Of a DNA stretch of 64,000 bases, positions 1-64,000 are shown one piece after another. Position 1 is the stretch's first letter. Each line of letters begins with the position of its first letter. The translations under genes were made by a program, and so were the position numbers. Source of the stretch: Mermis nigrescens (lineage: Eukaryota > Nematoda > Enoplea > Mermithida > Mermithidae); assembly GCA_036768485.1 (NCBI GenBank), contig JAVLUZ010000513.1:877587-941586 (forward strand), given 5' to 3'. The notes under the pieces were generated by a model. The model was not told the origin of the DNA. It made no database searches and worked only from the letters and a program-made list of their open reading frames with translations.

Positions 1-2
1 GT

Positions 3-602
3 CACATTTATGAGGAATGCTTCACGCGTCAAAGGCAAGAAACGTCTAATAATGCTAATTTTAATAATCAAGCTGATCGGAATACTAATTCTATGGTGCG
101 CGATCGCAGCCAATCGCGTTCTTTTTCGCGACGAAATCGTTCGCCATCGCGTTCGAATTCGCAGAATAGGCATCGTTCTCAATCACGCTATCGTAATTCT
201 AGTCAACATCGTTCATCTAACTATGCGAATAATGATAATCGCTTTGAAGCAAAACAATCACGATCGAATTTTTGGCAAAATCGTAATGATTATTACCAAA
301 ATTCGCGTGCTAATTATCAAAATTCGCGTTATGATAATCGTTATAATAACCAATCGCGCCAAAATACACCTTTTGTGCAATTTCCTAATGAACAACGTGG
401 CACATACTATAACTCGAGTTATCGCAGCGATAATAATTTCAATCGCCCGTATGTCACATACACTGCAGATAACCAACCCGCCATAAATGTGCCCCCACCG
501 CAGCCAACCCTTACATCTCCTCGTGATGTGAACACAGTTACTGCGAAAGACCAAGAATCTAGCGCGCGTCCTAATTTCTTCAGCGTCGCAAGAATTTCTT
601 GA
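3..602 (+). CDS. gag: Ty3/gypsy Gag, C-terminal part (partial at left edge)
   Basis: This reading frame is open from the left edge to a stop at 600-602, so only the C-terminal ~200 residues of Gag are present. The visible part is low-complexity: Arg/Ser pairs near the start, then Asn/Tyr/Arg/Gln-rich sequence and a Pro-rich end. That composition fits a basic nucleic-acid-binding tail. I see no CCHC zinc knuckle in it. It is assigned to Gag from its place directly upstream of the protease frame. The next frame is open from 487, giving a 116-base overlap in which a +1 frameshift could link Gag to the protease. The N-terminus, capsid region and 5' LTR lie outside the window. Confidence 0.7.
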   Translation, partial: HIYEECFTRQRQETSNNANFNNQADRNTNSMVRDRSQSRSFSRRNRSPSRSNSQNRHRSQSRYRNSSQHRSSNYANNDNRFEAKQSRSNFWQNRNDYYQNSRANYQNSRYDNRYNNQSRQNTPFVQFPNEQRGTYYNSSYRSDNNFNRPYVTYTADNQPAINVPPPQPTLTSPRDVNTVTAKDQESSARPNFFSVARIS

Positions 603-1569
603 AGAGTACGAACGTCTACAACGTCGTCTTGCAACTTACGAAACAATTAATCTACCTCCATCTAAGATTTTTGATCCTAATATTCCTATCGTAAGTCATG
701 CTGGGACAAATTTACCCACTATTCTCGTTAAAGTTCATGGCGTTGAGGTACCTGCTCTCATAGATACAGGTTCACAGGTCACCATGATGACCACATCAGC
801 ATTCTTACGTCTTGGTTTTAATTTACCACCTAAGCAAGTTTCACAAGTCGTGCATGGTGTAGGCGAAATCACCGCAGTCGTTCGCTATAAAGTAAATATG
901 ACCTTAACAATCGCGGAACAATCTATTTCTACCTCAGTAGCTATAATTGATCAATTGCCGGAAGACATGCTCTTAGGATATGATTTTTGTGAATCCGCAC
1001 TCATGTGGGTTAATCCTATTGAGCGTTGTGCTTTTATAAACGGCATAAAGGTTAATTTACTCTCATCTCACGAAAAATTGCAATTTCGCGCGAAACCCAA
1101 CGCAACTACCTCTGGTGTTGTGTGTGTGCATGTTTCGTTACCTGAGCCTGTTATCATACAACCTAGGCATGAATTAATTACACCTGGCTACATAAGTCAT
1201 GGTTCTTGCAATTTTGATTTCGCATTATTCGAACCAAATCCCGATTTTATGGAAAAAACTTCACTTTTTGTTGCTCCGTCTATAGTCGATGCATCACAAC
1301 CTCTAATACCTGTTCGCGTCTGTAACATATCTAAAGCACCAATTCGCATTGATTCTGGTGAAATAATAGGTTCTTTAACCACTGATGCCGAAGTCGTGTC
1401 ACATGTTTCATCCTTTGATGATAGGACACCAGAACTTTTTGCATCAATAAACAAAGCTTTAAACGGCTCCGCCGTTAATTCTAGACAGCAGCAACAAATT
1501 CGTGAACTTTGCTTAAAATACGACTCAATTTTTGCATTAAAAAATGAACCTCTCGGTCGTACCCCTTGA
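487..1569 (+). CDS. pro: Retrotransposon aspartic protease region
   Basis: This frame is open from 487 and overlaps the Gag frame to 602. It carries a retropepsin-type site, ALIDTGSQVTMM, with the catalytic Asp codon at 763, followed by the hydrophobic strand VAIIDQLPEDMLLGYDF that resembles the second conserved protease motif (hydrophobic-LLG-D/N). This enzyme would mature the polyprotein. The first in-frame ATG is at 784, after the DTG, so translation must enter by frameshift from Gag. The segment after the protease runs into the usual pre-RT linker and stops at 1567-1569, exactly where the pol frame begins. In related elements protease and RT are one frame, so this stop is probably a one-base indel in this copy, or a second recoding site. 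Confidence 0.75.
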
Positions 1570-4500
1570 TGAAACATCATATTGACACAGGGGATAATCC
1601 ACCCGTTGTTGGAAAAACTTATCGTGTTGAACATTCTAGAAGAGAATCTATGCAGAAAATTATAAATGAAATGCTTGCGGATAAAATTATTCGACCTACT
1701 ACTAGCCCATGGGCAAGTCCATTATTTCTCATTGGGAAAAAGGACGGTTCCCTTAGGCCAGTCGTCGATTATCGACGGTTAAATGACGTTACTAAAACGC
1801 AAGTTTACCCTCTTCCGCAATTAGACGATTATTTTGATACTTTAGGCAGTGCTGCATATTTTAGCACACTAGATTTGAAATCTGGATATTGGCAAATTCC
1901 ACTCGATAATAAATCTCGCGAAAAAACAGCATTTATATGTCCTGTTGGTCATTACGAATTTGAAGTTTTACCTTTTGGTTTAAAGAATGCGCCCGCAGAT
2001 TTTCAAAGACTAATGGAGCTTGTGCTCGCAGGTCTAAATTGGAAATCTTGTCTCGTTTACATCGATGACATAATTATTTTTTCACGAACTTTCGAAGAAC
2101 ATTTAAAAGATCTCGAAAATGTTTTCATCGCTCTTAAAAAGGCAAACTTACGTGTCAAGCCTGATAAATGCCATCTCGCGCATACAGAGGTAAAATTTCT
2201 TGGCCACAGCATCAGTGCAATGGGCATCGCTCCCGATATGTCTAAAGTCGCAGATTTAATCTCGTTTCCCGTACCAAAAACCGTTAAATCCTTGCAGAAA
2301 TTCCTTGGCTTAGTCCAATGGTTTAAGAAATTCGTTAAAGACCTCGCTAAAATTGCTAAACCGCTATTCCATCTTCTGCGTAAAGATGTCGAATTTTGCT
2401 GGAAGGCTGAACACCAAACCGCTTTTGAGCTTCTGAAGAAAGCATTTACATCTCCACCTATTTTACAATTACCGAAATTCGATGATGAGCACCAATTTAT
2501 TTTAACAACCGACGCAAGTAACTATGCGTTAGGTGCTATTTTGACACAAAAACACTTACCATCGAAAAATCGTTTTATTCTTAGCTACGCTAGTCGCGTA
2601 CTAAATTCTGCCAAATGTAATTATGCTACTTCGGAAAAAGAAGCGTTAGCGGTAGTGTGGGCCATCAAGCATTATCGACACTATCTTTACGGTAAAAAAT
2701 TCATTGTCGAAACTGATCATCAAGCGTTAACCTGGCTAGTAAATGTTAAAGACCCATCGAGTCGATTACGCCGTTGGGGTCTCAAATTACAGGAATACGA
2801 ATATGATATCGTCTATGTTCCTGGTGCATATAACTGCGCAGCTGATCTTCTTTCACGTCATCCTAAATATGATCATGCAGAACGAAAATATAAAGTCGAG
2901 CGCAAAAATATCGTTAACATCGCAAATTTAGAATCAGAAGATTCTGAGTCAGATGATGAATCGGTTCCACCTGACCGATCGCGCGATCACGCGCCTACTG
3001 CACCAATTAATCATCCAAATGCGCAAAATAATGTTCCTACTGCGCAAACCGATCCTACTAATTCTAAACCACCTACATTTCGTGAACGCTTATTACTTAC
3101 CGATGCCGAAAAAGCTGAAATGCTAACACCTGCGCGTTTACTCGCTGAGCAACGTGCAGATGACGAATTGCATAAAATTCGCATCGCATTGAACGATTTA
3201 ACAACGAAAAAATATCGTGACGAATTTTTTCTCGTAAACGATGTACTTTTTTGTCGTTTCCAACCTAAGCGCTCACCAACAGTCGTTCATCAAATAGTCA
3301 TACCCAAATCTTTGCGTCGTTTCATATTAACGGAATTTCATGACTCTATTTTCGGAGCTCATTTTTCATCGCGCAAAATCTTGCCCGCCATTCAAATGCG
3401 TTATTGGTGGCCGCGCATGGAAAATGATGTGATCGCGTGGTGTCGGAATTGTGATGTGTGCTTACAACGTAAGGTCGCATTAAATTCCACATCTGTTCCG
3501 ATGCAACCAATCGAAGTATCCGCACCCTTTGAACTCATTGCGTGCGATTGTTTGCATATGCCGCGATCACCCTCCGGAAATGACCAAATTGTAGTTTTTA
3601 TGGATTATTTCACAAAATACGTGGAAGCTTTTGCTGTTTCTGATATAAAAGCAACAACTATTGCAAATTTATTACTAAGAGAAATTATACCACGTTACGG
3701 AGTCCCCAAGAAATTTTTAACAGATCAGGGGTCAAATTTTACATCTACCCTAATTTCGGAAGTTTGTAAATTATTAAACGTTCAAAAAATATTTACAACC
3801 CCATATCACCCCCAGTGTGATGGGTTGGTGGAACGTTATAATCGTACATTGATTGATGGTTTGTCTAAGCTGAGTGCGCGATCACAGTATGACTGGGAAC
3901 AATTTTTACCCTTCGCATTATTTGCATACCGCGCGACTCCACAATCATCAACTAATATATCTCCTTTTGAAATGCTTTATGGTCGTGAACCAGCATTTCC
4001 TCTTGACACTTTACTCATAAATGACTTTGTGATAAATCCGAATTTACCATCTGTTGCGGAAAAATATGTCATTGATTTAAAGCTGACTTTGCAGGATCTG
4101 CATGAAATCGCGTCTCAAAATTTATCTCAAGCGCGTAAGCAGCAAAAATCGCAATATGACAAAGCCGTAACGCACACAAATTTTAATCTGTCGGATATAG
4201 TCTACCTCAATAATACTTCAGTCATTCAACCTGAAATCGGTAAACTATCACCCAAGCGTGTTGGTCCCTACCGGATTATTGACTTACCTACGCCTGAAAC
4301 TGCAAAAATCGCATATGTCTATAACCCTCTCATTATTCATCACGTTCACAGGAATAGACTTTTGCCTGAACCTAAATTACCTTATTCTGACTTAATTGTG
4401 GAAAAACACGCGTATGTCCCTGGCGATTTTGTGTTGGTAAAGTTACCACATCGCCCTCTTGCCCCGGCAGTAGTCATAAGTTTTGAGGATTTACCGGGCA

Positions 4501-4691
4501 GGGAACAAAAAGCTAAGGACAGCGCGCCTGTACGTTTATTAAATGGTTCTAAAACAGCACATGCCGTACCATTATCTAATGTTTTTCCTTTTGCAGACCC
4601 ATGGCTGCTCAAGGTACCCCCAGCAAGGAGGCATTGTTGGAGGCAGCTGGTCGCCGATGCAAATTCGAGGGACGTGTGCCCGCGTCCCTAG
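1569..4691 (+). CDS. pol: Ty3/gypsy Pol: reverse transcriptase, RNase H, integrase
   Basis: About 1040 residues. RT: FSTLDLKSGYWQI from about residue 97, LPFGLKNAPADFQ, and catalytic YIDD near residues 164-167 (codons about 2058-2069). RNase H: TTDASNYALGAIL near residue 313, then the EKEALAVVWA Glu and ETDHQAL Asp. Integrase: an HHCC zinc site (H-x6-H, then C-x2-C around nt 3450-3470), and a catalytic core with Asp in ACDCLHM, Asp in LTDQGSNF and Glu in LVERYNRT, with exactly 35 residues between the last two (DD35E). A GPY/F-type module (KRVGPYRII) follows, as in Ty3/gypsy elements. I see no chromodomain. The frame is uninterrupted from 1569. Its end overlaps ORF3 by 91 bases in another frame. 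RT-RH-IN order places it in Ty3/gypsy rather than Ty1/copia. Confidence 0.95.
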   Translation: MKHHIDTGDNPPVVGKTYRVEHSRRESMQKIINEMLADKIIRPTTSPWASPLFLIGKKDGSLRPVVDYRRLNDVTKTQVYPLPQLDDYFDTLGSAAYFSTLDLKSGYWQIPLDNKSREKTAFICPVGHYEFEVLPFGLKNAPADFQRLMELVLAGLNWKSCLVYIDDIIIFSRTFEEHLKDLENVFIALKKANLRVKPDKCHLAHTEVKFLGHSISAMGIAPDMSKVADLISFPVPKTVKSLQKFLGLVQWFKKFVKDLAKIAKPLFHLLRKDVEFCWKAEHQTAFELLKKAFTSPPILQLPKFDDEHQFILTTDASNYALGAILTQKHLPSKNRFILSYASRVLNSAKCNYATSEKEALAVVWAIKHYRHYLYGKKFIVETDHQALTWLVNVKDPSSRLRRWGLKLQEYEYDIVYVPGAYNCAADLLSRHPKYDHAERKYKVERKNIVNIANLESEDSESDDESVPPDRSRDHAPTAPINHPNAQNNVPTAQTDPTNSKPPTFRERLLLTDAEKAEMLTPARLLAEQRADDELHKIRIALNDLTTKKYRDEFFLVNDVLFCRFQPKRSPTVVHQIVIPKSLRRFILTEFHDSIFGAHFSSRKILPAIQMRYWWPRMENDVIAWCRNCDVCLQRKVALNSTSVPMQPIEVSAPFELIACDCLHMPRSPSGNDQIVVFMDYFTKYVEAFAVSDIKATTIANLLLREIIPRYGVPKKFLTDQGSNFTSTLISEVCKLLNVQKIFTTPYHPQCDGLVERYNRTLIDGLSKLSARSQYDWEQFLPFALFAYRATPQSSTNISPFEMLYGREPAFPLDTLLINDFVINPNLPSVAEKYVIDLKLTLQDLHEIASQNLSQARKQQKSQYDKAVTHTNFNLSDIVYLNNTSVIQPEIGKLSPKRVGPYRIIDLPTPETAKIAYVYNPLIIHHVHRNRLLPEPKLPYSDLIVEKHAYVPGDFVLVKLPHRPLAPAVVISFEDLPGREQKAKDSAPVRLLNGSKTAHAVPLSNVFPFADPWLLKVPPARRHCWRQLVADANSRDVCPRP
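4582..4596 (+). promoter_or_regulatory. Consensus 3' splice site just before ORF3
   Basis: The sequence TTTTTCCTTTTGCAG ends at 4596, followed by ACCC and then the ORF3 ATG at 4601 in a good initiation context (CCCATGG). A pyrimidine tract plus CAG four bases before the start codon is what one expects of an env-like spliced subgenomic mRNA, or a spliced-leader acceptor. The 5' donor would lie upstream of the window or in gag. Function is inferred from sequence only. Confidence 0.55.
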
Positions 4692-7600
4692 ATGAGTTTC
4701 GTTCGGCGTTGACCAGTATGGCTTTAGAGCGGGGATTGGTCGTACCCAACCCGCTGCCGCAACACGATACTCGCCGTGTTGGCGGTCTCGATTCTCTTAC
4801 CGCAAAATGGATAAAGTATAAGGCAACACATAAAATCGCAAATCACAGAAAGCGCATAAATGATCAACAACTCTGGTGGGAGAATCGGCTTGGTAGAAGT
4901 CCTTTGGTAACCCCTCGCGTACCAAAGAATAGGCTTTTACCCACCGTCATAGTCTCCGACGACCAGAAGTCATTTGGCGCCATTTTGGCATTAATTCAGC
5001 CATCGAATATGACGAATGGCACTTTATTCCTAGGCTATGACTCCGAATTTGTGAATGATAGAAAAGGCAGGCATTATAAGACCTGGGACCTGCGTTTCCA
5101 GCAACTCTGTCCCACTTACCAGGACCTCCATGGCCCATTCGTACGCTACGTCCAAGTGGCGAGCGCGACTGGCCATGTGTTCTGTTGGGATTTAGCGAAG
5201 TTTCCGCAACCTCCGTTCGGGCTTCACCAGTTGCTAGAAACACGCTTACCTAACGTGTATATGGTGTGTTATGACCCGACGCAAGATCGACTTGCGTATT
5301 TCCATGTCTACGGGCCTACATTCGAGGAAATTGTTGCAATTCCCGATGCAGAAATTCGCAATAAACTGCACTGGAAAGACCCATTTATTGCAAACTTCAT
5401 CGATATTCAGCCGCTGGCGAGAACATTTACTCGTCGTTTACGCATTAAAGCGCAATCGCATTCGTTAAAGCGTTTGGCAGAGTTCTTTTTCGACATGTAT
5501 ATTGATCCGAACGCGCCTGACAACTTCGGACAGGCGTGGAGCTTACCCTTAACTCGGGACATGCAGCATTATCTCGCGATGGACGCCCTCATAACTATCG
5601 ATGTTTTTATCTTGATAGAAGGGTGCTCGCAGGATAATCGCATTACTGACGATAGAAAGCCCATTTCGGTTTCTTTCGTAGGCGATGAGTTGTACATTAA
5701 GGCTAGTGGCCCGAAAGCCAGAGTACGTGTACCATTGTCGTCTAGCAAACCACCACCAGGGCAGTCGACCAGCACAGCTGTTGAACCTGAAGTTGACTCA
5801 AATGGCGAAGAGTTAATTCTAGCTGAGGATTTTTATTGCCCGGCTCCGCAACCACAAGTAGCGATAGCGGCAGCCACCACCATTGCCTCAGTAACGGAAG
5901 CGTTGGCTCACGCTAACGTGTTTGACAACCCTGACTTACAAGTGCAGGCTTCGCAAACCGTTGCCGACACAGTTTCGGGCCCGGTAAATGCGCCTGACAC
6001 GGAACCTAAGTCGAAACCAACCAGTACGAGTACACCAGCTTCGGTATTTTCTTCGCAAACCGATATTCCATATGATTCGCCTATGCTGGGTGTAGAACCA
6101 TCGATCTCCACTGAAGACGATGATTTATCTCCCCAACGTTTAATTATGGCGTTATCTGACACCAAGGCGGCAACACAGGCTAACGTGACGCCACCGCGCG
6201 TAACACGCGGAGCAATGGCTCGAAAAGGGAATGTTACCGTTTCGCAACCGATTGTCTCGCAATCGCTTGCGGCGGTTCAACAAGCTCCCCTGGGTATCAG
6301 TGCACTCGGACCTTTGCCGACTCTTCAGCCGGTCAGGGCAGAGCAGCAGGCTGACCCAGATGTCATCATGACGGAAATTATCGGTTTTCCGCCACAACCG
6401 CAACGTACATTAGCCGCACACGAAGTACCGCATGTAGCATTATACACGCAAGTAACGACTCAACCCGTGTCACAAGGTATGACGGCACCGGAGACTCGTT
6501 TCACGGCTCCTATGGCCATGACGGGTGTGTCTAGTACCGTGGCAAATTTACATTCACAGGCTACGCAAAGCCAACCATCGAATTTGGAAGTCGCAATACC
6601 TGCGCACGTGCAAGCTATTCGCGATCAAATGGCCGCGAATGATAATGCGAGAATTCAAAATCGCTCGCGTTACGTGCAGCATTTTTTCACAATGATGGAA
6701 AATATGACGCGCGAACCACCGTGCACCATTGCGCCAATCGTTTTGCACGATTTACGCTCCTATTTGGGCGAAGTCGCAGGATCGCGTTTGTACGATCAGT
6801 TGATCGAAGCTGCTCAAGTGTACTTCGATCGAGTGTACGCAATTCATTTGCAGTATGCGAATTCGACGGATTCGCCTTCGCGCCCTTTAGTGTGGTCTAC
6901 GCTCGCACAGCCCTTAGCTGATGCCGATCTTGAGCCCGCACCTCGTTTCATCAGCGATATGAGCGTTTTTAATCGATTATTCTATCCCGACCAATACTTC
7001 GTGCGTATTCGGTTTTTTATCACAACCGGTATGATGTTGTACGAAGTTCCGCTCGAGTATTTGGTCGTACACCCACATCTCGACGCACCAAGCAAAGTGA
7101 TCGACGGCGTGACACATCAAATTTCTCCGGATTTATATCCGCATCGAATGTCACCTGCGCCGGATCATCTAGCGCCAATTCTAATACCGACACGCCAGAT
7201 GGTCGATATTTTCGATACCTTCCGAGAATTTCAGTCGTTATACGAATCGGAGTATCGACACATGACGGTCTTTTCTTCGATAGACGTCATGCGCGCTACA
7301 GCGCTTTTGGAATTTCTGGATAGAAAATTCCACTATTTCGCATACGCCTATGGCAATGCCGGAATAGGTTGGCGTATGACGGAACAGCTGCGTCGCATGT
7401 TACGCGTAGCGTTCCTTGGCGAATCTTACACGCCATCTCCACGTGAGGCTTTTCCGGAATTCCCGGACCTAACAGCACGCATTGAAAGTCCTCATGTTTT
7501 GCATAACATGATTAGGCAAATTCGGTTAGCTACCGACCCGGCACTCGAAGTTCCGGCTCAGTTCGATCGTTTTCGAGGTCGTCAAAAATCCGTATTTTAC

Positions 7601-8182
7601 CTCAAACATCGAATTCAAGACGAATTGGAAAAAATTCGTAAAGAAAGACGACAGGCATCCTCGCAGGACCCAAGCGGATCCGTGGCGAGCCTTGATATGC
7701 CCGAAGTCGATCTTTCCTTGGAAGCACAGATTGCAATGCGTCGAACACGCATGACTATCGAGCAGCGTGATCGTGAGAATTTGGCTACGGAAATGCCACG
7801 GCGTGCGACAAAGTTACGCGCCGCCGGTTCTCTTGCTGAGACTTCAGAAGTTCGTCATATGCCAGAAGACAAACACAAGGCAAAGTTGAATCGTTTTTAC
7901 GACACTAAATCCGAGCACACTTTGCGTCGGTTAAAAAATTTGGAAAAACAACGAGTGAGAAGACTCGTTCAAGCTGAGGTTGCAGCTAAATTGAAAGCGC
8001 GTTTAGGCCCAAAGGGGATCGAGGCGGCAAGACCCGCAGTCATCCCGGCAGCGCTATGCGCAAACGCACCATCGTTCGCAATCACAAGCACAGCAACAGA
8101 CACATGTAAAACCGCATGTACAGCAATACACAAGACCGCAGACCCAACCGCGGCAACAGCAGCAATTTACGGAATCGCGTGA
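4601..8182 (+). CDS. Retrotransposon ORF3 with DEDDy 3'-5' exonuclease domain
   Basis: The frame encodes 1193 residues from ATG 4601. Residues ~140-340 show an RNase D/WRN-like exonuclease fold. Exo I is FLGYDSEFV (Asp147, Glu149). Exo II is the YDPTQD segment (Asp225 or Asp229). Then comes an SLKRLAEFFFDMYID helix, a Trp-x2-PLT stretch, and Exo III HYLAMDA (Tyr324-x3-Asp328). All DEDDy catalytic positions can be assigned, so an active single-strand 3'-5' nuclease is likely. Residues ~385-665 are a Pro/Thr/Ala/Gln-rich linker, ~670-1010 an unassigned helical region, and ~1010-1140 a charged coiled-coil-like Lys/Arg/Glu stretch. There is no signal peptide or membrane segment, so it is not env. 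The stop at 8182 looks like an indel: another frame continues the basic, Gln-rich tail to 8747. DEDDy ORF3s are known from bdelloid rotifer LTR elements. Confidence 0.85.
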   Translation: MAAQGTPSKEALLEAAGRRCKFEGRVPASLDEFRSALTSMALERGLVVPNPLPQHDTRRVGGLDSLTAKWIKYKATHKIANHRKRINDQQLWWENRLGRSPLVTPRVPKNRLLPTVIVSDDQKSFGAILALIQPSNMTNGTLFLGYDSEFVNDRKGRHYKTWDLRFQQLCPTYQDLHGPFVRYVQVASATGHVFCWDLAKFPQPPFGLHQLLETRLPNVYMVCYDPTQDRLAYFHVYGPTFEEIVAIPDAEIRNKLHWKDPFIANFIDIQPLARTFTRRLRIKAQSHSLKRLAEFFFDMYIDPNAPDNFGQAWSLPLTRDMQHYLAMDALITIDVFILIEGCSQDNRITDDRKPISVSFVGDELYIKASGPKARVRVPLSSSKPPPGQSTSTAVEPEVDSNGEELILAEDFYCPAPQPQVAIAAATTIASVTEALAHANVFDNPDLQVQASQTVADTVSGPVNAPDTEPKSKPTSTSTPASVFSSQTDIPYDSPMLGVEPSISTEDDDLSPQRLIMALSDTKAATQANVTPPRVTRGAMARKGNVTVSQPIVSQSLAAVQQAPLGISALGPLPTLQPVRAEQQADPDVIMTEIIGFPPQPQRTLAAHEVPHVALYTQVTTQPVSQGMTAPETRFTAPMAMTGVSSTVANLHSQATQSQPSNLEVAIPAHVQAIRDQMAANDNARIQNRSRYVQHFFTMMENMTREPPCTIAPIVLHDLRSYLGEVAGSRLYDQLIEAAQVYFDRVYAIHLQYANSTDSPSRPLVWSTLAQPLADADLEPAPRFISDMSVFNRLFYPDQYFVRIRFFITTGMMLYEVPLEYLVVHPHLDAPSKVIDGVTHQISPDLYPHRMSPAPDHLAPILIPTRQMVDIFDTFREFQSLYESEYRHMTVFSSIDVMRATALLEFLDRKFHYFAYAYGNAGIGWRMTEQLRRMLRVAFLGESYTPSPREAFPEFPDLTARIESPHVLHNMIRQIRLATDPALEVPAQFDRFRGRQKSVFYLKHRIQDELEKIRKERRQASSQDPSGSVASLDMPEVDLSLEAQIAMRRTRMTIEQRDRENLATEMPRRATKLRAAGSLAETSEVRHMPEDKHKAKLNRFYDTKSEHTLRRLKNLEKQRVRRLVQAEVAAKLKARLGPKGIEAARPAVIPAALCANAPSFAITSTATDTCKTACTAIHKTADPTAATAAIYGIA

Positions 8183-8747
8183 GCGTTCCGAGGCGTATTC
8201 TCAGGCCGATGCTGGTCATCTGTCGCGCTCGCGACAGCAGCAGCCTTATGAATACCGCCGTCCGCCACAGTCGAACCGCGGAACTCATCGGGGCCGGTCG
8301 CAATCCCGCCAACGTCAATGGGACCAGTATCAATCACCGTTGGAGCAAAGCCAACCAGCCACCGGGGGTTATCAGCCACAACCTCGACCGGGTCCACTTT
8401 TGCCAAAACCGTGGCCTGTTACGCAACAACAACAGCGTCCACGCGAACCTTCTCGACAACGCACTTACGGTTTTACGCCGGAGCAATTATTTACTCCGAC
8501 GCCACCCATACCGCGTCGTTACGCAGACGATTACGAGGACGACGACGATTTTGAGGACGACGATCGACCCGTCGATCCGCATCGCCGCCTACGCCAACAT
8601 CTGTACGGGCGTAGGCAATCGCCATATCAGTATCGCGAGCGTTTGAATACGCGTCGCGAACCGGAATCGGATCAAGAATATTTTCAACGACACCGACGTC
8701 GCGGAAAATCTTATGGCTCGAAGGCCAAATACCGCGACGATTATTAA
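8007..8747 (+). pseudogene. Displaced C-terminal tail of ORF3
   Basis: A second frame is open from 8007 to the stop at 8745-8747. It encodes a Gln/Arg/Ser-rich basic region, an acidic patch at ~8530-8570 (Asp/Glu run) and an Arg-rich end. Composition changes smoothly from the coiled-coil end of ORF3 into this frame, whereas the ORF3 frame after ~8030 becomes Ala/Thr-rich and stops at 8182. The simplest reading is one indel between 8007 and 8182, with an intact ORF3 of about 1380 codons. The tail resembles a nucleic-acid-binding extension. Confidence 0.6.
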
Positions 8748-9403
<656 letters not shown>

Positions 9404-9473
9404 GGCGTTGCGGACGCCAGAGTTGAGGCGTTGCGAACGCCAGAGAGCCGAGTTGTAGAGCGTCGCCGACGCT
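9404..9473 (+). repeat. Three consecutive stem-loops near the 3' LTR
   Basis: Three GC-rich hairpins lie in a row: 9404-9418 (GGCGT stem, one near copy), 9427-9441 (GGCGTT-GCG-AACGCC, perfect 6-bp stem) and 9459-9473 (AGCGTC-GCC-GACGCT, perfect 6-bp stem). The first two are tandem copies of a GAGGCGTTGCG-ACGCCAGAG unit; the third keeps the structure with a different sequence. Confidence 0.65.
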
Positions 9474-9531
9474 AGTGTCGATGGTGTACCCCCGAAAAAA
9501 TTCTCCACTTCGTTACTAATTTTTTCTATAC

Positions 9532-9540
9532 GTGGGGGAG
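9532..9540 (+). promoter_or_regulatory. Polypurine tract (plus-strand primer)
   Basis: GTGGGGGAG lies directly before the TG start of the LTR at 9541, the expected place and composition for a Ty3-type polypurine tract. Confidence 0.7.
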
Positions 9541-10570
9541 TGTAACTGCGAGAGTTACACGTTTAGGCGAACATGCCTTAGCAGTTCGCAATAGCCATAA
9601 CATAGCCAATACTAGTAGCTATCTATGATAGTGCACTGTGGGCTATGCCTTCGGTCTTCCCATTATTTTCCCAAACTTTCAATAATAAAAAACATTTAGA
9701 TACTTGTCCGGTATCGTAGAGCTAAGTGTATGATAATAGTAATTGTTTAATGCATACCGCTGTGAATCGATAATATTCGATCTGAGATAAAAGTCATTAT
9801 CAGTATTACGTTAAATTGATCGTTGTTTTAATTGTACTGTAATGGTCCTTGAGGCCAGTGTATGGAAGGTCGTGTTAGTTTTTTGGCTTGTTTTGGTTTT
9901 TTCGTTGGTCGGTTATTCTCGACTGTACATAGTCATTTTTCTTTTGCGTATTTGTTTTCCCGGCTATAGGCCGTGTGTTCTTCGTTGAATAAAATCTTAG
10001 AAAACCAACCCAGTGGTTTTGGATATACCGAGGGTTAGGTCGGCCATCATCCCTTCGTCGAGGACTTCCACCCATCTAGTGGACTGATAGGTAAATTCCG
10101 TATGATAGTTTTCTCCATTCGAAAATCATAATTTATTTCTCAAGCCTAAAAATTGATCAAAACTATTATCTAATCTTTAAGGATGATTGATCAGCATAGA
10201 GCTCGTTGTTGTTGTTTTCATTGTTCAGCGTGCTACACAAACTAGGAACCAAAAACATTTCTGATCAGGCACTGATTGAAAATAAGTTAAATATACAACT
10301 TGAGCTTGAGATAGGTCAACTGACCTCCGCGGCAAATTCCGAGACTAGGTAGGTAGCCTTAGGTCTTAGGGCGTAGCTGCTGAGATCACCCGACGAAAAG
10401 CAGCCAGCAATATTAGGGCTGAGGGGATCGAAGCCGTAAGGTCTGTAAGGGTCCAAAGATCGAAAGCCTTAGAGCCGCGCGATCGGGGCCAGCACTAAGC
10501 GCAGACTTAAGTACCTACGTACCTAGGTAAATCTCGCAGGTGAATGTTAGTACGGTTCGTATCTGTGATG
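9541..10570 (+). mobile_element. 3' LTR of the Ty3/gypsy element (right end not fixed)
   Basis: The LTR starts at 9541 with TGTAACTGCGAGAGTTACA, whose first and last seven bases are inverted copies of each other. A polyadenylation signal AATAAA is at ~9987. The other LTR is outside the window, so the right boundary cannot be set. It is at least ~10,060. A diverged inverted relative at 19,888-20,703 stays alignable up to ~10,570, suggesting a long LTR or an adjoining repeat. Confidence is high for the start and low for the end. Confidence 0.6.
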
Positions 10571-10983
10571 ATTCTTTAGACCCAGATCGAACCGGCCGGA
10601 TTGGGTTGAAATTTTCAGGATATGATGTATATAGGCGAGCCATGCTGCGCAAAGAATTTTAGCGCGCAACCTACAGTATACCAATTTTTCTTTACACTGC
10701 TTGATTTTTAGCAATTTTAAGGATCAATTGTGTCTACCAAGAAAAATTGTGCACGCGCTTAGGCAGGGCTCCAGAGTCATATAGGGGACACCCCTGGCTC
10801 AAATATGGAATAAATATATTGCTATTTTTGCTGCTGCATTAAATTGATGATGCTGTAAAATATCGTTTTTAATAAAGCGAATAATGTAGAGGATGGTTAG
10901 AGTGCATAAAATTGCAATACAACTCAAAATCTCATTAGAAATTGCACCAAGCTCTTCTTCATGTAAGCATTTATTGTCACTTT
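10571..10983. other. Stretch with no recognised feature
   Basis: AT-rich sequence between the LTR-related repeat and the minus-strand ORFs. I see no exon, RNA gene or repeat shared with the rest of the window. Confidence 0.4.
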
Positions 10984-11274
10984 CTAGGCGCCTTCCTCAA
11001 CATTAATTCCATTAAAATTTTCATCAATTTTCAAAGAGCTTTTACATTTAGATACCAATTTTATAGACTCAAGTTTTGGAAAACAGGTGCTTAAATTCTT
11101 CCAATCAGAAACTTGAAAATCGCAGCTGTCTCTCAAAATCATGTTTTGAACTGATCTTGGAAGCCTACTATAGTCTGCTAAATTATGACACACTACGGTA
11201 GACTCATTTGCATAATGATCACAGTTTGAGTCAAACCCATATGTAAAATGTAAAATCACTAACAAGAAAATCAT
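10984..11274 (-). CDS. Small putative secreted protein, LRR-like
   Basis: The ORF has 96 codons on the minus strand. It starts with a hydrophobic segment resembling a signal peptide (MIFLLVILHFTYG), then a Cys-containing region and the phrase FPKLESIKLVSKC, which looks like the last part of one leucine-rich-repeat unit. It lies 30 bases downstream of the next ORF in the same direction. I do not recognise a specific family. It may be the remnant of a mobile element's accessory gene. A stop in frame ends it at 10,984. Confidence 0.35.
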   Translation of the reverse strand: MIFLLVILHFTYGFDSNCDHYANESTVVCHNLADYSRLPRSVQNMILRDSCDFQVSDWKNLSTCFPKLESIKLVSKCKSSLKIDENFNGINVEEGA

Positions 11275-11303
11275 TTTTATATTGTCTGATCACAGGTTTG
11301 TAT

Positions 11304-11723
11304 TTACAGTCGATACTTGAAATACAGTTTGACAATTGTTTTGCCAAATTCAAAAGGCACAGGTTTATCTTGATCACTTTTAATGTTCACTTCAATGGTA
11401 TTGAATGATTTTTTGAGCACAGGTATATAATGCGGACTGATATATGCATGATCAACAATATCCATATATTTTCCTTCTATATTCACAACCTGCAGAAGCG
11501 GTGCAAAAACATTTCCAACGATTTGAGGCTCAACTATATCGCAATATACGTGAAAGTTATGCATTCCACCCAGCATGTCGGGTGAATGGTGCGCAACTAT
11601 GTTTAATTCTTTTTTGACAGTATAATCTATATTGCTGAGCTGGCTCTCTAGAAATCCTAGCATATACATTAAAAGCTTTGTCAGCTTTACACTTCGAATA
11701 TATTCAGTATCGAATATATTCAA
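11304..11723 (-). CDS. Unassigned ORF, possibly C-terminus of a capsid-like or transposon-borne protein
   Basis: The ORF is 139 codons, opening with a TTG codon, so the true start is probably upstream or lost. The second half reads as ordered protein: NFHVYCDIVEPQIVG, APLLQVVNIEG, SPHYIPVLKKSF, NTIEVNIKSDQDKPVPFEFG and a terminal VKLYFKYRL. That ending reminds me of C-terminal domains in proteins carried by large DNA transposons or virus-like elements (minor capsid type), but this is memory of pattern, not a match I can prove. The companion secreted ORF downstream suggests one degraded element. It could equally be a host gene fragment. Confidence 0.35.
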   Translation of the reverse strand: MNIFDTEYIRSVKLTKLLMYMLGFLESQLSNIDYTVKKELNIVAHHSPDMLGGMHNFHVYCDIVEPQIVGNVFAPLLQVVNIEGKYMDIVDHAYISPHYIPVLKKSFNTIEVNIKSDQDKPVPFEFGKTIVKLYFKYRL

Positions 11724-11894
11724 GCACTTTATAAAAAATGCTTATATTTTAGATTATGTTTATACGCTCTTATGTGAAACAATGAAAATTATTCAAAGAA
11801 GGTTGCATTTTTCAGAGGCCGCAGAATATACTTCGATTTTTTGCGTTTCTTAGATAGAGTATGATTTTCAACAGATTCTACGACTTTCTGCTTA

Positions 11895-12262
11895 TACAGG
11901 CACGTAGCTGTGTAGCTTGGGTGGGGCGTAGAGGGGACTAGTACTCTAAAATTTTGAAAGTACGAGTATTTCATATTTAAAAAAAGGAAAAAAAATTTTA
12001 AAAAATTGAAAATTCTTGAAGCGTATTAGAAAAATCGTTAGAATAGATTTAAGCATGCTTTTGAGCTGATAGACCCGGAATTTTCGGGCGCTTTCAAAAT
12101 TATTTTTTTATTTTTTCAAATTATTCCTTCTCCAATAATTCGCGCTCGTTAAGAAACGCTCAATTATACCATTATTTTTATCTGTCAATAAGTATTTGTT
12201 GAGGTTATTGACTTCAAAATTTTAGTCCCTCAAATTCAGAAGGCCGGCTACATTAGTAAGCA
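11895..12262 (+). repeat. Interspersed repeat, same family as 52,161-52,545
   Basis: Shares with 52,161-52,545 the ordered phrases CTAAAATTTTGAAAGTA, GAGCTGATA-CCC, TTTTGGGCGCTT-like, TCAATAAGTAGTTGTTGAG-like and CAGAAGGCCGGCTAC. It ends near GGCTACATTAGTA. No coding. Boundaries are approximate. Confidence 0.55.
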
Positions 12263-12539
12263 TATACATAGGTAGCATTCCTTTTACATCCTTAACAACC
12301 CGCAACCCTAAGTAAATTCGTCTTTTTTGTACCATCGGAGCACTTTTCTCTGCTGTACCTTACTTTTAAATAGCATGATTTGAGTAAATCAGTCAGTAAA
12401 CACATATGATAACGTGCCACAAAAATAAGAGCAGTTCAAGAACGCCGAAAACAATATTGTTCTGAACATAAGCATTATTTTTTTAAAGAGGACAGGCTTA
12501 CCTTATTCAATTAGATCAAATATTATCAGCTTATAACTT

Positions 12540-12800
12540 TACATAAATAGTGGGTTTAAAGAACAATTACATTCTGGTTCGTAATCTTGACGTTTCATGG
12601 AGCATTTGAAAAAGTAAGCTTCTGCAACGCTCAAAAGCTAATGTTAATTTTCAGTTTAAACTTTACACAACTGATAAGTGTAAAGAAGACATACAGTTAA
12701 ATTCGTAATCCTGACTTTACAGAATATATATTGAAAAAATGCACGTTTTAGAACACTCTAAAAGTAAAATAAATTTGTAGTGTAAGCCTTACACATTGAC
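12540..12800 (+). repeat. Diverged tandem duplication, unit about 120-130 bp
   Basis: Two successive units share TTCGTAATC-TGAC, TTGAAAAA, and a TTTACAC-like ending (about 12,555-12,668 and 12,680-12,795). Strongly diverged; length estimated by eye. Confidence 0.4.
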
Positions 12801-13220
12801 AACAAGTAAATATTGCAAACTTCACACAACTACTAGGGTACCCAAGTTGGGGAGATTTTCTGGCCCTGTTTGACACTCTTGACCTCCCGAAATTTTGACC
12901 CTGCCAATTTACAGTGGAAAACTGCCCGCCATTGCCTTAAAATGGCAAGTATTGAACTATTTTCCGACTACGAAGTAAAATTTTGATAAGTGATTTATTC
13001 GTATAATAGTATACGTATATACTCGTATTTGTAGGAAGCATGCAATTAAGCTCTGATATCCAATTATTCCTTGCCTCATATTATGCATTGAACTTTGCCC
13101 TTTTTCATCTTATTAACTTTAGGCTTTAGGGAATTGCTGAGTCATTCTACTAAATCCACTATTTAGTAATCCAAGCATACTATCAATTACAGACCAGTTA
13201 AATATATTATTGTCACTTAC

Positions 13221-17785
<4,565 letters not shown>

Positions 17786-18479
17786 CTCAATTAAAGAAGC
17801 GACAATTTTTCGGCTTTTTGGTGACAAGTGTAAGGAAATTGAAATTTTTTAAAATTTTTTTCTAAATGTGTGAGCATGAAGTGCTCATTATGCCCATATT
17901 TCTTTTCAAGATACGATTCATAATCCCAATGTAACACGTTTTTTTCAAAGCTTATATCGCTTCACGGAAAAACAAATTTGGCCGGGTAGCCATGAAATTT
18001 TGACCACTAGAAAGAGCAAGTTTTTTATTGAAGGCCTTTTTTAAGTCTCAAAGTTGAGTAATAAGAAAGTTATTTGTTTTAAAAAGTTACCGCACGTATT
18101 ATAATGCGCCCTGATGACGTTGGATATTTAAGCAAAAGGTTGAATCCATACGCACTTGTGTGCATGACGTGGTACGCGTATTATCCTAACTGCGCGTAAG
18201 CTACGTTGGCGCCTTTTTGCGAATTTATAGTAAGTAGCATTTAATACAACATAGCGCGTAGCTGGACTCATGAGAAAAAATATCGCTACAAGACCCAGTA
18301 TATCAATGGACCCACCAAAAAAATCTCGTTAGACCCACGGGCTCATATTGAGTCAAGTGCTTCAACAGACCGAACTCACCATGAAAATTCGGATCCATTC
18401 AGGACAATCAATATTCGACGTAATACGCTAAGGTGAGGCTTTCAATTTAACACATTTAAACTCCACTCAATTTCTATCA

Positions 18480-19690
18480 CAGTTCTAAATTCGGATCCCC
18501 CAACCTCGTTTCTGGCAAAATTTCTCCCACTGAAGAAGGTGGGAACGAAGTACCCAATTATTCATATGCAAAGCTGACCCCGGTTCCATCGGGGATTTCC
18601 TCGCCCTGCGGGTAGTCCAAAATGCCGGAACCGGGATTTTCCAAGAGGATCCATCAGGATGAACAACCCCAATCCGGTCTCCGGTAAAATTTCTTTTTAC
18701 TGAATGGGGGTTAGTGCTTTAAAGGGGTTCCTCAAGTAGGGCCCATCAGGGTGAACACTCCCAACCACACGTGGGCCTGGGGGATTTGGGGTTTGGGTGT
18801 ATGCATCCCCAGAAGTTCGAATACCGCCCACCCCAGAAACCAAAATACTTTCGAGAATTCAATTTTCGAAATTTTTTTTGTTTTTTTCGCAATTTTGTGA
18901 TGCCAATGGAAAGCGCTCGATGAGAAACATTTGATAATGGTGTTTTTCGTTATACCAATACCAACATTTTTAAGACCAATTTTATGACCTTTGAAAAATC
19001 TTGCACCCACCAGAATTTTGGTGCTGCCCACCTATGCTTGCAACCCCGTTTCCGGCAAAATTTCTATAGCTGAAGGGGTTTAGGGGCTAAACGTGGTATT
19101 ATATTATTCACATGTAAAGCTGACCACAGTTCTGTCTGAGGTTTCTCCGCCCTAGTCAAAAGTGCTGGAATCGGGGTTCCCCAGGGCTCATCGGGGTGGC
19201 CACCCACAACCCCGTTTCCGGCACTTTGGACCGCCCCCAGGACGGAGAAACTCCCGATGGAACTGGGGTCACCTTCACATATGAATAATTGGGTACCCCG
19301 TTTTCGAGCCTCTAAACCCCATACTGTGGGAGAAATTTTGCCGGAAACGGGGTTGGAATTATTCACCCTGATGGGCCTTACTTGGGGAACCCCAGTTGCG
19401 GCACTATGGGCAACCTTTAGGGCGGAGAAAATCCCAACGGAACCGGGGTCAGCTACACAAATAAATTATGAGTACCCCATTTTCGAGCCCTTTACCCTCC
19501 ATCAATGAGAGATACGTTGTAGGAAACTGGGTTAAACTTGTTCATTCTGATGGGCCTACTTTGGGAACCCCGGTTCCCGTGCTTTGGACCAACCCTAGGG
19601 CGGAGAAGCCCCGACGGAAGTGGGGTCAGCGTCACACATGAATCATATGTTACCCCGTTTTGAGCCCTAAACCTTCCTTCAGTGATCAAC
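18480..19690. repeat. Satellite-like array, unit about 178 bp, with inverted units
   Basis: The phrase GGGCGGAGAAA-CCC-GACGGAACC recurs at ~19,243, ~19,420 and ~19,598, a spacing of about 177 bp. CCCGTTTCCGGCA and GGAAACGGGGTT recur in both directions, and reversed units are at 18,590 and 19,130. Further units flank the hAT at 21,600-21,682 and 23,420-23,560, and at 23,846-23,900. Non-coding; the apparent ORFs are by-products. Confidence 0.75.
18766..19036 (+). mobile_element. hAT-like MITE (CATACGTGGGC family) in the satellite
   Basis: Starts CACACGTGGGCC and ends GCTGCCCACCTATG, the two ends of the family. Flanks CTCCCAAC (18,758-18,765) and CTTGCAAC (19,037-19,044) match in 6 of 8 positions, an old target-site duplication. 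Confidence 0.7.
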
Positions 19691-19747
19691 CCAAATATAA
19701 CATTTTTGAAAATTTTTGCATCGATCGTTGTACTTCGTCGACTATTC

Positions 19748-19840
19748 TTATAGTCTGTTTCACATAACTTATTTGCATAAATTTCAAGAATTTTTATCAA
19801 CAGTAAGCCGAGAGGTTATGATAATTATATATCAGGTCAA
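19748..19840 (+). repeat. Fragment of the TAGTCTGTTTC repeat family
   Basis: Starts TATAGTCTGTTTCA and stays alignable for about 85 bases with 26,722-26,805 (TTTATC/TTACC-AACAGTAA, TTATGATAAT). The same terminal motif bounds the TIR element at 21,153-24,171. Confidence 0.55.
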
Positions 19841-19887
19841 TGATATAATTGTAACCTGTCAGCTCATTGTAAATGAAGGGGCCCATT

Positions 19888-20703
19888 ATCTACTGAAGCG
19901 ATACGGACAAGGCTAACATCACCTTCGGGACTTACTTTGGTACTTAAGCTGCTCTCAGCGCTGGTCAGGTTCGCCGAATCACGGGACGATTCTGAACCAG
20001 TTGACCCTTGTAGACCTACGGCTTCAACTCCCTAGATCCTAATATTGCCGACCGCTTCTCGTCGGGAGTTTCAGCAGCTACGCCCTAAATCCTAGAACTT
20101 GTACCTACCTAAATCCCGGGAAGCTCGCGAGGTCAGTTGACCTATCTCAACCCAACTCAAGTTGATAATTTAACTTCTTTTCTGAGGTCCGGGTAAAACG
20201 AAAATGTTTTGGTTCCTAATTCCTGTAGCACTTTGGAATTCGAATACAACACCAGCGAGCTCTCAACTGGTCAGTCATCATAAAACATTAAATAAGTTTT
20301 TAGCTAATTTTGGGTTGATGAAAGATTAATAGAATTTCGATGAAAGATAAGACCATAAATTAATTACCCTCTCAAGCTCTACTAAAATCCAAAATAAAAT
20401 CTTCGTCGCAGTCGCCCTGCCAACCCTCGATATATATTATCCCTGGGTGGTGATTTTCCACTCTTATTACAAGAATGTACAACCACGGCTGTAAGTCGGG
20501 ACAAAGCAAAAAACACTAAAGCTAAAACAAAACGACGATCAAAAGTCAGAACTCCGACTGACTATCCCCTACTGGGATGACTACAGTAAAACAAAGTCAA
20601 CGAAAACAAACTAACATTGGTTAGAATTACTTTTTACTAAATAGAATGTTCTAGAATCTTACAAGCTCCGATTGGGCTGATTATCGCAAGGTTCGACAGG
20701 AGT
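19888..20703 (-). repeat. Diverged inverted relative of the LTR region 9,850-10,570
   Basis: Read on the minus strand, this repeats the order of 9,850-10,570: an AATAAAATCTT-like block with TAACCCTCG-TATAT, ACACGGC-ATA-CGGGA-AA, then TTTTGGTTCCTA, GAGATAGGTCAACTGACCTC, TAGGGCGTAGCTGCTGA and CTTAAGTACC. It ends near 19,888. It is interrupted at 20,704 by a hAT-like insertion. It is probably a solo LTR or LTR fragment of a related element. Confidence 0.55.
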
Positions 20704-21370
20704 TAGTGTTGTAAAAGATAAGTATTTTTTGCAAGATAAAAGATAAAGATAAAGTTGAAATTTTAAAATCTAGAAGATAAAGATAAAGATAAAGATAAAG
20801 ATAAAAAATTAAGAAAGATAAGGATAATTTGCAAGATAAAGGAATCAAAAAGATAAAGATAAAGATAAACAGTAAATATGGTAACTCGGACCTAGGAAAA
20901 TGATGTATGTGAAGTGCAATAAACGAGAGTGGGTGATGCAAAACAGCCAAAGGCATTAAGGACACATAAATGTAGGTTTGAGGGTTTACCCGTGGTATCT
21001 GACTGACACACGTACTACTACTACTGGCTGACAGCAAGTCACTTCTTTCTTTTCACAAGCATCAAAACCGTGCCCTGTGCGCGTGTATACAAAGTATAGT
21101 CGCAACATTTATTGATTTTTTCAAACTTCTCTATTCTTCATAGGCTTAGACTTATAGTCTGTTTCATTTACTCGAGAGCTTTTTAGTAAATTTTTTAAGG
21201 GCTACAGTAAACGAAACAAGACGAATTACTGTAATTCGGCAGACCAGCTTAGTGAGGGCGAGTGGCTGGAATTCTTCCATTTTTTAATGCACTAATCCGC
21301 CCATATAAATTGAATTTAGGCACTTAATCAGTGCTGAGACATACTGTAGTAAGTGCGCTAAACAAAAAGT

Positions 21371-21440
21371 TATCGGCTGGGATCGAATCCGGGTTGCTTC
21401 GACGTCAAGCAGACGTTTTACCACTGGCCTATACGGGAGT
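21371..21440 (-). ncRNA. tRNA-like SINE head with A and B boxes
   Basis: On the minus strand TAGGCCAGTGG (21,421-21,431) fits a pol III A box and GGATTCGATCC (21,380-21,390) fits a B box, at the ~30-base spacing of a tRNA. An ACGT-CTGCTTG-ACGT anticodon-like arm lies between. The acceptor stem does not pair well, so this is better read as a tRNA-derived SINE than a working tRNA gene. Confidence 0.5.
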
Positions 21441-21682
21441 TCACGGCGGTTCTTAACATCTTAGTCTATCGTGTTTAAAGTGTCAACTCAGGATAAGCTG
21501 AATTGGCCATTTTTATCTATAAGTTGATTGATCTGTTAGAAGACAAGAATAAATTATAGGGGAAACGATGGGTAAAAGCCGGAAGAGGAAAGGGAAATGA
21601 CTAAAGCACCGGAACCGGGGTTCCCCAAGTATGTACGCCACATCAGGGTCAACACCCCAACCCCGTTTCCGGCACTTTGGAC

Positions 21683-23419
21683 CAGAGGCGTAGCCAGGAT
21701 TTCGGTTCGGGGGGGGGGCATGAACAAAAATTTTTTCAATACTACTTTTGCATTGCATGTCAGTAACGTTATGTATAGTAAAACTGAGTTTTTCGACCTT
21801 TAGTAGTGTAGCCTATGTAGCTAATTTATGGGTTTCTGACGATCAAAAATACAAAAAGTGTAAAGCGACGCGAAGTGCCGAAAATTTTTGGAATTTCTAC
21901 CGTTTTCATGTAGAATTTACGGCCTTTCTATTAACAAACACTTCGGAAATCATAAGTGGCGCAAAGCGCCAAGAAATTTAGTCATTTTTTACCGCCCTTA
22001 ACATTTTGTAGCTCTGTGGAAACTAATAGTCTGACACAGCAGAAAATTATTACATTTGTACTGAACAATTTTGACACTTCAAGCTTCTAACAAGAAAGAT
22101 ATTTTGAGTGATTCGGGCTTTTAAAACGCAAACAGAAAGAACAGTAACTGGCGGCGCTATGCGCTGAAAAATTTTGACGTTTTTGCACTTAAAACTCAGT
22201 TTATACCGCGCTTAAATCATACAAAACAGACAAATTAATGCCGGCGCGAAGCGTCGGAAATTTTTAGAAATTCCTAACCCTTTTACCTGGCTCGTTCTCC
22301 CTAAAATCTCGTTGCACATGTACAACGACATTTTACAGCTGCGGGGGTCTGGTGCATACGTGGGCAGCAAGAAAATTCTGGGGGTGTGCAAGATTTTTCA
22401 AAGGTCAAAAAATGGCCTTAAAAGTGGTGGTATGACGAAAAAACACCATTTTTCGACGTTTCTCATCGAGCACTATCTATTGGCATCAAAAAATTGCGAA
22501 AAAACGAAAAAAATTTTAAAAATTGAATTCTGGGGGAGAGGTATTTTGATTTCTGGGGGAAGGTATTTTGGTTTTTGGTTTCTCGGAGGATGCATACCCC
22601 CCACGCCCAGGTGTGGTCTGGTGTGGCGCGCTCAAGCGTTCCCAGCGGGTTTCGGGCAGAGTCCCGGAAAATTTTGTTAAAAAAGCATTTTAATGTTAAA
22701 TAGTAACGTTAAAATTTTCGCAAAATCGGCCAAATCTCGGTTCTGAATCAAGCCCAAAAACACTTAAAAATGATGAACTCCTACATTGCACAAAACTTCT
22801 GAGCTGAAATGCGTTTTTCGACCTCTGCTAATTTACATAGCGCAGCAACGTGTCGCTGCCAATAAAGATAAAGAAAAATGTATCAATGAAAATTTTGTTC
22901 TTACCGTTTTCAGGTCCATTTGTGGCCTTCTTATTAACAAGATGCAGTTCAGAAAATAGGAAATGCGCAAAAACATAAGAAAATATGGCCATTCCTTCCA
23001 TTTAAAATAGGATTATGTCACCTTGTAAAGAAAGACAACAAAGCAAAGAATAGACAAAGTGGTACACAAAAGACAAACAAAGCAGAGAATGGACAAACTG
23101 GTACACAATAATTTTCGCACTTTTACTATTATGCTCAACAAGTATGCGCAGTTTCATTCAACGATTAAATAGTGCATTAAATTACTAAAGTGATGTGAAG
23201 TGCTGGATTATTTTAGCTGATTCAAGCTTTTAAATTCATTGGATCTATATAACAATAAATAATAATGACTCGGCGCGAAGCGCCGGAAAATTTTGACGTT
23301 TTTGCCTTTTTAAATTCAGTTTTCTGGGCACAAATTATTGCAACAGAAAAATCAACAATATTTCTGAAAAATTTCGGGGGGGGGCATGTGCCCCCAATGC
23401 CCCCCTGGCTACGCCTATG
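21683..23419 (+). mobile_element. hAT-like element, copy 1, perfect 8-bp TSD
   Basis: Ends CAGAGGCGTAGCCAG and, inverted, CATAGGCGTAGCCAG. The flanks 21,675-21,682 and 23,420-23,427 are both CTTTGGAC. Length is 1737 bp and no transposase is seen. It contains at least five copies of a GGCGC-GAA-GCGCC type hairpin (~21,868, 21,958, 22,152, 22,242, 23,272) and a MITE at 22,355-22,615. It is inserted in a satellite unit. The inverted copy at 44,904-46,571 matches along the length. Confidence 0.9.
22355..22615 (+). mobile_element. hAT-like MITE nested in copy 1
   Basis: CATACGTGGGCAGCAAG ... CCACGCCCAGGTGTG, 261 bp, flanked by GTCTGGTG on both sides (22,347-22,354 and 22,616-22,623). This is a perfect 8-bp duplication. 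Confidence 0.9.
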
Positions 23420-23559
23420 CTTTGGACTACCCCCAGGGCGCAGAAACCCCCGACGGAACCGGGGTCAGCTACACATATGAATCAAGGGCCCCCTTTCCGA
23501 GCCCCTAAACCCCCTTCAGTGAGACAAATTTTGCCAGAAAAGGGGTTGGGGGTGTTGAC

Positions 23560-23845
23560 CACACATGGGCGTAGGGGGTTGGGGGGTATGCACCCCCAGA
23601 AGTTGGAATACCCCATCCCAGAAATCAAAATACCTATCACCCAGAATTCAATTTTTGAAATTTTTTTTGCTTTTTAGCGATTTTTTGATGCCATTTGATA
23701 GTGCTCGATGAGAAACTTCGAAAAATGGTGTTTTTTTCGCCATACGACCACTTTTAAGACCATTTTATGACCTTTGAAAATTTTTCACCCCCGACCCCAG
23801 AAATTTTTTCACCCTCCCCCAGAATTTCGGTGCTGCCCACCTATG
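23560..23845 (-). mobile_element. hAT-like MITE in the satellite unit
   Basis: CACACATGGGCG ... GCTGCCCACCTATG, 286 bp. Flanks GTGTTGAC (23,552-23,559) and GTGTTCAC (23,846-23,853) match 7 of 8. Confidence 0.85.
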
Positions 23846-24587
23846 GTGTTCACCCTGATGTGCCCTACTTGGGGAACCCCGGTTCTGGCGGTTTGGATCG
23901 TTTCCGTTTCCGGCTTTTACCCATCGTTTCCGTTTCGGTTTCCAGCTTTTGCCCACTGTTTCCGTTTCCGGATTTTACCCATCATTTCCGTTTCCCTTTC
24001 CGAGTTTAACCCACACCCTAAATTATGCCGCAAAAATGCTATTGAAAAACCCTTCCTTGCTTCGTAGCTATAGTGAGATCTAGCGACCTACAGTACATAA
24101 GAAAGAAGGGATTACTGTAGCCACCGAAAACATTTACTGACAAAGCTCTCGGATAAATGAAACAGACTATAGATTAACGTGGGTGCTAGTAGTAGTACTC
24201 CCGCTTAGATCGGTATCACTCCCGTTTACTTAGGTCGATATACAGGCATTAGTTTGGGCCGCACGCCGTAGGGTTTAAACAATCGTTTTCTTTTCTTTTC
24301 TTGCATTACAGTAAAACTTGAATGCGTCTAAATGTATTTCACGTCAAACCTGCATTTTGGATTACATGCTATCTTATGTACATACTTTATCTTTTTTAGC
24401 AAGATAAATTCCTATCAAAAAGATAAAGATAAAGATAAAGATGGCCTGTGATTTTTCCAAAAGATAAAGATAAAGATAAAGATAAAATAAAGAAATCGTC
24501 AAGATAAAGATAAAGATATCTTTATCTTTATCTTTATCTTGCTAAAAAGATAAAGATAAAGATATCTTTTACAACACTAACAGGAGT

Positions 24588-25784
24588 ATAAGCATCTTAT
24601 ACGCATTAGAAAGCATTTGTCTAGGTAACTGTAGATACGCCGACGGGCGGTCTTACTTATATATTTGTAAATAGAGATGAAGCAAAAGCTGGTAGAATTT
24701 CAGCATGCTCGCTTCTGGTTTAGGCTTTATGGGCGAAAATATATCAATTTCAGCATATCGATTGGTGCTGGATTTAAAGTACAACCCCTCATAAACGGGT
24801 AAAACTTCATTTATTAATAAAACACTATGCAGTTCATATTGCTTAATCGCTCCGCTTTCCGATAAAAAAATTTATCGAAAAAGGTGAAGTAGTTTAAGAA
24901 TTACTTAAAGAATGTGAAATATGTAAATTTTCGTAACTCTACGCTACGCTATCTCAGTGAAAAATCAATTTCACGCAAAACAAAGCCCACCATTGAACTC
25001 GGCGCACAAATGTTTACAATATGCGTTAAAACGAGCACGGTTAGTTTTTGACTTGTACAAGTCAGGGCGATTCCTGCAGACATTGACTCTTCGATGGCTG
25101 GAATAATGACCTCTCGCTAGATTAATTATTCTCCAGAAAAAACTCATATAAAAATAGGTACTATTTTACGCATTTTAAGCGATCACTGCTTCAAAGTATC
25201 GAATTCTCAGTGCTTCGTGCCAGAAAACTATTTTTGGATAATATTTCGTTCATTGACAATCTTTTTTTAAAAATTTTTCCCATAAGGAGGGAGAAGCATC
25301 ACCAGCAACTTGAAAAATAGTGTTTTTAACACGTTTTCGTCGCTTTTGAGCTCAAAAGATGCATTTTAGAAAAAATCCTAGGGACTGACTCCTTACCTGA
25401 TTCCAGCTGATGTAGACGTGCATATGCACGTATGACAAGTCACGCAATTTTTGAAGCGGAAATTAATAGATCAATATCATCATTCTGTAACCTCCCAATT
25501 ATCTAAATGAATTTTGATTAATTATGTTCACAATCGTACGCACTGGCTAAGCTTATGGAAAATATGTATAACAATTTATTCTATTTCTGATATTTTGTCT
25601 CATATCTAAAGAGGAACTTTTTATATTTTCAGTGGAAATCACATCAACTAGGCAAATGCTTTGTGGCCAGTTTGAACAGCTACCACCCACTTCTGATGGA
25701 CAATTTTTTATCGAATGCACTATTTCGTGAATTTTAGTAAAAATACTTAAAATTGTGAAGCAAGTAAATGAAATGATCACGTCA
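24588..25784. other. Intergenic sequence without recognised feature
   Basis: Beyond the hAT right flank the LTR-related repeat may continue weakly for ~100 bases. After that I see only AT-rich sequence with no exon-like frame. Confidence 0.4.
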
Positions 25785-26021
25785 CATACGGGTGGGTGGC
25801 ACCGAAATTCTGGGAGGTGCAATATTTTTCAAAGGTCAAAAAATAGTCCTTAAATGGTGGTATGGCGAAAAAAACACTATTTTTACAACGTTTCTCATTG
25901 AGCACTATCCATTGGCATCAAAAAATTATGAAAAAAACAAAAAAAAATTCAAAAATTGAATTCTGGGGTATTTTGTTTCCAGGGGGATTGCATCCTCGAA
26001 ACTCCCCACGACCAGGTGTCG
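25785..26021 (+). mobile_element. hAT-like MITE downstream of the TIAM-like gene
   Basis: CATACGGGTGGGTGGCACC ... ACGACCAGGTGTCG, with the family's internal TTTCTCATTGAGCACTATCC phrase. Flanks TCACGTCA and TCACGTCT match 7 of 8; the exact right end is uncertain. Confidence 0.65.
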
Positions 26022-26245
26022 TCACGTCTGATCTGCATAACAAATAGGATCGATCTCCCTTAATCCCTGCTTAGAATTACTTACTTAGAGCCAATTGGTA
26101 TGCACATGAGCGAGGCAGCCAGGATAAGGACGATTTCTTTTGAAAAAATCTGGGAAACGGATGTACTTATACCTACTGTACACTACTGGCAAGCCTTGCA
26201 TACACGAATCTCATTTTCATACATAAACCCGAATAATAAAAGTAA

Positions 26246-29200
26246 TTAAGTATAGCACAAATCCGTTATACTTCCACCGTAACCCGTATCCGTTTTGCTG
26301 GACCTGTAACTGGCCGGCCGAAAAAATCCGCTTTTAGTAAGAAAAGTGCACGGATAGCTGCTAAAATCCGACATTGTAATGCTGAACGTATTTCGACGAG
26401 GCGAAGCATCTAGTGTCACGTTAGCAAAATCAGCTAAAGATTCAGGAAAAGACTGGTTTTCAAATCTATCTATCGCTACACTTTGATTTCCATTTGACAA
26501 TTTTCGGCTATTGCAGCTTGCTTGGTCAGGATAGTTCGAATTACACGGACCGCTGGCCGAAAGTTCGCCACAACTCATGTTCTTCTGAGCTTTTTTCATC
26601 GCCTTCAAAAACTGCGTCTTTGCTTCCAGCCTTCTAAAAATTGACTCATTTTTTAAAATTTGCTTCTTTCATTTTAATTTCCTTTCTTAATTTTTTTACT
26701 GTCATTCGATCTGCTTAACTGTTAGTCTGTTTCGACGTAAGTTTGGACATGAACCCTGCGAATTCTTACCGACAGTAATCCAGTTATCATAATATGTAGG
26801 CGAATATTAGTAGAAATTCTTAGGAGCCGAGTCTAACTTTATTTAAAAATTTAAAACAAATTACAGTTCGTGAATTCAAATTCAATTTTGCTTGTTTTTT
26901 CGAACATCCAAAGAAAAGAGCGTAACATTGCTTATCGAATAAACGAATAATATCTATTTTGGACACTCTTATGTCTAAAGTACCTGCATAATGTCTTTCC
27001 AAATAATTAAGAAGGAAATACTATATATTTGGAGTAAGAGTTCAGAATAACTTTAATTGAACTTAACACGAATCCTCTTTTTTAAAAAAAGCTGAATTTT
27101 GGGCAAAACTCATCCGAGAACCGACAGTCACACTTAATAACTTAATGAACAAACCTCAATCTCATCATAAACCGACGTGCTGAAGATGGAAAGACGCAAC
27201 AGCAATAACTTCAAGAAATCCATAGGTGGGCGGCACCAAAGTTCTGGGAGAGGGGTTCAAGATGTTTTCAAATGTCAAAAAATGGCCTTAAAAGTGGTGG
27301 TATGGCGAAAAAACACAATTTTTCAAAGTTTCTCATCGAGCTCTATCCATTGGCATCAAAAAATTGCGGAAAAAACGAAAAAATTTTTAAAAATTGAAAT
27401 CGGGGGGGGGGGGTATTATGATTTCTGGGGGGGTATTTTGGTTTCTCGAGGGGGTGCATACCACACCTGGGCGTGGGGGGGTTTGGGGGGTATGCACCCT
27501 CTCAAGAAACCAAAATACCCGCCACCCCAGAAATCAAAATACCCCCCAGAATTCAATTTTTGAAAATTTTTCGTTTTTTTCGCATTTTTTGATGCCAATG
27601 GATAGTGCTTGATGAGAAACGTCGAAAAATGGTGTTGTTTTCGCCATACCACCATTTTTAAGGCCATTTTTGACCTTCAAAAATCTTGCACCCTCCACCC
27701 CAGAATTTCTTGCTGCCCACGTATGGTGCATACCCCGAAATCCTCCACGCCCAGGTATTGAGAAATCTAATATTCAAATTGAGGACTTAAAAACGGTGTT
27801 GATAAATTTTAATGTTGAATAACATGAATAAATAACATAATTCAGCTTGTGACCGTGAAAGTAAGTCTCTTCACATATAATACGTTGTCTTAGAGCTACT
27901 GAATTGTGCGTACGAGTTTTTCATAGAGATAGAGACTATAGTTCTAGCCATGACTGAATTCAAAATTTCAGTGATAAATGATCAATCCTAATTTTCTTAA
28001 AATCAGAAAACATTTTTCAAGTTTCTCTCACAAGTCGCGACTTGACTTCGAAATAAAATTTTGTCTAAAATCGTCGCTTGTGCGAAAACCCTAGCAGTTT
28101 TCAAACTCGTATAAAAATCGCCTCAATTTCATGACTCTTGATAAATCCAACTAATGAATGACTCAGCACCAAACGTCTCATGGTCTCACGGAAGTTAGAT
28201 TCACTCAGAATAGCTTCTGACCACGAGTTGTCGACATACCTGGGCGTGGGGGTTGGGGGTGTGCACCACACCTGGGCGTGGGGGGTTAGGGGGTATGCAA
28301 CCCCCAGAGAAACCAAAATACTCCCCCAGATATCAAAATGCCCCCCCCAGAATTCAATTTTTAAACATTTTTTCGTTTTTTTCGCAATTTTCTGATGCCA
28401 ATGGGTAGTGCTCGATGAGAAACGTCGAAAAATGGTGCTTTTTCGACATACCACCGTTTTTAAGGCAATTTTTTGAACTTTGAAAAATCTTGCACCCCCA
28501 GAATTTTCTTGCTGCCCACGTTTGGTGTGCACCCCCCAGAAACCAAAATACCCTACCCCAGAATTCAATTTTTGAATTTTTCTTTGTTTTTTTCGCAATT
28601 CTTTCATGCCAATGGATAGTGCTCGATGAGAAACTTTAAAAATGGTTTTTTCGCCATAACACCATTTTTAAGACCATTTTTCACCTTTGAAAAAATCTTG
28701 CATCCCCCCCAGAGCTTTTGTGACGCCACCTATGGTTGTCGGTCTTAGAAGAACTTTTGAAAATGCATTATATATCTTTTTCTTCCGATTTAAATATCAG
28801 TTTTTTGGGCGATTACCGCCAAACAGCAATAAAAGAAGTGAAAATCTGAAAAAAAACTTTGGTCTAAGACTGTTGAAATAATTATCAAAAGCATATTTTG
28901 TTTGATTTCGTCAAATGCTTAAACATGTTTTTTTACGTCCTAGAAAAAATGAAGCGGCGTAAAAAAAACTTTAAAAAATGATGCAACCGACGCGTAGCCA
29001 TGGTTTCAAGCTCCACAAAAGCACTTCAAAAATTTCGGATTACTGAAGCCTCACCTATTGGATAAATAATAAATGCGTTGTGAACGCGAGACCGTATTTT
29101 TATGAGTTATAATCCAAACAAAATTATTATTGCGACAACCAGATACGTCGTCGCCGCTGAAGTCCAGCTCTTGAATAGGTAAAACCGCAAACGAGGCAAA

Positions 29201-32200
29201 GTCCCTGATTGTTCCATTTGCATTATTTTCCTTGAAACGATTATTATAATCGGTTTATATATGAAAGGCTACAGATGAAAGAAGTGCAAACATTGTCACA
29301 CGCACAGGCTGCCCCTGAATTATGGGGGTCTGTAGGGTCTTTGTATTCTAGGGTTACAAGCTTTTATGCCCATACGTGGTAACATGACGTTGTACTTAGA
29401 AAAGGTGCAAAATGCCAGGCATGTTGAGCAGTGACCAAATTCCGGGGGAGTCTGGATGGGGTAGAAGAAGAAATAAATCGCAAAAAATGCCTGCAATTTA
29501 ATTTTGGGGTCTGCTGTAATCCGTGTGAGGGTATTTTGGATTCTCGGGGTCTAAACTCCGAACCCGCCACGCGCACCACATGTGGGTATGACTGATTGAA
29601 ACCATGGACTTGGCTAGTAAAACCACCGCGATGATGAACAATTTGTAGGTAGAACAGAGTTTTTCTTTTTTCTCACCATGTTCTAGAGATGACTAACCAA
29701 AAATGTAGACACAATACATATTTTTACACTGTTTTAACGGCTATAAGTCATTTATAAGAAATTTTTTTGTTTGCTCCTTCATTCTTTATTGATTAGATAA
29801 TCGTTTTTCGAAAGCACAAACAATGTTTTCGCCTATTAGCGGCCAGTCGTATTACAATGCCAGACTTGGCGAAACATCATGACCGCAGGCAGTGCAAAAC
29901 GGAAAAGTACCAGATGTGTTCTAGGAGAGGTGGGGTTCGGGGGTTGTGGTGATCTCCTAGAATGGCGACTGACGCCACCCCTGCAAAATAGCTGGCGACC
30001 CCCCGCCCAACATAATTGTCGATTTTTTCGTAAAAGTTGGTCAAAGTTGCAAAAGTGTGCCTTTTAAGTGATTTACTCACTTTTGTCTCAAAAATGTCAA
30101 ATTTTGCGCTTCGCGCCATATACACTTTTTTTACTATATTTTGTTCGATTTACTCATTTTTTTCGAAAATTTTCTTACGTTTTTGTTCTAGAATTAATGA
30201 GCATTGTATGAAACGTCAAAAAACAGTGTTGTTGACGCGTACCTTTCGTCTTTGCCCAAAAAAGGCACTTTTGAAAAGTTTTTGGGCCTGACCTCCCAGA
30301 ATTTCCATGCTGTACATGTATGAAGAGCACTATTACCAGGGACGGATTTAAAAGGGGAGCGGGAGGGCGGCCGCCCCCCCCTCCCATTGGCCAAAAATAT
30401 TTGGCGAGACAAAGAATGGATATGCAATTTGCAATGATTTTTGGCCGTCAGTGACCATAATTTCTCAAATTTTTCCGGTGCTACGCGCCGGATGATACCT
30501 ATTAATGACATTTATTTACTTTCTTGGCGACCTGGAAGCACGGTTTTTTGTATTCGGCAAAGATTTTTCCCGATGTACAAAGACTTTTTGGGACCGTCTT
30601 TGTACATGTACAAAGATTTTTGAGAAGACAAAAAATGCAAAAAAGGTCTAAAATTCGATTAAATTTTCGGTGCTTCGCGCCTTAATGAGTAATTATGTGT
30701 CCTATATTTCTTTATAACAGCAGAAATCGCATTTCGAAAGTAAAAATGTTAAATTTTTCGACGCTTCGCGCCGTTTTAGGACGATTCTTAATGAGTTTTG
30801 CCCTCATAAAACCAGGAATTAGCCAAAATACACTACCAAAGGTGGAACAACCCTGTTTTTACCACACTAAAGTCGCTACCGTACTATATCATAGTACCCA
30901 AAAATTTATGTGTACAAAATGTACAAAGACTTCTAGGGACCATCTTTGTACATGTACAAACAGACCTTGTACAGAAAAACACTGCCTGGAAGCCATTTTC
31001 GCTTTATGTAGGTTTCAAAATAAAGCAGAAACAGCGATTTTTGCATAGTTTTCTTCTATTTTCAATAAAAATTTCGATGTTTCGCATCAAATGCTATAAA
31101 TACAGAAAATCAAGCAGTAAATCATGCTTCTAGATGTCTATCCGCCCTAATGTCACAAATTTGCCGGCGCTTCGCACCAGATTTTTGTTAAAGTCAAAGA
31201 AATCTAATGATTTTTTTGCACAAAATTGTCTAAAATTTTCAAATTTATAGAAAAAATATTGCGTCAAAAGTGATTTTATGTAAAAGTATACAATGTAAAA
31301 CACCGAAAGACGCTATTTCGCGCATTAAAGGCAAATTTTTGGACCTATTTTTGGCTGTTTTAGGAAAAGTTGGGATACCGCCCCCCTTAGGAAAATCTTA
31401 GATCCGCCACTGACTATCGCGATACAAGTAACCTTTTTTTACCCAAGTCACTAGCGAGCAATATTAAATAAGACAGTCATAAATCAGAAAATGACTCTTT
31501 GAGAGATAAGATACAGTTTACCAATTAAGTTATTTAATTTAACAAGTAAGAACAGATGCGTTACGACGGACTTATACTAAATAGGCAGGCGAGTCTGCGG
31601 TATATAAAGTTCCAAAAGTAAAGACGAAAAATTGTGATCTATGCGATCTACCTGATTTTTTATGTTTATCATAAAGCTCTATCTATTGGCATCGAAAAAT
31701 CGTGAAAGAAAATAAAAAACAGGATTCAATGCGTCAACGAGGTTTCCAGTTTCCAGGAGTACCTCACGCCCATAACCCTTACGCCCATGTATAGTAATAG
31801 GAATAAAGGAGTGGGTCTACTGGAAAGTCCGTCAAGCAAAAATATGAGTTAATCTTTTGATGTCCATTACTTTCAGTCTCAAGTATAGTATTTTCAAAAA
31901 TACATTGCGGCGATGAAATACCAGTTTATTGACCTTCTGCCAATTCTATATATTACTGCAATAGCTCCTAAGCTCCTGTTGATAAAGTTTCTTATATGCA
32001 AAAGTTGCTCATATCCATACCTGTTCCGGGGGGCTTGAGGGGTTTTGATTCCTTACCCAGAATCGCAACTGATCCCCCTCGCGAAAATGGCTGTGATGCG
32101 ACCTCCAGAATTGTCGATTTTTCGAAAATATTGTAAAAAGTGTGCCTTTTAAGCATGTTTAGCTCAATTTCGGCTTAAACGTCTCACACTTTCGGCGTTT

Positions 32201-32660
32201 CGCGCTATATACATTTTTTGACTATACTTTGCTCAATTCAATCGATTTATTCAAATTTTTTCAATATTTTTTGAATGTTTTTTCATGTTCTTTTAAAGAA
32301 CGGGCATTGTACAAAACGTCAAAAAACAGTGTTTTCGATGTGTATTAATACTTTTTAGCTCAAAAAGGTACTTTTTAAAAATTTTTGGGCCTGACCCCTT
32401 CCCACAGAATCTCCTTGCTGAACATGTATGCTCATACACACGTATGCTCATACCCTTGGTCTTTTAATCATCTTTAAAGTTTTTGTATTCTTGATGGCTA
32501 ACAAAACCGCCGTTTTGAACACGAAACACAAGCAGTCGAGAGCACGAATAGCTGCAGGGCAAATTTTTCCGTTTGAAAGCGAACTAACTGATTGTTCGGT
32601 GGCGTTGAGCCAACGAACTTCGCCAAACATGATCAATTCGTTAATTTCGAACGAAATTCC
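26246..32660 (-). CDS. TIAM-like: C-terminal PH domain, tail and stop
   Basis: Exon 32,454-32,660 encodes [14 protein letters not shown] and [20 protein letters not shown], the first strands of the PH domain directly after DH. Exon 29,055-29,230 encodes [13 protein letters not shown] and [11 protein letters not shown] and [10 protein letters not shown], the middle strands. Exon 26,246-26,633 opens [17 protein letters not shown], the C-terminal helix, then a ~110-residue Ser/Asn-rich tail ending TDLCYT and a stop at 26,246-26,248. The last acceptor is TTTTTAG at 26,634-26,640. I see no clear AATAAA just downstream. Confidence 0.85.
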
Positions 32661-35600
32661 CTGGAATATTTTCTTAGTTATGCGATTTTTAAAGCAACAC
32701 CGAAATAATCGCGGAATACAGTAAAATGACAGACGAATCTTGATGTGAGAGTTGGAAGGGACCGTTAATTAAGGCTTGAAGGATCCAATTTATTTCTTGT
32801 ATATTCAGATAAAGTTGAATGCTACATGTAAAATCGAAAATGAGGAGTCAATTAGAACTCTGATTACTCAATTTCCTCATTTATTCTTCAGATGAATTTC
32901 TTACTTGTCGCATACTCTTAAATTTTATAAGTAAGTTTATTCAATTTCCTGCTCTTTTTAAAAATTTACTTGATAAATAGTAGGCTAACTAATACTGATT
33001 TGAAGTAATTATTCCAAATATCTGACTGATGCAGTGTTTTTTGTACAAGGTCCGTTTGTAGATGTACAAAGATCGTCCCCAAAAGTCTTTGTACATTTTG
33101 TACACCTAAATTTTTGGGTACTAAAATATGGTACAGTAGCGATTTACGTCTTGTAAACGCAGAGTTGTTCGACTTTTGGTAGTGTATTTTAGCTAATTTC
33201 TGGGTCTTTAAAGGCAAAAATCACTAAGAATCGTCTTAAAACGGCGCAAAGCGCCGAAAAATTTGACATTTTTCCTTTTGGAATGCAATTTCTGCCATTA
33301 TAAAGATATAGAGCACACAATTACTCATTTCGGCGCAAAGCGCCAAAAATTTTTGCGAAATTTAGACTTTTTGCAATTTTTGTCGTCCGGAAAATCTTAT
33401 GTACATGTACAAAGACGGTCCTGAAAAGTCTTTGTACAACATCGGGAAAAATCTTTGCCGAATGTAAAAAAAAACAGTGGACTGATGATCCCAAATACAG
33501 GTACATGCGCTTGCCGCTTAGGTGTCAAGTCATTTTTAAAACAATTCGGAATGAGGGGACCAATCGAAGACAAAAAATTAAAATGTTTAACGAATATCCC
33601 GAAACGTGAGACTGCGAGTACTTGTAAGTAAGCTGCCTCTAGAAAATGATTAATAAACCATTCGAAATTGAAATACAAACTTTTTCAGTATATTTGATAA
33701 AAACCATCTACAAAATCGGGATACTCCCTACAACTGATTTTCGAAAAAGAATTTTTCGTTTTTTCGCGATTTTTTAATATTTTATTTATATTTAAACTTA
33801 TTTTTTGATACCATTGGATAGAGCTTGATGAGAAACGTCGAACAATAGTGTTTTCCCGATCTACCACCAATCGTTCGACCTTTGAAAATGTTCGGATTAA
33901 ACCCAGACCCCAGAATTTAAGTCCTGTCATGTATTATAATGAGTTGGCTCTGTCGAATCGAAATTCTTTTATTGATCTGAAAAGGATTTTTCAGATTTTA
34001 AAATTTCTCAATTTCTCAAAATTATCAAATCAAATTTTTGACCTGTTCGAATGATCCGACCGACGATCGCACTTGATCAAACAATGCTCCGTACTCCTCG
34101 TTGACTCTCTGCATTTCGTTTATGAGTAAGGCGACCGATTCGAGCTTTTTCAAAGCGTTCTTTATCTGATGCATGAGATTTGATTTGGCTAGGCCTTTGT
34201 TGCTTTTAAGCACAGATTTAATTTGCCGCAAAAACAACGGATATCTCATAATCCATTGCACGGGTTTAATTAGATACGACTCGAATGCTTTCGAAGGTTC
34301 TTTGCGGAAATTGAGATTTTCTAGAAAACGTCGCAGAGCTCGGGTTTCGCCTAGAAATTAAGAGCAATGTAAATAATAGTGAAAAGAATACGAACAAATA
34401 AATCGGTAAAAGTAAATAAACAAGTAAATAAAAATTGAAAACAAATTTAAATCTTGCGAGCATGTGTGTCTGTTAGTCCTCTAAAAGCGATGCTCTTATA
34501 TTAAAGTAAGCAGAATGAGCAGAATCGGCGTTTCTTTTACAGGGTGCCAAAAAAGGGCTACACGGCACCCCAATATTATAGCTTATAACCATACGTGGGC
34601 AGCAAGAAAATTCTGGGGGGTTAGGATGGGTATAATTGTTAAAAATGTTACTCAAAATAAAATTCTGGGGGTCTACAGAAATCTGGGAGGGAAGGTTCTC
34701 TTCTTCTGGGGGTACAGTACCCCACGCCCATGTGTAGTTATAACTTCTGGCAAATTCGGACATAAAATTTTATGCCTACTTTTATTGGATAGATAAAAAT
34801 GTCGTTGTATAAATCGTGCAGAAAATTTTGGCAAGCCGCAAGCGGTTGGCGCGCTACAGCGAATTGTTTACACCCTATTTTGATATTGTTAAAATTTAAA
34901 ATGTATGTCCGTTTCTGTCATCACTTGGCTCACCCATATGACAATATTCTGCAGTTTTTGGACATAGTAGGAAGGAGTACCCTCTCTTGGATACAACCAA
35001 TGTGCTCAAAATTTTTTCGACTAGAGATCAAAAATGGGTAATTAAAGAGTCGGTAATGGAACACAAAGCAAAACAATATCAAATTATGGTATAAAAAACC
35101 GTTACAGTGCACGGACCGCTATGTTTTGGACAAAATTTTTCACACAGTTCGAACGAAAACATTTTTATCCATCTAATGAAACCGGTTTCAAAGATTTATG
35201 CTGACATTAGCTTAAGTTATTATGTAATTAAGGGGTTTAGCCTTTTTGTTGATCCACTCTGTACATGAGACACAATTTAGAACCTTTTCTCTCGTTTTGA
35301 TGGACATAAAATTAGACCGAAAACGCAAGGTGTATTAATCAAATACAGAAGTGGTCAGTCGAGTTTTCACCAAATTTAAATGATGCGACCTTTTTATTCT
35401 GTTGAAATTGAATAACCACAACATAGTTAGAGTTCTTAGAGCCTTGAAAATCCGGACCACCACCTCCACGCGGTGCAAGGTGGGCAGAGGTTAGATCCGT
35501 CGACCCTCTGGCTAACAGTGGCCGTCCCTCAACGTCAGGCTCTGCGACAAGCCGGTTGAGGATGAAACTTCACGTCGCATCTCTTCATGCATTCACATCG

Positions 35601-38600
35601 AAATTTTACACGCCATGCTAGGGCGCACTCGTGAGGCGACGCGCGCCGTCTTCGCCTGGACAACGTGACAAATGGGCGAGGGCTACCTGCTCAAGGACGG
35701 AGTGGGCTAAAGAAGCTAGTCCAACCTATCCGACTAGCGACGATCAACATTGACACTCTCACGGGTCGCAGCCGAGAACTAACGGATGTACTGAAACGCC
35801 GGCGCGTCGACTTCACCTGTGTCCAAGAGACGAAGTGGGTTGGAGCGAAGGCGAAAGATATTGGAGAAGGATATAAAATGATCTACAATGGAAAAACCAC
35901 CAACCGAAATGGCGTAGCAATCATAAAAAGTCAGAAATTCCAGTGACCGGATAACAGAAGTCACCCGTATTTCAGACCGCTTAATGTCAATCAGGGTTGA
36001 TACCGGGAACGACATACTGCGAATTATCTCATGCTATGCGCCTCAAACTGGATGCCCTGAAGAAGAGAAAGACGAATTTTGGGAAAGCCTTGAGACTTAC
36101 CTTCAGACCTGCAGTGCTGATGAACGATTATTCATTGGTGGAGATCTAAATGGTCATGTAGGAAAAGCCAGAGAAGGCTACCAGCAAATCCATGGAGGTC
36201 AAGGCTATGCTACTCGTAATGACGATGGGGGTCGCATCTTTGACTTTGCCGAAACTCACGATCTGGCGATTGTTAACACCTTTTTCAAGAAGCGACCATC
36301 TCACATCATCACATACTGCAGTGGCGCCCATTGCACCCAAATTGATTACTGATTGATAAGGAGACAAGACATCAAACTGGCGATAGATGCGAAAGTTATA
36401 CCATCAGATAACATTTCACCTCAGCATCGCCTTTTGGTCCTCGATTTCCAATTAACCCGGCAACGTCTTAACATTCCAACAACAAAAACTGAACGCATCA
36501 AATGGTGGAAACTGCCTGAGCACCAAGTTGACATGAAATCTGCACTATCCACGTTACGTGTCGATTACGAACTTCATCCCTCAGACATCTGGGAGTGCAG
36601 CAGCAGCACACATAAACACATGTGCAACAACCATCTTGGGAAAAACAAAGCCAGGCAAACGCTACATTGACAAACAAACCTGGTGGTGGAACGACAATGT
36701 GCAACAAACAATCAAGGCTAAGAAACTAGCTTACAAAGCATGGTTTCACTTCGCGAAATGCTGATGATTTTCAACAGTACAGAAGCCTGAAATCAGCAGC
36801 TAAGCGAGCAGTTGCCAAAGCCAAAAATGCACACCACAAAAACTTATACGATCAATTGGAAACACCTGAAGAAGCGCAAACAAGATCTTCAAGCTAGCCG
36901 CCTCCCGCCATCGCTCATCCACCCAGGACATCGGCCACGTCATGAACATCAAAGACGCGAACCATCAACCATTAAGAAATCCAACAGACATACTGCATCG
37001 CTGGAAAGATTATTTTGACGAAGTATGCAACGAGGAATATCAGCACTCTTTACCCAACACTGAAGCGGTATATGGACCAGTGCTTCCAATAACAACTGCC
37101 GAAGTCACAGACGCGATTCGAAAAATGAAAAACGGCAAAGCCACTGGCTCAGACGATATACCAGCTGAAGTGTGGAAGTTACTTGGCCAACAAGGTGCAG
37201 AATTCCTTGCCAAACTATTCAACAAGATCATCGAAGAAAACGCTGTGCTGCCAATATGGCAGACAAGCGTCACTGTTCCCATATGGAAAGGAAAGGGGGA
37301 CGTCAGTGAATGCTCAAACTACCGACCCATCCGCTTGCTGTGCCACACTATGAAAATATTTGAACGCGTGGTTTACAATCGCATCCGAAACATTGTCACA
37401 GTCACACCTAACCAGTGTGGTTTTGTAAAAGGATGCAGTACAACAGACGCAATCCATGCCACTCGGTTATTGATGGAAAGGTACCGTGAAAAGCAAAGAA
37501 GCATTCACATAGCATTCCTTGATCTCGAAAAGGCCTCTGACAGAATTCCCCATGCTCTCATATGGCACTCTCTTCGCCTACATGGTGTACCAGAAACATA
37601 CATAAGTTTAATTCAGTTGTTTTACCAAGGCGTAACAAGCTCAGTCCGATGTGCTGTTGGAACTTCGAACCCATTCGACATTCATGTAGGTGTGCACCAG
37701 GGATCAGCATTGTCACCATTACTGTTCATCCTTTGCATGGATACAGTGACAGCAGACTTACATAAACCGCACCCATGGACACTATTATACGCCGACGACA
37801 TTGTTCTGGCTGACGAATCTCGACAGGGTCTCGAGCAGCAAACGCAAAGGTGGAAAACTCGTTTGGAGAACTTCGGATTAAGGCTTAATATCAAAAAGAC
37901 GGAATATCTCGAATGTGGAACCCAAAACGACGGCTCAATCAAAATTGATAACCAACTGCTAAACAAGGTTACCCAGTTCAAATATCTCGGATCACAACTT
38001 TCCTGGGACTGCGACACACTACATGATTCAAGGTCGAGAATCAATGCAGCCTGGATGAAGTGGCGCCAAGTCAGTGGAGTTCTATGCGATCGCAAAATCC
38101 CGACATATTTGAAAGCAAAAGTGTACAAAATGGTAGTCAGACCAGTTGCATTGTATGGATCCGAATGCTGGCCAGCGGTAACAAAACACGAGCAAACCCT
38201 GCATGCAATGGAGATGAAAATGCTCAGGTGGTCGCTCAGTTTCACCAGACTAGACCATGTTACAAATGTAGATGTCCGATCACTCCTCGGAGTGGCCCCA
38301 ATACCAGAGAAAATGAGAGAAACGCGGCTTCGATGGTATGGCCACGTACTACGCAGCAATGATCAACCAATTACAAAGACGGCGTTACATCTAAGCCCTG
38401 TTGGCAGACGACCACGTGGACGACCGAAGAAACGATGGCTCGACCGTCTAAATGAGGACATGCGGAACGTAAACGCCACCCCACGAGACGCTACTGACCG
38501 TGCAAGATGGAGATCAAAATGCAACCAAGCGGACCCTGCCCCACGGCGGGATAAACGCTAAGCAGAAGAAGAAGAAGTTAGAGTTCTTAGAACTGACCGC

Positions 38601-41600
38601 TATGCGCATTAATTGGAAAAATAAATTCGATTGTACCTTTGTGGAATAAACGAACAATGAAACTAGTATGCATTTGATTAGGTCTTAACTTTTGCTTCGA
38701 ATATTTGAGGATTTAGTAACCGTTCGCTTGCTTTGATTACTAATTTTTAAATAGAGAACATTGCTTAACAAATGAAAGGAAATCATAAATTTCCCAAGTT
38801 ACCAGATTATTATAACTTTTGATAAAGGTTATTTATGTCAATGCGTGAAAGAACATGAGTAAGGAAATACAGGCACGTATCTCTAGGGAATGGGGGGTTC
38901 GGACCATAGGAAGGTAGCACTGAAATTCTGGGGGGGGGGTGAAAAATTTTCAAAGGTCAAAAAATGGTCTTAAAAGTGGTCGTATGGCTAAAAAACACCA
39001 TTTATCGACCTTTCTCATCGAGCACTATCCAATGGCATCAAAAAATCGCTAAAAAAGTAAAAAATTTTCAAAATTTGATTTCTGGGGGGTATTTTGATTT
39101 CTGGGGGTATTTCAACTTCTAGGCGGTGCATACCCCCAACCCCCCACGTTCACGTGTGGTTCGGACCCCTAAAATTCAGGAAAGTCGGAAAAATAGGACT
39201 TTTTAAACGTTATTTTGTGCTATTTTTGGCCTTTTTAGGCTTAGTCCGCCCAAAAATTGGTGTTGGTCCCCCCAAATAGGACGGCCAGCTACGTGCCTGA
39301 GGAAATAATCGATCACATTGCGATTTCGCAACATCGATGAATCGAAGTATAAATTTTTGTTTTGTGTTACCATTCTCTATTAATTAATTTTTAGAAGATA
39401 TTAAGTCTCCAAGGAATGCAAAATCAGTTTCATTACTTCGCAATTTATACCCACTTCTATCTTTTGCTTCATACGTACATATATGAATTTCGAAGTGTTC
39501 CTGTTATGAATGAAAAACGACAATACCGCAAATCGCTGAGAATAACCAATTCTATCTCTTTTAAAAGTCTTACCGATTCTCATGCTCTTCTGTATGCGTA
39601 AATACGCGACGCAGTATTGACTGTAATGCTTGAATTTCAGTGCTGTATTCATGAACAGATTACAGAGTCGTTCTAAGGCACTCTTAAAACAAAAGAAATT
39701 CGGTGTCAAATTGATATATGAAATTATAAGATTTATGTACGAGTAATATATAAAATCGTATGCATGCGAGTAAAATAAAAATTGTACAAAATTAATTATT
39801 GATTAAGATTAATTAAAGTATTGATTTCGAACTGAAGAATAAACTTCATTAATCAGCCTATACTAGCAAAAGGCTAACAGAATTCAGTATAGACAAAAGC
39901 TTGTTTCTCCTGCAACTTCATTGCTTATACATGGTGAAGAAAAACACTTGAAAAAAGCAATATATGTAGTTCGTTCTAAGAAAAGATTCAAAGAACTTAT
40001 AAATCATTGTTCGTAATAAAGCAACAAGATATTTATTTGTAAGCGGTAAATTTTCAAATAATCAAATTGTGAATCCCAGTGGCGGACCCAGGATTTTTAG
40101 ACCGGGGGACAGAAACGAAAATTTTCCTAAAAGTATCAAACATCGTCCAAAAATTCGCATATTATGCTCAAAGTATCGGTTTTTTGCAGTCTTTAAATGG
40201 GCAAAATTATTTCTTATGCAAAAAAAGGCAAAAAAAATTTTTTGAAATCTTTTTAAGTTTTTCTATGAAAACTCGCAAAATTAATACAGGAATCGATATA
40301 AATCACCGAAAAACACTCGTGAAATCTTTGTAGGAGCTTTTGTTCTGTATAAAAACTACTCTTCTGGCGTAAATTTAAGTTTTTTAGAGCACCAAGAGAG
40401 TCAGTAAATGTTGAGTACTGTCTCGGCGCGAAGCGCTGGAAAAATTTAAAAAATCATGATAAAAATGGCTAAAATCATCAAAAAATGCACATCTATTCTT
40501 CATTGCGCCCAAATATTTTTTGACGACAGGGGCGGCCGCCATAGGCGTGCAGCACTAAAATTCTGGGGAGTTACAAGGCTTTCAAAGATCAAAAACGTTT
40601 CTTATCGATCACTATCCATTGGTATAAAAATTGTGAAAAAAAAACAAAAAAAATTCAAAAAATGGAATTCTGTGGGATATTTTTGTTTCCGGAGGGTATT
40701 CGGCCTTCTTAGTGACCCCCAACCACCCCCACCCCCCACGCCCACACGTGGCGGCCGCCCCCCTGCCCCCTTTGAATCCGCCAGTGGTGAACCCATAAAA
40801 ATAATTAATAAATACTTATTTTTCACCTGAAGCCGTTCAATATTTGGGTAAATCACAGTGTGCATATTGCGATCTCTTTCGACAATTTCGTGGCACGGTT
40901 CGAGTGCCTCCTGCAAATCTTCGAGAAAATTTCGTTGTTGCCTCAAGATCAAATGGCAGGCGTCGTTGAGCCGGCTGATTTCGATAGATGGCAGGAATGT
41001 CTGCAGTAACAGTGGCTCCAAGTATGTTCTGATCAGGAACTCCAAATCCTAGAATAAAGCATTTATAAATAATAATAAAAAAAATTATAATTTATTAATA
41101 AATAATGAGTAAACTAAAATAAAACATCACAGTTCATTAATTACCGAATCAAAGGGCAAGACTGACTCACTGAAACAAAAATAGAAAGCATTTATAGAAT
41201 GCAAACAAAATTTAATTTAATTCGTCGCTGGTAAAAGAAAAAGTGCTTAAAAAGTTTAAAAAAAACGTGTATAAATGTGAAAGAATGCATGAAAAATGAT
41301 TTCAAATAAAATACGTAATTAGTTCCAAAAGAACAAAAACTGAATTGTATTTGAAAGTTTTTCATTCGTTTCCAATGCATTATTGACATAAAGTCGCAAT
41401 GGACTGAAGGCATAGATTACTGAGAATAAAGAACACCATACGTGATCTGGGGGTTTGGGGGATCTTCACCCCTCTCTAAAAATTATTCACCCCCACCATA
41501 ATTCGCGACTTTCCCAGAAAGCCGTAGAAAAGATGCTGTTTTAGGTGTAGCTCCTGTTTGCTCAAAAGTGTCAATTTTTCGGCGCTTCGCGCCATACATT

Positions 41601-44600
41601 CAAATCACTTGTTCAGGCACGTATCTCTGGAGGAATGGGGGTTTGGACCCCAAATTCAGAAAAATCGGAAAAATAGGACATTTTAAACGTTATTTTGTGA
41701 TATGTTTGACCTTTCTGGGCTTCTTCCCCCAAAAATTGGTGTTGGTCCCCCCAAAATAGGACGGCCAGCTACGTGTCTACACTTCTTGACTATATTTTGC
41801 TGAATATACTCAAATTTGCTGACACTTTTCAAAATTTCAATGTTTTAAGCTCTAGGAAGACAGATCATCGTAAGAAACGCCGAAAATGATGTTTTTGACG
41901 CCGTTTTTAAGCCAAAAAAGGACACTTCTAAATTTCCCCAGAATCCCGGGCTTGTCGGAATATCACTAAGCCAATAATCGCACACTAAATTTCCTTAATG
42001 CCATTCAATTTTACTGCTTTTTCTAAACTTACCTTAACGTAAGCCGCTTCAGTTTCCAGCAATTCGCCCGCAATACGCTCCAATTTTTCCTTGGCGCTCA
42101 TATTGCCTCGATCGATCGCGTTCACGGAATCGTCGCTACCACTTTCACAGCCACTAGTTGATCCGTCATTGCCGATAATTGCGCCGGCCTCATAGCGCTC
42201 GGTGGCCCGGTGATAAATTCGCCTTGTCCCTATTGTCGTGTCATTGAAATTGGATGATTCAATTATTATCTTTTTTTCGGCACTATCAGTTTCGTCATCT
42301 GAGTCGAATAGGGCCAGAGTGGGTCCTTCAACGCTATTCGAGCATTCTCCGCCAACATGGTCTAATATTGAAAATATTTACGCCGATCACACAGCGCCGT
42401 GTATAACTAAAATATAACTTTATCTGGAATGATCGAAATTTTCATCGCACTCGCGTGCTTTTTGTCAAAGGCGTATCAACCGTACTTTCGAACGCAAAAT
42501 TAAGGCGATATAATTTTAGTGAAACTTCATCAATACTCGTACGCGCTTCGTAATTTAAGCGCGACTAAACTGGAACAACCGCCGCTGATACGGAGATAAT
42601 AATGATAAAACTAACAACGCGACCCGAGACGAATCGTTTCGTTTCATTTTCGCGCTACGTACGCGCAAATTTGACAAAGTTTTGTTTTGTTTTTAAGTTT
42701 GGACCGCAGATAGATTCAAAAAGTTTAGTTTAAGGTCACGGTCAAAAGGGCGAATTTAGTATACGGGGCAATAAATCTGAATCGGAAATTGCGAATTATG
42801 GTCGTTTTAAACTTTATTGAAAATTAGTTGAACAAGGTGCGCGATGGCGCAGTCATTTAAGTTACATATAGTTACTTAGGACTTACTTACAACGTTGTTT
42901 TTACTTTTTAGCCATTCGAATACTTCTTTTAGTCATCTTTATTCACATTAGAACAGCAATTTACAATTACATTATTTGCGATTCATAATTATCTATTTAT
43001 TAGCAATTGTATTCGCAATGCGATGCAAAGATCAAGATTATTTATGTAATAACAGAACTGATTACAACGCAATGACAATAATCGCTAGAAAGCAAACCAA
43101 AAATTTAGCAGTTCAATTCTATATAATTTGTTCATTTTTGTTTTACCATTTTCCATTTTCTCATTTTAAACCTCTGATAATTCGCATCACGTCGAATAAA
43201 TAATATCACTATTAGCTCTCGTGTTAAAAAGCAATAAAGAACTGGTTTTCATACATAAATTTTTCGGTATTGCTTTCCAAAAAATGGGTCGGATAATTCA
43301 GATTCTATGAAAATTATTGAAAGAAACAATTTCAGTAAAGAACCGAAAAATTATAGAAATAATTTTCAAATGCAACGATTATTTTGAATGTACCGTATTG
43401 TATTTCTGGTTTACTGCCATAGTGGCTGAGCCGCTCCAGTTGTGCATAGCCATCGCATGATGCCTGGAAAATTGCATATATGAAAATAGCTTTTTGTGCA
43501 AAAAACATGAATAAAAATACGTTAATAGTTTAAAATCCTGGGTTTTCATGGACAATCAATTTTGTATAACTTAAAGTTGATAAGGTTAGACTGAAGTGAC
43601 AAACTTAATTCCCAAGGATATTAAAAATCGACAACTCTTCTAAATGCTAAAACAGCGACAATTTATTTTTACTCAAAAAATGATGCAATAGGAGAAACAT
43701 CGATACCTTAAACCATTCTCGAACAGGAACGTAGCAGGCCGTCCTATCTTGGGGGGACCAACACCAATTTTTTTTGGGGGACTAAGCTCAAAAAGGCCAA
43801 AAATAGCACAAAATAATGTTTAAAAGTCTTATTTTTCCGATTTTTCTGAATTTTGGGGGTAAGAACCCCCCATTCCCCACCAGAGATACGTGCCTGTTCT
43901 CGAATTATATGAAACTAATATACTTCAACTTGCACGTTATCGCCAAATTATTGAAATTATCCATAAAACTTCGATTATAGATTGATTGTTCGTCTTAAAC
44001 AGGATTAAACCGGCTCATTTTGAATATTAATCGAAAATGCGATCGGCGAAATCTCTTAGAAAAAAAAGCATAAAGCAGTGTAATAAAAAATAAAATCTAA
44101 TATAAAAATAAAACATGAAATTAAATGAATCTATATTTCGATTCTTAATTAAAATATTTCGAAATTTTCGTTCTTCTGAATAAAGGAATAATATTGAACA
44201 ACACGCTTACTGATAAGAACTCGAGCTTATCATTTTTCGAGCCGAGCGGAAGACTACGACGTCTTTCTTTTAATGGATGCTTCTTCATCGATGTGTCGTT
44301 CCGATTATGCTTTTCTAAGAAATGTTAATTACTATGCATTAGTAACAGTAATAAATGCAATAGAATATTCGATATGTACTCCGTGATTAACGTAGGTGTT
44401 TATTTGAAAAGGACAGTATGCATGCCAACCCAACCCAACGGAAATGATAACTAAAAAGATTGTCAAAATATTGTTGTTTAAAAAAAGTTTTTAAACTTTT
44501 TTTTTAAATTAACTTTTTTGTTTTTAAATTTAAATAAAAATAAATAAAGTCTAAAATTGTTGTTTTTGGTAGCTCGTCGTTTCAGCAGAAGAAATTTAGC

Positions 44601-47600
44601 ATTTGTTGATTTCCTATTTTTCAGAGACGTCGTAGAAACCATTAAAAAAACAGAAAACAAAATTTTCATTCAAATGTGGTGGGAGGCGGAAAAGCTTCAA
44701 ATAGAGAAGGATTTAATGAATAGAGTCCTGGATGGGGTTTTAATGCATAAGATAGTTGGCCTGAAGAGGATTTAAACCATTATGGGCGGCTAGCCAAGAG
44801 TAAAAAACCCATTTCACGCTTCGTCGAGAAAAAGTATCTAAAAACAGTTAAACGTTACAATGGTTCATAAATAAGCTAACTCACAGTTTTTGAGCGTTTT
44901 TGCCATAGGCGTAGCCAGGGGGGCATGGGGGGCACATGCCCCCCCCCGAAATTTTTCAGAAATTTTGTTGATTTTTCTAGTGTAATAATTGTGTCCAGAA
45001 AATTGAGTTCAAAAAGGCAAAAACGTCAAAATTTTCCGGCGCTTCGCGCCGAGTCATTATTATTTATTGCTATATAGATCCAATTAATTTCAAAGCTTGA
45101 ATCAGCTAAAATAATCCAGCACTTCACATCACTTTAGTAATTTAATGCACTATTTGTTCGTTGAATGGAAGGCGCATGCTCGTTGAGCATAATAGTAAAT
45201 GTGCGAAAATGATTGTGTATTAGTTTGTCTATTCTCTGCTTTGTTTGTCTTTTGTGTACCACTTTGTCTATTCTTTGTTTCGTTTGTCTTTCTTTACAAG
45301 GACACATAATCCTATTTTAAATGAAAGGAATGGCCAAATTTCCTTGTGTTTTTGCGCATTTCTTGTTCTCTGAACTGCATTTTGTTAATAAGAAGGCCAC
45401 AAATGGGCCTGAAAACGGTAAGAACAAAATTTTCATCGATACATCTTTCTATATCTCATTGGCAGCGACCCGTTGCTGCGCTATGTAATTAGCAGAGGTC
45501 GAAAAACGCATTTCAGCTCAGAAGTTTTGTGCAATGTAGGGTTCATCAATTTTAAGTGTTTTTGGGCTTGCTTCAGAACCGAGATTTGGCCGATTTTGCG
45601 AAAATTTTAACGTTACTATTTATCATTAAAATGCTTTCTTTACAAAATTTTCCGAGACTCTCACCCGGACTCCGCTGGGAACGCTTAAGCGCGCCGCCCC
45701 AGACCCCCGCAGCCGTAAAATCTCGTTGTACATGTGCAACGAGATTTTAGAGTGAACAAGCCAGGTAAAAGGGTTAGGAATTTCTAAAAGTTTCCGGCGT
45801 TTCGCGCCGGCATTAATTTGTCTGTTTTGTATGATTTAAGCGGTATAAATTGAGTTTAAAGTGCAAAAACGTCAAAATTTTCCGGCGCATAGCGCCGCCA
45901 GTTACTTTTCTTTCTTTTGTAAAGCTCCAGCATTGCGTTTAAAAGCCTGAATCACTCCAAATATCTTCAGGCAAAGTTAGTAATTCGCACTTTTCTTGTT
46001 AGAAGCTTGCCTGTCAATTTGATAATTTTCTGCTCTGTCAGACTATTAGTATCCACAGAGCTACAAAATGTTAAGGGTGGTAAAAAATGACTAAATTTCG
46101 TGGCACTTTGCGCCATTTATGAATTTTGAACTGTTTGTCAATAGAAAGGCCGTAAATTCTACATGAAAACGGTAGAAATTCCAAAATTTTTCAGCGCTTC
46201 GCGCCGTTTTACACTTTTTGTATTTTTGATAGTCAGAAACATACGTGGGCAGCAATAAAATTCTGGGGGGGGTGCAAGATTTTTTGAAAGGTCGAAAAAT
46301 GGCCTTAAAAATGGTGGTATGGCAATAAAAACACCATTTTCCGACGTTTCTCATCAAGCACTATCCATTGGCATAAAAAAATTGCAAAAAAACGAAAAAA
46401 TTTTCAAAAATTGAATTCGTGGTCAGAAACCCATAAATTTGCTAGGCTACACTACTGAAGGTCGAAAAATTCAGTTTTACTATACATAACGTTATTGGCA
46501 TTCAATGCAAAAGTAGTCTTAAAAAATTTTTGTTCATGCCCCCCCGAACCAAAATCCTGGCTACGCCTCTGGTTTTTGCGACAAAATTCTAATTTTTTTC
46601 GAGATGCGCATCTAATGAGAACTCGTGTGTTTGCTATGCTATTTATAGTACGGTATCGCGCGACTACAGAATGCTTGCAAAACATACACGTAATGGCTCG
46701 AAAATTTCGGATGGGGGGTCCCCGGCCGATTTTGGGGAAGAGGGTAAATGACCTCCAAGGTTTGGTCAAAACGGGCAAAAAACACCTAAAAACGGCCAAA
46801 AAATTCCATTTTTCTAAAAATTGAGGGGATGGGGTCAAAACTTTTCTGGCTTTAGAGGGATGGGGGAATGTTCGACATTGGGTGGGGATCCCCTCTTACA
46901 TGTATGCTTTAAAAGCATGTTGACATATGAATATTTTCAAGTTTTTTCCAATTCATCCCTCTTCCGTAAATTCATGCATTAGACTTACTGTATTTCACCT
47001 TGTCTATGACTTGCTTCTGGCCTGGTACGGATGTCGGAACAAACGACGACTGGGCTGAGCTGGCACCCATTTTGCTGCACGGTAGCTGCGTTATTTTTCT
47101 AGAAAATCAGCATCCATATCGACTTTTTATGCATTTAAACTACTGAGATTGTATTATTTCTCGAATTTGCTGAACATCTATTATTGCATTTTATTGCTGA
47201 CATGATCAAAAAATAAACATTTAATTGGATTAGAATTACACAACAGCCAAGAAGGTTAATGGTAAGAGTACATAACAATTTAGAAACTAATTTGATACTG
47301 TATTAAGAAGACTATAAATTCAGATAATAACTGCAAAAAGAGCAAATGATCAAAACATTGATATAATGCGCAGTTGCAAACTTCTTTTAGGAAATGAAGG
47401 TAACATTGGCATAACCTTTTACGACACTTTTGACACGACATGGAATCACGTTTTATTTAAATTTTTATTTTTTTAAATTTTTTAAATTCTTATTTTTAAT
47501 TTTAATTATTTAAATCTATTTTAATCAATCAAACAAGTTTCATCAATCTTAGAGGTAATAATTACCTCTCTTCGTCATCACAGTCATCTTCATAATCAGT

Positions 47601-50600
47601 AACCAAATCGACAGGGCCAGGTGGCGCAACCAAACGTTTTGATCGTATCAAGCAACATATGGCTGCGCTTTCTTTTATCAGTTGTTCAATGTCCGTTCGT
47701 TCCAAATATTTAACTTTATACCCATTAATTGCCAAAATTTCATCACTTATTTTTATCCCTATAAAACATACGATCAAATTAGTGAGAAAATAAAATTTGT
47801 ATATCTGTAGAATGGGCCGTTAGAGTTGAATATTAGTATTTTACTTCCAACCTTTTGTAATTTAATATTATCTAAAATGACATTCTAACACAATAGTAGT
47901 TCTAAGCCATTTCTGGCTTAGTGATTTAATCAAAAATAAAATACATCACGTTTCCTATTTTTAGCTGATTTGGTCTGATCCCTAGCATATTTTAGAATAT
48001 TTTAACTATATTTTTTAGAACAATGCTTAGCGCTAAATAAGCCAGCGATATCAGTCAAATGGTAAGGAGAGTAGCGTACGTAGTAAAAAATAGCAAAAAG
48101 TACAGTGTCACATAAAACAACAAATCAAATCAAAGGATCACGAAAGTAGCAACATAAAAATCGAGTTTCAAACAATTAGCAGTACGTTAATTAGATTGAT
48201 AATCTTTAAAGCAATACGAATAACACGGTATCCATAATTAAAGCGACTAAACAAACTAAATTTATAAACTTTAAGAGACTTCCGGACTTCGACATCCCAT
48301 CTGATATATTTGCTCAGAGTGGCGTTTTGACGAAATTTTATTGTAGTAAAGTATACTTTGATTTTAAACAAAATTTACACTTAGACGGAAGTAAAGTTCA
48401 TCCAATTGATAACAAACAAATACCGGCGATGTAAGCTTTGCCATTCGGTTCGATGTTAGACACAAATAAATGAGTATGTTGACTATTTTCCGAATCCGAA
48501 TCAGTCAAGACTTTCAGCGTCTTTATCGTCATACCGAAAGAACGATTTTGTTGCTGATCTCTGCTGAGATGTACGTGGTAAATTATCTTGTTTTTGACGT
48601 ACGCTTCGTGGCCCCTCGACTGAATTTTGAATGGAACATGTGACATAAAAATGCGCCAATTTTAAATGCAATAATATAAAATGCGTAGCAAATTTATCCA
48701 CAAATTACTCCTGAAATTTTCGAATCTTATATTACTTCTTGGCTCTTCACGAAAAAATTAAAAGCCAAATCATTTCTTTTCTGAATGAAAAATAAAAATA
48801 ATTCAATAACTAATTATTAATGCTTGAAATTATGCTTGTCGAACGCTGTGCACACATGGGCGTGAAGGGTTGTATCCGTCCTCCGAGAAGTTCAAACCAC
48901 CCTCCCGATTACTGTAGACCCCATCCCCAGAATTCTATTTTTAGTAACATTCTGACGATTTAACCCATCCTGACCCCCCCAGAATTTTCTTGCTGCCCAC
49001 GTATGACGCTATGAGCTGGTTGTTTTCCTTGAATGTTCATTTAAAATGATAACTTCGTAAAATCCCATGATTTTATAATGTCAGGAATGAATAAAGTGTT
49101 TCAGCTGTCATAAACTCAGATATTATATTCTCATGACACTTGAAGCTCCGAAAAAGGGGAGATTGAGCACGGCCGAAAATTGCCAAATAATGAATTTAAA
49201 ATTAAATCCTGATTTTATCAATCAGGTAGCTCGATCGTGATCTTGATCTTAACCTTAGTGTTCATTTCAATGCCCTTTAAAAATATATCAACTTTTCTTC
49301 AGTGAAATAAAAACGCGAAAAGCAAGTTAGCATTAACCTCTGTGTTAAAATTGAATCTAAATTTTTAAATCAACCGGCACGTAAGCAAAATATAAAATAA
49401 TGCTCCAACATTGAGAAACTTTCATAATAATGGTACCAATCTCACGTGGGCGTGGGGGCTTTGGAGGCTAGATCCCTCGAGAATCCGGCAGACCCCTGAA
49501 AATCCGGCAGACCCCGAAAATCGGCAGACCCCAGAATTAAATTTTTGGCATGTTTTTTGGGAATTTTTGCCAGTTTTACACCACCCAAACCCCAGAATTC
49601 GGCAACTGACCATTTTTCATACATTGGTATGATTGGTATACGTACGTCTACATAGTATTTATTTTAAAAAATATACTTTTTCCTGAAAAATATCATCGTC
49701 ATTAGGCACAACCGACTCGGAACAACGCTGTGCGGATGCACCTAATTTCTTTAAAATCATAAAACATTTTCCCGACTTAACGCAGGCCTTCGAGCAAACT
49801 TTCCGGACAACTGTTTCGACCGTATCCATATCAGATACGCCAACAACGCATGACTAAAAAATATTAATAAAAAAGTTTTGGTGGAGAAAACAATACGGAA
49901 AAAATATTGCGATTCAATCGCTAGCATTTTTAAAAAGATTATTATCAATAAAAAATTAGGCACTCAACAGATGTTGAATCCTAACAGTTTGTCCAGTCCA
50001 AATTCTGTGGATGAAACGGATGTGAGAGTATCTGCAATGAGAAATTAAAAGTTAGTTTGACAATCCGCTAGATCGAAGTCAGCTTGTAGAAATCTACAAT
50101 TCAGCGGGAAGATAGTCTAAAGTTTTCCACAGTAAAGATTTTTATTACGTCAATTATACATCCAAATCAGCTCGAATTTTTAATGCTTTACGAGTTTACA
50201 ACCAGACACGTGCATAATACTGATGGTGATGCTCATCATGAAAACCTGTTGATCGAATCTAACCAATTAAATTCAACTTAGACATTATGTAAAAGACATC
50301 TCGATAGTGCACAATCAATAATCAATTTAAACCTTTGCGCGTGGCAAAAGCATAATGTGAGAAAGTGAGAAAAGGTCAGAAAAGGTCAAAGGACGAGCTT
50401 TCTGCCAAAAATGAACATTAATCAAAAATCAGAAAATGCTTCCGGCTAAAGATGAGAAAAACACAAAGTACATAATTTTTAATAGTAAGTGTATGTTATA
50501 ATTGTAGTCAGACAAGGTGTCGCATTAAGTCATTAACACAGGCAAAAGATTATTAAGCATTGTTTATAGCATTGATTTAAATAAAAATAGGCTTTAATAC

Positions 50601-53600
50601 ATAAATCGCTAGCAGCATTTCAGGAAAATGAAGCGAATAATGGTTTAACACATAGAAAGGACTGTTTAGCATGTATTGGTCGGGAAGCAGATATGAACTT
50701 CTTAGATATGAAACATATGAACGCGAAAATCCTCGAATTTCGTTTAATATTTTATATCGGATGGAGTGATTTGGGGAGTCTCATTTAAAGCATTTTACTT
50801 TTACGTCGCTGTTTCAGGAATAATGACATTATAGGTATTGCTAAAATGGCATACTACCTACACCATTTTCTAAATAATAAGAATCGGTGGGGAAAAATTA
50901 TTGGGAAAAATTCATTTCAATGCAGACGCCATCTTCAAGAGCAGATTGCAGCAGTGTGCGCGCATCAGAACGAGGGAGTACAATCAGGATTTAATGAAGC
51001 ACATCAATATCACCATAAATGGAGATTTCATCTAATTTTCGGCAATATTAAGTGAGCATGCATTAAAAAGCAATATAAGAAGAGACTCTAATTGAGACCG
51101 CGAACTGCTATTTCTATCGATACAGAATGCATTAAACAATTTACGGTCAAATCATAGTAAGAGATGCCTTTCCTTTGGTACAATCGATGCGATTAGCATC
51201 GTCACCTGGATGCGGGTCATCTGAATCACCCTCAACTGCCAAAAATGAGGTTGAGAAAGGTTAAGGCAACAACAGCTGCACAATGTACCGCGATATAGCA
51301 ATTGATACATTTTTAGATGTGTCAAAAGACTGCATCACTAAAACGTCCTTAGCGTACAAACATGCAAAATAACGAATAGGACAAAACTATCCTTTCGTTT
51401 AAATTACACAAACTATTGTTGAAGCAAAATTACATACCTATCAGTTAGGTAACAGAAGCGCAAAAATATATGCAACTTTCTTGCTTTTCGTTTTTGATCC
51501 TAAAAACTGAATGTTTATGAAAATAGCGTCAACAATACGTTATTACAAAGTTTCCGGTCAATTCGAAGCACTTTTGAAGAAAATTTCCAATTTGCATCCG
51601 TTTTGGCCTTAATTTCGCCTCATTTTTCCCACAAAATTTTCCACATTTCCATTCTGGGTGGTCAGCCCCCCCCAAACCCCTCACGTGCATGTCCGATTCT
51701 GACTATAATCATGTGCAACCTTTAGGACCCAAGTTAACAGCGAATAAAACAGATTGTTCATTGCTCTGGAAGTCTTTAAGCAGCTATAGCAAGAGTATGA
51801 TGTCAGCAAAGAATCCTTTTCATTGAAATCCTGGATTGTCACAAACTTACCATTTTTCAAAGTTTTAAGAGCATCAAAATATCTTTCGAGTAGAAAACGC
51901 TATATCTTAGGCTCAAAGATCTGAAAAAAATTTCTGTATTTGAAGGAAAATTGTTAAATACATTGAACTATATAATCCAACGGCAAAAGCCGGAAAACTT
52001 GAAAAATATAGCATTTGTGCTGATGGTTGGTCAACAATAATTCAAAACCGCATATCATTTTTTATCTCGTTTATTACCTCAAAGGCAATGGGGACCTAGA
52101 CCCCAAAGTCTGCTCTCAGTTCTGCCAGCAAAGATGCAGTACTTTTTCCTTAAAAAGATCAGTGGCTTAGCTGTGGGGGGAATAGTCCCCCAAAATTTTG
52201 AAAGTATGAATATTTTTTACAAGGGTCTTCCAAAGGAAAAAATTGGAGATTCTGAGAGCTTATCTGAAAGACCGCTAATTTTAGCATACTTTTCGAGCTG
52301 ATAAGCCCAAAATTTTTGGGCGCTTAGCGCCTTATTTATTTATGTGCAACACATTTGTTTGATATAATTTGAATCAAATTTAATTTTTTGAAATTTTTTC
52401 TTCTCCAGTGTGTAGATCTCGTCGAGAAAATCTGAAAAAACACCATGATTTTTGCCTGTCCATAAGTAGTTGTTGAGATATCCGACTTCAAAATTTCCGC
52501 CCACTCCCCAAAATCAGAAGGCCAGCTACGCTACTAAAAGGTGGTTCACAGAGGTGAAAAATGCTCTAATAGAACTGCTATTATATTGGTACAGAAAACA
52601 GAGACGCCGAGCCTACTAAATTAAGATTCCTAAACAAAATGAAAGAATGTCGTGTTATCTCTAAAAGGGACGGACGAGATTGGGGTTCGGTATTAGCATT
52701 CGAATCCATAGGCTATAAAATTGAGAAAATTTCATAGTTAAGTAATAGGGTTCCAGATAGCTACAATTTTCGATCCAATAAGAACGAAATCTTATCAGCC
52801 GAATACACCTCATCGAATTCTCAATCGATACAAAGAATTATTGCCCGCGATTTTGACGCATAAATAAGTAGTAATTAAGATTCATAAATCATGTTTTTAG
52901 GGAATAAATATGCGTCGAGCCGCCGTTTTATTATTTCTTCGAATTGATCAGCACCGACTTTAATTTATTAGCCAGTATTGGAATTAATGCTATTTATATC
53001 TAACGTCTGATACAGTAATAATCAAGATTTTAACGGAGAGCGTAAGATGCGCGATTTATGCAAAAATATCCTAAAGCTACGGTACGAGACGGTAAACAAA
53101 GCTATTCATTTTGCGTTAGTTATCACCAGGCAACCTGGGACTCACACCATATACAGAGACTCCCATATATTACAGCCGTAAACATGTTTTCATTTGTACG
53201 TAGGTTTTAATTATTATGCGAAAAGGGGCGAAATTTCTCGTTCTTTGCTAAACCTATTGCGAGTAAAAAAGGAAAAATACGGTACCAGCCGCATCGTGCT
53301 GCGAGGTCTCAAGCAATTTACCTATTGTTACTGATCGCGAAGCAATAAGATTTTCAGGAAAAATTACGATCATATTGAAACTAATAATAGTTTCAAAAAA
53401 TGGAGTTTATGTATGCACAACATGAAAATAAGCTTAACGAATTAAAATTTAAGACACAGAAGAAAATGGGAAATCAGTAATCACCCTAACCAGTCTACTG
53501 CACCTTCGTAAAATTTTATATTTTCATCAATTCAAAAGACATGTTTTAAAAGCTTTAAAATAAGAATAAGCTTACACGATTTAAATGGAATCATGAAAAT

Positions 53601-56600
53601 CTAAAGTTCCAAGCAAACTGAAATTTTTGTGTACGTTTTACTACAATAATTGTGTCCAAAGAGTTATAAAACATTTTTGTTGCACTGATTATAGATTGAA
53701 CTGATTTGACCTACAAACATAATTTGATAGGAAATTAATTCCCGACAAAGATGTGAGCTTGTCAAATTTTTCCTCAAAACAATTAAAAAAGAGAAACACA
53801 ATTTAATAAAAAATACAAATACTTTATCTTGACAACAATACAAAATTCCAGACTTTGACAACTATCCCTTCACATTATTTTATCAAAAGCGCATAGAATT
53901 GATTAGAAATATCAGATAGTAAGTACAATTTAATAGCTGCAATTAAAATTATATCTAAAATTTATATATTTTGTTTTCCAAAAATCTAAACGTAATAGAA
54001 GAAGGGTTAGATTGGACGATCAAAGACAAGCCTTTCACAAAGAGACGTGGAAAACCGCAAGGAAAAGAAAGGAAATCCCTTACAAAATAACAAATAAGTT
54101 TTCTTCAAGAAAAAAACATACACAATGTCAACACACGATAAATTTTTTTCACTAATTCAAAAGGTACTAATGAGTTGAAATTTCCAAAATACAGATTTTG
54201 AGCAACTCGATTTCAGACTTGATTTTAAGAACGAATTCAAAATTTGCCTGTTGGAAGTTTGTGATTTAGAAAAAGCAATATCAATTCTATGTAAAAAATT
54301 TAGCATTTGATGCAGACGTAATGAACTGCTGAGCGCTGTGGCCAAAAAATTATTATCAGAATTTTTGCCCTGTCATTCATAGTTTTCAACGAATTTTAAA
54401 AAATTTCATTTTATTAAGTCAGGTTTCAATTCGCTAGCGATTATTGTTTAAATCAGCAAAATCATTTCAGTCAACCAAGTGTAACTATAACAACTTTTGG
54501 GACACCCACTAAATAAATAAGCGTACTATACGAGTAGGAATATTGGATTCCCAATGTAAGAAAAGTATTGATATTTTTGGGAAAAACGTAAGCATGATAA
54601 TATGTTTCGAGCTCGCTAAGATTTAATGTATTGTCCTACAGTATTTACGGCCAAACGTGCACAAAAATGACCGATCTGGGGTAAAAGTTCCAAAATAGTC
54701 TAGATCGTGAAAAAAGTCAAATTTGCAGTCATTTTTAAAGATTTGACGATTCCGCGGGGAGCAAAATTATTAGCGGAAGTGAAAGCCCCTAAAACTCTTC
54801 CCTAGAACACGCTCGCTCGTAGCCTAAACAAGCAGTCTGCTGCAAAGGAATTTTATCGTATTTTATTATCTGCGGATAAAATTTGGCAAAAAAGAGAGAC
54901 ATAGCACGTGAAACAGAAACATAAGGCTTTGGTTACCCTGCCGTCGGGCGCTTGAATTTCTACCAGCGTAATCCTATTTTTCGAGTCCAATTTTCCCGAT
55001 TTTTCCGCAGACATGAACGCTGAAAGTGGAAGCGATTTGAAAGTTGATGTGGAATCGGGCCAAGTTGTCGCCGACTGATTATTCATTAGCTGCGCGTACA
55101 ACGCACAAAGCTGCGCGGGCACTTTTTCACGATGAAGAAGTTTTATGCGGTCATCGCCTAGATCAACCTACGTAAATAAGCTAAAAATTGTTTATTGTGA
55201 TTTAAATAATTTCTGATAAAAATTTAAAAAATACGACATTTTCGACAATCAATCGCAGAACCTGCGTAAACAATCTTTTACCAGCTTTGTACGTTTTTTT
55301 AAATGATCGTCTAAAATTCTACTAGAAAGTAGATTTTTTAAATAATCGTTTCAAATTCTTTACAATGGACCTAAAGACTCGTTCCGAAATCTTTTTTTGA
55401 GCTTAATGCTTTATAACGTGTTATAACTTACCCTATTACCGTCGCATAAAGCAGCGGTGTAAAGCTCCATCGCTTTGATGTGCACTTTGTAAAGAGCATC
55501 AGTAGAATCATCCGTTTGCCTTTTGGATACCTAAATTGTAAAGAAGGTAAAAAATACCGAACATGAGGTTAACATATTTTCACACTTTATCTTCTAAATG
55601 CGTTGCGTATATTTAGTATGTACTGTCCCGTATTTAGTTTTCTGTTTTTTTTGAAAAAGTTTAATTCTGCAATGGCGCTGGCCTTACTAATATTCTAACT
55701 AAACACACGAGTACATGAGTGATAAGACAACGTAAGGCTTCGCCTGCTAAGTCATTCCCAAAGTGACGGATTCATGTACAAATTTTCGGTAAAAAGACAT
55801 AAAAGAAAAGCCTGGACACTCTTCAGCTTTTTTTCCACTTTCGAACATGAATTGATTTGCTTCTCAATTTTGTTCTTTGTCTTCTTACTTTAAGTTTTCG
55901 TCATGAATTCAACAGTAACTATTAGACGATACACGCGGAATGGGGTCTGGACCCCAGGATAAAAAAGGGAAATTTTCTGGAGAAAATGAGGCAAAATGAA
56001 GACCAAAAATGGATGCAAATTGTAAATGTTCTTCAAACGTGCTTAATATTGACCAGAAACTGTGAAATAACGCAGTTTTAGCTCTATTTAGCTCGTATAT
56101 CAGTTTTTTAGGTCATTTTGGCCCCAAAAACGTTTAATTTTTGACTCCCTACCCCAGATCGGCTGACCTCCTCCCAAATCGGCTTTTATGTTACCTAGAG
56201 AAAATAAAAAAAGCATGGATTTATAAGATTCTATCGAATGCAAGTCAAAGTCTTGCCTTGTCTTTCAATTGTTGTATTCTGAGATTCAGAACCCTGACTG
56301 CTTCCACGGGATCATTTTGACCAGACATCAGAAAACCTGCTGTTTTGTGAATGACCTTAATCCATTCATTAGCTTCGGTGGATGAAGAGACCTAGAAAAA
56401 TGATACTATTATAACTCATTATATGAACATAAAGGTAATTTGTTCAATTTTTAGTTGCAATTCGTTGTTTTTAGTTTCTTGGTGCAGTACAGTCTAATGG
56501 GTTACATATGCGATCGATCAAAGCTCATACACAGCGTAGTTTTTCTAATAATCCAAACTCGATATAAAATTGGGCACGCTGACGGAACACGATATCGTAT

Positions 56601-59265
56601 TTAAGGTTTTATGCGCGGTATTCTCGTACGTATCAAGTTACGAAAAATATGCTTTTCGAAATTCTGATGAAAATTAAAGTTTACTTCACTTTGGACACAC
56701 CCTTATTCGCAATTTTTCAGACATTTAAATTCTGATCGTAAATGTCAATTTCGTTCATCACATTCGTCCTAATATGCCTTCAAGCGTACATTTCTGCACA
56801 GGATTCAGGTAACATTTTATCTAATTAAACATCTTGGAGTTTGGCGGTTTTCAACCCCTCCCCCGGAAATTTTTTTTCACACCCTTATTCGCAATTTTTC
56901 AAAAGTTTTCAAATGGGATTCGTAGAAAATGTGCTGCTTTAAGCGTTTTTGCCATCTATTTCCCGGAAAATGTCGAATTTTAAGTGCTTCGCGCCATATA
57001 CACCACTCATCTTCTGATTATAATTTAATCTATGTATTAAATTTTTTTGATTTTTTCAAATTTTTTATGTTTTTATGCTCTAGAAAGATACAGCATCGTC
57101 AGAAACGCCCATAACGATGTTTTTGACACGCATCTAACATATTTGAGCCCTACAAGGTACTTTAAAATTTCCACCTTCCTGCCCCCTGAATTCTAGTGCA
57201 TGTATAGATATGAATGTCTAAGGAACGTTTGAACGCTTTTTGAAACTTCTGAAAAGTAAAGCGAGCCGGTCGTGAACAGGTTAACAGCATGGCCAATATG
57301 GGAGTCAGGCTGGCCGGCTAAAGAGCTTTTTGAACCGGAATGGACGCATAAATGTTAAAATATCGTAAAAACCCTAATTGACAGTTCCTGGTCGACTCTG
57401 AGCGATTTTGTGAAGAAGCCAGAACTTTTACCTCTTTCTGATCTTACTTATGCATGATTTCTGCCAGAGATTTTCTCTTCTGGTCAAGAACGCCATACTA
57501 CGAAGTGCATGTTCTGGCCATGATACCAGTTCGTAGGTTCTTCAAAGGTCTTTTGCACTACTGCAAAATTAGGCTTCACTCTTTTATCTACCTTACAATA
57601 TCCAAGATTGTTTTGCGCGCAAAGATAGAATTTTCCGAATCTCAAATGAAAAAATGTACTACTCGTCGAGGAAAGAGTAAGAATCATAAATGACTGCATC
57701 TCATTTATTTATATCTTTAAGCACTTTGCTTCACACAAATCGACCGTTTCATCCCGTTAGCATTAATTGATTGATTGCTTGAAATTAATTGCAATTAATT
57801 GAAAAATTTGATTGGAATCGATTGATTTACATTGATATCATTTTTAGTGGAAAATGTTACACTTCCTTACGACCACCAGGCTACTAGTCTAGAGAAGCAT
57901 CTACTAAAAGAATATAGTTATGCCACGCGTCCAATCAAAAATCAGTCAAGAGCGCTGAATATAAGCTTATTGCCCGGCATCACCCACATTGAAGCTGTTG
58001 ATGAGCAAGCAAATTTTTTCAAAATCTATCATAAGTATGTACGTATATGAAGCTCTCAAGTGCAAATCAAGTCAAGGTTCAATGCGTTCCCGTTTTTTCG
58101 TCAATAAATTTATGCAAATTTTCTTTGAATTGAAAGTTTTTTTGAGATTTTAAACGTACCTTTTTTAAAAATAATGTATTTTAAAATAATTAAACAGGAG
58201 AGAATAAATATTTCGCTTTCAATTTTTGAAATCTTTAAAGCTTTGAATTAAAAAAACCCTTTTCGGAATCGCCAAGTTTCCTTGATTTCCGTAAAAATTA
58301 TGAGCATTATGTGCTCAAATAAGTTAGACTAACTAATGATTCTGAAACATGATAAGGAGAGAGCCCGATGCTTTACAAGAAAATCAGTAACAACTTCTCT
58401 TTCCGCATTCACTAAGCCTGAAAGAAGAAGTAAGGAGCGAGTACCTTAAAAAATCACTCTAGGAAGAAATATCCAAAAAACAAATATATATTACGGGTAG
58501 GTTAGTTATCTTTTTCTACATGTACCGGGTTCTCACCTTATACACTCGTTTATGAAACAAGCAAAATAAAAGAGACGTGTATTATGCTAAATTTTTTAAA
58601 TAACGATTTTCTACGTGTACATTATTTCAGGATGAGGATGAACAAACTATTACAGTTCACGGTATTCTCTCAATGGTGAGATTATCACTGATATAACTAC
58701 TATGTATTGTCATTAAATTTTCTTCCATGCTTTTTTAGGAGTGGATTGACGAATTTTTGGCATGGGACATCAATGATTACAGTGGAGTAGACAGGATCAT
58801 GTTACATATGAGTAACATATGGACACCTGATATCATGCTATACAATTCGTAAGATAAAAACAAATGAGCAGAATGTGTGTTTTAGAAAGGTGGAGAAAAA
58901 TAATTCTGATCGAGAATGAAAAACTGAATCGCAAACCATGATTTATTTCAAAAATTGTAATAATAAATAAATAAATCGCATGCGTCGTATATAAGCTTGA
59001 AACAAATACAATTATGTTAGCTGCAGTGATATAAATTCTAAATTTCTTATATCAACTTGTTGAGGTGCTTCCAGTCAATTAATGTAAGAATAATGGATGT
59101 TTACAATTAGTTAATTGATATGTATCAATATCTACATAAATAAAAATATCATTAAACAATATTGAGTGTTAAAAAATTAATTATTTATTAACATTCTATC
59201 CACTTCTAAATATTTATTGATACATGAATTTCATATGAAGCTCGAATATACTTGCCGCTCGTTTC

Positions 59266-59364
<99 letters not shown>

Positions 59365-62300
59365 TGTTTGTCTCAAAGACCTGAGCAAGTAAATTTGCTA
59401 ACAATACCAAAGCGTTTTGGGTATTTATAAAGTTGATTTTTATGTGTCTGCGTTTTACCAGTCCGGCTGCTCAAAAGGCTCCAGCTAGCTTTCGTGTGGA
59501 TCAAAGACGAAGAAACAAAAATTTCTAACTTTATTCTAAATTAGCATATGAAGATGACTATAGAAACTGAATAATTAAACATTTGTGTGTGATTCAAGCA
59601 CTCTCTCGAAAAAGTGTAATTTGACTCGTTTACGGCAATAATATCTCCCTATGTGCTTCATAACATTTTACTTCTGCTTTTTCTCGAGATTCCAGGTTTA
59701 TGGCTCACAACAGATAAGCCAAGCCGCAATTCTTATCATTCACATGTAGAAAGTTGAGAAAACAGGTTAAGGAACAATCATTAAAGAACATAATGTGACA
59801 TTCGAAGCCTATGCTCCGTAAAAGCATGCAAGATCGATGTAGATAAAAGGGCGGATTAAACGAATCAAAATGCGACTTTTGGATTTTTAAAACCAAAAAT
59901 AAAGCTGTGCCACCACTATTGGCTAATACTTTTTTGTATTCCGACCTCATGCATTTTCTAATTTTCTCCCCTTTTCAACCTTGGTTCCTCTTTGCCCTTT
60001 ATTATTTTTTCTTTTCCTTACAACCATTCTTGATTGTCAGTTGGGAGTACGGTCGCAGGTTTAGTTTTTTCGTGCTCTTAGAGCCGTAGGTCGCAAAATG
60101 GGATCAATCGGAAGTCCAGTAGAGAGAGCCTTAGTGCATAATTCGGGCGTTGTAAGTGTCTCGCCGAGGTTTTCGTTGGAGGCCACGTGTTTTTTCGATT
60201 TCGACGATTACCCTTACGATATACAGCGTTGCCCCTTGGTTTTGGGCTCCTGGGCTTACACTATGTCCGAAGTGGACCTCTTCCCTTTCATAGAGGAATT
60301 CGGAGCCCATGCACAGTTAACCATCAATGACACGAAAGATTTGGTTAGCAACTGGTTACTGATCGACGTTAGCTACGAGCTGACTTACTGGAATGCCTTC
60401 GCGCACGCAAGGAACACCATGAAGCCACCTCATGAACAAGCTCATTTAGTGAGTAACGTTTTTATTAGATCAATATTTTTATCATTACACTCCGCTTGTC
60501 ACTTGACCAATTGACTTTTTTTCGTTGTATTTGTCTCCTGCTTGATTGGTTTGCGTGTGTGAGTGTTTTTTGTGAATTTATGTGCAATTTGGCAGTTTTT
60601 AAGCTGCAGAACTTTTCCATCTCCGTGAAATTTTTCTGCGCAAAGTTTCTGAATTTATTCGTGAAAACGAGTAATTTCTTTAAAGGTTTTCGTAGAATAT
60701 AACGTTTGGCTGAAGATACAGCGATACGTTCCGTATTTCAATCATTTGATTTTGGCACCGGCTCTGGCCACTTCAGCATTTACACTTTTGATCTATTGGT
60801 GCACCTCTTACCGATTGTCAATGTGCCTCGCTTTAGCCAACGCAGCCTTGCAAATATTGTTCTTCGACAACCTTCTAAAAAAGCTGCCGCCGAGTAACGA
60901 GGATACGACACCAAGAATCGGTATTAACGAGAACCATAAGTGGTCTTGGGGGCTGACCTTCCGTAAAATAGCTGCTGATCCCCGCAAAATGGCTGCGATG
61001 CGACCCTCCCCAGCATTAGAGATTTTTTGAAAAATTGTAAAAAGCGTGGTTTTTTTAAAGCGTTTTTGGCTCATTTTTGACTCAAAAGTCTCAAATTTTC
61101 GGCGCTTAACGCCGTATACACATTAATGACTATACTTTGTCGAATTTTATCGATTTTTCAAATTTTTTCAAATTTTTTTGTGTTTTTATATACTAAAAGG
61201 AACAAGCATTGTCTGAAACGTCTAAAAAAGTGTTTTTGACGTCTACTCGACGTTTTTAAGCCAAAAAAAGCACTTTTTGGAAATTTTTGAGCCTGATCCC
61301 CCAGAATTCTCATGCTGTACATGTATGACCAGATCCACAACTTTTTTTCTAGCGATTGGATAATAAATGACTAATTAATAATATATCATAATAAAATCTG
61401 ATAATTTAATAGTGTAAGATCTGACAATCTATATCTAATCTGCAAGGTGCATTTTCGCTATAGCTCACTAAAATCTGCGGTCAAACATTTAAATGACGAT
61501 TGGAAGACAATGCAAGGACTATTGCATATGTACATGTTCACTTTTCATTATTTTCCTTTTTATTCTTTAAAAAATGGAAAAGAGCATCAGGGGTAAAGAG
61601 TGAAATCAGATTCGTGAAGAATTGTTACTCGTTATAAGCCTATGATTAGGCATATTTAAGATTCGAATTCTAGACAACATACGAATGAATATTTTTGAAA
61701 CAATGTTTTCATACACAATTTAGAAATTGATTTTATCATTAATTGCTAAATTCTGCACCATAAATTTTCTCGCTCACTTTATCGATGACGCTATGCAATA
61801 AGGAAAAGTAGAATGTTCCTTAAATTTTCACAACTTGTGTAAAAAACTGTTCACTACGCTATTTTTAAATGTGTAATCCCGAGAACCGGGCCCGTATCCA
61901 GGATTCGGCAAAGGGGGGGGGGCGGACCAAACATAAATTAGTCTATATCTCGGGAAATTCGTCGGGATAGCTCGCAAGAACCGCATTTTTCGACGTTTCT
62001 CGACATGCTCCATCCACTAAATTGATAAAATATGAACTTTCCGTTAGAAAAATCTTTATACTCAAAATGCTATAAAAAATGTTTTTTGGTCGCGCTTGAG
62101 CTAAAATTATGGGAAATACTTCATATCTGGCGCGAAGCGCCGAAAATTTGAAGAATCTACGTCAAAGACTGGCAATTTTTCCATCTTTTCGCCGCACATA
62201 CCTTAATTTTTTTCCTGGCCAAGTAGAAGAGGGGAGGGGCGTTTTTTCCCCGCCCCCTAAAGATGGCCCTGCCGAGCACCTATTTCTTCGTGTTTCGTCG

Positions 62301-63461
62301 TAAAAAGTCTTTCCCTCGATTTCAAGTGCGATATTACGCCATCAATTTGACGTGCACCGTGTTAACGGCAATGCTATTCGCGTTGCTGAGCGAAACGAAA
62401 GTTTCGACGAAATCGAAAAAAGCCAAACAGATACTGCCGCCGGCAATTTTGCGTCACGTGGCCGAAGTGAGGGAGAATATTTTGATGAAAATGGACAATC
62501 GATACGGATTTCGACGGCAAATCGACGAAAACGACGAAACCGCGGCGACGCCGCTCGGCCGCCCGTCGACGTCAGATTCGATAGACGAAAACCTAGCGAC
62601 CATGGCGTTGAAGCAATGGCGAAAAGTCGCCGAAACTGTTAGCTTGATGTTCTTTGTCATTTTCTTTTCAATTTATTCGGGAGCCGCGTTCGTTCTCTTG
62701 TGTTAATCGAGTCAGCAGACTGGCCAAATATTTTTTTAGTTTTTTTAATTTGACGTATAGTCACATCATTCTGATTCGAGTGTGTACGCATGCCACGATT
62801 TGGAGAGGCGATAATGTCCATACACATAGTACGATTGCAAGATTTTAGCTCCGGAATGCAAATTTGCGGAAATTTCGGCTTATATAATGTGTGTTAAAAC
62901 GTATTTTGATTTGGCTTAATTTAAAAAGCAGAGCAGAGTAGTCGGCCGATAAGTAATTTTTCTCATTGCCTTCCACCAAGCTTTATTGCACTGCATAAAT
63001 AAGAATAACTGACGAAAACACCCCACAAAAGATATACAAATTCTAGGAATCAAAAAGTTATAGATTTCCAAAAACTCGCAGATCCTACGATAAAGTTTTC
63101 GAAATTTTTTCACTTTCTCGCGATTTTTCGAATGCCAATGGATAGAGATTCATGAGAAACGTTAAAAGTAGTGTTTTTTGCGTCATTTTTCGGCCCGCAT
63201 CTTAAAGACTTTTGGACAAATTCAGACCCCAAAATTTTGGCCTTGCCTGTGTTAAGTTATATGTAGTTCCGAGAAATCTGACGACCGCACTTGCGAACCA
63301 GTACTTATCAGCGTATGTACCTGGATGAAAAAACAACGCCCGTCTTTCATGGTTACGCAATAAACGGACTGGCCACTTTCTTCTTCCGAAAACAACTGAG
63401 ATAGACAACGATCCAAATTTATACGAATTTCGCTGAAATCGATAGAAAAATTGGAAATTTC
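26246..63461 (-). CDS. TIAM/Still-life type Rac guanine nucleotide exchange factor
   Basis: Fifteen minus-strand exons, 5' to 3': 63,321-63,461; 56,257-56,391; 55,432-55,530; 54,937-55,167; 49,677-49,853; 48,424-48,619; 47,566-47,758; 46,989-47,098; 42,033-42,361; 40,827-41,048; 39,574-39,682; 34,043-34,350; 32,454-32,660; 29,055-29,230; 26,246-26,633. Phases agree at every junction and the total is 3021 bases (1006 residues plus stop). Domain order is N-terminal PH (from its middle), a linker helix region, Ras-binding domain, PDZ, DH, C-terminal PH and a Ser-rich tail, the order of TIAM1/2, fly Still life and worm TIAM-1. These proteins load Rac with GTP at the membrane, acting in actin and neurite control. 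The 5' end is beyond the right edge. Introns carry most of the window's transposons and one whole gene. Sizes are normal for a nematode- or insect-like TIAM lacking the long N-terminus. Confidence 0.9.
27221..27770 (+). mobile_element. hAT-like MITE split by a second copy
   Basis: Outer element: CATAGGTGGGCGGCACC at 27,221 to CCACGCCCAGGTATTG at ~27,770, with imperfect AAGAAATC/GAGAAATC flanks. It is split by an inverted copy at 27,462-27,725. Confidence 0.75.
27462..27725 (-). mobile_element. Inner hAT-like MITE, perfect 8-bp TSD
   Basis: CACACCTGGGCGTGG ... GCTGCCCACGTATG, 264 bp, flanked by GTGCATAC at 27,454-27,461 and 27,726-27,733. It is inserted head-to-head in another copy, giving a near-palindrome of about 500 bp. 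Confidence 0.9.
28235..28734 (-). mobile_element. hAT-like MITE split by a second copy
   Basis: CATACCTGGGCGTGG ... GCCACCTATG, 500 bp including an inner copy. Flanks GTTGTCGA (28,227-28,234) and GTTGTCGG (28,735-28,742) match 7 of 8. Confidence 0.85.
28267..28524 (-). mobile_element. Inner hAT-like MITE, perfect 8-bp TSD
   Basis: CACACCTGGGCGTGG ... GCTGCCCACGTTTG, 258 bp, flanked by GTGTGCAC at 28,259-28,266 and 28,525-28,532. Same orientation as its host copy. Confidence 0.9.
29911..30322 (+). mobile_element. Second hAT-like MITE family (CATACATGTACAGCATG ends), copy 1
   Basis: Ends CAGATGTGTTCTAGG and, inverted, CATACATGTACAGCATGG. Flanks AAAAGTAC and AAGAGCAC match 6 of 8. It shares the internal order of 32,016-32,430 and 60,935-61,327 (GTGTGCCTTTTAAG, GCGCTTCGCGCCATATACA-like, GGGCCTGACC, GTACATGTATG). 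Confidence 0.7.
30337..31412 (+). mobile_element. hAT-like element with CAGKGRCGGATYTAA ends
   Basis: Starts CAGGGACGGATTTAA and ends with the complement of CAGTGGCGGATCTAA. Flanks ACTATTAC (30,329-30,336) and ACTATCGC (31,413-31,420) match 6 of 8. It is 1076 bp and non-coding. It contains TGTACAAAGAC/GTCTTTGTACA palindromes (30,575-30,620; 30,915-30,975) and several GCGCTTCGCGCC-type hairpins. An inverted partial relative is at 33,000-33,480. Confidence 0.75.
31413..32015. other. TIAM-like intron sequence, no recognised feature
   Basis: AT-rich, with a degraded MITE-like scrap around 31,680-31,800 (CTCTATCTATTGGCATCGAAAAATCG). No exon found. Confidence 0.4.
32016..32430 (+). mobile_element. 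Second hAT-like MITE family, copy 2
   Basis: CATACCTGTTCCGGGG ... AACATGTATG, 415 bp. Flanks CTCATATC and CTCATACA match 6 of 8. It sits only 23 bp from the donor end of the exon at 32,454-32,660. Confidence 0.7.
33000..33480 (-). repeat. Partial inverted relative of 30,337-31,412
   Basis: Contains GTACAAGGTCCGTTTGTAG, GTCTTTGTACATTTTGTACA, TTTTGGGTACTA and two CGGCGCAAAGCGCC hairpins (~33,241, ~33,330), in the reverse order of the element at 30,337. Confidence 0.6.
33680..33937 (+). repeat. Degraded copy of the CATACGTGGGC MITE family
   Basis: Keeps ATACCATTGGATAGAGCTTGATGAGAAACGTCGA and ACCTTTGAAAATGTT-like phrases and a final CCCCAGAATTTAAGTCCTG in the family's order, with ends worn away. 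Confidence 0.55.
34043..42361 (-). CDS. TIAM-like: Dbl-homology catalytic domain exons
   Basis: Exon 42,033-42,361 is an acidic Ser-rich linker ending [18 protein letters not shown], the first conserved DH helix with its Glu. Exon 40,827-41,048 continues [19 protein letters not shown] and [11 protein letters not shown]. Exon 39,574-39,682 encodes [18 protein letters not shown]. Exon 34,043-34,350 carries [20 protein letters not shown] and [18 protein letters not shown], almost the TIAM sequence. The domain binds nucleotide-free Rac. The third conserved region has Trp (codon at 34,253-34,255) where nearly all DH domains have Arg. The last intron contains the LINE. Confidence 0.9.
34590..34736 (+). 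mobile_element. Short hAT-like MITE, 147 bp
   Basis: CATACGTGGGCAGCAAG ... CCACGCCCATGTGTA. Flanks CTTATAAC and GTTATAAC match 7 of 8. An internally deleted form of the family. Confidence 0.8.
35665..36670 (+). pseudogene. LINE apurinic endonuclease region, broken
   Basis: The first frame, 35,665-35,946, encodes [13 protein letters not shown] and [12 protein letters not shown] (the catalytic Glu block) and NGVAII. A frame change follows; 35,984-36,352 encodes [20 protein letters not shown] and [15 protein letters not shown]. An in-frame TGA at 36,350-36,352 falls inside the QIDY block, and the same frame resumes at 36,353 with [16 protein letters not shown] (SDH-type ending). At least two frame changes and one stop make this copy unable to encode an intact endonuclease. 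Confidence 0.85.
36942..38561 (+). CDS. LINE reverse transcriptase (539 codons open)
   Basis: Contains the RT blocks [65 protein letters not shown] and the catalytic [10 protein letters not shown] (YADD). C-terminal blocks are [18 protein letters not shown] and [14 protein letters not shown], typical of RTE and related LINEs. The frame is open to 38,561, but the upstream part is in other frames, so the complete protein is not made by this copy. Confidence 0.9.
   Translation: MNIKDANHQPLRNPTDILHRWKDYFDEVCNEEYQHSLPNTEAVYGPVLPITTAEVTDAIRKMKNGKATGSDDIPAEVWKLLGQQGAEFLAKLFNKIIEENAVLPIWQTSVTVPIWKGKGDVSECSNYRPIRLLCHTMKIFERVVYNRIRNIVTVTPNQCGFVKGCSTTDAIHATRLLMERYREKQRSIHIAFLDLEKASDRIPHALIWHSLRLHGVPETYISLIQLFYQGVTSSVRCAVGTSNPFDIHVGVHQGSALSPLLFILCMDTVTADLHKPHPWTLLYADDIVLADESRQGLEQQTQRWKTRLENFGLRLNIKKTEYLECGTQNDGSIKIDNQLLNKVTQFKYLGSQLSWDCDTLHDSRSRINAAWMKWRQVSGVLCDRKIPTYLKAKVYKMVVRPVALYGSECWPAVTKHEQTLHAMEMKMLRWSLSFTRLDHVTNVDVRSLLGVAPIPEKMRETRLRWYGHVLRSNDQPITKTALHLSPVGRRPRGRPKKRWLDRLNEDMRNVNATPRDATDRARWRSKCNQADPAPRRDKR
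38870..39299 (+). mobile_element. hAT-like MITE, CAGGCACGTA ends, with perfect TSD
   Basis: CAGGCACGTATCTCTAGGG ... CAGCTACGTGCCTG. The flanks AGGAAATA at 38,862-38,869 and 39,300-39,307 are identical. It is split by another MITE (38,905-39,158). The two other copies, at 41,614 and 43,724, lack that insertion. Confidence 0.9.
38905..39158 (+). mobile_element. CATACGTGGGC-family MITE nested in the CAGGCACGTA element
   Basis: CATAGGAAGGTAGCACTG ... CCACGTTCACGTGTG, flanked by GTTCGGAC at 38,897-38,904 and 39,159-39,166 (perfect). The uninterrupted copies of the host element confirm the empty site. Confidence 0.9.
40077..40786 (+). mobile_element. hAT-like element, CAGTGGCGGA ends
   Basis: CAGTGGCGGACCCAGG ... 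TGAATCCGCCAGTG. Flanks GTGAATCC (40,069-40,076) and GTGAACCC (40,787-40,794) match 7 of 8. It contains a TCGGCGCGAAGCGCTGG hairpin near 40,425 and a nested MITE. It lies 40 bp from the exon at 40,827-41,048. Confidence 0.8.
40540..40750 (+). mobile_element. Nested CATACGTGGGC-family MITE, perfect palindromic TSD
   Basis: CATAGGCGTGCAGCAC ... CCACGCCCACACGTG, 211 bp. The flanks at 40,532-40,539 and 40,751-40,758 are both GCGGCCGC. Confidence 0.85.
41437..41965 (+). repeat. Copy of the second hAT-like MITE family, interrupted
   Basis: Carries the family's GGCGCTTCGCGCCATACA, TTTGACTATATTTTGCT and AAGAAACGCCGAAAATGATG phrases, split by the CAGGCACGTA element at 41,614-41,779. Ends approximate. 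Confidence 0.6.
41614..41779 (+). mobile_element. CAGGCACGTA MITE, uninterrupted copy
   Basis: CAGGCACGTATCTCTGG ... CAGCTACGTGTCTA, 166 bp. Flanks CACTTGTT and CACTTCTT match 7 of 8. It serves as the empty-site control for the nested insertion at 38,905. Confidence 0.85.
42362..43723 (-). other. TIAM-like intron sequence, no recognised feature
   Basis: AT-rich. Open frames here (for example near 42,976-43,203) have no coding signature. I see no RNA gene or shared repeat. Confidence 0.45.
43724..43896 (-). mobile_element. CAGGCACGTA MITE, inverted copy, perfect TSD
   Basis: 173 bp, CAGGAACGTAGCAGG ... AGAGATACGTGCCTG, flanked by TTCTCGAA at 43,716-43,723 and 43,897-43,904. Confidence 0.9.
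44904..46571 (-). mobile_element. hAT-like element, copy 2 (inverted), perfect TSD
   Basis: CATAGGCGTAGCCAGG ... CCTGGCTACGCCTCTG. The flanks 44,896-44,903 and 46,572-46,579 are both GTTTTTGC. It matches 21,683-23,419 in reverse along its length, including the hairpins at ~45,039, 45,797, 45,885 and 46,193. It carries its own MITE insertion at 46,240 but lacks the MITE found in copy 1. Confidence 0.9.
46240..46421 (+). mobile_element. CATACGTGGGC-family MITE in copy 2, perfect TSD
   Basis: CATACGTGGGCAGCAATAA ... AATTGAATTCGTG, flanked by GTCAGAAA at 46,232-46,239 and 46,422-46,429. Copy 1 has the uninterrupted site (about 21,830-21,845), confirming the insertion. The right part of the element is shortened. 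Confidence 0.9.
46989..48619 (-). CDS. TIAM-like: PDZ domain exons
   Basis: Exon 48,424-48,619 encodes [20 protein letters not shown] and [17 protein letters not shown]. Exon 47,566-47,758 continues [15 protein letters not shown] and [16 protein letters not shown], then an acidic stretch [11 protein letters not shown]. Exon 46,989-47,098 is a Ser/Pro-type linker ([17 protein letters not shown]) ending at GTAAGT. The two PDZ exons give one PDZ domain; the carboxylate-binding loop is SFGM, a variant of GLGF. Relatives bind syndecan or other C-termini here. Confidence 0.85.
48851..49005 (-). mobile_element. Short CATACGTGGGC-family MITE
   Basis: 155 bp, CACACATGGGCGTG ... GCTGCCCACGTATG. Flanks ACGCTGTG and ACGCTATG match 7 of 8. 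Confidence 0.85.
49440..49625 (+). repeat. MITE-like repeat with short internal tandem
   Basis: Starts CTCACGTGGGCGTGGGGG like the MITE family, then repeats AAATCCGGCAGACCCC two to three times (49,490-49,535), and ends in an ACCCCAGAATTCGGCAACTG block. It lies 50 bp from the RBD exon. Confidence 0.55.
49677..55530 (-). CDS. TIAM-like: linker and Ras-binding domain exons
   Basis: Exon 55,432-55,530 (33 codons) and exon 54,937-55,167 (77 codons) cover the helical extension after the PH domain. The second ends [13 protein letters not shown], which matches the first strand of the RBD (V-x-LPDGQ in relatives). Exon 49,677-49,853 continues with [20 protein letters not shown] and MILKK, then [11 protein letters not shown], the helix and last strand of the ubiquitin-like RBD that binds Ras-family or partner proteins. 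All three are phase 0. A 5-kb intron separates the two halves of the RBD. Confidence 0.8.
49854..51480 (-). other. TIAM-like intron between RBD exons, left part
   Basis: AT-rich, no repeat family recognised and no exon with supporting splice signals. An open frame near 50,846-51,055 has no coding signature. Confidence 0.4.
51490..51690 (-). repeat. Interspersed repeat D, inverted copy
   Basis: Shares with 55,930-56,185 and 63,490-63,695 (reversed here) the phrases GAAAATGAGGCAAAAT-like, GGATGCAAATTG, TGCTT-AATT-GACCAGAAA and CCACTCAGAATGG-like. Ends approximate. Confidence 0.55.
52161..52545 (+). repeat. Interspersed repeat, relative of 11,895-12,262
   Basis: Starts CAGTGGCTTAGCTGTGG and ends GGCCAGCTACGCTACTA, so the ends are imperfect inverted repeats of hAT type. 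Contains a GGGCGCTTAGCGCC hairpin at ~52,318. No coding. Confidence 0.6.
52546..54936 (-). other. TIAM-like intron, no recognised feature
   Basis: AT-rich intron sequence. The open frames at 53,664-53,861 and 54,157-54,345 lack splice borders and family resemblance. Confidence 0.4.
55930..56185 (+). repeat. Interspersed repeat D
   Basis: GGAATGGGGTCTGGACCCC ... CCCAGATCGGCTGACC with the internal phrases GAGAAAATGAGGCAAAATG and ATTGACCAGAAACTGTG shared with 51,490, 63,490 and 63,900. Confidence 0.55.
56251..56257 (-). promoter_or_regulatory. GC-type 5' splice site of the TIAM-like gene
   Basis: The exon 56,257-56,391 ends ...GACAAG followed by GCAAGA on the minus strand. No GT is available that keeps the frame. 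GC donors usually read AG|GCAAGT, which this resembles closely. Phase 0 agrees with the next exon. Confidence 0.65.
56257..63461 (-). CDS. TIAM-like: N-terminal PH domain exons
   Basis: Exon 63,321-63,461 encodes ...[30 protein letters not shown]. The next, 56,257-56,391, encodes [19 protein letters not shown] and a helix ending QQLKDK. Together they form the last strands and C-terminal helix of the PH domain of the TIAM PHn-CC-Ex module (VFCL..GD.YLFQ....ENWI.AIHSA in relatives). The first exon's acceptor is taken as TATTCTCAG at 63,462-63,470; a second candidate lies at ~63,433. The second exon ends at a GC donor (see findings). A 6.9-kb intron between them contains the Cys-loop receptor gene. 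Confidence 0.85.
56711..56720 (+). promoter_or_regulatory. Acceptor-like TTTTTCAG before the receptor start codon
   Basis: AATTTTTCAG ends at 56,720, 21 bases upstream of the ATG at 56,742. This is the shape of a nematode trans-splice acceptor, but it could also be the end of an ordinary 5' UTR intron. Confidence 0.4.
56742..62706 (+). CDS. Cys-loop ligand-gated ion channel, acetylcholine-receptor-like
   Basis: Seven exons: 56,742-56,808, 57,848-57,996, 58,631-58,675, 58,739-58,848, 60,082-60,448, 60,686-60,920, 62,327-62,706. Phases agree and the sum is 1353 bases (450 residues plus stop). Signal peptide: [19 protein letters not shown]. Extracellular domain: [43 protein letters not shown], and the Cys-loop Cys160-x13-Cys174 with core [10 protein letters not shown]. 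Four membrane segments: about 264-285, 290-313, 327-349 and 425-449, with a short ~75-residue cytoplasmic loop between the last two. No vicinal Cys pair precedes TM1, so it is a non-alpha type subunit. The pore segment is atypical. The donor of exon 2 (GTTGAT) is weak. The whole gene lies in an intron of the TIAM-like gene on the opposite strand. Confidence 0.88.
56830..57210 (+). repeat. Second hAT-like MITE family, degraded copy in receptor intron 1
   Basis: Contains AAGTGCTTCGCGCCATATACA, GATACAGCATCGTCAGAAACGCC and TGCCCCCTGAATTCTAGTGCATGTAT in the family's order. Ends not defined. Confidence 0.55.
59269..59361. repeat. (TA)n microsatellite
   Basis: About 46 TA units in the receptor intron between exons 4 and 5. 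Confidence 0.95.
60935..61327 (+). mobile_element. Second hAT-like MITE family, copy in receptor intron 6
   Basis: CATAAGTGGTCTTGGGG ... CATGCTGTACATGTATG, 393 bp. Flanks ACGAGAAC (60,927-60,934) and ACCAGATC (61,328-61,335) match 6 of 8. Inserted 14 bases after the exon 6 donor. Confidence 0.7.
61885..62270 (+). repeat. hAT-like repeat remnant in receptor intron 6
   Basis: Begins GGGCCCGTATCCAGGATTCGG, carries CTGGCGCGAAGCGCCG near 62,126, and ends near CCCTAAAGATGGCCCTGCC. It resembles the other CAGG.CGGA-type elements, but I cannot show a duplication. Confidence 0.5.
62707..63320 (-). other. TIAM-like intron between the receptor stop and the PH exon
   Basis: No exon. A degraded MITE-like scrap is at ~63,110-63,250 (GCCAATGGATAGAGATTCATGAGAAACG). 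Confidence 0.45.
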
Positions 63462-63489
63462 CTGAGAATAGTGAATAATGTATGCTACC

Positions 63490-63695
63490 TCGGCAGTTGG
63501 CACCATAGAATGGGAAATTTTAAGGGGAAAATGAGGCAAAATAAAAGCCATGAATGGATGAAAATAGAAAATTTTTTGCAAATATGCTTAAAATTGACCA
63601 GAAAGTATGAAATAATGTAGTTTTAACGCTACCCAGTTTTTGAGTTCATCTTGGCACAAATGAAAATAATTTTTGACCCCCTCAACCTAGATCGG
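63490..63695 (+). repeat. Interspersed repeat D beside the PH exon
   Basis: AATGGGAAATTTTAAGGGG ... CCTAGATCGGCC, aligned with 55,930-56,185. It lies directly upstream (in gene direction) of the exon ending at 63,461. Another partial copy runs off the right edge from ~63,900. Confidence 0.55.
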
Positions 63696-64000
63696 CCATG
63701 TTGTGCATCAATGGTCTGCATCGTTGAATAAATGATTATTTCTGTTTTTCTTTGATATCGAACATTAGGCATACGAACAATACAGTGACGTGTCTGGAAT
63801 TTATATACACAAAATTTAAATTAACGAATGTAAAATGAGTCAGAATTAGACATGCACATTTAGGTGTTCATTGTCTAACCTATCAGAAAGATGAATAACA
63901 AATTTTCCAGGGGAATAGGCAAAAACGGAGAAAAATAAAAAATTTCTTATAATGTGCTTATAACCGACCAGAAACGGCCAATTGTGGTAGTTTCTACGCT

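What the first reader, a model, noticed from the sequence alone, without database searches (positions are those of the whole stretch)
4601..8747. Ty3/gypsy element with a DEDDy 3'-5' exonuclease ORF in the env position
The third ORF shows all catalytic positions of the DEDDy family (Asp147, Glu149, Asp225/229, Tyr324, Asp328) plus the SLKRLA and W-PLT spacing of RNase D/WRN proteins. LTR elements rarely carry an extra nuclease. Established precedent: DEDDy ORF3s were described in LTR and Penelope-like elements of bdelloid rotifers. Here the exonuclease is only the first fifth of a ~1380-codon protein with an unassigned second half. Inference: the nuclease may trim cDNA ends, process RNA 3' ends, or counter host small RNAs.
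Basis: partly seen in the sequence, partly recalled or inferred. Interest (0 to 1): 0.9.

Follow-up and report, generated by a model that had tools for sequence, protein, structure and literature searches.

The report
Retrotransposon carrying its own exonuclease gene
A virus-like jumping gene in what is probably a parasitic nematode genome carries, in the place where retroviruses keep their envelope gene, a third gene for a predicted WRN-like 3'-5' exonuclease; that enzyme part changes between copies about as little as the element's pol gene does, and the same kind of gene recurs in a second group of such elements, so it likely does a job the element needs.

Summary
The window carries most of a ~14 kb Ty3/gypsy LTR retrotransposon (5' end outside the window). 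Its third ORF (4601-8182) contains a DEDDy 3'-5' exonuclease domain (residues ~106-345). Against Pfam alone the domain is sub-threshold (E 0.0043), but the same genome holds dozens of shorter third ORFs, mostly just downstream of gypsy integrases, that pass Pfam's cut-off (E to 3.6e-10), and a profile of eight of these finds the window domain at 57 bits (best of 1000 shuffles 5). Asp147, Glu149, Asp229, Tyr324 and Asp328 are unchanged in 10 of 10 copies compared; domain dN/dS is 0.050 against 0.047 for pol. ORF3 has 39 scored copies; intact ones read 1381 codons, so this copy's frame is broken near 8010. The only strong splice-acceptor-like site in window 1-9540 ends just before the ORF3 ATG, pointing to an env-like spliced mRNA. 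DEDDy third ORFs are known from rotifer retroelements, so this is a new variant of a known kind, probably in a nematode (Mermis nigrescens by inference). What the nuclease acts on is untested.

The parts
3..602 (+). 3' part of gag (RS-rich tail); CCHC zinc knuckle and start of gag lie upstream of the window
   Evidence: ORF; CCHC motif in L010 at 4979
532..1569 (+). aspartic protease region of pol (DTG), in another frame than gag
   Evidence: PF13650 1.9e-12
1548..4691 (+). RT, RNase H, integrase; frame broken from the protease frame near 1566 in this copy
   Evidence: RVT_1 1.4e-36, RT_RNaseH 3e-35, Integrase_H2C2 2.9e-19, rve 1e-11; other copies
4422..4595 (+). PWWP-like module at the integrase C-terminus (Trp of the motif not conserved in this family)
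   Evidence: PF00855 E 0.00041, 21.2 bits, under the 25.6 cut-off; profile of three relatives 19.2 bits, best of 2000 shuffles 6.1; AlphaFold pLDDT 68.7; PDB matches
4576..4596 (+). predicted 3' splice site (branch-like CTAAT, pyrimidine tract, GCAG); four bases lie between it and the ORF3 ATG
   Evidence: only site of its class in window 1-9540, 0.3 expected; identical in six copies, lowest synonymous diversity of 25 pol windows at 4446-4565
4601..8182 (+). ORF3, 1193 codons in this copy
   Evidence: 39 scored copies in the genome, 29 of them without a stop inside the match
4916..5635 (+). DEDDy 3'-5' exonuclease domain, residues 106-345; D147, E149, D229, Y324, D328
   Evidence: PF01612 0.0043; relatives' profile 57.2 bits, best of 1000 shuffles 5.2; dN/dS 0.048
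6551..7630 (+). second region of ORF3 rich in hydrophobic residues (651-1010), no relative found, dN/dS 0.107
   Evidence: (no family)
8007..8747 (+). ORF3 tail (Q/R/S-rich, basic) in another frame in this copy; in frame in copies that read 1381 codons
9532..9540 (+). polypurine tract next to the 3' LTR
   Evidence: sequence
9541..10550 (+). 3' LTR (TGTAAC...), last ~50 bases not found in this copy; the 5' LTR lies ~3.8 kb upstream of the window (L010)

Best explanation
ORF3 encodes a predicted WRN-like DEDDy 3'-5' exonuclease that the Ty3/gypsy element likely makes from a spliced, env-like mRNA and would use to trim 3' ends of its own replication intermediates (cDNA or RNA) before or during integration. 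Shown: the element, its LTRs and copies; the domain and its five catalytic residues; purifying selection about as strong as on pol as a whole; recurrence of the domain behind two separate gypsy pol groups of the same genome. Predicted from sequence: the splice acceptor, the enzyme fold, RNA binding by the basic Q/R/S-rich tail. Inferred and untested: catalytic activity, and that the substrate is the element's own nucleic acid rather than host RNA. Two reasons favour an internal replication role: the very low dN/dS of the domain, without the fast change usual for proteins in a contest with the host, and the closest solved relative being the WRN exonuclease, which works on DNA 3' ends (recalled). 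I give about 0.95 to the exonuclease family assignment, 0.8 to spliced expression, and 0.4 to 0.45 to the replication-intermediate substrate.
For: Family: PF01612 sub-threshold in the window but 3.6e-10 to 3.6e-5 in five open-frame ORF3 relatives of the same genome, all five over the cut-off; a profile of eight relatives without the window finds the window domain at 57.2 bits against a best shuffle of 5.2 in 1000; the joint profile, window included, matches WRN exonuclease 2.8e-11, EXD2 6.5e-7, NrnC 2.2e-6, Egalitarian 4.4e-5, mut-7 homolog 4.8e-5. Catalysis kept: five residues unchanged in 10 of 10 copies and D-E-D-Y-D in 20 of the 22 other loci that carry all five columns in one open frame. 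Selection: exonuclease dN/dS 0.048 (10 copies, 45 pairs); in the same six copies exonuclease 0.050, pol 0.047, RT-RNase H 0.034, integrase core 0.014, ORF3 linker 0.254. Linkage: of the 30 best PF01612 loci, 21 have gypsy pol upstream on the same strand by pol queries, 23 with integrase pieces of the second group as extra queries. Splicing: one acceptor-like site in window 1-9540, four bases before the ATG. Recent movement: six LTR pairs differ by 2 to 13 mismatches and 0 to 11 gap openings per ~1010-1070 bases.
Against: No direct evidence of catalysis, splicing or substrate. Structure prediction of the domain failed (single sequence, pLDDT 41). Pfam alone stays under its cut-off in the window. 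The exonuclease is a little less constrained than RT-RNase H and integrase core. The closest copy pairs show higher ratios for the whole of ORF3 (0.26 to 1.21, from few changes), as neutral recent differences would. Some related loci have lost an acidic residue: L032 and L036 of one family, and L031 and L041 among five loci broken across frames, so catalysis is not kept everywhere or these copies are dying. E. coli RNase D itself scores only 10.6 bits with the relatives' profile. DEDDy proteins also act on RNA (mut-7, RNase D; recalled), so the choice of DNA ends is weak. The large rest of ORF3 is unassigned and could set the function. The exonuclease tree could not tell whether the domain was inherited with pol or exchanged.
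Confidence: 0.45

Rival explanations
1. ORF3 is a counter-defence factor: the exonuclease would trim or destroy host small RNAs or their precursors (a mut-7, Nibbler or EXD1-like activity turned against silencing).
For: A mut-7 homolog and Egalitarian are among the profile matches (4.8e-5, 4.4e-5); the module recurs in two gypsy groups of one genome, as a transferable anti-silencing gene would; the rotifer authors discuss a role in silencing (PMC5408684, parts 1-3 of 5 read).
Against: Domain dN/dS of 0.048 shows no arms-race signature, though a nuclease core could stay conserved in such a role too; no small-RNA data were available.
Confidence: 0.25
2. ORF3 is mainly an RNA-binding regulator, like CERV of Cer1, needed for export or packaging of unspliced genomic RNA, with the exonuclease fold used for binding or for RNA end trimming.
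For: Precedent in a nematode LTR retrotransposon: CERV comes from a spliced mRNA and is needed for genomic RNA export (PMC10309623, abstract and passages seen); the predicted splice site means genomic RNA would have to escape splicing; basic Q/R/S-rich tail.
Against: The passages seen describe no nuclease in CERV; all five catalytic residues are kept in 10 of 10 copies, which pure binding would not require.
Confidence: 0.2
3. ORF3 is an envelope-like protein that happens to contain a nuclease-like stretch.
For: Env position and predicted env-like splicing.
Against: No transmembrane-like stretch by hydropathy: best 19-residue mean 1.68, inside the exonuclease core (copy L005); no env family in Pfam.
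Confidence: 0.03
4. Chance resemblance, or a decayed host gene fragment carried along without function.
For: Sub-threshold Pfam score in the window copy.
Against: 0 of 1000 shuffles, 39 scored copies, dN/dS 0.126 over 1135 codons.
Confidence: 0.01

Closest known systems
DEDDy ORF3s of bdelloid rotifer LTR elements Juno and Vesta (and Athena Penelope-like elements), PMC5408684
   Same: A DEDDy exonuclease ORF downstream of pol in LTR retrotransposons, in more than one retroelement lineage of one genome
   Different: There the motif is reported as changed to DEED and Juno/Vesta carry a dUTPase; here the motif is D-E-D-D with Tyr, no dUTPase was found, the exonuclease is one sixth of a 1381-codon protein, and the integrase ends in a PWWP-like module. 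The rotifer authors saw no departure from neutrality within a genome (they sequenced env-like and GDSL ORFs for this); here the pooled ratio is low. No tree with the rotifer proteins could be made.
WRN exonuclease domain (PDB 2fbt, 2e6l)
   Same: Best match of the joint profile; shared pattern W...LT....YAA.DA around the Tyr and last Asp
   Different: Host helicase domain; the ten transposon proteins aligned share an insert with an invariant Trp (Trp162) after the first Glu, which E. coli RNase D lacks
CERV of Cer1, C. elegans, PMC10309623
   Same: Extra protein of a nematode LTR retrotransposon made from spliced mRNA
   Different: No nuclease named in the passages seen; not compared by sequence here
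Chromodomain integrases of chromoviruses (recalled; titles)
   Same: A chromatin-reader-type fold added to the integrase C-terminus
   Different: PWWP-like instead of chromodomain; in this family the Trp of the motif is replaced

Membership tests
Ty3/gypsy LTR retrotransposon | PR-RT-RNase H-IN order with gypsy-type domains | tested here: met
Ty3/gypsy LTR retrotransposon | LTRs with TG...CA ends, PPT, target-site duplication | tested here: met
   LTR pairs in 6 of 7 copies examined (none found for C51); TGT...ACA ends and 4-base flanking repeats read by eye in four copies (C44, C787, C457, C69); the window's own 3' LTR end is missing
DEDDy 3'-5' exonuclease (PF01612) | Asp-x-Glu, Asp, Tyr-x3-Asp catalytic set | tested here: met
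DEDDy 3'-5' exonuclease (PF01612) | score over the curated Pfam cut-off | tested here: not met
   17.3 of 23.6 bits in the window (18.7 for a shorter piece); five relatives scanned are over it. Membership is claimed through the relatives' profile.
DEDDy 3'-5' exonuclease (PF01612) | RNase H-like fold | tested here: inconclusive
   single-sequence model pLDDT 41
DEDDy 3'-5' exonuclease (PF01612) | metal-dependent 3'-5' nuclease activity | not testable with these tools
   bench assay needed
Rotifer retroelement DEDDy ORF3 group | clusters with rotifer ORF3s rather than host exonucleases | not testable with these tools
   rotifer sequences not at hand
Rotifer retroelement DEDDy ORF3 group | motif changed to DEED | tested here: not met
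   D-E-D-D with Tyr
Rotifer Juno/Vesta elements | dUTPase between PR and RT | tested here: not met
   only protease families in 532-1566, no dUTPase in 1566-4688
PWWP domain (PF00855) | sequence profile | tested here: inconclusive
   21.2 of 25.6 bits in the window; P0001-P0003, L038 and L051 over the cut-off
PWWP domain (PF00855) | PWWP fold | tested here: met
PWWP domain (PF00855) | Trp of the P-W-W-P motif that helps form the aromatic cage | tested here: not met
   P-L-A-P here against P-F-W-P in P0001-P0003; role of that Trp recalled
Retroviral envelope | transmembrane anchor | tested here: not met
   hydropathy of one copy only

The most novel reading that the evidence does not exclude
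The exonuclease is a transferable anti-silencing or end-processing module that separate gypsy lineages of one nematode have made an essential third gene, and in one of these lineages it is paired with an integrase carrying its own PWWP chromatin reader: a class of retroelements that brings both a nuclease and a self-made targeting domain.
Probability: 0.25. Interest if true: 0.88.

Novelty: new variant of a known kind. Interest (0 to 1): 0.64.

Why it matters
It carries a curiosity known from rotifers into what is probably a nematode and adds evidence of function: across copies the nuclease is held by selection about as tightly as the pol gene. That makes the question 'why does a retrotransposon need a 3'-5' exonuclease' directly testable with a compact domain and many recent copies. 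The integrase group with a PWWP-like tail is a second testable idea: the host factor LEDGF directs HIV through a PWWP domain (recalled), whereas here the element would carry such a module itself.

Tried and rejected
Led nowhere: ORF3 and exonuclease-piece searches of the protein database gave no match at E 1 and E 10 (word-based, so distant relatives can be missed); PDB phmmer with ORF3 or the exonuclease piece gave only chance matches; viral contigs gave no relative with ORF3, pol, the pol alignment or the exonuclease alignment and genome contigs none with pol; NCBIfam and PHROGs none; AlphaFold of the exonuclease alone. C-terminal part of ORF3 against the C-terminal parts of the other groups: not above shuffles (one search was a first attempt with a locus read on the wrong strand and is discarded, as are the rows of L003, L004 and L007). 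Exonuclease tree: the best tree puts the window family with the second group (87/85, not starred); window plus first group p-AU 0.226, first plus second group p-AU 0.136, so nothing is rejected. A first dN/dS run on pol was spoiled by the truncated copy C51 and stopped with an error; C51 was dropped, and the same six copies were then used for ORF3. The dN/dS uses 10 of 39 scored copies: the first eight by score plus C69 and C452, which were already fetched. The RT tree (quick method) uses 70 of the 120 listed pol relatives plus 5 rows of this genome. The single low window of synonymous diversity is the lowest of 25, weak on its own. A count of the second group's ORF3 copies was never obtained.

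Literature: DEDDy with retroelement terms; exonuclease with gypsy and nematode; PWWP with integrase and retrotransposon terms; Mermis. Among the titles and abstract starts listed, only PMC5408684 reports DEDDy ORFs of LTR elements; PMC5718144, PMC6431247 and PMC6338049 also hold some of the terms and were not opened. No listed title or abstract start describes a PWWP on a Ty3 integrase. Subscription papers and preprints were not searched.
Full report
What was claimed.

The element. The window lies at G000:C459:877587-941586 of a 524 Mb assembly in 860 contigs. Size and contig number are close to the published Mermis nigrescens assembly (524.2 Mb, 867 scaffolds; PMC10989877, passages seen), and exons for a neurotransmitter-gated channel and a RhoGEF in the window fit an animal; that it is this mermithid nematode is inference. 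Bases 3-602 are the end of gag, 532-1569 protease, 1548-4691 RT, RNase H and integrase. The upstream genomic stretch holds the 5' LTR and a gag CCHC knuckle. LTRs are ~1.05 kb; six of seven copies examined have a pair, with 2 to 13 mismatches and 0 to 11 gap openings between the two LTRs. Four copies (C44, C787, C457, C69) show TGT...ACA termini and 4-base flanking repeats (read by eye). The whole element is about 14.3 kb. The window copy is not intact: the last ~50 bases of its 3' LTR are missing, and frames break near 1566 and near 8010, while copies open at these places exist.

ORF3. It opens at 4601 and runs 1193 codons here. The genome search scored 39 copies, the window's included, out of 3526 first-look candidates, at 89-100% identity; 29 of 39 have no stop inside the match. 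Copies L004 to L008 read 1381 codons, L002 1193, L003 1169, C69 1383, C452 1414.

The exonuclease. Pfam gives only a sub-threshold hit (E 0.0043, 17.3 bits against a cut-off of 23.6). The case rests on relatives. A PF01612 search of the same genome gave 79 matches at E 1 or better, 46 of them over the cut-off. Of the best 30, fetched as L023-L052, 27 match a profile of this ORF3 type at 88 bits or more in their best frame (eight of the 27 were used to build it); L027 scores 38.9 bits, L023 and L039 did not match, and these three are probably host genes in exons. Gypsy pol lies upstream on the same strand in 21 of 30 by pol queries, 23 of 30 when integrase pieces of the second group are added as queries. 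One of these ORF3s, L051, searched on its own, had 117 matches at E 0.001 from 749 candidates, of which 91 were scored (some are pieces of one locus). A profile of eight relatives without the window finds window residues 91-350 at 57.2 bits; the best of 1000 shuffles reached 5.2, and E. coli RNase D, a far cellular relative, 10.6. The joint profile matches the solved WRN exonuclease at 2.8e-11, EXD2 6.5e-7, NrnC 2.2e-6, Egalitarian 4.4e-5 and a mut-7 homolog 4.8e-5. The five catalytic positions are the same in 10 of 10 window-family copies and read D-E-D-Y-D in 20 of 22 other loci that have all five in one open frame; the exceptions are L032 and L036, and of five loci broken across frames L031 and L041 also show a changed acidic residue. 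An insert with a Trp invariant in the ten rows aligned (Trp162) sets these proteins apart from E. coli RNase D.

Selection. Pooled Nei-Gojobori dN/dS over 45 pairs of 10 copies: N-terminus 0.172, exonuclease 0.048, linker 0.248, second region 0.107, basic region 0.063, all 0.126. In six copies usable for both genes: exonuclease 0.050, pol 0.047, RT-RNase H 0.034, integrase core 0.014, PWWP-like tail 0.181 at very low synonymous diversity. The nuclease is thus held about as tightly as pol as a whole, a little less than RT-RNase H and integrase core, and the linker is loose. Pairs with few differences give higher whole-ORF3 ratios, 0.26 to 1.21 against the window. Pooled pairs share history, so these are descriptive values without error bars. 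The codon usage of ORF3 differs from pol (GC3 0.475 against 0.322), which fits a separate origin but does not prove it.

Expression. In window 1-9540, + strand, the only site of the class scanned (11 of 12 pyrimidines before YAG) ends at 4596, four bases before the ORF3 ATG; 0.3 sites are expected (the 5' part of the element outside the window was not scanned). It is identical in six copies, and the pol stretch before it (4446-4565) has the lowest synonymous diversity of 25 windows, 0.021 against 0.054-0.185. Of eight other loci looked at, L025, L028 and L038 have acceptor-like ends at or before the first in-frame ATG, the other five do not clearly show one (by eye). Spliced expression is a prediction.

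How it likely works. A spliced mRNA would yield an ORF3 protein with an exonuclease near its start and a basic, Q/R/S-rich tail. Because the domain evolves like pol and its nearest solved relative is WRN, I think trimming 3' ends of the element's own cDNA or RNA is the likeliest job (0.4 to 0.45), ahead of attack on host small RNAs (0.25) and a CERV-like genomic RNA role (0.2). None of these was tested.

Comparison. DEDDy ORF3s were described in rotifer LTR and Penelope-like elements (PMC5408684, parts 1-3 of 5 read). The present case is the same kind in another animal group, with differences in motif (DEDD against reported DEED), dUTPase (not found here), ORF length and integrase tail. Whether the proteins are of one origin could not be tested.

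Limits. One genome; counts from the genome search are lower bounds; no RNA data, no enzyme assay; the fold of the exonuclease was not obtained; the tree of the domain is unresolved.

Noticed in passing
window 4422-4595: PWWP-like module at the end of a Ty3/gypsy integrase, shared by the three nearest database relatives and by other gypsy elements of this genome; Trp of the motif replaced in this family.
   Followed up: yes
L025, L026, L028-L030, L033, L034, L037, L042-L044: A second gypsy group of the same genome also has a DEDDy ORF3 directly after the integrase; no PWWP match in the three integrase pieces scanned.
   Followed up: partly
window 10136-10400 and 20055-20323: The end part of the 3' LTR is 73% alike to an inverted stretch at 20055-20323: perhaps a related LTR or shared repeat.
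   Followed up: no
window 35635-38561: Non-LTR retrotransposon remains: endonuclease pieces (weak matches) and an open RT frame of 563 codons.
   Followed up: no
window 60065-60514 and 34025-34357: Probable host gene exons: neurotransmitter-gated channel ligand-binding domain and RhoGEF.
   Followed up: no
G000:C719:258457, C765:175796, C11:615279: Weak PF01612 matches in open frames of 705-866 codons, possibly further long-ORF3 families.
   Followed up: no
L051 3109-3420, minus strand: Piece alike (57%) to window ORF3 residues 787-891, antisense next to another group's ORF3: a remnant of a related element.
   Followed up: no
window 15445-15604: Long TA simple repeat, reported as inverted repeats.
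   Followed up: no
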